The notes under the pieces are model-generated. The model had not been told where the DNA came from, ran no database searches, and saw nothing but the letters and a program-made list of their open reading frames with translations. A stretch of DNA of 64,000 nt, from NCBI GenBank assembly GCA_025363275.1, contig JANYEE010000115.1:1-64000 (forward strand). Reading direction: 5' to 3'. The translations under genes were made by a program, and so were the position numbers. Shown here one piece after another: positions 1 to 64,000 of this stretch; positions within the stretch are counted from its first letter, which is position 1, and every line of letters starts with the position of its first letter. Origin of the DNA: Burkholderiales bacterium (GTDB lineage: Bacteria > Pseudomonadota > Gammaproteobacteria > Burkholderiales > Burkholderiaceae_C).

Positions 1-1266
1 AGCGACCTGGGTGCGCCTGAAATCACCAAGCTGGCCTTGGAGGGCAGCGATGCGATTTGCAAGGAAACGATTGACGTCTTTTGCGCCATTTTGGGCACTG
101 CCGCGGCCAACTTGGCCGTCACACAAGGTGCGTTTGGCGGCATCTATATCGGCGGCGGCATTGTGCCGCGCCTGGGTTTGTATTTTGACCAATCGCCGTT
201 TCGTGAGCGCTTTGAAGACAAGGGCCGTTTTGCCGATTACATGAAGGGCATCCCCACCTTTGTAATCACTGCACCCGATGCCACGCTGCTGGGGGCTTCG
301 GTCATTTTGGCGTCGCAACTCAAGGAGCTGGATGGTGGAGACGGCTCCGCCATCCTGGGCCAGATCCGCCGGGTGCTGCCCAGCCTGTCGCCCGCCGAGC
401 AGCGAGTGGCCCAGCATGTGCTGTCGCAGCCGCGTTCAGCCCTGAATGACCCGATCGCGCAGATTGCCAAATCTGCTGAAGTGAGCCAGCCCACGGTGAT
501 TCGCTTTTGCCGCTCCATGGGCTGCGAAGGCCTGTCGGATTTCAAGCTGCGCCTGGCCTCGGGCCTGACCGGCACCATCCCCATTACGCATACGCAAGTG
601 ACCAGCAGCGATTCCATGCTGGAGTTGGGCGCCAAGGTACTGGGCAACACGGCGTCGGCCATTTTGCAAACGCGCGACCACCTGAACCGCGACAGCATGG
701 ACCGCGCCATGCGCATGATTGCGGGTTCCAGCCGCCTGGAGATCTATGCCGTGGGCCACTACGGTGCCGTGGCGGACGATGCGCAGTTCAAATTCTTGCG
801 CGTGGGCGTATCGGCCGTGGCCTATACCGATCCGCGCTTGCAAGCCCTGGCCATCAATGTGGTCACGCCTGAGACTGTAGTGTTGATAGTTAGCAGCAGC
901 GGCCGGATTGCGGAGCTGCTGGAAGTCGCAGAAAAGGCCCGCGCCCGCGGTGCCAAAGTTATCGCCATCACCGCCAGTCAGTCTCCGCTAGCGCGCAAGG
1001 CTGACCTGCCCCTGATCGTGGACCATGTAGAAGACATCAACACCCAGGTTCCCATGATCAGCCGTGTGCTGCACTTGCTGATGCTGGATATTTTGGTGGT
1101 GGGTGTCACCCTGCAGCGCGGCGCGGCCGTGCCCGCACTGGGTAGCGATGCCACCCAGAGTCTGGACGAAATGGCCCCCAGCCCAGCCAGCGCGGGCGCA
1201 CGCCGCAAGGCCCCTGGCATCAGCGCGGCAGGGCCGTTGGCCCACTTGACATCGCACAGCCGCTGA
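1..1266 (+). CDS. Bifunctional glucokinase (C-terminal part) / RpiR-HexR-type transcriptional regulator, 5'-truncated by window edge
   Basis: Frame open from base 1 (SDLGAPEITKLALEGSDAICKETID..FGGIYIGGGIVPR..) followed by RpiR HTH (LSPAEQRVAQHVLSQP..IAKSAEVSQPTVIRFCRSMGCEGLSDFKLRL) and SIS domain (IYAVGHYGAVADDAQFKFLRVG..VLIVSSSGRIAELLEVAEKARARGAKVIAIT). Confidence 0.9.
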   Translation, partial: SDLGAPEITKLALEGSDAICKETIDVFCAILGTAAANLAVTQGAFGGIYIGGGIVPRLGLYFDQSPFRERFEDKGRFADYMKGIPTFVITAPDATLLGASVILASQLKELDGGDGSAILGQIRRVLPSLSPAEQRVAQHVLSQPRSALNDPIAQIAKSAEVSQPTVIRFCRSMGCEGLSDFKLRLASGLTGTIPITHTQVTSSDSMLELGAKVLGNTASAILQTRDHLNRDSMDRAMRMIAGSSRLEIYAVGHYGAVADDAQFKFLRVGVSAVAYTDPRLQALAINVVTPETVVLIVSSSGRIAELLEVAEKARARGAKVIAITASQSPLARKADLPLIVDHVEDINTQVPMISRVLHLLMLDILVVGVTLQRGAAVPALGSDATQSLDEMAPSPASAGARRKAPGISAAGPLAHLTSHSR

Positions 1267-1321
1267 ATGCTGTTGTGCTTGCGTCGTGAACTGTGGCCTC
1301 ACAGCGAACGCGCAGCACCAG

Positions 1322-1366
1322 GGCCCAGGTAAATACTGCTCTGAGTGCTATTGATACGATAGCAAC
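1322..1366. repeat. Dispersed intergenic repeat copy 1
   Basis: ggcccaggtaaatactgctctgagtgctattgatacgatagcaa. Confidence 0.75.
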
Positions 1367-3081
1367 GCTTCTGTCCCCTCTGTCTCCACGGGACACCCCA
1401 GCAGGCCATCGCGCAGCCAGTTCTGTAGCCATCCGGCTAGTCTGCCGGGGTCGGGAAGCTGGGCTGTGCCCGCCAGCGCATCTGCCGTGGTTTCAATCGA
1501 GTTACCGCTGTGCAGCGCCCGTAGAAACGCAGCCTCGTCCGCGTCTAGGGTCTGAAAGTGCGGCTGCTGGCCTTTGCGCCAGATGGCCAGAGTCTTTGGT
1601 GTGTCGAGCAGTTGCACTTCGGGTACTTCGGTGTCATCGTCTATCGCGCGCCAGATCTGCACTACGTTGCTGGTCATGCTGCGCAGTAGCAGACTAAGGT
1701 GCAGCGGCTGCTCCCAGGTGAGCCAGTTGAGTTCTCGCGCCGGGTCTGCGACTTGCACGGTAGCGGCGTCCAGCGCCGGCGCATCGGCGCTGTCAAAGCG
1801 GGTGCGCAGGTCCCAGTCCAGTTGCGCTAGCTCAAAGAGCTCGGGGTTGTCGGGGAAACACTGTGCCAGGTGAATGGGAAAGGTATCGCCGTAGCGGCCC
1901 AGGCTGCGCGTGCGCGGCGGCTGCTGCACCGCGAAGGCCTGCGCTTGTTCGTCAAACGCATCGGTGCCCATATACAGCGCGGTTTTGGCGAAGCTGTCGG
2001 CTAGCACCTCGGCCAGACGCGCGCGGTAGGCGTGGTGGTAGATGCCTAAGCGCTGTGGGCTGGTGTTGCGCAATGCTGCGCTCGGTGTAGCGTCGCTTCG
2101 ATCCAGTATGTAGTCGGTCCACTGCGCCTGCACGGTTTGCAATGTGGGCGCGGCCCGGGGCAATGCGCTGGGGGACGTTGCGTAGTGTGATGGGAACTGT
2201 GATGGGAAGTGTGATGCGATTTGCGGCACGTTCGCCAAGCTATCGGTGCGTGCCACCTGCTGCGCTATGTCTCTGGCTACGGCTAATTCATCCAATAGCC
2301 TGGCCAGTGGCGGTATGTCGTCGTCGCGTTCGATCATCGTTGCCACCGCGCCAAAGCGCTGGCAGGCGGCCGCATACAGCGTCCACACTGCGTGCGCCAC
2401 CGGGTGGTCGTGGGTGTCGACGATGGTGTCGCCGTGGTCGGTGTGGCCCGCTAAATGGATCTGCTGCACGCGCTCGGGCGGCAGACCGTTGAGGTAATCC
2501 AGCGGATCGAAACCGTGGTTCACGCTGCTGACATAAATATTATTTACATCCACCAGCAGTTGACAGTCGGCTGCGTTGGCAATGTGGCTTAAAAACTGCC
2601 ACTCGCTAGCCGCGTTGTGGCCAAAGCTGATGTAGCTGGACACGTTCTCCAGCACCAGGCGCCGTCGCAAAATATCTTGCGCGCGGCAGATCTGTTCAAT
2701 CACATGGCGCGCGGCTTCATCGGTGTAGGGCAGAGGGTAGAGGTCGTGCAGTTGTTCGGGGCCAGGCCCGATCCAGCACAGGTGATCCGACACCCACATG
2801 GGCTGTATGCGGTCTGCCAGGGCTTTTACTTTGACCAGGTAGGCAGCGTCAATGCCGCTCGCCGCGCCTATCGACATAGCGACGCCGTGCATGGCCATGG
2901 GGTAATCGCGGCGGATACGATCCAGCACGGCCAGTGGCTTGCCGCCTTCTACCAAGAAGTTGTCGGTGATGATTTCCAGCCAGTCCAGGGGCTGTGGCGT
3001 GGCCAGGAAATCAGCGTAGTGCGGCGTGCGCAAGCCCAGCCCAAACCCTGCGCTAGTCCGTGGTAGTTTGGGGTGGGGCAT
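1348..3081 (-). CDS. Fused MNIO-type (DUF692/BufB) RiPP maturase + DUF2063 (BufC) partner domain
   Basis: N-terminus GFGLGLRTPHYADFL..DWLEIITDNFLVEGG..MHGVAMSIG..VSDHLCWIG..LLVDVNNIYVSSVNHGFDPLDYL..IHLAGH typical of DUF692; C-terminal half ..YHHAYRARLAEVLADSFAKTALYMG..F..LAQLDWDLRTRFDS.. typical of DUF2063; adjacent to Cys-rich signal-peptide precursor. Confidence 0.87.
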   Translation of the reverse strand: MPHPKLPRTSAGFGLGLRTPHYADFLATPQPLDWLEIITDNFLVEGGKPLAVLDRIRRDYPMAMHGVAMSIGAASGIDAAYLVKVKALADRIQPMWVSDHLCWIGPGPEQLHDLYPLPYTDEAARHVIEQICRAQDILRRRLVLENVSSYISFGHNAASEWQFLSHIANAADCQLLVDVNNIYVSSVNHGFDPLDYLNGLPPERVQQIHLAGHTDHGDTIVDTHDHPVAHAVWTLYAAACQRFGAVATMIERDDDIPPLARLLDELAVARDIAQQVARTDSLANVPQIASHFPSQFPSHYATSPSALPRAAPTLQTVQAQWTDYILDRSDATPSAALRNTSPQRLGIYHHAYRARLAEVLADSFAKTALYMGTDAFDEQAQAFAVQQPPRTRSLGRYGDTFPIHLAQCFPDNPELFELAQLDWDLRTRFDSADAPALDAATVQVADPARELNWLTWEQPLHLSLLLRSMTSNVVQIWRAIDDDTEVPEVQLLDTPKTLAIWRKGQQPHFQTLDADEAAFLRALHSGNSIETTADALAGTAQLPDPGRLAGWLQNWLRDGLLGCPVETEGTEALLSYQ

Positions 3082-3114
3082 GGTGCGCTAGCTTAAAAAA
3101 TTAAGCCTTCAACA

Positions 3115-3408
3115 TTAGGCTTTGATGTCGCCAATCGTGCCTTTGGCAGACAAGCACGCGCCAGCGGTCTTGGCCTTGAAGCCGTGGCCTTTGCAAGCGT
3201 TCTGGCCTTTGCAAGCGTGCTCAGCAGTCTTGCAATCGCTGTTGCCTTTGCAGTCGTGCACGTTGTAGCAATGCACGGTGTCACCGGCGGCAATGGCTTT
3301 GCCTTCAGCGCCGTTGGGGGTGTCTGCAGCAAACGAGGTTGCCGAGAGTGCCAACAGCGCGGCAGTGAGTGCGAAAGAAGCGGTGGATTTGAGGTTCGTA
3401 GAAGTCAT
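3115..3408 (-). CDS. BufA2-like periplasmic bufferin (Cys-rich RiPP metallophore precursor)
   Basis: 97 aa; Sec signal peptide (..[18 protein letters not shown]) then six Cys including [26 protein letters not shown]; adjacent to MNIO/DUF2063 maturase and DoxX; RBS-like GGAGA upstream. Confidence 0.87.
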
Positions 3409-3504
3409 GAAATTTCTCCAGTAAAAAAAAGTAAGTAACTGATTCGGTCTAACTTAGGCCGCGGTGTTTTGGAGTTCATCCAATCGTCGCGGTCTAATGC
3501 TTAG

Positions 3505-3530
3505 TTCGCAGTGGGCATTGAATTGGTTAC
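3505..3530 (-). promoter_or_regulatory. Putative SigF-type ECF promoter for bufferin operon (GTAACC-N16-CGAA)
   Basis: Minus strand: GTAACC (3530-3525), 16-nt spacer, CGAA (3508-3505), about 100 nt upstream of bufferin ATG. Confidence 0.7.
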
Positions 3531-4066
3531 AGCGTTTTGAAAATAAATCGTTGAACCCAGCGATCCAGTGCCAAGCCACCGGGGCCAAACACCGCCACAC
3601 CGACCAACAGGGTGCCCCACAAAATATGTTGCTCCAGCGCAGCGGGCGCAATGTCAGATAGCGACAGCACCGCCACCACGTTCACCACACTCAGGCCCAG
3701 TGCCGCAAAGCGCGAACCCAAACCGAGGGCCAGCAATATGGGCAGGCCCAGTTCGCCGGCTGTGCCCATTACTGCCGCCACGGTGGGCGACAGCACCGGC
3801 ACTTTGTATTCATCCATAAACAGCGCCAGCGTGGTGTCCCAATCGCGGATCTTGGTCAGGCCGGATGCGAAGAACACCTGCGCCACGTACAGACGGGCTG
3901 CTAACTGGGCTATGGGCTGCAGCGCGTCCAGTGCGCGGGTGCCCCAGCTGCCCACGGCGATAGCTTTTTGTACCCCGCCATTGGTGAGTGACGGGTGGAG
4001 CGTGGCGGAGAACGGGGTGGGCGAGGCGGTGGGCGAGGCAGTGGGGCTAGAGAGGTTGTTTTGCAT
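3527..4066 (-). CDS. DoxX family membrane protein
   Basis: LAARLYVAQVFFASGLTKIRDWDTTLALFMDEYKVPVLSPTVAAVMGTAGELGLPILLALGLGSR; typical DoxX fold; start taken at MQNNLSS with AGGA upstream. Confidence 0.85.
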   Translation of the reverse strand: MQNNLSSPTASPTASPTPFSATLHPSLTNGGVQKAIAVGSWGTRALDALQPIAQLAARLYVAQVFFASGLTKIRDWDTTLALFMDEYKVPVLSPTVAAVMGTAGELGLPILLALGLGSRFAALGLSVVNVVAVLSLSDIAPAALEQHILWGTLLVGVAVFGPGGLALDRWVQRFIFKTL

Positions 4067-4116
4067 AGAAAGTCCTAGTAGGTTGATCGTTGGGCTGGTG
4101 TGGTCTTGGTGCTTAG

Positions 4117-4142
4117 TACGTTCCAATGGGGCCTGGGGTTAC
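4117..4142 (-). promoter_or_regulatory. Putative SigF-type promoter for doxX (GTAACC-N16-CGTA)
   Basis: Minus strand GTAACC (4142-4137), 16-nt spacer, CGTA (4120-4117; one mismatch to CGAA). Confidence 0.5.
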
Positions 4143-4183
4143 ACCGTCGGGCACAATCCGCACACTTTATTTATTAGCACGCT

Positions 4184-4209
4184 GTAACCAAAGCGCCCCA
4201 GCCTCCGAA
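4184..4209 (+). promoter_or_regulatory. Putative autoregulatory SigF-type promoter for the ECF sigma gene (GTAACC-N16-CGAA)
   Basis: GTAACC 4184-4189, 16-nt spacer, CGAA 4206-4209, directly upstream of ATG 4216. Confidence 0.65.
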
Positions 4210-4215
4210 CTACCC

Positions 4216-4809
4216 ATGGAACGCAACTTCGTATCCACAGTTACTGTGCAGCGACTGCAGGCCGGGGAAGACCGTCTGCGAGTCTTGCTATTACAGGGGC
4301 TGGAGGGGGATACAACCGCCTACCAGGCGTTTTTACAAGCCATGGGCGCGCATTTGCGTGCTTTTTTCAAACGCCGCATGGCGTCGTTGCCCGATGACAT
4401 AGAGGATCTTGTGCAAGAGACTTTGCTAGCGCTGCACAACCAGCGCCATACCTATCACCGCGACCAGCCCATAACAGCCTGGGTGCACGCCATTGCGCGC
4501 TACAAGCTGATCGACTTGTTCCGCGCACGGGGTAGCCGCGAGTCGTTGCACGAGCCATTGGAAGATGATTTGCAAGTGTTTGCCGCCAGTGATACAGATG
4601 CCAGCGATGCCCGCCGCGACCTGGGTCGCCTGCTGGAGCAACTGCCCGACCACCAGCGCCTGCCCATCGTGCACATGAAGCTCGAGGGGCTGTCGGTGAT
4701 CGAAACCGCGGCCGCGACCGGTATGTCGGAGTCGGCCGTGAAGGTAGGAGTGCACCGTGGCCTCAAGGCCCTGGCTGCGCTGATTGGATTGAAAGAACCT
4801 AAGCCGTGA
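4216..4809 (+). CDS. ECF RNA polymerase sigma factor (SigF-like)
   Basis: Region 2 (FFKRRMASLPDDIEDLVQETLLALHNQRHTYHRDQPITAWVHAIARYKLIDLFRARG) and region 4 (LPDHQRLPIVHMKLEGLSVIETAAATGMSESAVKVGVHRGLKALA). Confidence 0.92.
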   Translation: MERNFVSTVTVQRLQAGEDRLRVLLLQGLEGDTTAYQAFLQAMGAHLRAFFKRRMASLPDDIEDLVQETLLALHNQRHTYHRDQPITAWVHAIARYKLIDLFRARGSRESLHEPLEDDLQVFAASDTDASDARRDLGRLLEQLPDHQRLPIVHMKLEGLSVIETAAATGMSESAVKVGVHRGLKALAALIGLKEPKP

Positions 4810-4815
4810 AACACT

Positions 4816-5457
4816 ATGAAAACCGATGACCTGATTGCCATGCTGGCCACCGGCGTTGAGCCGATCGATCCGCACCAGGCGGCCAAACGATTGGCGACTG
4901 CGCTGCTGGCCGGTGGCGCATGTGCTTTTGTGCTGATGCTGCTGGGCTATGGCATTCGGCCGGATTTAGCCCAGGCCGCGCAAGCGCCCATGCTGTGGGT
5001 GAAGCTGGGCTTTGCTGGTGTCGTGGCAGTGTCTGCGCTGGTGCTGACCGAGCGCCTGGCGCGCCCTGGCATGCGGCTGGGCAGGGCGTGGGTGGGTGTG
5101 GCGCTGCCTTGGTTAGCACTATCTGTCATGGGGCTGGCGGTGGTGCTGAATGCGCAGCCCGATGCGCGTTTGGGCCTGGTCCTGGGCCGCACCTGGCTGA
5201 GCTGTGCGCTCAGCATTAGTTTGATTGCATCGCCCGTATTTGTAGGGCTGCTGTGGGCGCTGCGCGGGCTGGCGCCAACGCGCTTGGCTCTGGCCGGCGC
5301 TAGTGCCGGGTTGCTAGCTGCGGCTGTGGGTGCCCTGGTGTACGCCTTGCATTGCCCGGAGGTGGAGGCGCCTTTTCTGGCGGTGTGGTACGTACTGGGA
5401 CTGCTCATACCGACTTCGGCGGGTGCTGTGATCGGCCCCCAGCTGCTACGCTGGTAA
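4816..5457 (+). CDS. DUF1109/NrsF-family membrane anti-sigma factor
   Basis: Six predicted TM segments, MKTDDLIAMLATGVEPIDPHQAAKRL start typical of NrsF; directly after sigma gene. Confidence 0.87.
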   Translation: MKTDDLIAMLATGVEPIDPHQAAKRLATALLAGGACAFVLMLLGYGIRPDLAQAAQAPMLWVKLGFAGVVAVSALVLTERLARPGMRLGRAWVGVALPWLALSVMGLAVVLNAQPDARLGLVLGRTWLSCALSISLIASPVFVGLLWALRGLAPTRLALAGASAGLLAAAVGALVYALHCPEVEAPFLAVWYVLGLLIPTSAGAVIGPQLLRW

Positions 5458-5480
5458 AAAACGCGATTTCTGAACGTTTT

Positions 5481-5534
5481 AGGCCTGTGGCCCTGGTGTT
5501 TCCTACCTCAGCAGCTCTACTTTTGATAGCAAAC
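5481..5534. repeat. Dispersed intergenic repeat copy 2 (diverged)
   Basis: aggcctgtggccctggtgtttcctacctcagcagctctacttttgatagcaaac. Confidence 0.65.
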
Positions 5535-5585
5535 GGGCCTGATTCCTGTCATATGGGATCCAGGCCTTTTTTGCGTCCAGGATTT

Positions 5586-5611
5586 CTACTATAAATAGTA
5601 GTTTGACTACA
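5586..5611. promoter_or_regulatory. Operator-like palindromes upstream of glgP (GTAGT-TTG-ACTAC plus CTACTA-TAAA-TAGTAG)
   Basis: Perfect GTAGT(5598-5602)-TTG-ACTAC(5606-5610) nested with perfect CTACTA(5586-5591)-TAAA-TAGTAG(5596-5601). Confidence 0.6.
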
Positions 5612-5777
5612 AAAGTATTGCGGATTGCCAGCCAAAACTACAGGTTTTCCCTGTATTTAGAGGTTAACTCGGGTGTTAAACTCTGCGCCAATGCACAAGA
5701 TTGCTAGGATGGTTAGATAACTTCGAATCTTTTGCTATTGTGTTTTTTTACTACATTTGTAATTCTGGAGTGTCTGA

Positions 5778-8378
5778 ATGACCACCCTTGCGCCCACCCC
5801 CGACACTCCCGCTGCTGAAGCCCCTGCGTCGGGTCGCTCCGGCAGCATGCTGTCCCAGTTGAAGTCCCTCTTGCCCCGCGCTTTGGGTGCCGCCCAGGCC
5901 GACACCCTGTCTCACGCCCACCAGGATTCCGCCATGGACACCCCCCTCGTTAACGGCTACCCGGCCAACCGCCCATCTACCACCCAGGCCCTGGAGTCCG
6001 CTCTGGCGCAGAACCTGGCGGTATTGCCCGGCCAGGCCTCTACCCATGATGAGATGCAGGCGCTCTCCCTGGTCGCCCGCGAGCAATTGGCACGCCGCTG
6101 GGTAGCCACCCAGGCGGCAGACACGCAATCCAAGTCCAAGCGGGTGTATTACCTGTCGATGGAATTCCTGATGGGGCGTTCGCTTTCCAATGCCTTGGAC
6201 GCCCTTCAACTGACGGGCCCCGCCGCTGCCGCGCTGCAGGCCCACGCCCGCTCGCTGGAAGACACCCTGGCCCAAGAGCCCGACGCGGCACTGGGCAATG
6301 GCGGCCTGGGTCGCCTAGCGGCTTGCTTTCTCGATTCGATGGCCACGCTGGGTCTGCCATCGTTTGGCTACGGCCTGCGCTACGAGTTCGGCATGTTCAA
6401 GCAGGCCCTGGTGAATGGCGCGCAAACCGAAGGGCCTGATGCCTGGCTGGTGGGCGGCACGCCCTGGGAGTTCCCCCGGGTCGATGCCACCTACACCGTG
6501 CGCTTGGGCGGCCATGTCGCGCAGGCGGATGGCAAGCCGGTGTGGGCCGATGGCAGCACGGTGCTGGCCTGCGCCCACGATCTGGTGGTGCCCGGCCACG
6601 GCACACAGCGCGTCAGCACCTTGCGCCTGTGGAAGGCCTTGGCGCCGCAGCCTCTGGACTTGGCCGCCTTCAACAATGGCGACATTGCCGCTGCGGCTGC
6701 TTATAAAAACCAGTGCGAAAGCATCTCCTGGGTGCTTTACCCCAATGACAGCACGGATGCGGGCAAAGAGCTGCGCCTGAAGCAAGAGTACTTTTTGGTC
6801 AGCGCCGCCATGCAAGACCTGGTGGCCCGCCACCTGCGCGAGAACCCAGGGCTGCTGAACCTGGCGGACAAAGTCTCCATCCACCTGAACGACACCCACC
6901 CCGCCATGAGCGTGGCCGAGCTGATGCGCCTGCTGGTGGACGAACACCAGCTGGAATGGACAGAAGCCTGGGCCATTTGCCAAAAAACCTTCAGCTACAC
7001 CAACCACACCCTGATGCCAGAGGCGCTGGAGACTTGGCCCGTGACGCTGATGCAGCGCCTGCTGCCGCGCCACCTGGACATCATCTACCGCATCAACCAC
7101 GAGTTTCTGCAATGGGCAGCCACACAGCGCCCGGGCGACAACGATTTTCTGGCCCGTCTGTCCCTGATCGATGAGGTGGGCGAGCGCCGCGTGCGCATGG
7201 CCAATTTGTCCATCGTGGGCAGCCATATGGTGAATGGCGTGTCGGCCCTGCATTCCAATTTGCTGGTGGAGACTTTGTTTGCCGACTTTGCCGCGCTGTG
7301 GCCCCAGCGCTTTGTGAATGTGACCAATGGCGTGACCCCACGCCGCTGGCTGGCGCAGTGCAACCCCGGCCTCGCCAATTTGCTGGACCAACGCATTGGC
7401 AGCAACTGGCGTCTGGACTTGACCGAGCTGCAGCGCATTGCGCCCATGGCCAAAGACGCGGCTTTTCGCAGCGAGTTTGCGGCTGTGAAGGCTGCAAACA
7501 AGGAGCGCCTGGCCGCCTATATCGCCCAGACTACCGGCATTGCCGTGGACCCGACCAGCCTGTTCGATGTGCAAGTCAAGCGCATCCACGAATACAAGCG
7601 CCAGTTGCTCAATGTGCTGCATGTCATCACCCGCTACCAGGCCATTCTGGCCAACCCCGGTGCCGACTGGCAGCCACGCACCGTCATCTTTGCGGGCAAG
7701 GCGGCCTCATCCTATGTGATGGCCAAGAGCATCATCCGCTTGATTCACGATGTGGGCCAGGTCATCAACAACGACGCGCGCATTGGCGGCAAGCTGAAGC
7801 TGGTGTTCATCCCCAACTACGGTGTGTCGGTGGCTGAGATCATCATGCCGGGTGCGGATTTGTCTGAGCAAATTTCGACGGCGGGCACCGAGGCCTCTGG
7901 CACCGGCAATATGAAGCTGGCCATGAATGGCGCACTCACCATCGGTACCGACGATGGCGCGAATATTGAGATTCGTGAAAACGTGGGCGATGACAATATC
8001 TTCATCTTTGGTTTGAAGACGCCTGAGGTGGCCGCAATGGAGAAAGCCGGCCACCACAGCGACACCGTGCTGGCGCAGAACCCCGCGTTGCAAGCGGTGT
8101 TGGAAGCCATCGAACAAGGTCATTTTTCACCCGACGAGCCCGGCCGCTACCACGCGCTGGTGGATAGCCTCAAGGGCGACCGCGACCGCTACTTTTTGCT
8201 GGCCGACCACGCCAGCTACGTGGCCACGCAACTCCGTGTGGACGCGCTGTACCGCTGCCCCGACGACTGGACCCGCTGCGCGATTGCCAATGTGTCGGGC
8301 ATGGGCGTATTTTCGTCAGACCACACCATTTCGCAGTACGCCTCGGACATCTGGCACGTCGCGCCCAAGGCCTTGTAG
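5778..8378 (+). CDS. glgP: Glycogen/starch/alpha-glucan phosphorylase
   Basis: VYYLSMEFLMGRSL..NGGLGRLAACFLDSMATL..DVQVKRIHEYKRQLLNVLH..GADLSEQISTAGTEASGTGNMKLAMNGALTIGTDDGANIEI (PLP phosphorylase motifs). Confidence 0.97.
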   Translation: MTTLAPTPDTPAAEAPASGRSGSMLSQLKSLLPRALGAAQADTLSHAHQDSAMDTPLVNGYPANRPSTTQALESALAQNLAVLPGQASTHDEMQALSLVAREQLARRWVATQAADTQSKSKRVYYLSMEFLMGRSLSNALDALQLTGPAAAALQAHARSLEDTLAQEPDAALGNGGLGRLAACFLDSMATLGLPSFGYGLRYEFGMFKQALVNGAQTEGPDAWLVGGTPWEFPRVDATYTVRLGGHVAQADGKPVWADGSTVLACAHDLVVPGHGTQRVSTLRLWKALAPQPLDLAAFNNGDIAAAAAYKNQCESISWVLYPNDSTDAGKELRLKQEYFLVSAAMQDLVARHLRENPGLLNLADKVSIHLNDTHPAMSVAELMRLLVDEHQLEWTEAWAICQKTFSYTNHTLMPEALETWPVTLMQRLLPRHLDIIYRINHEFLQWAATQRPGDNDFLARLSLIDEVGERRVRMANLSIVGSHMVNGVSALHSNLLVETLFADFAALWPQRFVNVTNGVTPRRWLAQCNPGLANLLDQRIGSNWRLDLTELQRIAPMAKDAAFRSEFAAVKAANKERLAAYIAQTTGIAVDPTSLFDVQVKRIHEYKRQLLNVLHVITRYQAILANPGADWQPRTVIFAGKAASSYVMAKSIIRLIHDVGQVINNDARIGGKLKLVFIPNYGVSVAEIIMPGADLSEQISTAGTEASGTGNMKLAMNGALTIGTDDGANIEIRENVGDDNIFIFGLKTPEVAAMEKAGHHSDTVLAQNPALQAVLEAIEQGHFSPDEPGRYHALVDSLKGDRDRYFLLADHASYVATQLRVDALYRCPDDWTRCAIANVSGMGVFSSDHTISQYASDIWHVAPKAL

Positions 8379-8387
8379 GCCCCTGCG

Positions 8388-10343
8388 ATGGCCAAGACAA
8401 AGTCTGCATCCGCGTCCAGCCCTGCACCCGGCCCCGATTTGGCTGCAGCGCCTCCCGCGCCGCGTCTGCTGGCTGAGGCCGATGCCTGGCTGCTGGGGGA
8501 GGGCACACACCTGCGCCCCTACGCGCTACTGGGTGCGCGCTTGCACGTGGTGAATGGCGTGCAGGGCACGCGCTTTGCAGTGTGGGCACCCAATGCCTCA
8601 CGCGTGAGTGTGGTGGGAGACTTCAACGCCTGGGATGGCCATATCCACCCCCTGCAGCCGCAGGGCAGCAGCGGTGTGTGGTGCACCTTTGTGCCCGGTG
8701 TGGCCGTCGGTGCCAAGTACAAATTTGAATTGCACGACCGCGATGGCGCGTTATTGCCCCTGAAGGCCGACCCATACGGTCTGGCTGCCGAGTTGCGCCC
8801 GGCCACGGCCAGCGTGGTGGCCGCCTTGCCCGCGCGCGTACCCGAGCAGCCTGGGCGCAAGGCTGCCAATGCACTCAACGCCCCGGTCAGCATTTACGAG
8901 GTGCACCTGAGTTCGTGGCGGCGCGTGGCCGAGGACGGCAACCGATGGTTGAACTGGGATGAACTCATCGCCACGCTGGTGCCCTACGCATCAGACATGG
9001 GCTTCACCCACCTGGAGCTGCTGCCCATTAGCGAACACCCCTTTGATGGCTCCTGGGGCTACCAGCCCGTGGGCCTGTATGCGCCCACGGCCCGCTGTGG
9101 CGATGCAGCAGGCTTGCGCCGTTTTGTGGTGGCCTGCCACGCCGCTGGGCTGGGCGTTTTGCTGGACTGGGTGCCTGCGCATTTTCCGACCGATCCGCAT
9201 GGTCTGGGCTGTTTTGACGGCACCCCTTTGTACGAGCATGCCGATCCGCGTGAGGGTTTTCACAACGACTGGAACACGCTGATCTTCAACCTGGGCCGCA
9301 ACGAGGTGCGCAACTACCTGGTGGGCAATGCGCTGTATTGGCTGGAGTGCTATGGCGTGGACGGCCTGCGCGTGGATGCCGTGGCCTCCATGCTCTACCG
9401 CGACTACAGCCGTAAGGCCGGCGAGTGGATTCCGAATGTGCTTGGCGGGCGCGAGAATCTGGAAAGCATTGCCCTGCTCAAACGCATGAACGAAGTGGCG
9501 GGCACCGAGCGTCCTTCGGCCATCACGCTGGCTGAAGAGTCCACGGCTTTTCCCGGTGTGTCGCGCCCCACCTATTCGGGCGGCCTGGGCTTTCACTACA
9601 AATGGAATATGGGCTGGATGCACGACACGCTGAGCTACATCCGGCGTGACCCCATCCACCGCAGCCACCACCACAGCGAGATGACCTTCAGCATGGTCTA
9701 CGCCTATGACGAAAACTTTGTGCTGCCCATCTCGCACGACGAAGTGGTGCACGGCAAGGGCTCGATGCTGGGCAAGATGCCCGGTGATGCGTGGCAAAAG
9801 TTTGCCAACCTGCGCGCCTTCTATGGCTTCATGTGGGGCCATCCCGGCAAAAAACTTTTGTTCATGGGTTGCGAGTTTGGCCAGGTGGCCGAATGGAACC
9901 ACGACCAAAGCCTGGACTGGGATCTGCTGGACCAACCCCACCACGCAGGCCTGCAAGCCTGGGTGCGCGACCTGAATGCTTTGCTGAAAAGCAGCCTGGC
10001 GCTGCATGAGAGCGACTACCAGCGCGAAGGCTTCGCCTGGGTGGACCACGAAGATGCCACGCGCTGCCTGATCAGCTTTGTACGCCGCAGTAGCTGTGGC
10101 AAGCACACTGTGCTCGTGGTGTGCAACTTCACGCCTACCGTGCACTATGACCTGCGCCTGGGCGTGCCGGTGGCCGGGCGCTATTGCGAGCGCCTCAACT
10201 CGGATTCCCGCTTCTATGGCGGCAGCGATGTCGGTACGGGTGACGTGCAATCGCAGCCCCACGCCAGCCACGGCCACCTGCACTCGGTGTTGGTCAATAT
10301 TCCTCCTTTGAGTAGCGTATTTTTTGAATTGGTGATCCCATGA
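8388..10343 (+). CDS. glgB: 1,4-alpha-glucan branching enzyme
   Basis: CBM48-like N-term ([23 protein letters not shown]) and GH13 motifs [52 protein letters not shown]. Confidence 0.97.
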
Positions 10344-11845
10344 AATTCCCACGCAACAGTGGCGTCTTGCTGCACCCCACCTCGCTGCCCGGCCCCTTTG
10401 GCAGTGGCGATATGGGCGCCAGCGCCTACCACTTTGTCGATTGGCTGCAAGGGGCAGGCCAGAGGCTGTGGCAGATCTTGCCGCTAGGTGGCATTGGCCC
10501 TGGCAACTCGCCGTATATGAGCAGCTCGGCCTTTGCGGGCAACCTGTTGTTGATCGACATGGTGGACTTGCAAGAGCGCGGCTGGCTGGTGGAGGCCGAC
10601 ATGGCCACTGACCCGGCCTTTGAGGTCGGCCGCCTGAACTTTGCGGCCGTGTGGCCCTGGCGTATGGACCGTCTGGCCCGCGCTGCCAAGCGCTTTGCGC
10701 AGACCCCGGCCAGCACCACACACACCGCAGATGTGGCCGAGTTCGAGGCCTTCTGCCAAGCACAGGCCGATTGGCTGGACAACTACGCACTCTTCATGGC
10801 GCTGGCCGAGCACACCCACTGGCAAGACTGGTGCGAATGGCCCGGCGGCCTGGCCCAGCGCACGCCCGCTGCCCTGGCGGCGGCGCGTGCCCAGCATGCC
10901 GACCGCATCGCGTTTTGGAAGTTCTGCCAATGGCGCTTCTTTGCCCAGTGGAACAAGTTGCGCGCCTATGCCAATTCCAAAGACATCAAGATCGTGGGCG
11001 ACGCCCCCATCTTCATTGCCTACCAAAGCGCTGAAGTCTGGGCCCGCCAGGACTTGTTTGATCTGACACCCGATGGCCGCCCGCGCGTGGTGGCCGGTGT
11101 GCCGCCCGACTACTTCAGCGCCACCGGCCAGCGCTGGGGCAACCCCCTGTACCTGTGGGTTGCGCACGCCCAAGAAAACTACGCCTGGTGGGTGGAGCGC
11201 GTGCGCCGCAGTTTTGAGCTGGTGGACATGGTGCGCATCGACCACTTTCGCGGCTTTGCCAGCTACTGGGAGGTGCCCGCCAGTGAGCCCACCGCCGTCA
11301 AGGGTCAGTGGCTGCCGGGTCCTGGTGCGCCGCTGTTCAAGGCCATTCACAAGGCGCTGGGCCCCTTGGCCATCATTGCCGAAGACCTGGGCGAAGTGAC
11401 TCCCGATGTGGAGGCCCTGCGCCGCGAATTTGCCTTTCCCGGCATGCGCATTTTGCAGTTTGCGTTTGGCGATGACAGCAGCAATAACTTCCTGCCACAC
11501 CGTCACCAGAACGACACGGTTGTCTACACCGGAACGCATGACAACGACACCAGCCGCGGCTGGTGGGCCAGCGCCAGCGAGCACGAGCGCAAGCATCTGC
11601 GCGACTACCTGGGGGTGGATGGCTCCGAGGTGCATTGGGACCTGATTCGTGCCAGCTTTGCCAGCGTGGCCGACACGGCCGTTCACCCCATGCAAGACAT
11701 TCTGGGCCTGGGCACCGAGGCCCGTATGAATCTGCCGGGTAAGGGCGAGGGTTACTGGGAGTGGCGCTTTGACTGGGCGCAGGTCAAGCCCGAGCACGGC
11801 CAGCGGCTGGCGCATTGGACGTGTTTGTACGGCCGCGGCGTGTAA
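10340..11845 (+). CDS. malQ: 4-alpha-glucanotransferase (GH77)
   Basis: [94 protein letters not shown]-type overlap with glgB. Confidence 0.97.
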
Positions 11846-11869
11846 AGAACTACTTTTACGAATGAAAGT

Positions 11870-11920
11870 GGCCTGAGGCCCAGGTAAAACCTGCCTGAGC
11901 AGCTATCTATTTAATAGCAA
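11870..11920. repeat. Dispersed intergenic repeat copy 3
   Basis: ggcctgaggcccaggtaaaacctgcctgagcagctatctatttaatagcaa. Confidence 0.8.
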
Positions 11921-12063
11921 TCGATTCTTTTGACCAGCGCTGTCATTTGCGTGGGTTTCTGCACTAATGGCCTTAAACCTACTTCGTGCGCGGCTAAACT
12001 CTGCGGCTCTGTGACCTGACTTCAGATCCATGCCGCTAGTCCGGCGGGACGCTTCTCCACACC

Positions 12064-14880
12064 ATGCGCATTGTTGTTTTCAAGACTTGGCTCTCCCAGG
12101 GCACTTACCCTCGACTGTTCGTACCGATTCTGTTACTTATCTTGGTGGTGAGCTTGCTGCGCTACCACCTGTTGCTCAACTCCGAGCGCGCAGAAGCGCA
12201 GCAGCGTATTTCGCAGAGTTTGGCGCATCTGGAGCATTACCTGGCACCTCAGCTTGCACTTACCGGTGATTTCCCCGATCAGGTGCAGCGTGCGCTGGAC
12301 CGTGAGGCCGGCTTCAACCCCTGGATTGAACGCCTGCAGTGGCAGACGGATGGTTTTCTGGTTTTGGTGACTGGCACCATCCCTGCTGCGCCCGCCCCCG
12401 CCTGGTTTGGCAACTGGGTGGACTTGCAGCGCCAGAGCAAGACCCTCACGGTGTCCCTTGGAGCAGGGCGCCAGGGCCACCTGGTGGTGGATGTGGATGC
12501 CAGTTCCGAAGTCGCCAGAATTTGGGATACCGTTGGCAAGCAGCTAAAAATTTCTGTGCTCAATATTGCAATGATCTTGGGCTTGTTGACTCTGCTGCTG
12601 CGGGCCAACGCCCGTATGCTGAGTCGTCTGTCGCAGGCCACTGACCGTTTCAGGGGCGGCGAGCTGGGCACCCGCATGGCCGAGACGGGCACGCTGGAGG
12701 CCCGCGCCGTGGCCCAGACCTTCAACAGCATGGCCGCACAGGTGCAAAGCCTGGTGACTTCTTTGCGCAGCCACCAGCGCCAGCAAGACGAGCAGTTGCA
12801 TTTCACCCGCCAGTTGGTCGATGCTTTTCCTCTGCCCGTTTTTTTACGCAGCACGCAGGGTGAATGCCTGGGGGTGAACAAGGCCTGGGAGCAGTTGTTT
12901 GACACTCCCGCGGCGAACGTGGTGGGCGACCCCATGTCCAGCGACTTTGTAGCGCTGTCCAGCGAGCGCGCCTCGGGGGAGCGGCGCACCTATCCTCGCC
13001 AGGACAATGAAATTTTGGTGCGTGCTGCCCACGAACAACTGCGGGAGATGGCCTACTTCAAAGCGCCTTTCACGGATATCGATGGCAAGGTCACCGGCAC
13101 CATTGGCACGCTGGTGGACATTACCGAGCGCAAGCTGGCTCAAGAGGCTTTGACAGCCGAAAAAGAGCGCGCTGAGGTAACCTTGTCGTCGATTGGCGAT
13201 GGCGTGATCACCGCCGACCCATTTGGGGCCATTGAAACCATCAACGAAGTTGCGCAGTTTTTGACCGGCTACTCGCAGGCCCAGGCCCTGGGTAGGCCGC
13301 TGTCCGAGGTGTTTAAGTTGCAGGGTACTGCTGCTGAGCCCGGCGCCTTGCTGCAGGCCCCAGAAGTCAATTCTGCGGTACAAGCCCAGCAGCAGGTGCT
13401 GGAGCACCGATCGGGTGAGCGCTATGCAATTGAGTTCACTGCGGCGCCCATTCGCAAGCCCAACGGGACCGTGGTGGGTACGGTGCTGGTGTTTCGCGAC
13501 CTGACGCAAACCCGTGAGTTGATGCACCAAATTTCGTGGCAAGCCCGCCACGATCCGCTTACCGGGTTGGACAACCGTGTTGCGCTGTCTGAGCGCTTGA
13601 CGCATGGCCTGTTCATGGCCCGCCGAGACAACTACCCGTTGGCGGTGTGCCTGTTGGACCTGGACCACTTTCAGCACATTAATGATCGCTATGGCGCCTG
13701 GACAGGTGACCGGTTGCTGAAGGAAGTGGCTACGCGCCTGAGTGCTGTTACCGCTGCGCCTGACGCCGTTGCGCGCCTGGGAGGCGATGAATTCGCGCTG
13801 CTGATTGGCGGCTTGCCAGACCTGTCGGCGATTCGCGCGCACGTGCAGCAGGTGCTGACCCAGTTGGCCCAGCCCTACGCCATTGACGACTGTGTCATCC
13901 TGATCACCGCCAGCGCCGGCATCGCGATTTCCTTGTCCGACGATGCCAACCCTGACACCCTGTTGCGCCATGCCGACCAGGCCATGTGGCAGGCCAAGCA
14001 CACCGGGCGCAATTGCCTGCATGTGTTTGACGCCGGGCGCGACCAGGAAGTGCAAACCCTGTACACGCGCCAGGCCCGCCTGGGCCAGGCCATCACGGCG
14101 GGGGAATTGCGCTTGTATTACCAGCCCAAGGTACATCTGCGCACCGGCCAGGTTTTTGGTATGGAGGCGCTGCTGCGCTGGCAGCACCCGGAGCAAGGCT
14201 TGCTGGGCCCGGGTCACTTCTTGCCATGGATTGACGACAACGACTTGTGTGTGGATGTAGGCGAGTGGGTGATGCGCGAGGCGTTGGCGCAAATGCGGCG
14301 CTGGAGCGCGCAGGGTCACCACTGGGCCGTTAGCGTGAACATAGCGGCCCGCCATTTCCACCGCAGTGATTTTGTCAGCCGTTTGCGCGCCATCCTGCAG
14401 GAATTCCCCATGGTCTTGCCCAGCCAACTGGAGCTGGAAATTCTGGAATCTGCCGCGCTGGAAGACATGCAGCACATGCGCCAGGTGATGCAAGAGTCAC
14501 AGGCGCTGGGTGTGCGCTTTGCGCTCGATGATTTTGGAACCGGCTACTCATCGCTGTCGTACCTGAAACGCCTGCCGGCCGAGACGATCAAAATCGACCA
14601 GTCGTTTGTGCAGGGCGTGCTGGACGATCAGGAAGACATCACGCTAGTGAGCGCTATCGTGGCACTGGCACAGGCCTTTGAGCGCGACGTGCTGGCCGAA
14701 GGCGTAGAAACCATTGCCCAGGGCCAACGCTTGCTGGCGCTGGGTTGCGAGCTGGCCCAGGGCTTCGGTATTGCCCGGCCGATGCCCGCGCGGGAGGTTG
14801 CCGCGTTTGCGCTGGGCTATACCAATGTTTTCATTGACCCGCCGGGTAGCGCACTGCACTATTCCACCACTGTGGTGTGA
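12064..14880 (+). CDS. Membrane PAS/HAMP GGDEF-EAL protein (diguanylate cyclase/phosphodiesterase)
   Basis: N-terminal TM, HAMP, PAS domains, RLGGDEFALL, GMEALLRWQHP, DDFGTGYSSLSYLKRLPAETIKIDQSFV, AEGVET. Confidence 0.95.
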   Translation: MRIVVFKTWLSQGTYPRLFVPILLLILVVSLLRYHLLLNSERAEAQQRISQSLAHLEHYLAPQLALTGDFPDQVQRALDREAGFNPWIERLQWQTDGFLVLVTGTIPAAPAPAWFGNWVDLQRQSKTLTVSLGAGRQGHLVVDVDASSEVARIWDTVGKQLKISVLNIAMILGLLTLLLRANARMLSRLSQATDRFRGGELGTRMAETGTLEARAVAQTFNSMAAQVQSLVTSLRSHQRQQDEQLHFTRQLVDAFPLPVFLRSTQGECLGVNKAWEQLFDTPAANVVGDPMSSDFVALSSERASGERRTYPRQDNEILVRAAHEQLREMAYFKAPFTDIDGKVTGTIGTLVDITERKLAQEALTAEKERAEVTLSSIGDGVITADPFGAIETINEVAQFLTGYSQAQALGRPLSEVFKLQGTAAEPGALLQAPEVNSAVQAQQQVLEHRSGERYAIEFTAAPIRKPNGTVVGTVLVFRDLTQTRELMHQISWQARHDPLTGLDNRVALSERLTHGLFMARRDNYPLAVCLLDLDHFQHINDRYGAWTGDRLLKEVATRLSAVTAAPDAVARLGGDEFALLIGGLPDLSAIRAHVQQVLTQLAQPYAIDDCVILITASAGIAISLSDDANPDTLLRHADQAMWQAKHTGRNCLHVFDAGRDQEVQTLYTRQARLGQAITAGELRLYYQPKVHLRTGQVFGMEALLRWQHPEQGLLGPGHFLPWIDDNDLCVDVGEWVMREALAQMRRWSAQGHHWAVSVNIAARHFHRSDFVSRLRAILQEFPMVLPSQLELEILESAALEDMQHMRQVMQESQALGVRFALDDFGTGYSSLSYLKRLPAETIKIDQSFVQGVLDDQEDITLVSAIVALAQAFERDVLAEGVETIAQGQRLLALGCELAQGFGIARPMPAREVAAFALGYTNVFIDPPGSALHYSTTVV

Positions 14881-14903
14881 GGTTTTGTTTCTGAAAGGTG
14901 GCT

Positions 14904-16268
14904 ATGCCCCAATTTGATTTGATCGTTATCGGTGGTGGCTCGGGTGGCGTGCGTGCAGCGCGCATTGCCGCCAGCCACGGCGCCCGCGTGGCGCTGGTCG
15001 AGGAATACCGCATGGGCGGCACCTGCGTGATTCGCGGTTGTGTGCCCAAGAAGCTGATGGTTTACGCCAGTCGCTTTGCCCAAGAGTTTGAGGAGGCGGC
15101 TGGGTATGGCTGGACGCTGGGCAATACCCAATTTGACTGGGCCCACCTGAAGACCCGGCGCGATGCCGAAGTGACAAGGCTGGAGGGTATTTACCGCAGT
15201 AACTTGCAGGCCTCCGGCGTGCAGATCTTTGACGACCGGGCGGCGCTGGTGGACCCGCATACGGTGGCGTTGGCTTCGGGTGGGCAGTTGCAAGGCGCTC
15301 ATCTTTTGATAGCTACCGGCGCACGACCTACGCCGGCTACAGCCTTTCCAGGCCATGAATTAACCATCGATTCGAATGGATTCTTTGATTTGCAAAGCCT
15401 GCCTCGGCGCGTGGTCGTGCAAGGCGCGGGTTACATCGCACTGGAGCTGGCGTGCGTGTTGCAACGCCTGGGTGCACAGGTTCGGGTGCTGGTGCGCGGC
15501 GCGCAAATCCTGCGCGGCTTTGATGCCGATGTGGTGACCCACCTGACCACCGAGCTGGCGCACAGCGGATTGCAATTTCATTTTGGGCACAACATCACCG
15601 CTATCCACCGCATGCCAAGCGGTCTGCGCGTGGAGCACGACCAGGGTGAACCGTTTGAGGCCGACTGCGTGCTGCGCGCCGTAGGCCGCACGCCCAACAC
15701 CCAGGGTTTGGGATTGGACACACTGGGTATTGCGGTAGATGAACACGGCGCCATACCGGTGGATGCGTTTAGCCAGACCGTGGTGCGTGGTGTGTATGCG
15801 GTGGGCGATGTGACCAATCGCGTGAACCTGACGCCCATGGCCATCCGCGAAGGCCATGCCTTTGCTGACACGGTGTTTGGCGGCACCCCGCGTAGTGTGG
15901 ACCACCACCTGGTACCGACCGCTGTGTTCACCACGCCTGAGGTGGGTGTGGTGGGCCTGACCGAGGCACAAGCACTGGCAGCGCATCCGCACCTGGATGT
16001 GTACCGCGCCAGCTTCCGGCCGATGAAGGCGACCTTGTCGGGGCACACCGGCAAGATGCTCCTCAAGTTATTGGTGGACCGCGACACCGACCGCGTGCTG
16101 GGCTTTCATGCCGTGGGTCCGGATACCGGCGAGATGGCGCAACTGGTGGGCATTACGTTGCAATTGCAAGCCACCAAGGCGGCCTTTGATGCCACCCTGG
16201 CGGTGCACCCCACCGCCGCCGAAGAACTGGTGACCATGCGCACCCCCACGGTGCGACATAACCTGTAG
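14904..16268 (+). CDS. gor: Glutathione-disulfide reductase
   Basis: DLIVIGGGSGGVRAARIAASHGARVALVEEYRMGGTCVIRGCVPKKLMVYAS; C-terminal HPTAAEELVTMR. Confidence 0.95.
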   Translation: MPQFDLIVIGGGSGGVRAARIAASHGARVALVEEYRMGGTCVIRGCVPKKLMVYASRFAQEFEEAAGYGWTLGNTQFDWAHLKTRRDAEVTRLEGIYRSNLQASGVQIFDDRAALVDPHTVALASGGQLQGAHLLIATGARPTPATAFPGHELTIDSNGFFDLQSLPRRVVVQGAGYIALELACVLQRLGAQVRVLVRGAQILRGFDADVVTHLTTELAHSGLQFHFGHNITAIHRMPSGLRVEHDQGEPFEADCVLRAVGRTPNTQGLGLDTLGIAVDEHGAIPVDAFSQTVVRGVYAVGDVTNRVNLTPMAIREGHAFADTVFGGTPRSVDHHLVPTAVFTTPEVGVVGLTEAQALAAHPHLDVYRASFRPMKATLSGHTGKMLLKLLVDRDTDRVLGFHAVGPDTGEMAQLVGITLQLQATKAAFDATLAVHPTAAEELVTMRTPTVRHNL

Positions 16269-16302
16269 CAAAATAGTGAGCTGTGATCACCAGAGCCTCA
16301 CC

Positions 16303-17346
16303 ATGACCCCCAATGCCAGTGCAAGCCCTCGCGGCCTGGATCGCAGGCAGCTATTGGGTGTGGCGGCTGCAGCTGCATTGCAGTCTGTGGCTCCATCGGT
16401 TTGGGCTAAGCCCGATCCCTTGTTGGTGGGCGGCCTGCCAGTCACCTGCAATCTGACATTGCCTGTGGCCTGCGTGGCCAAGGCTACCGCCAATAGCGCC
16501 GACAAAAGCGGTGCGCCGAAGTTTGAATACGAGTACAGCAAGTACAACGGCTGGCCCGAGATTAAAGAGTCGTTGATGACTGGCCGCATTCAGGCGGCCT
16601 ACATGCTGGCGCCGCTGGTGATGGATTTGGCGGACAAAAAGATCCCGGTCAAGATCGTGTCACTGGGCCACCGCTCGGGTGCCGTCATCATGGTGCGCAC
16701 CGATTCCAGCTTTCAGCGTTTCAAGGATTTGACTGGCAGGCGCATTGCCATTCCCAGTCGCTTTGCGGTGGATTTCTTGTTCTTACGCAAGATGCTGGCG
16801 CAAGAGGGCATGTCGCCTAAAGACGTGCAGATTGTGGAGATGCCGCCGCCTGATATGCCTGCGGCGTTGTACGCCAAAGCGGTAGACGCCTATTGCACCG
16901 GCGAACCCTTTGGCGCAGCGGCCCAGCGCGCAGGCTACGCGCGGGCGCTGCGCATGACGCGCGATGAATGGCGCAACTACATTTGCTGCGTGTTAACTGT
17001 GCGCGAAGAGCTGATCCGCGACAACCGCCCGCTGGTGCAAGACTTGGTAAACCACGTGATGGGCGCAGGCCAGTGGCTGGACCAGAAGCAGGACAACCGC
17101 AACAAAGCTGTGGCGATTGCGGCCGGGCGCAAGTTCTTTAACCAAGACCCCAACATCATCAAGTTTGTGATGGAGAACCCGACCGACCGCGTGACCTATG
17201 GCGACCTGCGCATGATCCGCTCGGAGTTTGAGGAGCTGATGCAACTCTCCGTAGAAGCGGGCACACTGAAAGCCCCGGTGCCGTATGAGAAGTACATGGA
17301 CGAGAGCTTTACCAAAGCCAGCCGTGCGACCACCATTGCGTTGTGA
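16303..17346 (+). CDS. NitT/TauT-like ABC transporter substrate-binding protein with Tat-like signal
   Basis: GLDRRQLLGVAAAAALQSVAPSVWA leader; LMTGRIQAAYMLAPLVMDLADKKIPVKIVSLGHRSGAVIMV.. typical NrtA/SsuA-type fold. Confidence 0.85.
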   Translation: MTPNASASPRGLDRRQLLGVAAAAALQSVAPSVWAKPDPLLVGGLPVTCNLTLPVACVAKATANSADKSGAPKFEYEYSKYNGWPEIKESLMTGRIQAAYMLAPLVMDLADKKIPVKIVSLGHRSGAVIMVRTDSSFQRFKDLTGRRIAIPSRFAVDFLFLRKMLAQEGMSPKDVQIVEMPPPDMPAALYAKAVDAYCTGEPFGAAAQRAGYARALRMTRDEWRNYICCVLTVREELIRDNRPLVQDLVNHVMGAGQWLDQKQDNRNKAVAIAAGRKFFNQDPNIIKFVMENPTDRVTYGDLRMIRSEFEELMQLSVEAGTLKAPVPYEKYMDESFTKASRATTIAL

Positions 17347-17969
17347 ATGACTTTCTGATGAAAAGAACGACCGGGTCATGGGCCCGTTGGGGTGCGTTGC
17401 TGCTGGCGGGTTTGCTGATGCAATGGGGGGTATGGGCGGCCACGGCACCTGCGCCTTTGAAGCTTAAAGCCGGCGTTTTTGAGCCTCCCGGCGCGGCACC
17501 AGAGTTTGCGTTGCGGGGCTCCAATGGCACAGACCTGAAGCTGAGCAACTATCGCGGCAAGCTGGTGCTGATGCTGTTTGGCTTTACCAACTGCCCCGAG
17601 GTGTGCCCCACCACGCTGGCCACACTGGCAGAGGCCCGCAAGACGCTGGGGAAAGAAGCCGATGCCGTGCAGGTGGTATATGTGACGGTGGACCCCGAGC
17701 GTGACGATGTAGGCCGTATCCAAAAATACCTGGCCGCGTTTGACACCAGCTTTGTAGGCGGCACGGCCAAGCCGCAGGTGTTGGAGGCCATGCGCAAGCG
17801 CTATGGCGTGGTGGCAGCCAAGTTGGAGTCGCCCACGGGCGGCTACGGCATGAACCACTCCACGTCGGTGTTTTTGATTGACAGGGTAGGGCGGCTGCGC
17901 GCGATGATGCCCTATGGGCATAGTGCTACGGACTTCGTGCACGACCTGCGTTTGTTGGCTGCGCAGTGA
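17343..17969 (+). CDS. SCO1/SenC family protein
   Basis: LVLMLFGFTNCPEVCPTTLATLAEARKTLG (CxxxC) and later GYGMNHSTSVFLID His; GTGA overlap with upstream gene. Confidence 0.92.
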   Translation: MNDFLMKRTTGSWARWGALLLAGLLMQWGVWAATAPAPLKLKAGVFEPPGAAPEFALRGSNGTDLKLSNYRGKLVLMLFGFTNCPEVCPTTLATLAEARKTLGKEADAVQVVYVTVDPERDDVGRIQKYLAAFDTSFVGGTAKPQVLEAMRKRYGVVAAKLESPTGGYGMNHSTSVFLIDRVGRLRAMMPYGHSATDFVHDLRLLAAQ

Positions 17970-18457
17970 CAGACATCCGCATACCTGCTGGCACCCTGGG
18001 CTTTTTGACGGGCCAACGTCGCGTGCGATGGCTGGTGGGTGCTACCAGCCTGTTGACCGGGCTACTGGGTGCCGTGGCTTGGGCGGCCTTTGCACCGCTG
18101 GAACCCGATTCCCGCGATGAATTGTTTGAGATACCGAACGGCACCTATGCGCGCCGCATGGCGGGCGACAAGGTGGAGATATTGCCCGACACCATCCACC
18201 TGACGCTAGGGCTGAATGACACCCTGTTGCTGAAGAATCTGGACGATGTGCCGCAGGTGTTCGGCCCCGTGTTGATCATGCCGGGACAGAGTTTTCGGCT
18301 GCCATTTGAAAAAGCTTCGACCTACAGTTTTGCCTGCACTGCACACGCCAGCGGGCAAATGAGCGTGATCGTAGCCCCCAGCCCCACCGTGGGCTGGGAC
18401 ACCCTGCAATGGCGGCTGCGCCATTGGAAGAATAACCTGAACAAGAGCCTACCGTGA
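17966..18457 (+). CDS. Membrane-anchored cupredoxin-like protein
   Basis: N-terminal TM, LTLGLNDTLLLKNLDDVPQVFGPVLIMPGQSFRLPFEKASTYSFACTAHASGQMSVIV (C-x2-H-x4-M); GTGA overlaps both sides. Confidence 0.7.
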   Translation: MTDIRIPAGTLGFLTGQRRVRWLVGATSLLTGLLGAVAWAAFAPLEPDSRDELFEIPNGTYARRMAGDKVEILPDTIHLTLGLNDTLLLKNLDDVPQVFGPVLIMPGQSFRLPFEKASTYSFACTAHASGQMSVIVAPSPTVGWDTLQWRLRHWKNNLNKSLP

Positions 18458-19215
18458 CATTGCACGTAAAAAAGATACTGCCGCCCCTGGTGGTGATCGC
18501 CCTGATCATCGCCGTGTGGTGGTGGGTGGTGGTCCAATCTGAAAGTCCTATCTTTCCCACCCCTTGGCAGGTCGTGACCGGCACGCTGGAGCTGGCCGAA
18601 GACGGCACGCTGTGGGAGCACATTGGCGCATCGCTGATGCGTGTGAGCATAGGCTTTGGGCTGGCGATGCTGGTGGCCATTCCGCTGGGCTTGTGGATGG
18701 GTTGGGTGGACAGTGCCTACCGCACCTTCAATCCCATCTTCCAGATGCTGCGGCCCATCTCGCCCATTGCCTGGATTCCCCTGGCCATTTTGTGGTTTGG
18801 TGTCGGTGATGTGTCGCCCATCTTCCTGATTTTTATCTCGTCGGTGTTCCCGATGATTGTGCAAACCACATCTGGCGTGCACACCATTGAGCGGCGCTAC
18901 CTGCGCGCGGCAGCCAACTTTGGCGTGTCGCGCGCGGTGCTATTTCGCCGGGTCGTGATTCCGGCGGTGCTGCCTGAAATCATTGTAGGTATGCGCATTG
19001 GCATCGGCGTGGCCTGGCTGGTGGTAGTGGCGGCGGAAATGATTGCGCTGCGCTCGGGCCTGGGTTACCTGATCATGGATTCACGCAATGCCGGCAACCG
19101 CTATGACCTGGTCATTGCCAGCATGATCATCATCGGTGTGATCGGCCTGCTGCTCGATGGTATTACCCGTTTATTGGAACGACTGAAGACTGTGAAATGG
19201 CGCTATGTCCGATAA
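18454..19215 (+). CDS. ABC transporter permease (NitT/TauT family)
   Basis: LEHIGASLMRVSIGFGLAMLVAIPLGLWMGWV..FNPIFQMLRPISPIAWIPLAILWFG..AAANFGVSRAVLFRRVVIPAVLPEIIVGMRIGIG (EAA-like loop). Confidence 0.95.
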   Translation: MTLHVKKILPPLVVIALIIAVWWWVVVQSESPIFPTPWQVVTGTLELAEDGTLWEHIGASLMRVSIGFGLAMLVAIPLGLWMGWVDSAYRTFNPIFQMLRPISPIAWIPLAILWFGVGDVSPIFLIFISSVFPMIVQTTSGVHTIERRYLRAAANFGVSRAVLFRRVVIPAVLPEIIVGMRIGIGVAWLVVVAAEMIALRSGLGYLIMDSRNAGNRYDLVIASMIIIGVIGLLLDGITRLLERLKTVKWRYVR

Positions 19216-19975
19216 GAGCACAACAACCCACAAGATTGAAGTAGACGCCATCCGTAAAAGTTTTGTGTCTGCCAAAGGCACGCTGCCGGTGATTGGGGGC
19301 CTCAGTTTTACGGTGGCCGATGGCGAATTTGTGGCCATCGTAGGCCCGTCGGGCTGTGGCAAATCGACGCTGATGAACATCATTGCCGGTTTCGAGCAGG
19401 CCGACACCGGCACCGTGAAGGTGGACGGCGCTGAACTCTCGGGCCCCAGCCCCAAGGGCATCGTGATTTCTCAGCATGGCTCGGTGTTTCCGTGGCTCAC
19501 GGTGCAGCAAAACCTGATGTTCGGTCTGAACGATGATGACCATGGCGCTGGGCACAGCGAGCGCGCGGCGCTCGCCGACCACTATGCGGAGATGGTGGGC
19601 CTGAAAGGTTTTGAGAGCAGCTATCCACACGAACTATCAGGCGGCATGCTCAAGCGCGCCGAGCTGGCACGCGCCTTTGTCGTCAAGCCCGAAATTCTGT
19701 ACATGGACGAGCCGTTCTCCGCGCTGGACGCGCTGATGAACATGAAGATGCGCACCGAGCTGCTGCGCATCTTGGAGGAAGAGCGCCACACCGTATTGCT
19801 GATCACGCACGATGTGGAAGAGGCCATCTACATGGCCGATCGCGTGCTGGTGTTATCGCCCCGGCCCACTACCATCCAGGCCAGCTTTACGGTGGACATG
19901 CCGCATCCGCGCAAGCTGTCTAGCCCGCAGGCACAGGAGTTGCGCGAGGCGATTTTGAAAGAGCTGGGGCTCTAA
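19205..19975 (+). CDS. ABC transporter ATP-binding protein (NitT/TauT family)
   Basis: Walker A GPSGCGKST, signature LSGGM, Walker B ILYMDEPFSALD. Confidence 0.96.
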   Translation: MSDKSTTTHKIEVDAIRKSFVSAKGTLPVIGGLSFTVADGEFVAIVGPSGCGKSTLMNIIAGFEQADTGTVKVDGAELSGPSPKGIVISQHGSVFPWLTVQQNLMFGLNDDDHGAGHSERAALADHYAEMVGLKGFESSYPHELSGGMLKRAELARAFVVKPEILYMDEPFSALDALMNMKMRTELLRILEEERHTVLLITHDVEEAIYMADRVLVLSPRPTTIQASFTVDMPHPRKLSSPQAQELREAILKELGL

Positions 19976-19987
19976 GCACACAGATTC

Positions 19988-20482
19988 CTATCGCGGTTTG
20001 GCGAAGCCGCCTTCAGCCCAGGCCACTGCGTTGGCGCGATTGAGTTTAAAGGACGGCAACACTTTCACTCGCGCCAGCAAGTCGCCACCATCATCGGTAG
20101 CTGACAACTGGGCTGCGGGATTTTCTTCATCGGGCGTGATGTCCAATGACACCGTCACGCGCGTGTCGTGCCCCGCAATCCGCGCTGTCACTTCCAGGCT
20201 TTGGTGCAACTCGGCGTGGCGTTGCTGCTCGCTGCGGCGTACAAACTCCGACGCAGTTTTGACCAGCGTGTTGAAGGCATTGATGTCCAGCGGCTTGGGG
20301 TTCTTTTTGTCGCGGCCCATGGTCCAGGGGCCTACCAGTGCGGGCTCGGCTTCGCCATCTTTGGTCATGGCCACAGCCCAGCCATCATCGTCTTCGTTTT
20401 TGATGACCTGCGCGGTCCAGCCGTCATTGCGCCACAGGCGGGCTTCGGTAATTTTGGTGTCGTCTTGCATATTTTGAGTCAT
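19988..20482 (-). CDS. Hypothetical protein
   Basis: 164-aa ORF with coherent acidic/soluble composition, coding-like; no family recognised. Confidence 0.65.
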   Translation of the reverse strand: MTQNMQDDTKITEARLWRNDGWTAQVIKNEDDDGWAVAMTKDGEAEPALVGPWTMGRDKKNPKPLDINAFNTLVKTASEFVRRSEQQRHAELHQSLEVTARIAGHDTRVTVSLDITPDEENPAAQLSATDDGGDLLARVKVLPSFKLNRANAVAWAEGGFAKPR

Positions 20483-20485
20483 TCG

Positions 20486-20536
20486 GGCTGGAGGCCCAGG
20501 TAAATAATGCCTTGGTAGCTATAAAAATCATAGCTA
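20486..20536. repeat. Dispersed intergenic repeat copy 4
   Basis: gggctggaggcccaggtaaataatgccttggtagctataaaaatcatagcta. Confidence 0.75.
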
Positions 20537-20965
20537 TCTGGTCAGCGCTAGGCCGCCACGCAGGCGGGCCAGCACCGTGGCGCGCAGGGGGGGGCGGTGC
20601 GGACTGTAACAGTGCAGGCTAACGCTCCCGCATTTTGCCCACCAGCGCCTGGGCCTTGCGCACATGCGCGCCCACACGGACCACACCGGTGCGCTGCTAC
20701 CCGCGGCCTGCCCCAGCGTTTTGCCACCCGAGGCGACAAAGCCATCCAGTTTCTGTCGCGGGCTGATCGGCAGCAGCATCAACCCGAGCCCCAGTGCCTT
20801 GGCCAGCTCTGCGACGGTAGACAGGCGCGGATCGGTGCCCGTCGATTCAATGCGCTGCACCGTCATGCGTGTCATGGCCGCTCGCTGGGCCAGCTCGGCC
20901 TGGGTCAGACGTTGGGCCTTGCGCAGAGCGATGAGTTGGGTGACTATGCCAATAACAGTATTCAT
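20534..20965 (-). CDS. XRE-family (HipB-like) transcriptional regulator
   Basis: LIALRKAQRLTQAELAQRAAMTRMTVQRIESTGTDPRLSTVAELAKALGLGLMLLP HTH; C-terminal frame less convincing. Confidence 0.75.
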   Translation of the reverse strand: MNTVIGIVTQLIALRKAQRLTQAELAQRAAMTRMTVQRIESTGTDPRLSTVAELAKALGLGLMLLPISPRQKLDGFVASGGKTLGQAAGSSAPVWSVWARMCARPRRWWAKCGSVSLHCYSPHRPPLRATVLARLRGGLALTR

Positions 20966-20971
20966 TGAATC

Positions 20972-20987
20972 TCAAATGATAATTTGA
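20972..20987. promoter_or_regulatory. Inverted repeat TCAAAT-GATA-ATTTGA, candidate XRE autoregulatory operator
   Basis: Perfect 6-bp arms, 7 nt upstream of XRE start. Confidence 0.45.
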
Positions 20988-21364
20988 TGTGTCAAAAATC
21001 ACCTTAAATTTAAAAAATGCTAGCCAAATATAGCTTTTTATTCAGCGGTTAAAACCGCAAGCTTGGGTGTCCCGCGGCCCCAGCGCATTTCCGCCCGACT
21101 GAATCATGATGCTAAGAACAGTGGCTCGTATTTCTATGCGATGGGTTGCAGTGGCATAGCTGCGTTAGTGCCTGGAACCGAAGGGCAGACCCAGGTGATG
21201 AACAGTGCGCTTCAGAAAGACCAGACCGAGATTGAAGCAAGTTGCGCAAAGCCTGGGCTAACGGAGGCGGCTCGCAAGTGCGCTGAGGCGATTCTTTTGC
21301 CTACGCTATCCGCCACAGGCTGGAAGATCGCAGTGGTTTGGCGTTAATCAATCAGTTGGTCGAT

Positions 21365-22627
21365 TCAAAGAAGTTTGAAAGCCAGAATGGCAACCCCAGT
21401 GGGCCCCAGCGCGGCTAGCAGCAATCCCAGGGGATGGATTGCGTTTTCAGTAAATTTTTCTTTCAAAATGGCCGCCCCTGCCGGGTTTGGCGCGTTGGCT
21501 ATCAGGGTTAAGCCGCCGCCGGTCACAGCACCTGCTACCAACGCCACCTTGAACTCTTCGCTCAGACCCGTGACCAATGACCCCAAGTAGGTCAAGGCAG
21601 CGTTGTCAGTGATGGCAGTCAGCGCCGTAGCACCAAAAAACACCGAGTTAACGTTCATGCCCATTAAAACAGGCTCAAGCCACCACTGTTGCAAGCCACC
21701 CAAGACGACCAGACCTGCCAGAAAAAACGCCACCAGCAAGGCTTCTTTGAGAATCAACGGATTCTGGTGGCGCTGATAAGCCGTTGTGAACCCCATAAAG
21801 AACAGAAACAGCCCCATAAAAACTGCGGGGTGGTGCGAGAACACCACCACGAGTGCCAAGAAAACCCCATGCACCACGATGACCGATAGGGGTACCGTGG
21901 TATCGGAATCCTCAGGCGCTTGCTGGCCCATATGCCCCACGTCTTGACGGAACATCAGTGCTGCCGCTGTGGCGTTGATACCTACTGCTATGGCAGCCTT
22001 CCAACCAAAGTGGGTCAGCATGTAGACGAAGTCCCAGTTCCACTTGGTGGCAACCATTAGCACCGGGGGTGCGGCAAAGGATGTCAGCGTTCCGCCAATC
22101 GAAATGTTGACAAACAGCACACCCAAGGTGGCGTACTTCAGGCGTGTCGATGTGTCCTGTGAAAACAAGCTGTCACGCAGCATCAAGGCGGCCAAGGTCA
22201 TGGCCGCTGGCTCGGTGATGAATGAGCCCAGCAGCGGAACGAATGCCAGCACCAGAAAGTAGGTGGCCAATCCCTTTTGGAGTGGCAGGAGCCCGGCAAG
22301 CACGCGGACCGCCGAGGCCGCGACTTGCAGGACAGGACGCGTACCCGCTATCACCATGATGGCAAACACAAACATGGGTTCTGTGAAGTTGCGCGACTCG
22401 AGGTAGGCTGTGGCTTCTTGCTTGCCACTGATAAGAAACATAAAGAGCATCAGCACCATGGCCCAAAAACCAAACACGACTTCAACCTCACCCAGCAGAT
22501 GCCAGATCCCAGCGTGCCGCGGGTTGCGGTGCGCCAAGCCCTCAAAGAACTTGGTGGAGAAAGTGTGGACGACTGCGAGCGCGAAGAGCGCTGCGCCTAT
22601 TACTTGAATCAAGTTGGGTGTTTGCAT
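21365..22627 (-). CDS. Putative Na+/H+ antiporter
   Basis: Multi-TM protein; MQTPNLIQVIGAALFALAVVHTFSTKFFEGLAHRNPRHAGIWHLLGEVEVVFGFWA..TLTSFAAPPVLMVATKWNWD..TALTAITDNAALTYLGSLV. Confidence 0.8.
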   Translation of the reverse strand: MQTPNLIQVIGAALFALAVVHTFSTKFFEGLAHRNPRHAGIWHLLGEVEVVFGFWAMVLMLFMFLISGKQEATAYLESRNFTEPMFVFAIMVIAGTRPVLQVAASAVRVLAGLLPLQKGLATYFLVLAFVPLLGSFITEPAAMTLAALMLRDSLFSQDTSTRLKYATLGVLFVNISIGGTLTSFAAPPVLMVATKWNWDFVYMLTHFGWKAAIAVGINATAAALMFRQDVGHMGQQAPEDSDTTVPLSVIVVHGVFLALVVVFSHHPAVFMGLFLFFMGFTTAYQRHQNPLILKEALLVAFFLAGLVVLGGLQQWWLEPVLMGMNVNSVFFGATALTAITDNAALTYLGSLVTGLSEEFKVALVAGAVTGGGLTLIANAPNPAGAAILKEKFTENAIHPLGLLLAALGPTGVAILAFKLL

Positions 22628-22765
22628 GACTGTGCCTAGTGTGCGTGGCGGCCCGACCGACGCTGAAACCTGTAGCCACTGCCTTGCGCGGTAGCCACAC
22701 CCAATCCGATGTTATCGCGTCCACTGCGTCCAGTCCATTCCACCACGGCCCCGTCCAGATTAGAC

Positions 22766-23671
22766 TCAAATTTGCCCCGTCCAGCCCTGGTCATTCGCTA
22801 CAAAGGCGGCCTGCAGCTCTAACACCCACGCCGCATCCAACGGCCCCTTGGCAGCCCATTCCAAGCTGTGCAGCAAGTGCGCTGCTTTGGCCGTGCCCAC
22901 CACCGCACCGGTCACGCCTGCGGTGGCCAGAGCAAAGCGCAAGGAGATCTCGCCCCATTCCAGGCCGCGGTTGTCCAGGCCCATGGCCTGCCAGCGCAGC
23001 CAGTATTCCTCAGCGTAGTCGCCCATCGGGCGCCGGGCAAAGCGCCACGGGTGGTTGGCCACCGCGCGCTTGGCAATAAAACCCCTGTCTTGCATGGTGG
23101 GCATCAGCGCGCTGATGATGCGCTGGTCACAGATGTTCAGCGAGGCCATGAATCCATCAAAGCGGCCGCAGGCGATGGCGTAGGCCAGGTCGTCGTTCTC
23201 GCCCGAGTAGGCCATGGCGCGCACCTTACCCGCGCGCTTGGCGGCCTCCAGCGCGTCGATCACATCGCCACGTTCCAGGACGCTGCGCGGGCAGGAGTGA
23301 AAGTGGGCGATGTCGATGTGGTCGGTTTGCAGCAGGTGCAGCGCCTGATCTACGCCGGCGGTGATGCAGGGGCCAGTCCAATCCGGCACGCCAGGCACGC
23401 CATAACCCAGCTTGGTAGATATGACGACCTCCGCGCGCCGGTGCGCCAAGTGGCGGCCAATGCGCTCCTCGGAGATGCCGTAGCTGGGAGCGGTATCCAG
23501 TAAGTTGACGCCAGCGTCGACCGCCGTGTTCAGCATGCGGCCCACTTCGGCATCATCGAGCGCCGGGTCGCCAATTTGCGCTGCGCCCAAGCCCAGCGGG
23601 TTGATGAAGATATCGGTCTGGCCGTAGCGGCGCGGTGGGTACATTGTGCAGGTGGGTTTATTGGATGACAT
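22766..23671 (-). CDS. Aldo/keto reductase
   Basis: RRYGQTDIFINPLGLGAAQIG..AVDAGVNLLDTAPSYGISEERIGRHLA..VISTKLGYG..; start MSSNKP overlaps pulA stop. Confidence 0.93.
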   Translation of the reverse strand: MSSNKPTCTMYPPRRYGQTDIFINPLGLGAAQIGDPALDDAEVGRMLNTAVDAGVNLLDTAPSYGISEERIGRHLAHRRAEVVISTKLGYGVPGVPDWTGPCITAGVDQALHLLQTDHIDIAHFHSCPRSVLERGDVIDALEAAKRAGKVRAMAYSGENDDLAYAIACGRFDGFMASLNICDQRIISALMPTMQDRGFIAKRAVANHPWRFARRPMGDYAEEYWLRWQAMGLDNRGLEWGEISLRFALATAGVTGAVVGTAKAAHLLHSLEWAAKGPLDAAWVLELQAAFVANDQGWTGQI

Positions 23672-26405
23672 AGACCAGCGCCGTGCGTGCGGGCAGGGTG
23701 AAGCGGCCTGTTGCCGAATCAAACTGCGCACTTGCGGGGCGCTGGTCAGCTGTATCTTGTGCGGTGTGCACGGGGTGTAGACGGTAGGCCTTGCCGGCTT
23801 CTTGCGGCAGGTTCAGCGTTTGCGGCACTTTGTCTACGTTGATGAAGTACAGCAGTTCCTTGAAGTTGGCACCAGCGTAGCCTTTGCCATCCACGTGACC
23901 AACCTGCACCACCGGGTTTTGCCCTGGGCCTACATTGTGAAAGCTCAGACGTTCTTGAATATCGGCCGCAGTGCGCAGGCGCAGTAGCGTGGTGCTAGCG
24001 CGGATTCTCAGCAGGTCGTTGAACATGTCGCGCGCTTTTGTAATGTCGGTCGGTGCCGGGCGGTTGGCCGGGTCAGCCAGGAGGGGTGCCATCAGCGACC
24101 AGCTCTCGCCGTTGTCGGGCTTGGGTGGCAGGCCGGTGCCAAAGTAGTTGGTCTGGTAAGTCCAGTCTAAGCGGTTAAACCAGTCGCCCGAGTCGTAGCT
24201 GTTGCGGTCCATGGATTTGGAGCGCAGTACTTCGGTACCCGCATGAAAATACGCCACGCCCTGGCTGAAGGCATTGATGGCCACACCCAGCATCTGCACC
24301 CGCACGCGGTCTGCGGTGCTGGTGCCGGGGGGCAGGCGGAATACATTGAGGTCATACAGCGTCTGGTTGTCGTGGTTCTCGATGTAGTTCACCACTTCGC
24401 TGGGTTCGCTCACGTAGCCTGCGGGTTGGCCGCCGTAGTCGATCTCGGAGAGTTTGCGGCTGAGGCCCTTGTAGGTTTGCATTTCATAGTTTCGCACCGA
24501 TCCCGCCAAGCCCACCCGTACCATGTCTGCGGTGCGCAGCAGGTCGTCTTTGATGGCGCCCGACTGCGCATTGCGGTCGTACACCATACCGTTGATATAG
24601 CCCTGGTTACCGATCTGGTCCATACCGCTATCGCTCGCGCTTCCGCCGCGTACGGCATCGCGCCCGCGGTCGCTAAACGTGCCAATGCCTGTGCCATTCA
24701 GGGACAACTGCGAGGCCTGTACAAAACGCGCACCGTTAGCCACCTCGCCAAAGTTCCAGCCCTCGCCGATCAGGTTGATGTGGCGGCCAGCCGCCTGGTT
24801 GACGCGCTTTTGCAGTGCCACCATCACATCGCGCGGCTGGTGGGCCATCAGGTCAAAGCGAAACGAGTCCATGCGGTAGTGGCGGGTCCACAGATCTACC
24901 GAATCCAGCATCAGCTTGCCCATCATCAGGTGCTCTGTGGCAGTGTTGTCGCAGCAGGTGGATCGCTCTACCGCGCCAAACGCATCCAGTCGCTGGTAGT
25001 AACCGGGCACGATACGGTCCAGCACCGAGCGCTCCACCTGGCCCGACACTGTGGTGTGGTTATAGACTAGGTCCATGCCCACGCGTAGGCCCACCTTGTG
25101 CAGCGCCATCACCATTTGGCGAAGTTCGATCACGCGCCTGGCACCATCTTGCGCATCGGTGGCGTAGCTGCCCTCGGGCGCGCTGTAGTGGTAAGGGTCA
25201 TAGCCCCAGTTGAAGCAATCGGTGGCAGCAACGGCTTGTATTGCGGCTTGCGGTGCTTCGCTGTCGCCACGTGCTGGTGGGGCAATGCTGGGGCTCACAC
25301 AGCCTTGTTCGGGCACGGTGGCCAGGTCAAAAATGGGCAGAAGGTGTACATCCGTCATACCCGCCTGAGCCAGGGCTTGCAGGTGGCGCATGCCATTGGA
25401 TGTGGTCTGTGTAAATGCCAGGTATTTGCCGCGCTGCGCAGCGGGTACCGTGGCGTCCTGTAAAGAAAAATCTCGAACATGTAGCTCATACACCGTCATG
25501 TCCACAGAGGCTTTCAGGGGCTGCGGCGTGGCTTGTTTGTCCCAGCCTGCAGGCTTAAGTGCAGCGCTGTTCAGGTCAGCGACATAACTGCGTTTGGAGT
25601 CGGCGTTCAGGCTCACCGAATACGGGTCGGTTACGCGGTTGCGCACCAAGCCCACACCAGGCACGATGCCATCGATCAAGTAGGTGTAGTACTGGCCCTG
25701 CAGATTCTGCGCGAGTTGACCCGACCAGATACCGGTAGCGGGGTCACGTTGCACGGCTGTGGCGGAGGTCGCATTGCCAGTCGCACTAGGGAATTGGCAC
25801 AGTGTTACGGCTTGGGCAGTGGGCGCCCACAGCTTGAACCGCGTTTGCTTGGGAGCTACTGTTGCGCCCAAGTCGCTTACACCAGCGGCTTGCGCATACA
25901 GGTCATCTAGCGCACCCGCAATTTGTAGGGCCGTAACCCGCGTGATCAAACCCTTGGCATCCTCCTGCGCCAGCAACACTTGCTGCCGTAACAGTGCGCC
26001 GATGCGCGGTACATCCGCAGCGCTTACTTGCAACATCACACCCGGTTTGACGTATTTAAAGCGCGTGGTCAGTGCCGTAGGAATCGACCCGCCAGCAGGC
26101 TGTAGCGCTACTGCGCCATCAAAGCCAGCCGCTACTTGTCCCACTTGCAAGCGCAACTGGCCAGTAGCCGAGTGGTACAGCTTGAAGTTGCCGGCCATGG
26201 CCGCATCGGGCCACTGCAGCAGGCTGCGGTTGAGCCACACGCCCTGGGGTGTTTTGGTGCTGGGCTGCAGTGGTGGCGGTGCCGCCCGCAACACCGTTTG
26301 AAAGGCCGGGCTATTGCAGGCTGCCAACGCGCTAGGGTCTGCGCCCGCCGCGAAAGATTGCACTGCCCACAGACTGACCATGAGGGTAAAAGCGGATCGC
26401 TGCAT
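23658..26405 (-). CDS. pulA: Secreted pullulanase-type alpha-1,6-glucosidase (GH13)
   Basis: Signal peptide MQRSAFTLMVSLWAVQSFAAG; YNHTTVSGQ, DSFRFDLMAHQPRDVM, LIGEGWNFGEV, YIENHDNQTLYD. Confidence 0.93.
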   Translation of the reverse strand: MQRSAFTLMVSLWAVQSFAAGADPSALAACNSPAFQTVLRAAPPPLQPSTKTPQGVWLNRSLLQWPDAAMAGNFKLYHSATGQLRLQVGQVAAGFDGAVALQPAGGSIPTALTTRFKYVKPGVMLQVSAADVPRIGALLRQQVLLAQEDAKGLITRVTALQIAGALDDLYAQAAGVSDLGATVAPKQTRFKLWAPTAQAVTLCQFPSATGNATSATAVQRDPATGIWSGQLAQNLQGQYYTYLIDGIVPGVGLVRNRVTDPYSVSLNADSKRSYVADLNSAALKPAGWDKQATPQPLKASVDMTVYELHVRDFSLQDATVPAAQRGKYLAFTQTTSNGMRHLQALAQAGMTDVHLLPIFDLATVPEQGCVSPSIAPPARGDSEAPQAAIQAVAATDCFNWGYDPYHYSAPEGSYATDAQDGARRVIELRQMVMALHKVGLRVGMDLVYNHTTVSGQVERSVLDRIVPGYYQRLDAFGAVERSTCCDNTATEHLMMGKLMLDSVDLWTRHYRMDSFRFDLMAHQPRDVMVALQKRVNQAAGRHINLIGEGWNFGEVANGARFVQASQLSLNGTGIGTFSDRGRDAVRGGSASDSGMDQIGNQGYINGMVYDRNAQSGAIKDDLLRTADMVRVGLAGSVRNYEMQTYKGLSRKLSEIDYGGQPAGYVSEPSEVVNYIENHDNQTLYDLNVFRLPPGTSTADRVRVQMLGVAINAFSQGVAYFHAGTEVLRSKSMDRNSYDSGDWFNRLDWTYQTNYFGTGLPPKPDNGESWSLMAPLLADPANRPAPTDITKARDMFNDLLRIRASTTLLRLRTAADIQERLSFHNVGPGQNPVVQVGHVDGKGYAGANFKELLYFINVDKVPQTLNLPQEAGKAYRLHPVHTAQDTADQRPASAQFDSATGRFTLPARTALVYVIQ

Positions 26406-26415
26406 AAAAATCTCA

Positions 26416-26428
26416 GTAGTATGATTAC
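26416..26428. promoter_or_regulatory. Operator-like site upstream of pulA (GTAGT-ATG-ATTAC)
   Basis: One mismatch from GTAGT-N3-ACTAC; 11 nt from pulA ATG. Confidence 0.45.
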
Positions 26429-26515
26429 ATTGATGCCAGGAAGTATGCCCCAATCACTCATGAATTGATTGAAAGTTAATACAATTTTGAAGCTCTCGCG
26501 GTTTTATAAATATTA

Positions 26516-26528
26516 GTAGTTTTACTAC
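26516..26528. promoter_or_regulatory. Operator-like palindrome upstream of GH13 gene (GTAGT-TTT-ACTAC)
   Basis: Perfect GTAGT-N3-ACTAC, same form as glgP upstream site. Confidence 0.6.
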
Positions 26529-26543
26529 ATTAAGGTCTAGGGC

Positions 26544-28214
26544 ATGCAAGCACTTTTGTCGCGCCGTCTCAGCTTCAATGGGCTTGCGCAGTCTCTACTC
26601 TGTTGGGTCGTCGCTACCAGTATGGCGTTGGCGGCGGCAGTCGCCGCAGCCCAGCCCGATGCGCGGTCCCTATCCACCATCGACATCAGCCCAGTTGCTG
26701 CGTACATGGTGCCAAGCGTACTACCGGCGGGCTGGCAGCACGGTGCCTTCATGGAGATATTTGTCCGCGCCTACAAGGATACGAACGGTGACGGCATGGG
26801 CGACCTCAAAGGTGTCACCCAATCCCTGGACTATCTCAAAGACCTGGGTATCACCGGCATCTGGTTGATGCCCATTACTAGCAATGCCGATGGCGACCAT
26901 GGCTATGCCACCACGGACTTCCGCAACATCGACCCTGCCTATGGCAGCTTGGCTGATTTTGATGAACTGATTGCCCAGGCGCACCAGCGCGGCATCGGCG
27001 TCATCATGGACTACGTCATTAACCACAGCGCTGCCGCGCACCCCCTGTTTGTAAGTGCCAAGACCGGCCCTAGCAGCCCGTTTTACGACTGGTTTGTGTG
27101 GGAGAAAACTGCCCCCACGGGTTGGGATATCTGGGGCAAAAATCCGTGGACGCAGACCGAGCAGGGCGCTTACTTTGGCACCTTTGGCCCGCACATGCCC
27201 GACTTCAACTTCAAGAACCCCACCGTGCTGGCCTACCACCAAAGTAGCCTGCGCTTTTGGCTTAACCGCGGGCTCGATGGCTACCGGCTGGACGCCGTGC
27301 CCCACTTGGTAGAAACCAATGCGAAGGACTGGAACGACCAGCCCGAGAGCCGAAAGATCACTGGCGATTTACGGGCGCTGATCACCGCCTACCCGCAGCG
27401 CTATGTGGTGTGTGAAGCCACGGCCAATCCGCAAACCTATGCCGCGCCTGATCTGTGTGGCAGCGCCTTTGCATTCGGCCTAGAAAAGCATTTGGGCCAG
27501 GCTGCGCGGGGCGACAAAAAATCCATCCAGGCCGTAGCCGATTACTTTAAAACCGCGCCGCAGAGCATGGCCACCTTTGCGTCCAACCACGACATCTTTG
27601 CGGGTCGCCGCCTGTGGGATCAAGTGAAAGGCAATTCGGCCCAGTACAAGCTGGCCGCCGCTTCGTATTTGCTGCTGCCTGGCACGCCCTTTATTTACTA
27701 CGGTGAGGAAATTGGTATGGCCGGGCTCAGGGCCACCCAGGATTTGGATGGGGACGTGCCCGTTCGCGCGCCGATGAGCTGGACCGCAGACGCGCAGGGC
27801 GCAGGCTTCACTACCGGCATACCGTTCCGTGCGATGGCACCCAATGTGATGCAGCAAAACGCTGTAGCGCAGGTGGCCAGCTCCACATCCATCTATGCGT
27901 TTTACAAACGCATGCTGAAGTTGCGCAACACGTATCCATCGTTAAGCAGTGGCAGCTATGTCGCACCCTTTGTTCAGGGTCAGGCTCTGGGCTACCAGCG
28001 CTGCCTGGGCGCAGAGACCAGCCTGGTGTTAATCAACTACGCCAAGCAGCCTACACGGGTACGTGTGAAGTCCTTGTCCGCGCATGCCCTGCTCAATCAC
28101 ACCGATGGTCGTCGTAGCGCGCCCGTGCGGGCCAACGCCCAAGGCCAAATCCATATCACGTTGCCCGCGCAGTCGGTACAGGTTTTTGCCGTGTCTGCGC
28201 CGCGCATACCTTAA
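26544..28214 (+). CDS. Secreted alpha-amylase family glycosyl hydrolase (GH13)
   Basis: Signal-peptide-like N-term; GITGIWLMPITSNADGDHGYATTDFRNIDPAYG, DYVINHSAA, GLDGYRLDAVPHLVE, VVCEATANP, FASNHDIFAGRR. Confidence 0.95.
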   Translation: MQALLSRRLSFNGLAQSLLCWVVATSMALAAAVAAAQPDARSLSTIDISPVAAYMVPSVLPAGWQHGAFMEIFVRAYKDTNGDGMGDLKGVTQSLDYLKDLGITGIWLMPITSNADGDHGYATTDFRNIDPAYGSLADFDELIAQAHQRGIGVIMDYVINHSAAAHPLFVSAKTGPSSPFYDWFVWEKTAPTGWDIWGKNPWTQTEQGAYFGTFGPHMPDFNFKNPTVLAYHQSSLRFWLNRGLDGYRLDAVPHLVETNAKDWNDQPESRKITGDLRALITAYPQRYVVCEATANPQTYAAPDLCGSAFAFGLEKHLGQAARGDKKSIQAVADYFKTAPQSMATFASNHDIFAGRRLWDQVKGNSAQYKLAAASYLLLPGTPFIYYGEEIGMAGLRATQDLDGDVPVRAPMSWTADAQGAGFTTGIPFRAMAPNVMQQNAVAQVASSTSIYAFYKRMLKLRNTYPSLSSGSYVAPFVQGQALGYQRCLGAETSLVLINYAKQPTRVRVKSLSAHALLNHTDGRRSAPVRANAQGQIHITLPAQSVQVFAVSAPRIP

Positions 28215-28225
28215 GCTCCTTTGCC

Positions 28226-30589
28226 ATGTACTTCCAGAAAATCCGCCACCCGTCTAATTTCAAGTTCGCCCACGCCTTTGCAGACCGCACTCTGCACATT
28301 GGCGGCAAGCCCCTGCAAGCGCTGGTGCGCGATTTTGGCGAGGACGTTTTTCATGTGGAGCTGCGTGACACGTCCCGCTGGCCCATGGATGCCCGCGTGC
28401 TGCCCATGTTGGACGATGCTTTTGACCGCGGCACATCGCGCAGCACGCTGAACATCTCAGCATCAGGCAACTTGCAATTGACCAATGCGCAGGGCGAGAC
28501 CGTGTTAAGCGGGCTGGAGGGGGCCTCTATCGGCGTCTGTGGCAGCGCATGGCTGGTGCAGTGGGCACGCCATGCGGATATGCGCTTCTTTGGCCAGGGC
28601 GAGAAGGTCACCGGCATGGAAAAAACCGGCAAGCGCACCAAGTTCTGGAATGCCGATGTGTGGGCCGACCACGCCATGCATACCATCGAGAACGGCGCGG
28701 CCGACCCGCAGTACGCGGCCATTCCCTACCTGCTGGTACGCCAGGGCGCGCGCTGGGTCGGCATCTTGGTGGACAACCCCGGCGCCGTGTTTATGGACAC
28801 CGGCTCCAACTGGTTTTTCTTCGGCAAAGACGACCAAAACGCGCCGCCCGCCTTCTGGATGGGCGCCGACGATGGCGTGCCTGCGTTTTATGTAATTGCC
28901 GGTGACAGCGCCGCAGCAGTCACCGAGCGCTTGCAGCGCCTGGTGGGCACTACGCCGCTGCCGCCGCTGTGGTCGCTGGGCCACCACCAAAGCCGCTGGG
29001 GCTATGCGGGCACCAAACAACTCACCGAGCTGGATGCTGGGTTTACTGAGCACGCCTTCCCCAATGACGGCCTGTGGCTGGACATTGACTACATGGACAA
29101 CTACAAAGTCTTCACCACCAACCCCGCGCACTTTGGTGATCTGAAAACCGACCTGGCCGCTCTGCAGGCCAAGGGCCGCCGCATCGTTCCGATTCTGGAC
29201 CCCGGTGTGAAAGTGGAAGCTGGCTACGAGGTGGCCATCAGCGGCCAAGCCGCCAACATCTTTTGCAAAAATCCCGAAGGCGAGCCCTATGTGGGTTTTG
29301 TGTGGCCGGGTCGCACCTGGTTTCCCGATTACTCACTAGCAGCAGGGCGCGACTGGTGGGCCGCCTACGCCAAGGCCTTTCGCGAGTCCGGCTTTGACGG
29401 CGCATGGCTCGATATGAATGACCCCAGCACCGGCGCTGCCGAGCTGGACGACATGCGCTTCAACCACGGCCAATGGCCGCATTGGACTTACCACAACCAG
29501 TACGGCACTGGCATGGCGCAGAGTACGCGGGATGGATTTTTGGCGGCCAAGCCAGATGAGCGGCCCTTCTTGCTGGCGCGCAGTGCCTCCGCTGGCTCCA
29601 GCCGCTTTACAGCGCTGTGGACGGGCGATAACGTCAGCAACTGGCACCACCTGCGCACTACCATTCACTGCAGCTTGAATCTCGCCTTGTCTGGCATTCC
29701 TTTCAATGGCCCCGATGTGCCGGGCTTTGGTGGTCACGCAGACAAAGACCTGGCCATCGCCTGGTACAAGGCCGGTTGCCTGTTCCCCTTTTTGCGCAAC
29801 CACGCCAGCGCGGGCACGGCCCAGCAAGAGCCCTGGGTGTTTGGCCCCGAGGCCTTGCACATCATTCGCCAGCATGTGCGCCTGCGCTACAAGCTGCTGC
29901 CGTATATGTACCAACTGTGGAATGCGCAAGAACAACGGGGAAGTGCCGTCATGCGCCCGCTGTTTTATGACTTTGACAATGCCGATGGCATGGAGCTGGA
30001 CCGCATTGACGCTCAGTTCTTGATCGGCCCCGCGCTGATGCAAGCCCCTGTGCTGGAGCAGGGCCAGCAGCACCGTACCGTGGTCCTACCCGGCGCTGGC
30101 CGCTGGATGGATGCCAATACGGGTGTTTTCATTCGCGCTGGGCGCAGCATTCAGGTCAGTAGTAACGCCGAGTCGACACCGATGTACCTACGCGAAGGCA
30201 GTCTGGTGCCCATGCAAACCGGCGAGCGCACCACCGCCGCCAATGATTTGTCTGACATTGAGCTACACGTCATCCTGGGGCAGGGCAGTACCGATGTAGC
30301 CGTGTTGGATTACGTGGCCGACGATGGCCTGTCGTATGGCTACCAACGCGGTGAACGCAGCCATTACCGGATTGAGGCCACGCGCAAGGGCGACACCTTG
30401 AAGGTGAAGATCCAAGTGCTGCAATCCGGCTGGAAACCATTGCGCTTGCAAGTCGTCGGTTACGACGGTGCCAGCACGGTGGACATCACAGCGAATGAGA
30501 AGAACCAATCGCTGGATCTCAGTGCACACATCTGGCGCATGAGCGGTGGAAGTTTGTTGGCTACGTGCAGCTCCGCCGTGAATATTTAA
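28226..30589 (+). CDS. Alpha-glucosidase (GH31)
   Basis: LWSLGHHQSRWGY, GLWLDIDYMDNYKVFT, GFDGAWLDMNDPS, LLARSASAGSSRFTALWTGDNVSNWHHLR, LALSGIPFNGPDVPGFGG. Confidence 0.96.
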   Translation: MYFQKIRHPSNFKFAHAFADRTLHIGGKPLQALVRDFGEDVFHVELRDTSRWPMDARVLPMLDDAFDRGTSRSTLNISASGNLQLTNAQGETVLSGLEGASIGVCGSAWLVQWARHADMRFFGQGEKVTGMEKTGKRTKFWNADVWADHAMHTIENGAADPQYAAIPYLLVRQGARWVGILVDNPGAVFMDTGSNWFFFGKDDQNAPPAFWMGADDGVPAFYVIAGDSAAAVTERLQRLVGTTPLPPLWSLGHHQSRWGYAGTKQLTELDAGFTEHAFPNDGLWLDIDYMDNYKVFTTNPAHFGDLKTDLAALQAKGRRIVPILDPGVKVEAGYEVAISGQAANIFCKNPEGEPYVGFVWPGRTWFPDYSLAAGRDWWAAYAKAFRESGFDGAWLDMNDPSTGAAELDDMRFNHGQWPHWTYHNQYGTGMAQSTRDGFLAAKPDERPFLLARSASAGSSRFTALWTGDNVSNWHHLRTTIHCSLNLALSGIPFNGPDVPGFGGHADKDLAIAWYKAGCLFPFLRNHASAGTAQQEPWVFGPEALHIIRQHVRLRYKLLPYMYQLWNAQEQRGSAVMRPLFYDFDNADGMELDRIDAQFLIGPALMQAPVLEQGQQHRTVVLPGAGRWMDANTGVFIRAGRSIQVSSNAESTPMYLREGSLVPMQTGERTTAANDLSDIELHVILGQGSTDVAVLDYVADDGLSYGYQRGERSHYRIEATRKGDTLKVKIQVLQSGWKPLRLQVVGYDGASTVDITANEKNQSLDLSAHIWRMSGGSLLATCSSAVNI

Positions 30590-30600
30590 GGGAGAGTCGC

Positions 30601-31488
30601 GTGACCGCATGGAGACGCATTGGTACAAGTGTGGCCGCCACAGCCACAGCCCTGGCGCTCGGCCTAGTGGCTTGCAGGGGTGCGGGTGCCGCAGATGGCG
30701 CAGCCAGCGCGCCTGCTGCCAGCAGCACGGCTGGCCTTGGCGTGTCCGTCTTGAGCCCTAAGTTGTTGATCACCGGCCTGAAACGCGAGCGCTCCGTGCG
30801 TCTCTATCTGCCGCCCAGCTACGCCTACTCCACCAAACGCTACCCCGTGCTCTATATGCACGACGGGCAAAATTTGTTTGACGCGGCTACCGCTTATGCA
30901 GGCGAGTGGGGTGTGGATGAAACGCTGGACTCGCTGGCTAAAACCAACGGGCTAGAACTCATCGTGGTGGGTATCGACAACGGCGGCGTGAACCGCATGA
31001 CCGAACTCAACCCCTGGGACCATGAGCGTTTTGGCAAAGGTGAAGGTGCTCAGTACATGGAGTTCATCGTCAAGGTGGTGAAGCCGCAGATCGATGCCAC
31101 CTACCGCACGCTTCCCGGGCGCGAAGCCACAGGCATCATGGGCAGCTCCATGGGCGGGTTGATCTCGCACTACGCCATCCTGCAGTACCCGCAGGTGTTC
31201 AGCAAAGCCGGTATTTTTTCGCCTGCCTACTGGCCGGGCATGGCGGTGTTTGACATGACTGCCAAGCAGCGCCCGGCCGTTGATGCACGGCTAGCGCTCT
31301 ACATGGGTGGCAAAGAAGGCGACGCAGTAGCCCACTATGAGCACATGCTGGCGCAGATTAAAGCCCAAGGTCACCCAGCGGCCAATACGTGGTCCAAACT
31401 CACACCGCAGGCCCAGCACAACGAGGCATCTTGGCGCGCCGAGTTTGGCGCTGCAGTGCAGTGGATGTTTTCACCCACGGTACCTTAG
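30601..31488 (+). CDS. Putative esterase (alpha/beta hydrolase, esterase D-like), probable lipoprotein
   Basis: GTG start after GGGAGAG; RYPVLYMHDGQNLFDAATAYAGEWGVDETL..GIMGSSMGGLISHYAILQYPQVFSKAGIFSPAYW (GxSxG); LVACRG lipobox-like. Confidence 0.88.
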   Translation: MTAWRRIGTSVAATATALALGLVACRGAGAADGAASAPAASSTAGLGVSVLSPKLLITGLKRERSVRLYLPPSYAYSTKRYPVLYMHDGQNLFDAATAYAGEWGVDETLDSLAKTNGLELIVVGIDNGGVNRMTELNPWDHERFGKGEGAQYMEFIVKVVKPQIDATYRTLPGREATGIMGSSMGGLISHYAILQYPQVFSKAGIFSPAYWPGMAVFDMTAKQRPAVDARLALYMGGKEGDAVAHYEHMLAQIKAQGHPAANTWSKLTPQAQHNEASWRAEFGAAVQWMFSPTVP

Positions 31489-31493
31489 GCCTC

Positions 31494-32951
31494 CTAGCGC
31501 CCGTACACATCCTCAAAGCGCACGATATCGTCCTCACCCAGGTAAGAGCCCGATTGCACTTCAATCATCTCCAGCGGCACACGGCCTGGGTTTTCCAGGC
31601 GGTGGGTGGTGCCCAGCGGGATGTAGGTAGATTCGTTTTCTGACACCAAGTAAGTCTCTTCACCCCGCGTCACCTTGGCGGTGCCGCTAACCACAATCCA
31701 GTGCTCGGCGCGGTGGTGGTGCATTTGCAATGACAAGATACCTTGTGGCTTGACCACGATGCGCTTGACCTGAAAGCGCTCGCCCGCATCCACGCCGTCG
31801 TACCAACCCCAGGGCCTGAACACTTTGCGGTGCATCGATCCTTCCGCGCGGCCACTCTTCTTCAGGCCGTCCACTATCTTCTTCACGTCCTGGGTCTTGT
31901 CTTTGTGCGCCACCAAAATCGCATCGGCCGTCTCTACCACCACCAGGTCGCTCACACCCACGCAGGCAATTAGGCGGCTGCTCGACAAGGCTAGCGTGTT
32001 CGTGCAGTCTTGCAGCATCACATCGCCCTGGGCCACGTTGCCCGCTGCGTCTTTGGGCAGCACTTGCCACAGCGCGTCCCACGCGCCCACGTCGGACCAG
32101 CCCGCGCTCAAAGGGATCACCACACCAGGGGGCAGGGCAGCATTGGCGGGTGCGCCAGCGCCTGCCGCCAATCGTTCCATCACCGCATAGTCAATGGAGT
32201 CACTGGGGCATTGGGCAAAAGTTTCTTTGCCCACACGCATAAATTCACCGTCGATCTTGCCTTCATTCCAGGCCTTTTGGCAGGCCGCCAAAATGTCGGC
32301 GCGGCAGGCCGCCATGGCCTGCATCCAGACCGATGCCTTCATCATGAAGATGCCGCTGTTCCACAGGTAGGTGCCTGCGGCCAAGTAGCTCTCGGCAGTG
32401 GCTAAATCGGGCTTTTCTACAAAGCGCGCAATCCGCTTGGCGCCCTGAAAGGCCTCGCCCGACTGGATATAACCGTAACCCGTCTCGGGTGCATCGGGGG
32501 TAATACCAAAGGTCACCACCGCACCGGCATCGGCCAGCGCAGCGCCCTGGCGTACCGCAGCCTGAAACGCTGCTGTATCCAAAATCACATGGTCCGCTGG
32601 CATCACCAGCAGCACCGCGTCTGCTTCATTTTTGATAGCGGCCAGCGCAGCTAGGGTCAGAGCCGGTGCCGTATTGCGCCCCATGGGCTCCAGCACAATG
32701 CTGCCGCTCTGGCCCATCAGGCGCAGCTGCTCGGCAATCACAAAGCGGTACTCTTCGTTGCACACCACCATGGGTGCGGCCAGCCTCACCCCATCCACGC
32801 CGTCTAGGCCCTCTACGCGGCGTACTGTGGCTTGCAATAGCGAGTCATCGCCCACCAATGACAGTAGTTGCTTGGGGTACTTCTCGCGCGATAGCGGCCA
32901 CAGCCGAGTGCCTGAGCCGCCAGACAAAACAACCGGCTGTATCTTCATCAT
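31494..32951 (-). CDS. manC: Mannose-1-phosphate guanylyltransferase/mannose-6-phosphate isomerase
   Basis: IQPVVLSGGSGTRLWPLSREKYPKQLL..VMPADHVI..GYGYIQ..FVEKPDLATAESYL; C-term cupin FRPWGWYDGVDAGERFQVKRIVVKPQGILSLQMHHHRAEHWIVVSGTAKVT. Confidence 0.96.
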   Translation of the reverse strand: MMKIQPVVLSGGSGTRLWPLSREKYPKQLLSLVGDDSLLQATVRRVEGLDGVDGVRLAAPMVVCNEEYRFVIAEQLRLMGQSGSIVLEPMGRNTAPALTLAALAAIKNEADAVLLVMPADHVILDTAAFQAAVRQGAALADAGAVVTFGITPDAPETGYGYIQSGEAFQGAKRIARFVEKPDLATAESYLAAGTYLWNSGIFMMKASVWMQAMAACRADILAACQKAWNEGKIDGEFMRVGKETFAQCPSDSIDYAVMERLAAGAGAPANAALPPGVVIPLSAGWSDVGAWDALWQVLPKDAAGNVAQGDVMLQDCTNTLALSSSRLIACVGVSDLVVVETADAILVAHKDKTQDVKKIVDGLKKSGRAEGSMHRKVFRPWGWYDGVDAGERFQVKRIVVKPQGILSLQMHHHRAEHWIVVSGTAKVTRGEETYLVSENESTYIPLGTTHRLENPGRVPLEMIEVQSGSYLGEDDIVRFEDVYGR

Positions 32952-33004
32952 GTTTATTCCCTTAACTTCTTGATCTTGTAGCAAGTTTTAAACCATCAGG
33001 TCGC

Positions 33005-34108
33005 TCATGCGCGAGCGTCACCCCAGCGCAAGCTCACCGTTTCGTCGCCTCGGTACAGGGTTTCGCCCTGCCGGTTAACGCAGTAATCCGGCGACACAAT
33101 CATTTCGCTGAAATGCATGCCTGCTGCAATGCGGGTGTACTCCAGCAAGATGCTGCGCGTAACAATAGCGCCACTGCGCACCACGCTACCGTGGCCAATC
33201 CAACACGGTCCCTCAATGGTGGCGCCAGGCTCAATCTTCACGCTAGAGCCCAAATACACTGGCCCCTGAATATTCACATCGTCCCATGGCACAGATGTAT
33301 TGAGTCCCACCCAAACGCCGGGCTTTACCTCGCGCCCCGGCATATTCATTTGCGCCACTTCGCCGCGCAGTACGCGTTGCAGTACTGACCAGTAATCCGA
33401 CACGCGGCCAATATCAATCCAGTTGAAAAAGCGCTTTTGCGCAAAGAAAGGCAGCTTTTGCTCCACCAGCTTGGGGAACAACTGCGAGCCAATGTCATAC
33501 ACCTGGTTCGAAGGGACTAGATCCAGCACCTCTGGCTCAAAAATATAAATGCCGGTGCTGGCCAGTGTGGACTTAGCCTCCTCGGGCTTGGGTTTCTCTT
33601 GGAACGACTGGATCTGACCGTTCTCATCGGGCGCCACAATGCCGTAGTTCTTCACATCGGCCAGCGGCACATCCAGTGTCACTACGCTGGCCATGGCGCC
33701 TTTGGTCTTATGCTCGTGCAGGGCTGCGCCAATGTCCAGGTCAATCAACGCGTCGCCGCATAACACCAGCGTTGGCTCGTCAAAAAATCCGCTGAAATCT
33801 TGAATGCGCCGCATACCGCCGGCCGAACCCATGGGCTTGGGAATCACATCCCCATGCTCCAGCACGCCCTCGTACGAGTAACCCAACTGCACGCCCCAGC
33901 GGTGACCATCGCCAAAGTATTGCTCAATTTTGTGGTGTTGAAAGGCCACGTTCACCATAATTTCGGTGATACCAAAATTGGCCAGGTGCTCAATCAAATA
34001 CTCCATCACCGGCTTACCCAAGATGGGCACCATCGGCTTGGGCAAATACTTGGTGAGGGGGCGAACCCGTGTGCCTTGGCCTGCGGCCAAAATCATTCCT
34101 TTTGCCAT
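33005..34108 (-). CDS. Sugar nucleotidyltransferase with C-terminal left-handed beta-helix (GMPP/GlmU-like)
   Basis: MILAAGQGTRVRPLTKYLPKPMVPILGKPVMEYLIEHL..; hexapeptide repeats near C-term. Confidence 0.9.
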   Translation of the reverse strand: MAKGMILAAGQGTRVRPLTKYLPKPMVPILGKPVMEYLIEHLANFGITEIMVNVAFQHHKIEQYFGDGHRWGVQLGYSYEGVLEHGDVIPKPMGSAGGMRRIQDFSGFFDEPTLVLCGDALIDLDIGAALHEHKTKGAMASVVTLDVPLADVKNYGIVAPDENGQIQSFQEKPKPEEAKSTLASTGIYIFEPEVLDLVPSNQVYDIGSQLFPKLVEQKLPFFAQKRFFNWIDIGRVSDYWSVLQRVLRGEVAQMNMPGREVKPGVWVGLNTSVPWDDVNIQGPVYLGSSVKIEPGATIEGPCWIGHGSVVRSGAIVTRSILLEYTRIAAGMHFSEMIVSPDYCVNRQGETLYRGDETVSLRWGDARA

Positions 34109-34129
34109 TGTTCCAACTCCCGCTTTGTT

Positions 34130-35146
34130 TTAAATCTGTCCGTAGCCCTGTGGGTTGGCTCTTTGCCAGCGCCAGCCGTCTTCACACATGGCCGTCAAAT
34201 CGCGCTCGGCTTTCCAGCCCAGCAGTCGTTCGGCCTTGTCCGCGTTAGCGTAGCAGGCCGCTATGTCGCCCGCGCGGCGCGGTGCCACTTGGTAGGGCAG
34301 CGTTTTGCCACAGGCCAGCTCAAAAGCTTTCACCATATCCAGCACGCTGTAGCCCACACCGGTGCCCAGGTTGATGGCCTCGCATTCGGTGTGATTGGCC
34401 AGCCGCTCCAGTGCTTTTAGGTGGCCTAGTGCCAAGTCGACGACGTGAATGTAGTCGCGCACGCCTGTGCCGTCAGCGGTGGCGTAGTCGTCACCCCAGA
34501 CGTTTAAAAATTCGCGTCGTCCCACGGCCACTTGCGCCACAAAGGGCATCAGGTTGTTGGGCGTGCCTTGCGGGTCTTCGCCAATCAAGCCGCTGGCATG
34601 GGCGCCAACCGGGTTGAAGTAGCGCAGTATGGCAAAACGCCACTGGGTCTCGCTGCGGTGCACATCCCGCAGCATTTCCTCAATCACCAGCTTGGTTTGC
34701 CCGTACGGGTTGGTGGTGGATAGCGGGTGGTCTTCCGGTATGGGAAGCTGATGGGGGTCGCCATATACCGTGGCGGACGAGCTGAACACCAACGCCTTCA
34801 CATCGCAGGCCCGCATCGCCTGTAGCAGGCGCAGTGTGCCCACCACGTTGTTATCGTAATAAGCCAGCGGGTTTTGGACTGATTCGCCCACGGATTTGAG
34901 CCCCGCAAAATGGATGACGGCAGTAGCTTGGCTGTCTTTCAGGGCATAGGTCAGTGCGTCGGCGTCGCGAATATCGCCTTGGTAAAGCTGGGGTCGCTGC
35001 CCGGTGATTCGCTCCACCCGCGCCAAGGCTTCAGGCTGGCTGTTGCAAAAGTTGTCAAAGACCGATACCTGGTGCCCCGCCTGAATAAGCTCCACGCAGG
35101 TATGCGATCCGATATAGCCCGCCCCGCCTGTTATGAATACATTCAC
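34130..35146 (-). CDS. galE: UDP-glucose 4-epimerase
   Basis: MNVFITGGAGYIGSHTCVELIQAGHQVSVFDNFCNS..SSSATVYGDP..NPYGQTKLVIEEML..GTGVGYSVLDMV. Confidence 0.96.
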   Translation of the reverse strand: MNVFITGGAGYIGSHTCVELIQAGHQVSVFDNFCNSQPEALARVERITGQRPQLYQGDIRDADALTYALKDSQATAVIHFAGLKSVGESVQNPLAYYDNNVVGTLRLLQAMRACDVKALVFSSSATVYGDPHQLPIPEDHPLSTTNPYGQTKLVIEEMLRDVHRSETQWRFAILRYFNPVGAHASGLIGEDPQGTPNNLMPFVAQVAVGRREFLNVWGDDYATADGTGVRDYIHVVDLALGHLKALERLANHTECEAINLGTGVGYSVLDMVKAFELACGKTLPYQVAPRRAGDIAACYANADKAERLLGWKAERDLTAMCEDGWRWQRANPQGYGQI

Positions 35147-35242
35147 CGTGAGCCCTTTAAAATTACCACGTCGGGATTGTCAGTGAAAACCCTTGGCTTT
35201 TCGGAGCATTCGCACCTAGCGGGGTAAGCGAACGTTGTACCG

Positions 35243-35260
35243 TAGTCCGATTGGACTATT
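35243..35260. promoter_or_regulatory. Palindromic motif TAGTCCGATTGGACTATT in galE/CNB-protein divergent intergenic region
   Basis: TAGTCC-gatt-GGACTA perfect arms; near-identical to 35956-35973. Confidence 0.55.
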
Positions 35261-35360
35261 TGGGGTGCTGCGTCGACCGGCATAATTAGTCGAGTAGAGT
35301 GCTAGGGCATTTGTATGCCAGCATTACTTTCAATCCGCAGCAGCCGCACGGCTCCCATGA

Positions 35361-35885
35361 ATGACTTCTAACTTTGCCGAATTCGACCCCAATATTGAGT
35401 CCCTTGGTTCGGTGAGTGACTTCGTCAACGAATTTATTGATGCTGTGGGCCCACAAGCCTTGTTTGATGGATTCGACCGCGAAGAAACTGCCCTACTTAC
35501 CGGCTACATGGAGTGTTACGGCGTGCCGCGCGACTCCCTGGTACTGCGCGAGGGCGACGATGGCAATTTCTTGGCTATTTTGGTCACGGGCCGCGCCATC
35601 ATCATCAAGTCGTTTGAGGGCGTTGAAAAAGTCGTTCACGACCTCCAGCCCGGGGAGATGATTGGCGAAATGTCGCTGGTGGATGGGCAAAAGCGTTTTG
35701 CCAGCTGCGTTACCACCGAGCCCAGCGACTTTGCGGTGCTCTCCCATGAAAATCTCTATGCCTTGATCGATGCCCACCCCCGTTTGGGTAACAAGCTTTT
35801 GCTCATGCTGTTGGGTCTGACGACCAACCGGCTGCGCCACGCCACCAGCTTTATGCTGCCGGGCCTTCTCGATAACTCTGCCTGA
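35361..35885 (+). CDS. Stand-alone cyclic nucleotide-binding domain protein (no C-terminal HTH apparent)
   Basis: SLVLREGDDGNFLAILVTGRAIIIKSFEGVEKVVHDLQPGEMIGEMSLVDGQKRFASCVTTEPSDFAVLSHENL; ends at 174 aa. Confidence 0.85.
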   Translation: MTSNFAEFDPNIESLGSVSDFVNEFIDAVGPQALFDGFDREETALLTGYMECYGVPRDSLVLREGDDGNFLAILVTGRAIIIKSFEGVEKVVHDLQPGEMIGEMSLVDGQKRFASCVTTEPSDFAVLSHENLYALIDAHPRLGNKLLLMLLGLTTNRLRHATSFMLPGLLDNSA

Positions 35886-35955
35886 GTTTTTACGAATCTA
35901 GATTCGTGCGTTAGTCCTTTCGGCCTAACACTAAGCTGTGCATTTGAACTTAGGT

Positions 35956-35973
35956 TAGTCCGATCGGACCATT
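35956..35973. promoter_or_regulatory. Palindromic motif TAGTCCGATCGGACCATT upstream of PEP-CTERM gene
   Basis: GTCCGATCGGAC perfect 12-bp palindrome; 16/18 identical to 35243-35260. Confidence 0.55.
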
Positions 35974-36038
35974 GCTCACAGGGGTGCCGCCCAAGAAAAT
36001 AGGGCGGTGTTACACCTTGACACACAACTAAGGGACTT

Positions 36039-36659
36039 ATGAAAATTAAAAAGACATTGATCGCCTTCGCGGCTTCCGCGCTACTGGCATTCGGCTCCGC
36101 ACATGCGGCCACGTTCAGCCTCACCGGCCTGCAGGGCGGCCCTCTGGTCAACCCCGGCTCTTTTACCGCCACCCTGAATTCCGCAGTGGCTGACCCCATG
36201 GCCAGCCTAAGCTTTGTACTCAATGGATTTCTATCTCTTGATGGCCACAACGACTACAAAGACCTGTTGACCTTGACGATCAACGGCAACCAAGTGGGTA
36301 CCGGCTCTTTTAACCTGGGCGGTGGCGGAGCCTCCGACACCATGTTTGGCAATGGCACTGCCGTTACCGTCAACCCATCGAATATGGACCCTGGCACGGC
36401 CATTGGTTGGAACGGCGGTACTACCACGGTGTCTGGTGTCACCTTTGCTTTGAATTCAGGTGTTAACACCTTTACTTTCGCTTACTCCATACCGGGTGCT
36501 TCTAACGGCTCGGGTCAAGGTCTGGGTGATGAGGGTTGGGGTATCGCTTCTGCTACCGTCACTGCGGTTCCAGAGCCAGAAACCTATGCCATGTTGTTGG
36601 CGGGTCTGGGCCTGATGGGTGCCATTGCCCGCCGCCGCAAGCAATCCGACGCAGTTTAA
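36039..36659 (+). CDS. PEP-CTERM sorting-domain protein
   Basis: Signal peptide MKIKKTLIAFAASALLAFGSAHA; C-term VPEPETYAMLLAGLGLMGAIARRRKQSDAV. Confidence 0.95.
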   Translation: MKIKKTLIAFAASALLAFGSAHAATFSLTGLQGGPLVNPGSFTATLNSAVADPMASLSFVLNGFLSLDGHNDYKDLLTLTINGNQVGTGSFNLGGGGASDTMFGNGTAVTVNPSNMDPGTAIGWNGGTTTVSGVTFALNSGVNTFTFAYSIPGASNGSGQGLGDEGWGIASATVTAVPEPETYAMLLAGLGLMGAIARRRKQSDAV

Positions 36660-36676
36660 TCACCCAAGGAACTTCC

Positions 36677-37276
36677 ATGAAATTACACAAACTCTTGGCC
36701 GGCGCTTCTCTGGCCCTTGCTGCGCTTGGTGCCCAAGCCTCATTAATTACCAATGGCACCTTTGAGGCCTACACTGGTACAGCTTTCACCAACGGTTTTC
36801 AGACGGTGAACACAGGCTCTACAGCCTTGGTCGGTTGGACTGTGTCTGGCGTCTCGGTGGATATCATCGAAGGCGCTTACGGCGCAGTGACGGGTTACAG
36901 CATCGATATGTTGGGTACGCCTGGCCCTGGCGCTATCTCGCAGTCTTTCGCTACCGTGGTAGGCCAGTCCTACACGCTCAGTTTTGACCTCTCGGCCAAC
37001 AACGGTGGTAGTAACAACAATGCCTTGTATGTAGACCTGACCGGCAGCAGCCAGGCTGCTTTCGCAGGAGCTACGCCGTTCACCACCAAGACTTTGAATT
37101 TTGTGGCCACCGGCGCGCAGACTACCCTCACGTTCACCAGCGGTGCCAGCGGCTACTCGGGTGCGGTCATCGACAACGTGTCTGTATCTGCTGTGCCAGA
37201 GCCAGAAACCTACGCCATGTTGTTGGCCGGTCTGGGCCTGATGGGGGCCATTGCCCGCCGCCGCAAGCAAGCCTAA
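36677..37276 (+). CDS. PEP-CTERM sorting-domain protein
   Basis: Signal peptide MKLHKLLAGASLALAALGAQA; C-term VPEPETYAMLLAGLGLMGAIARRRKQA. Confidence 0.95.
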   Translation: MKLHKLLAGASLALAALGAQASLITNGTFEAYTGTAFTNGFQTVNTGSTALVGWTVSGVSVDIIEGAYGAVTGYSIDMLGTPGPGAISQSFATVVGQSYTLSFDLSANNGGSNNNALYVDLTGSSQAAFAGATPFTTKTLNFVATGAQTTLTFTSGASGYSGAVIDNVSVSAVPEPETYAMLLAGLGLMGAIARRRKQA

Positions 37277-37287
37277 TTTCAAAGCGC

Positions 37288-37827
37288 TCAGGCGTCGCCA
37301 AACGCCATACCTGCAGCGTCTTTGGCTGACAAGATAGGAGCCACCCCCACGTTGGGCCAAGCAATGTCCAATGTGGGGTCGTTCCAGGCAATGCAGCGTT
37401 CGTGTGCGGGGGCGTAAAAGTCGGTGGTCTTGTACAAAAACTCGGCCGTGTCAGACAGCACCATAAAGCCGTGTGCCAAGCCGGGTGGCACCCACAGTTG
37501 GCGCTTATTGGTGGCGCTCAAAATCTCACCCACCCACTGTCCATACGTGGGGGAGTCCTTGCGAATATCCACCGCCACATCAAACACTTCGCCCGCCACC
37601 ACGCGCACCAGCTTGCCCTGGGGCTGCACCACCTGGTAGTGCAGGCCGCGTAGCACGCCACGGCTGGATTTGGAGTGGTTGTCCTGTACAAACTTCCATG
37701 GTTTGCCCGTGGCTTCATGGAAAGCGCGCTCGTTAAAACTCTCGTAAAAGAAGCCGCGCTCATCCCCAAACACCTTGGGTTCGATCAAAAAAACATCGGC
37801 AATTTTGCAGGGCGTCGCTTTCATCAA
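37288..37827 (-). CDS. rfbC: dTDP-4-dehydrorhamnose 3,5-epimerase
   Basis: [51 protein letters not shown]. Confidence 0.97.
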
Positions 37828-38738
37828 AATACCTTTTCTTTCAGCAGACGCTGCAAATACTGCCCGTAGCCTGACTTAGCCAGCGGTGCAGCCAGTGCAG
37901 CCAGTTGCGTATCGTCAATCCAGCCGCTACGCCATGCAATCTCTTCGGGGCAAGCTACCTTCAGGCCCTGGCGGTGTTCAATGGTGTAGATGAACTGGCT
38001 GGCCTCTAGCATGGACTCGTGCGTGCCTGTATCCAGCCACGCGTAGCCGCGGCCCATGGTCTGCACATCCAGCGTACCTTGCTCCAGGTACATACGGTTC
38101 AGGTCGGTAATCTCTAGCTCGCCGCGGGCCGATGGTTTGACCCGCTTGGCCAGTTCCACCACTTGCTTGTCATAAAAATATAGGCCAGTCACTGCGTAAC
38201 GCGACTTGGGCGCTTTGGGCTTTTCTTCGAGGCTGACGGCGCGGCCATCGGCATTAAATTCGACCACGCCATAGCGCTCCGGGTCTTGCACCGCATAGGC
38301 AAACACGGTGGCACCGTGAGTTTGGTTGTTGGCGCTGTGCACCAGGCCCGCAAAATCGTGACCATAAAAAATGTTGTCGCCCAGCACCAGTGCGCTGGGG
38401 GCGCCATTCAAAAATTTTTCGCCAATCAAGAATGCCTGCGCCAGCCCGTCGGGCGAGGGTTGCACGGCGTACGTAATTTGAATGCCCCACTGCGTGCCAT
38501 CGCCAAGCAGCTGCTCAAAGCGCGGTGTGTCTTGTGGGGTCGATATCACCAGCACCTCTTTAATACCTGCCAGCAGCAGCGCACTCAAGGGGTAGTAAAT
38601 CATCGGCTTGTCGTAAATCGGCAGCAGCTGTTTGCTGACCGCCTGCGTGGCCGGGTACAGGCGTGTGCCGCTGCCGCCCGCCAGGATGATGCCTTTGCGG
38701 CCGGTGGGGTTGAGGCTGGGTTTACTGGTTGGAGGCAT
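37824..38738 (-). CDS. rfbA: Glucose-1-phosphate thymidylyltransferase
   Basis: [68 protein letters not shown]. Confidence 0.97.
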
Positions 38739-38740
38739 GG

Positions 38741-39649
38741 TTATGGTTTTCCTGAAATTTCAGTCAACATGCGGGCCACGCCCTGCTGCCAGTGCGGCAG
38801 GGTCAGGCCAAACGCACTTTGCAACTTGGTGGTGTTAAGGCGTGAATTGAGCGGACGCCGGGCGGGTGTGGGGTAGCTGGCCGTGGTGGTGGGTTTCACG
38901 TGCTGCGGCCCGGCCTTGAGCGTCCAGCCCAAGGCTTGCGCCTGGGCTAATACGAATTGGCAATAGCCGTACCAAGTGGTCTCACCAGCCGCTACGCAGT
39001 GGTACAGGCCCGCCAGTTGTGGGTAGGCTTGTGCCATGCGCACCGCGTGGGTGGTTACGTCCGCCAGCAGCTCGGCAGATGTAGGTGCACCCACCTGGTC
39101 ATCGATCACGGTCAGGGCTTCGCGCTCGCCGGCCAAGCGCAGCATGGTCTTGGCAAAGTTGCCACCGCGCGCGGCATACACCCAGCTGGTGCGCAAAATT
39201 AGGTGCTTGGGCGTGCTGGCCACGGCCTGTTCGCCTTCTAGCTTGGTCTGGCCATACACGCTCAAGGGGCCGGCGGTATCGGTTTCCAGCCACGGCTGGC
39301 TGCCGCTGCCGTCAAACACATAGTCGGTGCTGTAGTGCACCAGCCATGCTCCTAATTCTGTAGCAGCTTGGGCAAGAACGGCGGGGGCCTCAGCATTAAT
39401 AAGCCTTGCAACAGTGGGTTCGCTCTCGGCTTTGTCTACGGCCGTATGGGCGGCGGCATTCACAATGACTTGCGGTTGTACGTGGCGTACGGTCTCGGCC
39501 AAGCCGGCCAGGTTGGTGAAGTCACCACACAGCCCATCGGGGTTGTGTGCAGGGTCAAAGTCCAGGGCTACGACTTCGCCTAAAACGCTCAGGCTGCGTT
39601 GCAGCTCCCAGCCCACCTGGCCGCCACGGCCCAGTAGCAAAACCTTCAT
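38741..39649 (-). CDS. rfbD: dTDP-4-dehydrorhamnose reductase
   Basis: [55 protein letters not shown]. Confidence 0.96.
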
Positions 39650-40725
39650 GCTTTGGCTCCGTATTGCTGGGCCACCCAGTCTTTGTAGCTACCGCTTTGC
39701 ACATTGGCCACCCAGTCGGGGTTGTCCAAATACCACTGCACGGTTTTGCGGATGCCAGATTCAAAGGTCTCAGCCGGCTTCCAGCCCAGCTGGCTTTCAA
39801 TCTTGCGCGCGTCAATCGCGTAGCGACGGTCATGGCCGGGGCGATCGGTCACGTAGGTAATCTGCTCGTGGTAAGGCTTGCCGTCAGTGCGGGGTTTTAG
39901 CTCATCCAAGAGCGCGCACACGGTGTGCACGATGTCCAGGTTGGGCTTCTCGTTCCAGCCGCCCACGTTGTAGACCTCGCCCACCGTGCCAGCCTCCAGC
40001 ACGCGGCGTATGGCGCTGCAGTGGTCTTTCACGTATAGCCAGTCGCGAATTTGTTGGCCATCGCCGTACACCGGCAGGGGTTTGCCGGCTTGTGCGTTGA
40101 CGATCATCAACGGGATCAGTTTCTCCGGGAAATGGAAAGGGCCGTAGTTATTGCTGCAATTGGTGGTGAGCACCGGCAGGCCGTAGGTGTGGTGGTAGGC
40201 GCGCACCAGGTGGTCGCTGGCGGCCTTGCTGGCGCTATAAGGGCTGTTGGGCTCGTACTTGTTGTTCTCGGTAAAGGCCGGGTCGGTCTTGCTCAGTGAT
40301 CCATACACCTCGTCGGTGGACACGTGCAAGAAGCGAAAGGCAGCTTTGGCATCCCCACCGGTATCTGCCTTCAGGCCGCCCCAATAGGCGCGCGTGCATT
40401 CCAGTAGATTGAAGGTGCCCACGATGTTGGTGTGGATGAAATCACCGGGGCCGCTGATGGAGCGGTCGACATGGCTCTCAGCCGCAAAGTTGAGGATGGC
40501 GCGGGGCTGGTGTGTGGCCAGCAAATGGTTCACCAGCGCCGTGTCGCCAAAGTCTCCTTGCACAAACACATGCTGCGGGTTATCTGCAATCGACGCCAAG
40601 TTTTGCAGGTTACCGGCGTAGGTCAGCTTGTCCAGGTTAACAATAGGCTCGTCAGAATGGGCTACCCACTCCAATGCAAAGTTGCTGCCGATGAATCCGG
40701 CACCACCGGTCACGAGAATTGTCAT
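39646..40725 (-). CDS. rfbB: dTDP-glucose 4,6-dehydratase
   Basis: [64 protein letters not shown]. Confidence 0.97.
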
Positions 40726-40838
40726 TTTTAGTCCCTCGGGGTCAACCCTGAATTGTCAGGGAAAACGGGCGGGAATTTGGCTATTCGTTCGCAGGAGCCA
40801 GGTTTGGCGTCTTGGCAGGCAATTTAGGCGGCAAATCG

Positions 40839-40890
40839 GCCTGTGGCCCAGGTAAAATCTGCCTGTGCAGCTATCAATTCAATAGCGGAT
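40839..40890. repeat. Dispersed intergenic repeat copy 5
   Basis: gcctgtggcccaggtaaaatctgcctgtgcagctatcaattcaatagc. Confidence 0.8.
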
Positions 40891-40892
40891 GC

Positions 40893-41900
40893 TTACACCT
40901 TGTTGTACTCCCGGTACCACGTCACAAACCTGGCCACGCCCACCTTCACTGCCGTATCCGGCTTAAAGCCCACCCAGGCGTTCAGTGCGTCGGTGTTGGC
41001 CGCGGTAGCGGGCACGTCACCCGGCTGCATGGGCAGGAAGTTCTTTTCGGCGGTTTTGCCAATCGCCAGCTCCAGCGCCTGGATGTAGTCCATCAGCGGC
41101 GTGGGCTGGTTGTTGCCGATGTTGAACACGCGGTAGGGCGCATGGCTGGTGCTGGGGTCCGGGTTGCTGGCATCAAAGGCCGGGTCTGGCGCGGCCGGCT
41201 TGTCCAACACGCGGATCACGCCTTCCACGATGTCGTCAATGAAGGTGAAATCGCGCACCATCTGGCCGTGGTTGAACACATCAATCGGCTGGCCCGCCAG
41301 AATGGCTTTGGTGAACAGAAACAGCGCCATGTCCGGCCGGCCCCAGGGGCCATAGACGGTGAAGAAGCGCAGGCCTGTGGTGGGTAATCCAAACAGGTGG
41401 CTGTAGGTGTGGGCCATCAGCTCGTTGGCTTTTTTGGTGGCGGCGTAGAGGCTGACCGGGTGGTCCACGCTGTCGGCCTCGGCAAATGGCAGTTTGGTGT
41501 TGCCACCGTACACGCTGGAGCTACTGGCATAGGCCAGGTGCTCGATCGCGTTGTGGCGGCAGGCCTCCAGCACATTGTTGAAGCCCAGCACATTGGCGTC
41601 TATATAGGCGCGCGGGTTTTGCAGCGAGTAGCGCACCCCGGCTTGGGCTGCCAGATGCACCACCCGCTGCGGCTTGAAGCTGGCAAACACGGCATGGATG
41701 CCATCGGCGTCTTCTACGCTCAATTTGTGAAAACTAAAGCCAGGGTGGCTAGTGAGGCGCGCCAGGCGCGCTTCCTTCAGGCGCACATCGTAGTAGTCGT
41801 TCAGGTTGTCGATGCCCACCACCTCATCGCCACGCGCCAACAGGCGCAGGCAGGTGTGCATGCCGATGAAGCCGGCAGCGCCGGTAACGAGGATTTTCAT
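40893..41900 (-). CDS. NAD-dependent epimerase (UDP-glucuronate 4-epimerase-like)
   Basis: [87 protein letters not shown]. Confidence 0.93.
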
Positions 41901-41928
41901 AAATTTGATCAAATTTTTAATGAAATCA

Positions 41929-41980
41929 GGCTGCGGCCCAGGTGTTTACTGCCTGAGCAGCTATCAATACCGTAGCAAAC
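41929..41980. repeat. Dispersed intergenic repeat copy 6
   Basis: ggctgcggcccaggtgtttactgcctgagcagctatcaataccgtagcaaac. Confidence 0.8.
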
Positions 41981-41998
41981 GCTATTTGCAATCCGGCG

Positions 41999-43321
41999 TT
42001 ACCGCCCAATCGCCAAATACTCAAACCCCATGCCGCGCACCAGCTTGGGGTCGTACATATTGCGGCCATCAAAAATCACCGGGCTTTTGAGCGCCGCCTT
42101 GATGCCTGCAAAGTCTGGGCTTCGGAACTCTTTCCACTCGGTCACGATGAGCAGGGCGTCTGCGTTGGCCAGCGCGGCGGTTTGGCTGTCGGCATAGGTG
42201 AGGCGGGGCTCATCCGGGAAACAATGTTTGGCCTCTGGCATGGCTACGGGGTCGTAGGCGGTCAGGGTGGCACCGGCGGCCAGCAGGTCTTTGATCACCT
42301 CGCGGCTGGTAGCTTCGCGCATGTCGTCCGTGTTGGCTTTAAACGCTAAGCCCCACAGCGCAAAGTGCTTGCCTCGCAAATCCGCGCCGAATCGCGCTTT
42401 TACCTTGCTGCCCACCACGTGCTTTTGGGCGTCATTGGCGGCCTCTACCGCCGTCAGCACCTTCAACTCAATACCTGCTTCGTCCGCGGCAGTTTTGATC
42501 AGCGCCTTCACGTCTTTAGGAAAGCAAGAGCCGCCGTAGCCCGCGCCTGCGTACAAAAAGTCGTAGCCAATGCGCGGGTCAGAGCCAATGCCTTTGCGCA
42601 CGCTTTCAATATCGGCACCCAGCTTTTCAGCCAAGTTGGCCAGCTCGTTCATAAAGCTGATGCGCGTGGCCAGCATCGCGTTGGCGGCGTATTTGGTCAG
42701 CTCTGCGCTGCGTACATCCATGAGCACCAACCTGTCATGGTTGCGCTGAAACGGCGCATACAGCGCGCGCATGTTGAGCGCGGCCTGCTCATCGTTGCAG
42801 CCAATGATGATGCGGTCGGGCTTCATAAAGTCGTCGACTGCTGCGCCTTCTTTCAAAAACTCGGGGTTAGACACCACGCTGTACGGAATATCCACACCGC
42901 GCGTCTTCAACTCCTCGGCAATCGCTGCGTTTACTGCGTCTGCTGTGCCCACCGGAACCGTGCTCTTGTCCACCACCACTTTGTAATCGGTCATGTGTTT
43001 ACCGATGTTGCGCGCGGCGGCGGTCACATATTTCATGTCGGCAGAGCCATCCTCATCCGGCGGCGTGCCCACGGCAATGAACTGGATGGTGCCGAAATGT
43101 GCGGCGCGCTGTACGTCGGTAGTAAAGTGCAAGCGACCCGCGGCCACATTGCGTTTCACCATCTCTTGCAAGCCTGGCTCAAAGATCGGAATACCACCGT
43201 CTTCCAAGATCTTGATCTTGGCCGGGTCTACATCCAGACACAGCACTTCATTACCCACCTCGGCCAGGCAGGTACCTGAAACCAAGCCAACGTAGCCAGT
43301 GCCGATCACTGTTATTTTCAT
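41999..43321 (-). CDS. ugd: UDP-glucose 6-dehydrogenase
   Basis: [62 protein letters not shown]. Confidence 0.97.
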
Positions 43322-43351
43322 CACTCACTTCCTTAAAAATTTAACCAAAAA

Positions 43352-43405
43352 TGGCTCTAGCCCTAGTGGAATATGCACGGGCAGCTTCTCTTTTGATAGC
43401 AAAAA
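43352..43405. repeat. Dispersed intergenic repeat copy 7 (diverged subtype)
   Basis: ggctctagccctagtggaatatgcacgggcagcttctcttttgatagcaaaaaa. Confidence 0.6.
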
Positions 43406-43465
43406 AGCGTCCACTAGCTTTGAGAAGTCGTCACGCGGTCTAGGACCAATGTGGCCGCGAGTTTT

Positions 43466-45328
43466 CTACTTTGCATTCAGCACCACTGCCCCATTACTAC
43501 CGGTGAGCGTTAGCACGCCGTCCTTCAATTGCACCGCCTTCGTGGTAATCACTCCCGGCGTGTCCCATGCAAGCACCTTGCCATTGCGTGTAATGACCGG
43601 CAATGCCGCCCAACGTTTACCAGTTTGGGCCAGCTTAAATTCCACTGTGGTGGCCGCACCGTCAGACTCTTTGATGGACAACCGCGACGTCGCTGCATCA
43701 AAGTCTGGCGCACTCTTTTTAACTGACTCCTTGAACTGATCAAAGTTGAAATCTGGCCGAGCCGAATCCACCCTTACAAACAAGGCAGTCTTTGGCTCCC
43801 GCGCCTTGAGCACCACATACTTCTGCCCCATCTTGGCATTGCTGGTGCCATAGCTGTTGGTGCCCTTGAGGGTTCCAATGGCCGCAAAGCTACTACCCTC
43901 GCGCACGAACACCCAGTTCGGCTCCGTCAGAATGACATCCAGACCTTTTGGAATACGGCATTGCGCTACCTGAAACAAGCTGTTCTTTTGCCTGTCGCGT
44001 TTTGCAAACCAACTGTTACCTGCTTGTTGCCAAGGGTCTGCCTGGGGTATGTTGAACACCATGGTCACACTGCTTTGGTCGTAACGGTACATCTGCTGAA
44101 AAGGCGATGACCTATCGGTGCCCCAAGCATCTTCACCGTCGTTGCTGTTCCAGTAGGGGTGGCTGCATTCAATTTGATTCAGGGCCTTGGTGGTATTGAG
44201 CAACACAGAAAACAACTGAATGTGCCCGCTGTACCCAAACGGATCAAACAGCAGGTTGCCAGTGCCTACAGCAAAGTCTTCCGCTACAAAACTATCGCCA
44301 TAGATCTCGGTGCTAGTGGGTGCATCCCAAATGCCAAACTCGGGCGTTTTCACATGCAACTCATAGGGCAGATTTGCTGTGTCGTGTATCTCATTCAACA
44401 CTGTGGGTGGCCGCCAATTGGATAGCGCCAGCATGACAAAGTAATACGGCTCACTGCGCCCTTGAAAGTCATATAAACCCAAGCCACTCGGCTCCCCAAA
44501 ATAAAACCACAACACCTGCTGCGCGATAGACGGGGCGTAATCCTGTGAAGTCTCAAGGGCGTTGCGCTGATCGTAGTTTTTACGCGTCACGGGGGGCACT
44601 ATCACGCCCCGAAATGAACTCACTTGCAGGGCAGCTACTTGCAAGATAGCCTCTTTGTCTGCCAGCGCTTTTACAGCTGAGTCGTCTGCAAAATCCACCA
44701 AATTAAGCAGTGGAAACAGGTTGACCATGGCATAGGTGGGCGACAGCAACTCCAATTGCCCCGCCTTAAAGAAATGCGCTGTTCTGCCCGTCATCAGGCG
44801 CTTTAGCTCAGCCATCAGTTGTGGCGATGTGTAAACCTTGCCATCCCAATGCGTCCACTTGGCATCAGGAAAATACTGCGCCAGCAAATACCATGAGCTG
44901 GCTTTCATGATGGCGTGATTGATCGTGCCATGCCCCAGCAACCACTGCTTCTTGCTGGTCAAACTTTCTAGCAAAACATTCTTTTGCGCACTACTCATGC
45001 AGTGCCCAAACTGGTACAAATACCGCACCAGTGGTGGCACTGCAAACATTTCTACAGGGCCATCGTCAGGATGGGAAACTGGCAAGCTGGCCAACTGCGA
45101 CATGTACTCGGGCCACGCCGCTGGCCCGCACCCAAGTTGTGCAGTTTGCGCCAGTAGGTCGTAGCCTTTGAATTTAGTCGGACCATTGGAAAGCTGAACT
45201 GGCGCAGCCATGCGCTTCATCGCGCGCTTGCGGTTTTGAAACAGTGTTTCTGCATCCGTATCAGCGGCGTGTACGCACAAGGTTGCCAGTAGCAAGGTAA
45301 GAGTCGCGGCAAGGACGCGCAAAAACAT
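43466..45328 (-). CDS. Secreted protein of unknown family in EPS locus (possible polysaccharide-lyase-like helical toroid + beta domain)
   Basis: Signal peptide MFLRVLAATLTLLLATLCVHA; helix-rich N-terminal half, beta-rich C-terminal half; family not recognised with certainty. Confidence 0.75.
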   Translation of the reverse strand: MFLRVLAATLTLLLATLCVHAADTDAETLFQNRKRAMKRMAAPVQLSNGPTKFKGYDLLAQTAQLGCGPAAWPEYMSQLASLPVSHPDDGPVEMFAVPPLVRYLYQFGHCMSSAQKNVLLESLTSKKQWLLGHGTINHAIMKASSWYLLAQYFPDAKWTHWDGKVYTSPQLMAELKRLMTGRTAHFFKAGQLELLSPTYAMVNLFPLLNLVDFADDSAVKALADKEAILQVAALQVSSFRGVIVPPVTRKNYDQRNALETSQDYAPSIAQQVLWFYFGEPSGLGLYDFQGRSEPYYFVMLALSNWRPPTVLNEIHDTANLPYELHVKTPEFGIWDAPTSTEIYGDSFVAEDFAVGTGNLLFDPFGYSGHIQLFSVLLNTTKALNQIECSHPYWNSNDGEDAWGTDRSSPFQQMYRYDQSSVTMVFNIPQADPWQQAGNSWFAKRDRQKNSLFQVAQCRIPKGLDVILTEPNWVFVREGSSFAAIGTLKGTNSYGTSNAKMGQKYVVLKAREPKTALFVRVDSARPDFNFDQFKESVKKSAPDFDAATSRLSIKESDGAATTVEFKLAQTGKRWAALPVITRNGKVLAWDTPGVITTKAVQLKDGVLTLTGSNGAVVLNAK

Positions 45329-45340
45329 GGTCTGTACCTT

Positions 45341-46618
45341 TCAAAGGCTTTGCATTTGCTTGGCCAGTTGGCCTAAAACCATGTCAATGTGCAAATACTG
45401 CTCTGCATAGGCCCTGGCTGAAGCACCCATACGCTGGCGGTTGGGCGCGTTTTTGGCCAGCTCGGTTATGGCTGCCAGCATCAGTTTTGCGTTTTCTGGC
45501 GGTACCACCAGACCACACGCCGTGTCTGCGCCGCTGCCCAGCACCACCCTGGCCAGCTCAGTACCCAGGTGCGCCGTGGCTACCACGGGTCTGCCGCTTG
45601 CCAACATGCCCGTCAGCTTACTGGGCATTACCAAATCTGCCGCATCGGCTCTCTGTGGCAATAAATGAATGTCCGCCATCGCCAGCAAATCATTCAAACG
45701 GTCAAACGGCTGCAACGGCAAAAAGTAAACATACTTTAACCCTGCGCACTGGGCCTGCAAGCTAGTGCGCCCGGCCCCATCGCCACAAAATACAAATGCC
45801 AATGGCACGGCATTCTCGTTATCAGTACCCCCAGCGTAGCCCACCTTCGCCTCGTGTAACTGTGCGATGTTGGACAGAATTTCAAGCCCCTGTTTAGCGC
45901 CCATATTGCCGCTATAAAGCGCTACTACGCAGTCAGTGGGTATGCCTAATTCGTGCCGGTAGGGGCTGGGCCCAGCCGCCGGTGCGCGCGGCGATATGGC
46001 TGATATATCTACCCAATTAGGTGCCAGCAAAGCTTTGCCTGCGTCTATGCCTTTGGCCAGTAGCTTGTCTAGCATTCGGTTTGATATGGTGGACACTACA
46101 TCAAACCGCTGCATCAGCCAGCGCTCGCACCCCATCACCAGCCCCCGCAAACGCTTACCGCGCAGCATGCCTAGTTCAAACGCGGCATCGACCTCAAAAT
46201 CTTGAATATGTAGCCAAGCCTTAGCCCCGCTAAGCCGCGCTACCAGGCACGCGGCTGGGGCGCAAAACAGCGCGGGCTCTACTACCCACACCACATCGGC
46301 ACGCCAAAACACTTGGCGCAACATGACAGGCAAGCTGCTGAGAGCAAAACTGGCCAGATGAACCAGCCGCTTTACGCCCCCAGGCCTACCGGGTACCCAC
46401 AGGGGGCAACGCCACACAGCTACACCACGCCACTGCTCTTTTTGCCAGCGCGTGCTGCTGTATCCGGCACTGACTGCCCAGGCCGGGTAGTAGGGTGGGG
46501 CGGTGACAACGCGGACCTTATGCCCTTGGTTTGCAAGCCATGCCGCCATTTCCCCGGTGTATTTACCAATACCCGTGAGTTCAGGCGAGAAATTAAGGCC
46601 GTATATCAGTATTTTCAT
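45341..46618 (-). CDS. WcaI-like family 4 glycosyltransferase
   Basis: MKILIYGLNFSPELTGIGKYTGEMAAWLANQGHKVRVVTAPPYYPAW..LHIQDFEVDAAFELGML..LYSGNMGAKQGLE. Confidence 0.92.
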   Translation of the reverse strand: MKILIYGLNFSPELTGIGKYTGEMAAWLANQGHKVRVVTAPPYYPAWAVSAGYSSTRWQKEQWRGVAVWRCPLWVPGRPGGVKRLVHLASFALSSLPVMLRQVFWRADVVWVVEPALFCAPAACLVARLSGAKAWLHIQDFEVDAAFELGMLRGKRLRGLVMGCERWLMQRFDVVSTISNRMLDKLLAKGIDAGKALLAPNWVDISAISPRAPAAGPSPYRHELGIPTDCVVALYSGNMGAKQGLEILSNIAQLHEAKVGYAGGTDNENAVPLAFVFCGDGAGRTSLQAQCAGLKYVYFLPLQPFDRLNDLLAMADIHLLPQRADAADLVMPSKLTGMLASGRPVVATAHLGTELARVVLGSGADTACGLVVPPENAKLMLAAITELAKNAPNRQRMGASARAYAEQYLHIDMVLGQLAKQMQSL

Positions 46619-47465
46619 TTTTAAAAGCGACTTCAATCTCATTGACTTTTAAAACAATGAAATACTCATAAATCGATTGAAGTGCTGCGTAGGTGAAGCC
46701 AGCACGGCCGTCTAAAAAACCGCGCTTAAAAACATAAAGAATCAAGAACTTCAATAGCGGGCGAAAAGGCAATCTGTAAAATAATTCTTTTTGATTGAAT
46801 CGCCGAATATGAAAGTCTTTTTCAAAAAAAGCTTTAGTAATGCTAAAAGTACCGCCACTCGCCCTGTTCTTGATAATCTGAGTGGCTTCTGCCTTACTGT
46901 AGGCGTTGTGCCTTTCCACCCAAAAATGGATGCCTTTGCTGAAAGGATAGTGGTCTAAAAAACCACTGACAGTACCAACCGGTCCGTGCGGTACCGTGAT
47001 TGGGTTGATTAATCGTTCGTAATGTACCTTGCCGACTTGGAGCAGTCGCATATAAAAGGGAGATGTCTGTACGTGCTTGAGCCAGGTATTCATGAAGAAG
47101 TCGCGACGCTGAATACTGTAAGCAACAATGTCTCCCGAACTTTTAACGGCCTCCGCAATATGCTGCGCAAGCTCTGGCGTAACCCGCTCGTCAGCATCAA
47201 CCACCAGCACCCACTGATTTTTGTAGGCGATGTTGTCGAGCCCCCAATTGCGATGTGCTGCTTCATCCCCACCAAAAGCAAGTTTGTTGGTGCCGTAGTC
47301 GCGTTGCGTTACTTTGGCTCCGTATTGCTCTGCAATAGCTACTGTTTCGTCAGTGCTCATAGAGTCAAAAATGTGGATGTCGTCGCACCAGACAACCGAT
47401 TCCAGGCATCCTGCCAAGTCCAACTGCTCGTTTTTTGTCAATATCAAAACTGAAACGTTGCTCAT
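46593..47465 (-). CDS. Family 2 glycosyltransferase
   Basis: MSNVSVLILTKNEQLDLAGCLESVVWCDDIHIFDSMSTDETVAIAEQYGA..VVDADERVTPEL. Confidence 0.93.
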   Translation of the reverse strand: MSNVSVLILTKNEQLDLAGCLESVVWCDDIHIFDSMSTDETVAIAEQYGAKVTQRDYGTNKLAFGGDEAAHRNWGLDNIAYKNQWVLVVDADERVTPELAQHIAEAVKSSGDIVAYSIQRRDFFMNTWLKHVQTSPFYMRLLQVGKVHYERLINPITVPHGPVGTVSGFLDHYPFSKGIHFWVERHNAYSKAEATQIIKNRASGGTFSITKAFFEKDFHIRRFNQKELFYRLPFRPLLKFLILYVFKRGFLDGRAGFTYAALQSIYEYFIVLKVNEIEVAFKNENTDIRP

Positions 47466-48022
47466 GACTTGGCGGCCTTCTCTCGACTGCGTTTCTTCAT
47501 CGCAGGATTGCCCACCCAAACGGTCCAGGGCTCACTGATAGATTTCGTCACTACGCACCTGGCCGCAACGACGCAGCCTTCAGCCACGGATACCCCTGGC
47601 CCGATAAAAGCCTCTGCACATATCCAGGCGTGCTCACCAATAGAAATAGGCTTTGCTACGAGCTGAAAATTGGCCGAATCAATGTTGTGAGTACCACCGC
47701 ATAAATGCGCTCCTTGGGAGATAACCGCGTTACTGCCAATAGTGATGGGGGCCATGTTGTAAAGGGTGACGCCGTTGGCAATGCCGACCCGGTTGCCAAT
47801 AGTGAGCTGCCAGGGCGCCCACACGCGTACACCGGGGTACACATGCACATCTGTACCCAGCTTTGCACCAAATGCTTTTAAAAGCCAGTTTCTCCAAACG
47901 TGCAGTGGCCGTGGGCTCGGACGAAACAGCAGCAGCCACACGACACCCCACGCTGCCCGCGCAATACGATTGGCGAGCGAGAATGAAGGCTGTGTATAGG
48001 GGTCGTTACTGTCTATGATCAT
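47462..48022 (-). CDS. WcaF-like acyltransferase (hexapeptide repeat)
   Basis: LLKAFGAKLGTDVHVYPGVRVWAPWQLTIGNRVGIANGVTLYNMAPITIGSNAVISQGAHLCGGTHN. Confidence 0.93.
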   Translation of the reverse strand: MIIDSNDPYTQPSFSLANRIARAAWGVVWLLLFRPSPRPLHVWRNWLLKAFGAKLGTDVHVYPGVRVWAPWQLTIGNRVGIANGVTLYNMAPITIGSNAVISQGAHLCGGTHNIDSANFQLVAKPISIGEHAWICAEAFIGPGVSVAEGCVVAARCVVTKSISEPWTVWVGNPAMKKRSREKAAKS

Positions 48023-49173
48023 CTCAAAAATCGTTGGATAGTTGATGAGATGCTGTCTGTCATTGCCTCAATGGTGTAGCGGGCTTTGAAGGTAGCGCTG
48101 GCCTGTTCCGCCATGGCTTCGCGTTCTTGCGCGCACTTGCTAATCCAAGCATTGAGAGTCGCTTCAGTGCCTTCCTGAGTGTCCGGATTGGCTATTCCGG
48201 CACCATCTTCAACAATCTCGCGCCAAATATTGACCTTGTCGGAAATCAGCACTGGCAGACCACACCCTAAGGCTTCTGCCACAGCAATGCCAAAATTCTC
48301 TTGGTGCGAGGACAGTACAAAGGCCTCTGCCGAATAAAAAGCGCCCCACTTCATGTCGCCACTCAGCATGCCAGGCCAACTGATACGGTCTGCTACGCCC
48401 AGTGCAGCAGCTTGCACCTGTAGTGCGGCTACCCAGCCAGACTCATCCGGGCCCGCCATCATCAAATGCAAGTGGGGGTCTTGAGCAGCTACCTTGGCAA
48501 AGGCAGCAATCGTTAAGTCGCAGCCCTTCTTCTCTTGAATACGGCTTAAGAAAAGCAGGATGCGTTTGCCCTGCAGATTTGGAAATTTGGCTGCGAAAAC
48601 AGCCCGCAGTTCGATTGCATTGCTTGGGGGCGTCTTTGTGCCGTAGTTAATTACGGCTTCATTTACTTTGTAAAGCCAAAAAGACTTGCGTGCCTGGATG
48701 CGCTCTTCCTCACAGGTGAACAGTACAGCCCTTGCGTCCCTTAGAAGGCGGTATTCTGCCCAGGGCCAATACAACCATTTCTTGAGATGCTTGAGCGGGT
48801 AGGTATGCTTAAACCAGGGGTCTAACATGCCGTGAGTAAATACAAAGTACGGAACTGAGGCATCACTGAGCGCCCGCCAAGTCGCAAAGCCGTGGTATTG
48901 CCAAAGGCCATTCACTATGACAGCGTCGTATTTGCCAGCGTGTTCTTGGAGCCAAGGTTTTAGCTTTGTGTTGTATTTGTAATGTCCCGTGGAGGGGCCA
49001 AGCGCATGCACCGTTAGCGGAAAATCTTTTAAGAAAGGCGCATCAGGAGTGTCCAAACTGACAACCTCTAATATATGCCCCATTTTTTTCAGTTGTAGAC
49101 CAAATTGCCTTACGCCTTCCATTGGCCCGCCGCCCTTGGGGTCCACTGACGATATTACGTGTAATGTTTTCAT
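48019..49173 (-). CDS. Family 4 glycosyltransferase
   Basis: LHVISSVDPKGGGPMEGVRQFGLQL..ILLFLSRIQEKKGCDLTIAAFAKVA..FVLSSHQENFGIAVAEALGCGLPVLISDKVN. Confidence 0.93.
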   Translation of the reverse strand: MKTLHVISSVDPKGGGPMEGVRQFGLQLKKMGHILEVVSLDTPDAPFLKDFPLTVHALGPSTGHYKYNTKLKPWLQEHAGKYDAVIVNGLWQYHGFATWRALSDASVPYFVFTHGMLDPWFKHTYPLKHLKKWLYWPWAEYRLLRDARAVLFTCEEERIQARKSFWLYKVNEAVINYGTKTPPSNAIELRAVFAAKFPNLQGKRILLFLSRIQEKKGCDLTIAAFAKVAAQDPHLHLMMAGPDESGWVAALQVQAAALGVADRISWPGMLSGDMKWGAFYSAEAFVLSSHQENFGIAVAEALGCGLPVLISDKVNIWREIVEDGAGIANPDTQEGTEATLNAWISKCAQEREAMAEQASATFKARYTIEAMTDSISSTIQRFLR

Positions 49174-49190
49174 ATCAATTTAGATTTTTA

Positions 49191-50360
49191 TTAACACGCG
49201 TGGTTGTGCAGTACGCGCTTATATATTTCGATATAGCTCGCTATGGCAGCATCTGCGTTGAATTTTGATGCCCATTCCTGCCGGGCTAACTTACATGCAG
49301 CTTCCAGCTCTGGGTTCATTTTGAGTAACTGGGTAATTTGGGTTGCACCTTGTACGCTCCACTCCGCTATGTCAGTCGTCGCAGTAAGCCTTGGCAAATA
49401 CAAAGCTTCAGGCCCACCGATTTCATTCATCGGTGCTTCGTCGGTAGTAATAACAGCGCAACCGCAAGCCTGCGCTTCCACAATAGGCCAACCGAAGCCT
49501 TCAGCATGGCTCGGAAAGATAAATGCACGCGCAACTGAATACGATGCCTCGATCTGTTCACCGCTCAGCTTATAAAAGAAATTAACTTTTCCTGACGGGG
49601 GTAGTAGGGCTACCGCCGCTTGTATTGCTTCTGTCTTACCCACGCCAATAAGCCAAAGTGGCAAGGGATTTTCCTGTGTTTTTGCGTATTCGGCATAAAT
49701 ACGAATCACGCCAATCACATTTTTGTACCATTGATTGCCACTAATGTGCAGAAGTACGCCGGTGTTAGGTACATAGAAACCAGCTTCTGCGAGCAGCTGC
49801 TGTGCCTCATTAAAAGGAACCGGTTTGAACGGATAGTTGAGCCCGTTGTAAACCACCTCAGAGGTGACGGGATGCACTCCTCCATATTCCGCAAGATCAA
49901 GTTTGGTCTTATTTGATACCGAAATGAAATGCCTTGCTTTTCGAAAACCCGATCGAATATACCGCTGGTATAACTGGCCTGACAGAGACGTAGGATTTTC
50001 GGGGATAAGGCCCATAGCAGAACGCAGCGCCAGTAAGTCGTGCGCATGAACTAGGTGGGGCCGCCTGTGCACCATCGGTACCCAAGGGCCTAAAGCTTGG
50101 TCACTAAAAACAAAAAGTGTGTCGGCAGGAACAGAGCGTAAAGATACACGAATCCAAATAGGGAAAAGCACATACTGGTCAACATACCCCGCCCATTTGG
50201 CTAACTTGGTTTTTGAAAATAGTTTGAAAACAATAGGTTGGGGCTTCCACACTTGTACCGTGTGCCCAAGTTTCTTATAAGAATCCTGGAGCATGCCTGC
50301 AAACCTCGGCATACTTTGTGAATTCATAAATGAGGGATGGGAAAATAGGACTATATTCAT
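49191..50360 (-). CDS. Family 4 glycosyltransferase
   Basis: ARAFIFPSHAEGFGWPIVEAQACGCAVITTDEAPMNEIGG. Confidence 0.92.
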   Translation of the reverse strand: MNIVLFSHPSFMNSQSMPRFAGMLQDSYKKLGHTVQVWKPQPIVFKLFSKTKLAKWAGYVDQYVLFPIWIRVSLRSVPADTLFVFSDQALGPWVPMVHRRPHLVHAHDLLALRSAMGLIPENPTSLSGQLYQRYIRSGFRKARHFISVSNKTKLDLAEYGGVHPVTSEVVYNGLNYPFKPVPFNEAQQLLAEAGFYVPNTGVLLHISGNQWYKNVIGVIRIYAEYAKTQENPLPLWLIGVGKTEAIQAAVALLPPSGKVNFFYKLSGEQIEASYSVARAFIFPSHAEGFGWPIVEAQACGCAVITTDEAPMNEIGGPEALYLPRLTATTDIAEWSVQGATQITQLLKMNPELEAACKLARQEWASKFNADAAIASYIEIYKRVLHNHAC

Positions 50361-51922
50361 CTACTTACTGGCGTATTGATATGAAGCCTATTGGTAGAAA
50401 ATAGTTGGACTATTTTGACTGCAATAAAGTACATGAGTCCATAAATAATTATGTTTTGTGGAAATACTCTAAATATATTAGACACCACGTGATGTATAGA
50501 TTCTGCAGTCAGTCCGTATTGAAAAAACTTCCAGATAGCCAGCATTCCTAAGGCTGAGACCATCACGTGATTGTTATTTGTTTTGAATGTATGTAAATCC
50601 ATAATTTTAAACATGAAGTAACAAATAAGGATATATAAAACAACAAATAAAGATCCAAATAAAGCAAGCCCCTGAGCCAACATTGAACCCGTCTTGTAGC
50701 CCCCTAAAGGTGTACCTACGCTCATGTTGGTAATATAGTCCCCCATCGAAAACTGAAGATTATCTTTATCAATTTTCAAATGTAATAGTGTAATTATGGG
50801 GGTAGGTAGTATGGCAATAATAAAATCGATAGTAATTTGAGATAAATCATTCGTTTGCCTGTCATCTAGTGACAATGCAAAATACAAAGTATTATCATGA
50901 AATTTAGTTTCAATTAATCTGGCCAGCAGAGGGTTGGCTAAATAAGTTTCGTCATACACTTTTGTTCGTGCATCTGTGCTGTCTTTCTCGCGCCTAGCCT
51001 GGAGTACGCTTGGTTGTTGCACATAATAAATCGTGTCTTCAATCATTTTTGTAGCTGATACGGTGCCTCGCGCTTTTCGCGCAATTACCATGGCTGTTGC
51101 TACCTCTGAAAGTGGTATAGACAGTGCACCAAGGACAATAGCGCCCATCAGCAGTTTAATAATTAAAGATTGTGAAATCTTTTTCTGGCTTCTAAAGGTG
51201 CTCAGCAAGGCAAATAACGCTACAGTGATAAATCCTGAAAGCATGATTCCTCGGGCGTTGACTGCCAGACCCAACAGAACAATTAAAGTAGCGTAGACAC
51301 TTAGAAGAATAAAATGCAGTTTTTTATTGCAGTAAGACGGGCCCTGCTGCAAAATATACATCGGTATAAGGTAGGGCGCCCATGCTAAAAACATAATGCC
51401 TTGATTTATTTTTGTGAACGTACTTGTGCCGTCACCATAACCAAAAATAAAACCTACAAAGCCAATTAAACCCAAAATCCACAAAACGTTAACCGAGGGT
51501 ATCTGATAGATATTAAAGGATTTCAATATATTTCGTGCTATTGAACTTTGTGAATCTTTTTTGTCACCCAATAATCTATAAGTCATGTGCGTACACAGCG
51601 CAATCAATTGCGCAGTTGCCAGTACGCTAAATGTGACAAGCGGTTGCCGTAAATCTTTGATCAGTGGTGTCCAATAAATAGACTGCGCAATCAATGCACC
51701 CATCTGTGTCGTTAAACAAAAGCCAAAGATAGAAAACGTGGAGAGCGGGTTGTTTTCCAGTCCCCTACTCCAAGCCAAATATCCGATGATTGAAAGGCTT
51801 GATGCAAATACGATGCAACTTGCCGCCAAGTTTTCGCTACTAAACTCAATGGCAAATTGCGCTACAAATGCAGAGGTAGCGAGAAATAGGACACTTAATA
51901 TTGCAAATCTTGAATTGGTCAT
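50357..51922 (-). CDS. Wzy-like polysaccharide polymerase / multi-TM EPS protein
   Basis: Many TM segments with a large loop, AT-rich, located among glycosyltransferases beside flippase. Confidence 0.7.
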   Translation of the reverse strand: MTNSRFAILSVLFLATSAFVAQFAIEFSSENLAASCIVFASSLSIIGYLAWSRGLENNPLSTFSIFGFCLTTQMGALIAQSIYWTPLIKDLRQPLVTFSVLATAQLIALCTHMTYRLLGDKKDSQSSIARNILKSFNIYQIPSVNVLWILGLIGFVGFIFGYGDGTSTFTKINQGIMFLAWAPYLIPMYILQQGPSYCNKKLHFILLSVYATLIVLLGLAVNARGIMLSGFITVALFALLSTFRSQKKISQSLIIKLLMGAIVLGALSIPLSEVATAMVIARKARGTVSATKMIEDTIYYVQQPSVLQARREKDSTDARTKVYDETYLANPLLARLIETKFHDNTLYFALSLDDRQTNDLSQITIDFIIAILPTPIITLLHLKIDKDNLQFSMGDYITNMSVGTPLGGYKTGSMLAQGLALFGSLFVVLYILICYFMFKIMDLHTFKTNNNHVMVSALGMLAIWKFFQYGLTAESIHHVVSNIFRVFPQNIIIYGLMYFIAVKIVQLFSTNRLHINTPVSR

Positions 51923-51924
51923 TT

Positions 51925-53079
51925 TTAAACCATTTGGGTCAGTGCAGCCAAGGCGTTTTTTCCATATTGACTCCAACCCCCAATATCTTTAATTTTTAAG
52001 AGTGCTTTGCGCCGCATGACGTCTTGCAGCACTGTTCTAGAGGCCAGTAGCGCCAATTTGTCGTGAAGAGCTTCAACGTCGCCGGCCTTGACGATGAAGC
52101 CTTCTTCCCCGTCGGTAAATAAGTTTTCAGATCCAGTATTGGGCGTGGCAATAACTGGGCATCCGCAAGCCAAGGCTTGCGCTTGTACTAAAGCCAGTCC
52201 CTCTTCAATACTTGGCAACACCATGACATGGCTTTTGCTCATCAGGTGTTTTAGCTCTGTTTGCGGCATATGGCCCAGCACCCGTGCGTCGTGCGGCCAC
52301 AGGCCTCGCGCTTTTAACAGGTCGATTACCAGGGGCGATGGCGCGCCTACAAAAGTAAGTGTCTTGGCAGGGTGGCTGAGCTTGCTATAAGCCTGCACCA
52401 GATATTGCACTCCTTTTCGTAGACCCATTCCTCCTACAAACAGGATGTCAAATCTACCCTCTGCAGGCTCACCGACAGGGGAAAAGCGGGACAGGTTCAC
52501 ACCATAGGGCAGAACACGCAGTTTGTCCTCAGGCACACCCTGACTCACAAATGTGCGCTTCACAAAGTTGGATGGCACAGTAATAAGGTCAGCCTGGGCG
52601 TATTCGGCTTCTTCTACTGCAATAGTGCGCGGGTCTACTTCTTCTGAGTGCAGCCCCCACTTGGCGTATTCCTCTCGCAGTATCTGATCTTGAAAACGAA
52701 TATGCGTAGAACCACGGTCACACACATAGCGTGCACCACGGCGTTGAGCCTCTTTGCCCGCTGCAAGCGTGGAGCCTGATAAGCCCATATACACATCGCA
52801 TTCCACTAAATTGCCCGCAACAAAGCGGCCAAAGTCTCTTGCGGCCAACAGTTCCCAGTTGCGCAAAATGTGGGGCGCTGTTTTGTGCTTCCATGGGTAT
52901 GCCATATATGCACCGTGAATCCAGGGGCGGGTGTGTATCAACGCAGGCGGCAGACCCTCATCTTTGAGCTTGTAGAGCGGGTATCCGGAGTACACCGCTG
53001 CCAGCGCATCCCGCGCGTGTAGCTCTCGGGCAAGGTCAAAAGTATGAAACTTGCCAATGGTGGACAGCGCAACTTTCAT
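51925..53079 (-). CDS. Family 4 glycosyltransferase
   Basis: RFDILFVGGMGLRKGVQYLVQAYSKL..HVMVLPSIEEGLALVQAQALACGCPVIATPNTGSENLFTDGEEGFIV. Confidence 0.93.
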   Translation of the reverse strand: MKVALSTIGKFHTFDLARELHARDALAAVYSGYPLYKLKDEGLPPALIHTRPWIHGAYMAYPWKHKTAPHILRNWELLAARDFGRFVAGNLVECDVYMGLSGSTLAAGKEAQRRGARYVCDRGSTHIRFQDQILREEYAKWGLHSEEVDPRTIAVEEAEYAQADLITVPSNFVKRTFVSQGVPEDKLRVLPYGVNLSRFSPVGEPAEGRFDILFVGGMGLRKGVQYLVQAYSKLSHPAKTLTFVGAPSPLVIDLLKARGLWPHDARVLGHMPQTELKHLMSKSHVMVLPSIEEGLALVQAQALACGCPVIATPNTGSENLFTDGEEGFIVKAGDVEALHDKLALLASRTVLQDVMRRKALLKIKDIGGWSQYGKNALAALTQMV

Positions 53080-54365
53080 ACAGGGTCAGTCCTCTGCAGC
53101 TTTGTAGTGTGCAACACATGGATGGCAAGCCTGGCTGAAACTAATGCAATGAAGACTTCTGCCAAAAGCATGCCAAGGCCGACGCCCGTGAGCTCGTAGG
53201 CTCGCCCAAGACCGTAGGCCAGTACCACCGCCAGACCGCTAACGGCAATAGACCAATAGGCTAAGCCCGCATGCTGATTGGTGGCCATAAGTAACACTCG
53301 GGGTACATGCCACATGCCGCCTACAGCGGCATAAGTGAGCATGACGGCCATGAATGCAGGATTGAATTCAATATTGCCATGCGACCATGAGCGAAGCAAA
53401 ACGGGCGATGCGAAGTACAGCACAGCACTAAGCAACACAGCCTGAATGACTCCAATTGCCGCCGACTTCTTGAAAATGGAGGCCACCTTTCTAAAGTCAC
53501 CCTGGCCATACAGGCGTGAGAATTCGGGCCACACAGCGTGGCTCATTACTGCGGTTACTTGCACTGCAACCCTCGCAATAGTGCGATAGGTGTTGAATAT
53601 GGCTACCGCTATTGGGCCCAGCATCGCCCCTACCAACAAGGTAATGCCTTGCAGACCAATAGCGCTGGCAAGCGGAAACGCCATGAAGGTGAGCGCTGGT
53701 TTAAGCGTGGTTTTGATCTCCGCCGTATCAGCCTGCCCAAAGCCCCAGTGCAAACCATGGGTGCCGGTCTTTGCAACTAACATGGCAAGCCCTGTACCCA
53801 ATATGCGTATGGCAAGCCCTGTGAGTGCCACCCCAGCAAAGCTGCCAAACACCGCAAGCCCCAACATAAACCCCAGCCATTCACCCAAGCGCACCAAGTG
53901 CCCTATGGCAGTGCCAAGTGGGTAGCGCCCCGTAGCCTTAAAGGCCGCCTCAGACAAGCCGCCAAACAACCCAAACAACACACCCACACACAGTGATGCC
54001 AGTGCATACCGACTGGAGGTACTGGCAACACCCACAAAAGGTATCAGCAGGATGCAGGGTAGGGCAACCAGTGCAATGAGACTGCACATGCCCAGCATAA
54101 ACTTTTGCGCGCTCTGGAAGATACGGTTCGCTTCTGTCACATCGCCACGGCCCATGGCCATGGTCATCTTGTTGCCGGCCGCAGTGACCATGCCCACGTC
54201 TGCCATCGACAAGTAAGCTGGTATGGCAGACAGCATGAGCCACACGCCGTAGGTGGACGTATCCCAAAAATAGAGAAACAACGGCAAGGAGGCTAGTTGG
54301 ATGCCGATGGTGATGGCCATACCGAATGAGTTAGCGCCCATACCGGCGATGATGCGGCGGATCAT
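53076..54365 (-). CDS. Wzx-like flippase (polysaccharide transporter)
   Basis: IIAGMGANSFGMAITIGIQLASLPLFLYFWDTSTYGVWLMLSAIPAYLSMADVGMVTAAGNKMTMAMGRGD, about 12 TM. Confidence 0.92.
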   Translation of the reverse strand: MIRRIIAGMGANSFGMAITIGIQLASLPLFLYFWDTSTYGVWLMLSAIPAYLSMADVGMVTAAGNKMTMAMGRGDVTEANRIFQSAQKFMLGMCSLIALVALPCILLIPFVGVASTSSRYALASLCVGVLFGLFGGLSEAAFKATGRYPLGTAIGHLVRLGEWLGFMLGLAVFGSFAGVALTGLAIRILGTGLAMLVAKTGTHGLHWGFGQADTAEIKTTLKPALTFMAFPLASAIGLQGITLLVGAMLGPIAVAIFNTYRTIARVAVQVTAVMSHAVWPEFSRLYGQGDFRKVASIFKKSAAIGVIQAVLLSAVLYFASPVLLRSWSHGNIEFNPAFMAVMLTYAAVGGMWHVPRVLLMATNQHAGLAYWSIAVSGLAVVLAYGLGRAYELTGVGLGMLLAEVFIALVSARLAIHVLHTTKLQRTDPV

Positions 54366-55381
54366 TGCTGCGCTACCGCTGCTTCGAGGATGCTGCGAAC
54401 TATGACTTCGTTGTAGTGGCCGTTGGCCTTGATACGTGCCAGGCCCGCTTTAGCTATGCCTTGGCGGTCCGTTTCATTTGCCAATGCAATCCTGCATGCC
54501 TCTGCGCATTCTTTTGCGTCGCTCCAAAACAGCGCTTCATGCCCTTCGCGGTACATGGCTTGATGTTCACTGGTGCGCTCCGCACACAGGAGTGCGCCAA
54601 GCGCAGGTATTTCAAGAGAACGCGTAGTGTGTAGATCTCGATTTTCTTTGGACAACATGCCTAGATTGACCTTGGCACATTGGATCGCTTTGGCGTAGTC
54701 ATCGCCTGATATGCCGCTACCCCGCCAGAAAGCTTGTAGTTTTGGCCACTCCGGTGCTTTGTGCCAATTCGCACCGCGGATCGCAAGCGGTACACCCAGT
54801 TTGACGAGACTTAACAAAAACGGACCGCGCTCTGGAAACCAAGTTCCAAGAAAAAGGACGTCGCATCCCCAGTGATCATCATCATGCGCACTGAGATGTC
54901 TGGGCGCATGAGAAATCTCGTCTGCGCTTCTGTAAACACGGATGACTTTTTTTGCCCCCAGAGCTTCAGCTTCTGCGACGTTCTCTACCCGCACAACAGC
55001 TACCAAATCGTAATACGGCAGGCTTTGGCGATAGGCTTTGAAGCGTGCTCCATCGCGCGGGCCCAGAGGGTCGTCAATGTTGTAGTTCAAAACAACTTTC
55101 GCAAATTTACGGAGATGTTCAATTACTGCGGGTGTCACCCACTCCCCACCGTCAACATAACAAATATCAAATGTCTTGCCGGTTAGGCTGTGATCTAAAC
55201 CTGCGGCGACCCAGTGCTCAAACCAATGGCCGCCAAGGCGCCAAGTAATGCGGTCGATCCACGGCGTTTTATGCAAGTATTTGCGCAGGTCTATGTGCTC
55301 TACGTCATGACCAATTCGACGTAATGCATTGGCTCGGTCTAGGCAGGTTCCGCTAATGGGACCAAGGTAAAGTATTTTCAT
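54362..55381 (-). CDS. CgeB-like glycosyltransferase
   Basis: MKILYLGPISGTCLDRANALRRIGHDVEHIDLRKYL..CDVLFLGTWFPERGPFLLSLVKLGVPLAIRGANW..TTRSLEIPALGALLCAERTSEH. Confidence 0.88.
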   Translation of the reverse strand: MKILYLGPISGTCLDRANALRRIGHDVEHIDLRKYLHKTPWIDRITWRLGGHWFEHWVAAGLDHSLTGKTFDICYVDGGEWVTPAVIEHLRKFAKVVLNYNIDDPLGPRDGARFKAYRQSLPYYDLVAVVRVENVAEAEALGAKKVIRVYRSADEISHAPRHLSAHDDDHWGCDVLFLGTWFPERGPFLLSLVKLGVPLAIRGANWHKAPEWPKLQAFWRGSGISGDDYAKAIQCAKVNLGMLSKENRDLHTTRSLEIPALGALLCAERTSEHQAMYREGHEALFWSDAKECAEACRIALANETDRQGIAKAGLARIKANGHYNEVIVRSILEAAVAQQ

Positions 55382-55394
55382 GGTGCCAGGAACA

Positions 55395-56102
55395 TCAAAG
55401 CGCACCTGATGACTTAGGAATAAACGCTTCGACAGCGCCTTGGTCTACTGCCGTTAACATTTGCGAGATAAAGTTGTCCTGCAAGTCGTAAGTGCTTCCG
55501 GCGTTGCGCGTGATTTCAGAAATACGGAAAAGCAATCCATCAGCTATGTAGCCATTCAAGCCCATATGCAAACGCGCTTTGTTCAATGCAGTGGGCGGGC
55601 CGCTTAGCACGCGATCGCCAATACGGATGAAGTAGGTGACAAACTCTTGCCTGTTGCCCACATTGACGTGCATGCGCGAGACATTGAGCGGGTTTCCAGC
55701 AATGCTGGGCTGGGCTTCTGCAATGCTTTGAATGCTGAAACCCTGTGACGAATAACACGACTCGGGGCGGTGCAATTGGTTACCGAAGGTCTGGCGATCA
55801 CCATAGGCAATGGACAGCATAAACCGACGGCCCGTAGGGCGGTGCTCATAAACCCGAGTGACTATCTGGGTGTAAATGGATGCGACCTTATCTTGGACTT
55901 GAGGGTCGATGATGCCGACGTTACCGGCGGTTGGGTCAACCGACCAATCGCCAAATGCGACTGGAACAATTTTGTCGTAGCTGGGCCGGCCAATGTGTTC
56001 AAACCAAGTTGCCTTTGGCTTGACCCAGGTGGCCCCCAACAGGCAAGTGGCCATCAAGATCAGTGCGAGCCAGTGGTGTCGGTTTGGGAGGGACAAAGCC
56101 AT
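55395..56102 (-). CDS. epsI: EpsI-family exosortase-associated protein
   Basis: GDWSVDPTAGNVGIIDPQVQDKVASIYTQIVTRVYEHRPTGRRFMLSIAYGDRQTFGNQLHRPESCYSSQGFSI; adjacent to exosortase. Confidence 0.93.
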   Translation of the reverse strand: MALSLPNRHHWLALILMATCLLGATWVKPKATWFEHIGRPSYDKIVPVAFGDWSVDPTAGNVGIIDPQVQDKVASIYTQIVTRVYEHRPTGRRFMLSIAYGDRQTFGNQLHRPESCYSSQGFSIQSIAEAQPSIAGNPLNVSRMHVNVGNRQEFVTYFIRIGDRVLSGPPTALNKARLHMGLNGYIADGLLFRISEITRNAGSTYDLQDNFISQMLTAVDQGAVEAFIPKSSGAL

Positions 56103-56112
56103 TGAGGTGGAG

Positions 56113-57006
56113 TTACTTTGCACCGAAATTCTCACTGATAAGGCGTAGCAGCGAGTCGGCGCCCACCATGATGAGCAAACCTGCAAGAAAGAGGACCATA
56201 CCTGCCAACCCATGCAAAAAGCCTTGGCCCGCCGCATCACCCATGTAGTAGGTGATAAGTGCGAGCACTAAAACGCGAATAACGTTGGCTGTAAACGAGA
56301 TGGGAATGATCAGAATTGGCAGCACCACGTTGCGCAGCATGGATTTGTGCTGAACTAAGTTGAGGTAGAGCACTCCCAGGGTCTCTAACATGAACAAGGT
56401 ACGCATACCCGCACATGCTTCAGCCACCAGGAGCTTGTATTGACCTAACGCGATAACGACGCCGCTTTGTGCCACCGGCAGACCCATGAGCGCAAGTATT
56501 TCTACGGTAACTGAAGATACAGCGAGTTTCATGAAGTCGCTGACTGGCCCAATCAATGAGTTGGGAAGAGGAATCATGAACACCATGAAAAACAGCGGAA
56601 AGGCCACCGCGCGGAAGAGCTTGGTACCGCCACTGAGCAGCACGATACCCGCCATGGCCCATACAAAGGCGCCAGTTTCAAAATAAATGATGTCTAGCGC
56701 TCGGCCCGGTATGTACAGGGCTGCAGCAATCACCAAGCAAAACCAAGCCCAGCCAGGGGCTGGATTATTTTTAGATTCAAGTGGGCATTCGGACCACTTC
56801 TTCCATAGCAGCCAGAGGCTGATCGAGAGCACGATGGGCCCATGAGAGTGTTCGTCATCGGTCCATAGTCCACTGTGTGCAATCAAACCCCAAAGTGTGG
56901 GGAGAAACATGATCGCCAGCCCGACCAGCAACACGGCTAGGTCGGCCTTGGGGACAAATGATGGCAAAAATGGTGCGGGCGGTGTAACCGTGTCTACCTG
57001 ACGCAT
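56113..57006 (-). CDS. xrtB: Exosortase (XrtB-like)
   Basis: Multi-TM; conserved C (VAEACAGMRTLFMLETLGVLYL), R (PISFTANVIRVLVLALITYY), H (GFLHGLAGMVLFLAG). Confidence 0.92.
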   Translation of the reverse strand: MRQVDTVTPPAPFLPSFVPKADLAVLLVGLAIMFLPTLWGLIAHSGLWTDDEHSHGPIVLSISLWLLWKKWSECPLESKNNPAPGWAWFCLVIAAALYIPGRALDIIYFETGAFVWAMAGIVLLSGGTKLFRAVAFPLFFMVFMIPLPNSLIGPVSDFMKLAVSSVTVEILALMGLPVAQSGVVIALGQYKLLVAEACAGMRTLFMLETLGVLYLNLVQHKSMLRNVVLPILIIPISFTANVIRVLVLALITYYMGDAAGQGFLHGLAGMVLFLAGLLIMVGADSLLRLISENFGAK

Positions 57007-57009
57007 GAT

Positions 57010-58005
57010 TTATAGCCCTTGCGCAGAAACGCCGGGCAGCGGAGACGAGGCGTAGGCTTGCGCCAGACCGGTGTGCAGCGGAGTCTTGGCATGCCACCCT
57101 ATGGACTTCAAAACGCTGACATCCATGAGCTTGCGTGGGGTGCCATCGGGCTTTGTACGGTCAAAGACAATGCCACCTTCAAACCCCACCACGGCTTGAA
57201 CCGTCAGAGCCAAATCACGAATCGTGACGTCATGGCCCACTCCAAGATTGATCAAGGGCGGTTGAAACTTACCGGTCTTCGACTCATCACTACCCAGCAG
57301 ATCTTGATATTTGTCATCTGGCAGGGTCATAACGTGGACGCATGCATCGGCCATGTCTTCACTGTACAAAAACTCGCGTTTGGGCGTGCCGGTGCCCCAC
57401 ACTACGACCTCTTTTGCACCGCCAAGTTTGGCCTCATGAAATTTGCGTAACAGTGCGGGGATAACGTGGCTGTTGTCTGGGTGGTAGTTATCACCCGGGC
57501 CGTACAGGTTGGTGGGCATAGCGGCCAGGTATTTAGTGCCGTACTGGCGGTTGTAGCTCCAGCACATTTCTACACCGGCTATCTTGGCTAAGGCATACGG
57601 GCGGTTGGTGGGCTCGAGCGGACCCGTCAACAGGTGCTCTTCTTTCATAGGCTGGGGAGCCATCTTGGGGTAGATGCAGCTAGACCCTAAGAACAACAGT
57701 CGCGCAACCTTATTCACATAAGCCGCGTGAATCACGTTGCTTTGAATCAGCAGGTTGTCGCGTATGAAATCCGCTGGAAAGTTGTTGTTGGCCAAGATGC
57801 CACCCACTTTGGCAGCAGCTAGGAAAACATACGCAGGCTTTTCGGCCTCAAAAAAAGCTGCTGTTGCGGCTTGGTTAGTCAGGTCTAGCTCGGCATGCGT
57901 GCGCAGCAGCAGATGGGTGTACCCGGCAGCTTGCAGATTGCGCACGATGGCAGAGCCCACCAGGCCGCGGTGACCCGCCACGTAGATTTTTGCGTTCTTG
58001 TCCAT
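57010..58005 (-). CDS. fcl: GDP-L-fucose synthase
   Basis: [75 protein letters not shown]. Confidence 0.97.
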
Positions 58006-58016
58006 ACGGCAGCCGC

Positions 58017-59132
58017 TTATTCGTGGTGGTCGTAAGTCTGAAATCCGGCCAGCTTGACCAGCGCATCGCGCTTGGCACTAGTAAAGTCGGCTTGCACCAT
58101 TTCTGCCACTAGCTCTTTGAGTGTGGTGGTGGGCACCCAGCCCAGTTTTTCTTTGGCTTTGGTGGGGTCGCCCAACAGAGTTTCCACTTCAGTGGGGCGA
58201 TAGTAGCGAGGGTCTACCTTCACGATCACATCGCCAACCTTGCACTTGGCTTTGTCCCCAGTGATAGCGCTAACGGTACCTGTTTCGTTTTCGCCGATAC
58301 CTGTCCAGGTGAGTGTGATGCCGAGCTCTTCGGCAGCAAACTCGACGAACTGGCGCACGCTGTATTGAACGCCGGTGGCGATGACAAAGTCTTCAGCGTG
58401 GTCTTGCTGCAGCATCAGCCACTGCATTTCCACGTAGTCACGCGCGTGGCCCCAGTCGCGCAGAGCGCTCATATTGCCCAGGTATAGGCAGTCTTGTAGG
58501 CCGAGTGCAATTCGGCTGATGGCGCGGGTGATTTTGCGGGTAACGAAGGTTTCGCCACGCAGTGGGCTCTCGTGGTTAAACAAGATACCGTTGCAGGCGT
58601 AAATTCCATAGGCTTCGCGGTAGTTCACCGTGATCCAGTAGGCATACATCTTGGCCACAGCGTAGGGGCTGCGGGGGTAGAAAGGAGTAGTTTCCTTTTG
58701 TGGAATTTCTTGCACCAAGCCATACAGCTCGGAGGTGGAGGCTTGGTAAAAGCGCGTCTTTTTCTCCAGGCCCAGGATGCGAATTGCTTCCAGGATGCGC
58801 AGTGTGCCCATGCCATCGGCGTCTGCGGTGTATTCAGGGCTCTCAAAGCTCACGGCCACATGGCTCATAGCGCCTAAGTTGTAAATCTCATCAGGCTGCA
58901 CCTGCTGAATGATGCGAATCAAATTGCTGCTGTCAGTCAGGTCTCCGTAGTGCAACACAAAGTTGCGGGCCGACACATGGGGGTCTTGGTAGAGGTGGTC
59001 TACACGGTCGGTGTTAAAGCTCGAAGCGCGGCGCTTGATACCGTGCACTTCATAGCCTTTTTTGAGCAACAGCTCTGCCAAATAAGAACCGTCCTGCCCG
59101 GTTACGCCTGTAATGAGTGCTACTTTTTTCAT
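58017..59132 (-). CDS. gmd: GDP-mannose 4,6-dehydratase
   Basis: [100 protein letters not shown]. Confidence 0.97.
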
Positions 59133-59187
59133 TTTTTTGACTGCGGAGATGCGGGTAATAAGTAGTTATTTTTGAGTCTGGTGTCGA

Positions 59188-60069
59188 TTAGGCATCATTG
59201 AGCACAGAGCCCACCAGGTGGACGCCGCCATCTTGTAGGCGACGGGCCATTTGCGCTGCGTTCGGCACCAGACTTCGGTTTTTGCGAGTGACGAGTAACG
59301 CCGCACCGGCCCGAGCCGCAATGATTTCTGCGTCTGCATAGTCGCCACCGCTGGGGGTGTCAATCAAGATGACATCAAACTCGTGTACTGCAGTCATTAG
59401 CAACTGACCGAAGCTGGCTCGACCCAAAAGCTCTTGCGGGTTGGGTGGAACAGCCCCAGCGGGCAATACGGCCAGACCGGGCATGCCGGGCACCAGCTGG
59501 GCGGCCTCTAAGGATGCACGGTCGGCCAATATGCCTGACAAACCTGCACCACGACCGAGCTTGAACATGGCATGTTGCCCGGCATCAGGCTTAGCCCGTA
59601 GGTCCCCATCAATCAATAGCGTGCGCTGGCCTTGCTGGGCAAACACCACAGCCAAATTGGCAGTAATGAAGCTGCGGCCCTCGCCCTTGCCTGGGCTCAC
59701 CACGGCCAACACTTTGTGCATGGGTTCACCGTTAAACCAGCGCAACATGAGTTGGCTGCGCACCGCACGCAAGTTTTCCGATACTTTGCTGAATGGCTTG
59801 TAGGCAGCCACCAGGTCTTGGCTGAGGCTGCTATCAGCTTCAGGCAGGTAAGCGTAATCAAACTGCTTGCTTAGGGCATAGTCAATATCAGCTTTGGTGA
59901 GCACGTGCAGCGCAATGGCGGCCTCGCCGAAGGGCACTTGGTCTTGCTTTTGACGTTCCAGAATGCGCTTGGCATCCTCCGGTGTCAGGCGGCCATTGGC
60001 CACCAAAATATCGCCAATGGATCGGGCATTGCCGGTAGCAGCCAGGCTAGTGGAGAGTGATGCGTTCAT
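59188..60069 (-). CDS. epsG: EpsG-like chain-length-determinant tyrosine-kinase family ATPase
   Basis: VVSPGKGEGRSFITANLAVVFAQQGQRTLLIDGDLRAKP; N-terminal GspE_N/MshEN-like repeat. Confidence 0.92.
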   Translation of the reverse strand: MNASLSTSLAATGNARSIGDILVANGRLTPEDAKRILERQKQDQVPFGEAAIALHVLTKADIDYALSKQFDYAYLPEADSSLSQDLVAAYKPFSKVSENLRAVRSQLMLRWFNGEPMHKVLAVVSPGKGEGRSFITANLAVVFAQQGQRTLLIDGDLRAKPDAGQHAMFKLGRGAGLSGILADRASLEAAQLVPGMPGLAVLPAGAVPPNPQELLGRASFGQLLMTAVHEFDVILIDTPSGGDYADAEIIAARAGAALLVTRKNRSLVPNAAQMARRLQDGGVHLVGSVLNDA

Positions 60070-61415
60070 GCGCGGGCTCCAATGTGTGCAATGCTGCCGA
60101 GTACCGGCATATCCAGGGCTTCGGCCAAGTCCACAGTGCTGCGCACACGACGGTTTATGAGTTCCAGTAGCAAAGCCAGGCCTAAGCCCAACAGCGCTCC
60201 CATAAAGATAGACACCAATATATTCAGGAATACGCGAGGTTTGGACGGTACGGAGGGCGGTGCCGCGGGGTTGAGTACCGCAATGTTGGTTTGTGTTGTC
60301 TGACTTTCAATATTAGTTTGGCTTGCACGCTGGCTCACGATTTCAAAGGCGCGTTGGGCCGATTCAATATCGCGACGCAGCACATTAAGTTCATCGCGTT
60401 GCTTGTTCAGCAGCAGCACGCGAGCCTTTTGACCAGCGAGGGCGCCTTGTAACTGTTGTTCGCGCTGCTTACCCACCGAATATGTGGTTTCAATGGAGCT
60501 GGTGATTTTGCGGGTTTCAGAGTCGAGCTGGGCCCGCAGAGTTGCCAGCTCGGCCTCGGTGCGTTGGGTTTGGGGGTGGTTTACACCCAGGTTCACACTG
60601 CTTTCGGTCAGGCGGGCTTGTAGGCGGCCGATGTCTGCTTTCAGGCTGTTGATCAGTGGGTTTTGAATTACCTCACTCAAGGTGTCGGCGTGCGCAGTGT
60701 TGCGCTTGCTTTGGCTATCGGTGGTTTGACCTTGCACACCTGTGAGCTGGCTGCTGGTCTCATTGAGCTTCGCAGTTTCAAAGTCCATGCGCTCGTCGGC
60801 GGATGTGATGCCGTTGGCCTGCTGGTAGCTGGACAGAGCCGATTGGGATTTTTCCAGCTTGTCGCGGGCGGCCTTGGTTTGCTCTTCAAAAAAGGCAGCA
60901 AATTGGCGGGCTGGTGCCAGGCGCAGATCCAGGTTGACGTCCATGTAGGCCTGCGCAAAGCCATTGGCTACGGCTGCGGCAAAGTCGGGGTCATTGCCGG
61001 TGTAGTTGATGTTGATGACATTACTCTCGCGGCTGGGCCTCACATCCAACTGTCGCTGCAGAACATTGGCAAGCCAATCGGTCACATTGCCCTTGCCAAG
61101 GGTGGCCTCCCTCCATTGGGCTTGCACTGTGGGGTTGGAGTCCAGCTTCAGCAGCTTGACAGCGGCTTTGGCAACACGGTCGCTGTTGATGATGTCAATT
61201 TGGGTGGCCATATAGCCTGGGGCCATCATGCCCTGCAGCATCATGCCGCTGACGGGATCTGGAGATTTGACGTCGATGACTACTGCGGCACTGGCGGTGT
61301 ATTGCTTAGGCAGCATCACGCTAATGACGACGGTGAGGGAAACGATCAGCAAAAATGTGATCAAGGCGACGAGGTAGCGAGCTCGCAGAATGAGTAAAAA
61401 CTGTTGAAGTGTCAT
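60066..61415 (-). CDS. epsF: EpsF-like chain length determinant (Wzz/PCP) protein
   Basis: N-term TM with Wzz domain, coiled coil, C-term VFLNILVSIFMGALLGLGLALLLELINRRVRSTVDLAEALDMPVLGSI. Confidence 0.93.
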   Translation of the reverse strand: MTLQQFLLILRARYLVALITFLLIVSLTVVISVMLPKQYTASAAVVIDVKSPDPVSGMMLQGMMAPGYMATQIDIINSDRVAKAAVKLLKLDSNPTVQAQWREATLGKGNVTDWLANVLQRQLDVRPSRESNVININYTGNDPDFAAAVANGFAQAYMDVNLDLRLAPARQFAAFFEEQTKAARDKLEKSQSALSSYQQANGITSADERMDFETAKLNETSSQLTGVQGQTTDSQSKRNTAHADTLSEVIQNPLINSLKADIGRLQARLTESSVNLGVNHPQTQRTEAELATLRAQLDSETRKITSSIETTYSVGKQREQQLQGALAGQKARVLLLNKQRDELNVLRRDIESAQRAFEIVSQRASQTNIESQTTQTNIAVLNPAAPPSVPSKPRVFLNILVSIFMGALLGLGLALLLELINRRVRSTVDLAEALDMPVLGSIAHIGARA

Positions 61416-61430
61416 GGTGTTGTACTTTGA

Positions 61431-62228
61431 CTAGAACAGGCTCTCGTTGACGTAGATCACGTCGTTGGGCAGGACAGCGTCGGTGAGTTGCGGGTTGATT
61501 TGCTGAATACTTCCGTCCGATGCCTTGCGGTGCACACGCAGGCGCCGCTCCGTGCCGCGGGCTGTGGGGCCACCACCGGTGGCTAAAGCTTGCATGATGG
61601 TCATGCCACGGTCTATACGAAACGCGCCAGGGCGCTGGGCTTCGCCATAGATATAAAACACTGGGGCGCGGTGCACATAAATACTGTCGCCGCCTTGCAG
61701 CACGATGTCGTCTTGCAGCTTTTCTTCCAAGAAGATGGAGGCAATGTCGATCTGCTTGCGAAACTGCTGGCCGTTGCGCGAGCCCACCACAATGGCTATA
61801 TCGTCGCCCACAGCGTTGGCACCACCCGCGTTGGCGATCATGTCGCTCAGGCGGGTGTTGGCCGTCTCAAGCGGAAAGCGCCCGGGGCGGTTGACTTGGC
61901 CCAGCACCGCCACTTGGTTGCCGCGTATCTGGACGAGGACGATGTTGACTTGGGGCTTTTGGATAAAGCCGCCTTTTTGAAGCGCATCGGCAATTTTTTT
62001 CTCAGCCACCGCCAACGACAGGCCACCCAGATCGACCGCGCCAATCAGCGGGTAGGTGATGGAGCCGTTTTCACTCACGCGGGTCTCGATGGTGAGGTCG
62101 GGGTTTTGGAAGACCTGGATGCGGATGGCATCACCCGCGCCCAGCGGGTATTCGGTCTTGGGCTGGGCTTGGGCCGGGCTGCTGAGGCATGCCAGAACGA
62201 CGCAGAAGGCTGAGAAAAGGTTTTTCAT
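61431..62228 (-). CDS. epsE: Polysaccharide export protein (Wza/EpsE-like)
   Basis: YPLGAGDAIRIQVFQNPDLTIETRVSENGSITYPLIGAVDLGGLSLAVAEKKIADAL; SLBB domains. Confidence 0.93.
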   Translation of the reverse strand: MKNLFSAFCVVLACLSSPAQAQPKTEYPLGAGDAIRIQVFQNPDLTIETRVSENGSITYPLIGAVDLGGLSLAVAEKKIADALQKGGFIQKPQVNIVLVQIRGNQVAVLGQVNRPGRFPLETANTRLSDMIANAGGANAVGDDIAIVVGSRNGQQFRKQIDIASIFLEEKLQDDIVLQGGDSIYVHRAPVFYIYGEAQRPGAFRIDRGMTIMQALATGGGPTARGTERRLRVHRKASDGSIQQINPQLTDAVLPNDVIYVNESLF

Positions 62229-62255
62229 GGTGTGTGGCACAGTGCTTGGTGCGGG

Positions 62256-63239
62256 TTATTTCAACCCGGACACTCCTTTTTCTATAGCAGCCTGGGCAGG
62301 ATCTACCTGGGCCCCAGCAGGTTTTGGCACTGAAACTGCAGTTGGAGCCGCTGCGGGGGCTGCAGCGGCCGTATCGGGCGCGCTGAACTCACCCATGTAG
62401 GTGACGGTGGTGGCCGCACGCAGTTTTTTCAGTTCTGCGGCTACGGCATCGGTGGCGCGGCGGTTGGTAATGAATTGCTCGATACGGGGCAGGGCTTCAG
62501 TTTCTGGCACGGGGGCCAGCTGCGATACCACGACGCGCACTACGGTGGTGGCCTGTGGGGTGTCAAACACCATGCTCTGGCCGTCCTTGAGTGCGTGCAG
62601 TTGGCCCAGCAGCTCGAGCGGGATTTGCTCCGCGGGGCGGGTAGCCTTGCCGCCACCAAACTGGATGTCTTTGGACTTGAGCCAGGCGGCAGCGTCTTCA
62701 ATGGACTTGCCGGCCGCTACTTGGCTTTTGAGTTCGGCCGTGATGTTGGCGCCGACATTAGCTGGCGTCTTGGGTACCACCAGCTCTTGCAGGTTGTAGA
62801 CGCGGCGCTCTGAGAACAGAGCGGGCTGCTCTTTGTAGTAGGCCTTGATCTCTTCTGCGGTGGGCTTAGGCAGGCTGGCGGCTAGCTTTTGCATGTAAGC
62901 GCGGGCCAAGATTTCACGGCGGGCGGCTTCAATTTGGGTAACCACATCGGGCGAACGGTGTAGCTTGGCCTCGACGGCCTGGTCGACGGCCAATTGCTGG
63001 TCGATCAGCTTTTCCAGCACTTCGCGGCTCATGGCTTTGGCTGCGTCGGGCGTAGGGGCATTGGTGGTGGCGCGTTGCAATATCTGGTTCATCTGGTGCA
63101 CCGAGATTTCTTCAGAGCCGACTTTGGCCGCAACCTGGGTAGCGATTTTTTTGTCGCCCTTGTCGCCACAGGCCACCAGGCCCAGAGCAAGAGCGCCAGC
63201 CAACAGAGTAAGGGAGAAACGGGAGAATACGAGGGTCAT
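62256..63239 (-). CDS. epsD: EpsD-family peptidyl-prolyl cis-trans isomerase-like lipoprotein
   Basis: LALGLVACGDKGDKK lipobox; KVGSEEISVHQMNQILQRA..VLEKLIDQQLAVDQAVEAKLHRSPDVVTQIEAARREILARAYMQKL. Confidence 0.9.
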   Translation of the reverse strand: MTLVFSRFSLTLLAGALALGLVACGDKGDKKIATQVAAKVGSEEISVHQMNQILQRATTNAPTPDAAKAMSREVLEKLIDQQLAVDQAVEAKLHRSPDVVTQIEAARREILARAYMQKLAASLPKPTAEEIKAYYKEQPALFSERRVYNLQELVVPKTPANVGANITAELKSQVAAGKSIEDAAAWLKSKDIQFGGGKATRPAEQIPLELLGQLHALKDGQSMVFDTPQATTVVRVVVSQLAPVPETEALPRIEQFITNRRATDAVAAELKKLRAATTVTYMGEFSAPDTAAAAPAAAPTAVSVPKPAGAQVDPAQAAIEKGVSGLK

Positions 63240-63260
63240 GGTGGTAACGGACTTAAAAGT

Positions 63261-64000
63261 TTAGAAGCTAATTTGGGCGGAAATGCTGGTGGTGGTGCTC
63301 TGAAAATCTAGCCCCGGCAAATTGGTGTTGCGCCTGGCGTCTTGCACGGAAGTGCTGAGGGTTAGATGGGGCTGGGGCTGCCATTCAAAGGACAGTGCAG
63401 TGTCGTTCAAAGTCTCGGTGCGGTGCAGAACATTGGCAGCCAGTGCGGTGGGCGCGCCTAGGTACTCGCGCCGGGTGTATCCGTAGTTCAGGCGCAGCAG
63501 CGTTTTGGCACTGATTGCCCAGCTGGGAGCTAGTGTGAAACGGTCAGTTTGGGCGTAGTTGCTGGTACTGGTTTGATAGCTACCCAGCTCACGCGCAAGG
63601 CCGATAACGATTGCAGTCTTTCCGGTGAGGCTGAGCTTGTAATTGGCCGATGCGCTGAGGCCGCTGAAATCACGCTGGCTAAAGTTAGGGTGCGTGCGAC
63701 TAAGCCCGGTCAGACGAAAGTTGGCGGTTGATTTGCCATCTAGCGCCCACCGTAGGCTGACCTCATGGTCTGTTTGATCAAATGTATCGTCGATCAAGCC
63801 GATTTGGTCGGGCGTCAGGCGATAGCTGCCCTTGGTGGTACGCAGCGTGTAGGCCCACTGGCTTCCCGAGGCATAGTCGTAGCGCAAACTTAAGTCTGTG
63901 CTGCGGCTGACAGTGTCCGCGTCAGCGGTTTGGTCTTGCGGGTTAGTTTGGGTTACCGTGGCAGCACCAGCGGCCAGACGCCAAGCGCCGCTCAGTTCAT
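63261..64000 (-). CDS. EpsL-like outer membrane beta-barrel protein, 5'-truncated by window edge
   Basis: Frame stays open upstream of the listed start to the window end (ELSGAWRLAAGAATVTQTNPQDQTADADTVSRSTDLSLRYDYASG..); alternating beta-strand pattern, terminal SISAQISF. Confidence 0.8.
   Translation of the reverse strand, partial: ELSGAWRLAAGAATVTQTNPQDQTADADTVSRSTDLSLRYDYASGSQWAYTLRTTKGSYRLTPDQIGLIDDTFDQTDHEVSLRWALDGKSTANFRLTGLSRTHPNFSQRDFSGLSASANYKLSLTGKTAIVIGLARELGSYQTSTSNYAQTDRFTLAPSWAISAKTLLRLNYGYTRREYLGAPTALAANVLHRTETLNDTALSFEWQPQPHLTLSTSVQDARRNTNLPGLDFQSTTTSISAQISF

Follow-up and report, generated by a model that had tools for sequence, protein, structure and literature searches.

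A predicted SigF/NrsF stress switch for a Buf2-type bufferin locus in a Burkholderiales bacterium

A bufferin locus near the start of the window (the whole 64,000-nucleotide stretch of contig JANYEE010000115.1 that we analysed) very probably encodes a self-contained, ECF16-type SigF/NrsF stress switch for a Buf2-type bufferin. The sequence evidence strongly supports a small autogenous SigF regulon over doxX and bufA2-bufBC. The initial annotation had proposed an autoregulated sigma factor that drives doxX and the RiPP genes from separate promoters. The presence of a SigF-NrsF-like pair, the recurrence of the promoter motif at the same places in orthologous loci and its specificity in the genome bear out most of this proposal; the autoregulatory part of it remains a prediction.

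In ECF16 systems, the sigma factor stays bound to NrsF at the membrane until the cysteines of NrsF mediate a response to metal or oxidant stress. In the switch that we propose, membrane-bound NrsF would hold the sigma factor in the resting state. Metal or redox stress of the envelope, probably from too much copper, would act via the two NrsF cysteines and release it, and the sigma-RNA polymerase would then initiate transcription from three promoters of the form TGTAACC-N16-CG(A/T)A-CTA. The first would serve doxX; the second, situated at the stop codon of doxX, would serve bufA2-bufBC; and the third, at the 5' end of sigma-nrsF, would serve that pair. By analogy with characterised systems, we infer that this sigma factor reads the three sites, that the signal is metal stress relayed by NrsF, and that the product buffers copper. 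The features of the locus are as follows.

1348..3081, minus strand: bufB-bufC fusion, MNIO maturase plus DUF2063 partner, 577 aa (NF050167, 358 bits, cut-off 310)
3115..3408, minus strand: bufA2, Buf2-type bufferin precursor, 97 aa (NF050166 Cu_RiPP_BufA2, 99.7 bits, cut-off 60)
3505..3530, minus strand: predicted SigF-type promoter of bufA2-bufBC, exact GTAACC-N16-CGAA; predicted start site about 3495, leader about 87 nt
3527..4066, minus strand: doxX (PF07681, E=2.5e-16), ATG at 4066 with a Shine-Dalgarno-like AGGA upstream
4117..4142, minus strand: predicted SigF-type promoter of doxX, -10 variant CGTA; predicted start site about 4107, leader about 41 nt to the ATG at 4066
4167..4173, plus strand: T-rich tract, putative UP-like element, 11-17 nt 5' of the -35
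4184..4209, plus strand: predicted SigF-type promoter of the sigma-nrsF pair, exact GTAACC-N16-CGAA; extended form TGTAACC...CGAACTA
4216..4809, plus strand: ECF sigma factor, SigF/ECF16-like, 197 aa from the ATG at 4216 (Pfam Sigma70_r2/r4_2)
4816..5457, plus strand: NrsF-type membrane anti-sigma factor (PF06532, DUF1109, E=7.4e-69)

Results

The sigma factor, its NrsF partner and the bufferin genes

The sigma factor scored 297.6 bits against the NCBIfam subfamily PRK12536 (cut-off 250) and, across 170 aa, shares about 51% identity with the 179-aa SigF of Caulobacter-group genomes. Directly after it lies the gene for the sole NrsF of the genome. Cys130 and Cys180 of this protein correspond to C131 and C181 of the Caulobacter protein, and both are invariant in 58/58 homologues; these cysteines matter in Caulobacter and in Brucella (PMC3511200, PMC8315932). 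By homology, the two genes form an ECF16-type SigF/NrsF pair. The Caulobacter-type equivalog model NF042994 gave the window NrsF 141.8 bits, below the curated cut-off of 300, which by this measure makes it a member of the wider NrsF family, not the Caulobacter equivalog; a score so far below the cut-off counts against our model.

No Pfam family, DUF2282 included, matched the window precursor, so that it does not qualify as Buf1. As read by eye, its sequence carries six cysteines after a signal-peptide-like N-terminus. In the BufB-BufC fusion, PF05114 covers residues 13-273 and PF09836 residues 317-405 (57 bits), and the HvfC model was not reached (28 vs 142). Between bufA2 and bufBC, at 3103-3122 on the minus strand, there is a weak terminator-like hairpin followed by a T-run, which could give more precursor than enzyme; the same scan yields several such sites by chance.

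Three SigF-type promoters

The sites reported by the initial annotation were recovered at the same coordinates and on the same strands. Two are exact, GTAACC-aattcaatgcccactg-CGAA at 3530-3505 (minus) and GTAACC-aaagcgccccagcctc-CGAA at 4184-4209 (plus). The third, GTAACC-ccaggccccattggaa-CGTA at 4142-4117 (minus), has one mismatch to the core motif and none to the extended motif described below, and the spacer is 16 nt in 3/3 sites. The Caulobacter SigF consensus named in the initial annotation was right: GTAACC-N16-CGAA is the SigF-binding sequence printed for that organism (PMC3511200). The bufA2 promoter had also been described as embedded at the 3' end of doxX. Its -35 hexamer (3530-3525) does hold the doxX TAA stop (3529-3527), but the promoter abuts the 3' end of the gene and does not lie inside it.

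Start sites are given as a zone, for which a calibration on Caulobacter was tried with related genomes. In these, 60-61 nt separate the -10 from the start of the 93-aa precursor; combined with the published start site at -61, this spacing would place the start directly after the -10.

Two other readings of this DNA were rejected. A structured leader RNA found no Rfam match in positions 1-6000, and the leaders diverge past the first transcript bases. An overlapping sigma-70 promoter with TGTAAC as its -10 would need a -35 on its 5' side, where none is conserved, and no sigma-70-like site was found at 3000-5900.

Specificity of the motif in the genome

Counting alone says little within the window: up to one mismatch there are three matches, against a mean of 2.27 in shuffled sequences, 41/100 of which reach three, and the count is not significant on its own. 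Across the whole 3.71-Mb genome, exact GTAACC-N16-CGAA occurs twice, both times in this locus. Thus the genome-wide scan that the initial annotation had named as its own refutation test came out in its favour. The other 101 genomic matches each carry one mismatch, and the total of 103, against 171 and 207 in the reversed control, is no more than background.

Relatives show flank preferences, namely a T before GTAACC and TA as second and third base after the -10. With these included, TGTAACC-N16-CGWANTA has three zero-mismatch matches in the genome, which are the three window sites; no match carries a single mismatch and 26 carry two, for a total of 29 vs 106 in the control. The extended motif was derived from the full set of sites, those of the window among them, and is thus partly non-independent of them. 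The two-mismatch matches are all at or below background, and yielded no extra regulon members in the organism's own genome.

Could the three matches be chance occurrences beside an unrelated sigma gene? The window count, which does not exceed the shuffles, would allow it, as would a naive expectation of about three exact matches per genome (101 one-mismatch places over 30 variants). Against this stand the position of both exact matches, within about 700 bp of each other and adjoining the cognate sigma gene, the restriction of the extended motif to these three places genome-wide, and the conservation of their positions across genera while the spacers and most of the leader diverge. We consider the chance reading extremely improbable; in practice, the conservation described next already refutes it.

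Conservation in relatives

Loci around the NrsF or the sigma gene were compared in genomes of the same genus, family, class and phylum. Upstream of the orthologous sigma gene, 128/140 loci have the motif on the sigma strand (115 exact, 13 with one mismatch), and 93/140 have it on the opposite strand (78 exact, 15 with one mismatch). A dyad search (4-N-4) that assumed no motif, run on 103 non-redundant sigma upstream regions, returned TAAC-N17-CGAA and GTAA-N18-CGAA as its top dyads, present in 84/103 regions; the best shuffled dyad reached 6. The spacer is 16 nt in 79/82 of the GTAACC..CGAA pairs in non-redundant upstream regions. In 97 non-redundant sigma promoters a T-tract at -17 to -11 is conserved, and its placement 11-17 nt 5' of the -35 resembles that of an UP element, which it may putatively be.

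BufA2 lies beside sigma-NrsF in five loci (the window, L106, L127, L128 and L166). The bufA2 promoter is kept in 5/5 of these, as is AGACC at its predicted +1; since the remaining leader diverges, this conservation suggests a bufA2 start at about 3495. What the promoters of these BufA2-type relatives have kept is chiefly the -35 and -10 elements together with the start region. The doxX promoter is recognisable in 4/5 BufA2 loci. Counterparts of the doxX site were seen in L106 (as GTAACT..CGAA), L127, L166 and L167; none was found in L128. The use of CGTA for CGAA recurs at divergent SigF sites (for example L109, L111 and L131, and in the Caulobacter group L285 and L308-L311), which makes the doxX site a plausible natural variant. 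Nonetheless, we count both the CGTA and the missing L128 site against the model.

These data also bear on how the genes are transcribed. doxX, bufA2 and bufBC might be cotranscribed from the doxX promoter as a single operon, with the site at the doxX stop acting only as a booster. The genes share a strand, and the gap of about 118 nt between doxX and bufA2 holds no terminator-like site on the minus strand. This arrangement is a minority possibility in our judgement: of the two sites, the inner one matches better and is kept in 5/5 BufA2 loci, and it is the doxX site that is absent in L128. We favour separate promoters for doxX and bufA2; some read-through between these two genes would be compatible with them.

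Several relatives differ in what the pair adjoins. Two loci (L127 and L166) have Buf2 and Buf1 precursors both near one SigF/NrsF pair. Seven SigF/NrsF loci (L108, L110, L120, L144, L188, L191 and L220) are without bufferin genes; there, judged by eye, the divergent SigF promoter seems to precede cytochrome b561-like and molybdopterin-oxidoreductase-like genes and one for a Met/Lys-rich repeat protein (MKKDAM repeats), resembling Azospira MrpX/YedYZ. In a Rhodoferax relative (L240), the divergent SigF site lies 5' of an apparent catalase-like protein instead of bufferin genes; its frame was broken in quick gene calling.

The sigma promoter and its start codon

In the window, 7 nt after the -10, the ATG of the sigma gene coincides with or slightly precedes the start site, which is predicted at 4215-4220; a transcript made by SigF would thus be leaderless or would be without the start codon. 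An in-frame ATG at the position ATG-NNN-CGAA occurs in 41/96 non-redundant loci and is out of frame in one; among divergent promoters, none has an ATG at that position. Twelve further non-redundant loci have an in-frame CGAATG and eight have CGAA-ATG. From the start-site zone up to the conserved core, 30/98 loci offer no other in-frame start. The N-terminal segment of the sigma factor displays a mild third-codon-position excess only, from pairs that are non-independent. Altogether, in most relatives, L120, L115 and L142 among them, the SigF promoter reaches or runs across the start codon of the sigma gene.

Because the sigma site abuts or overlaps the start codon, positive feedback is the least certain part of the model; the loop may be a weak one, or one tilted towards the anti-sigma factor. 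In a stronger version, a SigF promoter lying across the sigma start codon would yield leaderless or NrsF-only transcripts, and the loop would be a built-in brake and not simple positive feedback. We regard this version as improbable.

It is somewhat easier to imagine, though still unlikely, that the sites are real and that sigma-nrsF is transcribed mainly from another, housekeeping promoter, the SigF site there being minor or negative. The overlap with an in-frame start codon in most relatives would fit such a scheme. So would the report that Cupriavidus rpoQ-rsqA is RpoD-dependent (PMC10304878), and the finding that Caulobacter sigF, itself weakly autoregulated, depends on a further regulator whose action is exerted within the same stretch, -37 to +37 (PMC3511200). 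However, the window has no sigma-70-like promoter at 3000-5900, no TTGACA-like element before the SigF site is conserved in the sigma promoters of relatives, and autoregulation has been shown for the Brucella ECF16 sigma factor (PMC8315932). Autoregulation was also suggested by overexpression in S. meliloti (PMC6180224). Transcription of the pair from its own SigF site is the reading that we retain.

Discussion

The promoter class, the sigma family and the link to bufferins are already known. The closest parallel is the Caulobacter crescentus SigF-NrsF regulon (CC3252-CC3257 and CC2905-CC2907), which shares with the window the N16 consensus, a sigma/NrsF pair with two cysteines, DUF692(MNIO)/DUF2063/DoxX targets and its small size (PMC3511200, PMC8224329). 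The Caulobacter regulon includes two bufferin-type operons and is copper-induced, and a sigF mutant shows sensitivity to copper (PMC8224329). In Caulobacter a precursor of the DUF2282 (Buf1) type lies adjacent, and the genes for precursor, MNIO, DUF2063 and DoxX proteins are in one operon, whereas the window has BufA2, fused BufB and BufC, and a doxX gene that comes first and is predicted to have its own promoter.

In Cupriavidus metallidurans, gigPABT-rpoQ-rsqA is induced by Cu, Ag and Au (PMC10304878, PMC7563307). Unlike in the window, gigPABT forms a single operon that opens with the precursor gene, and control of gig by RpoQ is unproven there. Deletion of rpoQ raised gig expression and rpoQ-rsqA is reported as RpoD-dependent (PMC10304878), and both results count against our model, as does the weak autoregulation of Caulobacter sigF. 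The window also resembles the systems of Sinorhizobium (RpoE7), Brucella (BcrS/AbcS) and Azospira suillum (SigF) in its ECF16 sigma factor, its six-TM DUF1109 anti-sigma factor and its divergent target operon. In Brucella the promoter was mapped by 5'-RACE as TGTAAC / GCGAAT and the operon is autoregulated (PMC8315932), and in S. meliloti RpoE7 acts on its own promoter and on the divergent operon (PMC6180224). The Brucella and Azospira targets, unlike those in the window, serve methionine-sulfoxide repair (MsrPQ/YedYZ and a Met-rich protein) against reactive chlorine.

With its BufA2 precursor, MNIO maturase, DUF2063 partner and DoxX, the locus is like other Buf2-type clusters. A 2025 survey placed sigma/NrsF genes in Buf1, not Buf2, clusters (PMC12452194); in the window and in L106, L127, L128 and L166, unlike the surveyed Buf2 clusters, the sigma and NrsF genes are adjacent. 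What is unusual here is thus BufA2 beside SigF/NrsF, together with the BufB-BufC fusion and the doxX promoter of its own. A Buf2 bufferin, it would seem, can be under the direct control of a local SigF/NrsF switch, which in the survey had been a feature of Buf1 only. The analysis also yields an exact genome-wide prediction of the regulon, three promoters, and an extended motif (TGTAACC-N16-CG(A/T)A followed by NTA, with an upstream T-tract and a purine start) usable to find SigF targets in other Burkholderiaceae. Finally, because promoter and start codon overlap, the sign of SigF feedback becomes directly testable; in Caulobacter this feedback is weak and has had no explanation.

The same genome holds a second bufferin cluster, C261 (L146, 5583-9120), with a DUF2282/BufA1 precursor (6595-6870), BufB, BufC and DoxX. 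It adjoins a divergent ECF sigma gene of the TIGR02943 family and a zf-HC2 zinc-finger anti-sigma gene, and the 1.2 kb upstream of bufB held no SigF motif even with two mismatches allowed. Since this Buf1 cluster lies beside another ECF sigma factor and lacks the SigF motif, the two bufferins of this organism appear to be under different switches.
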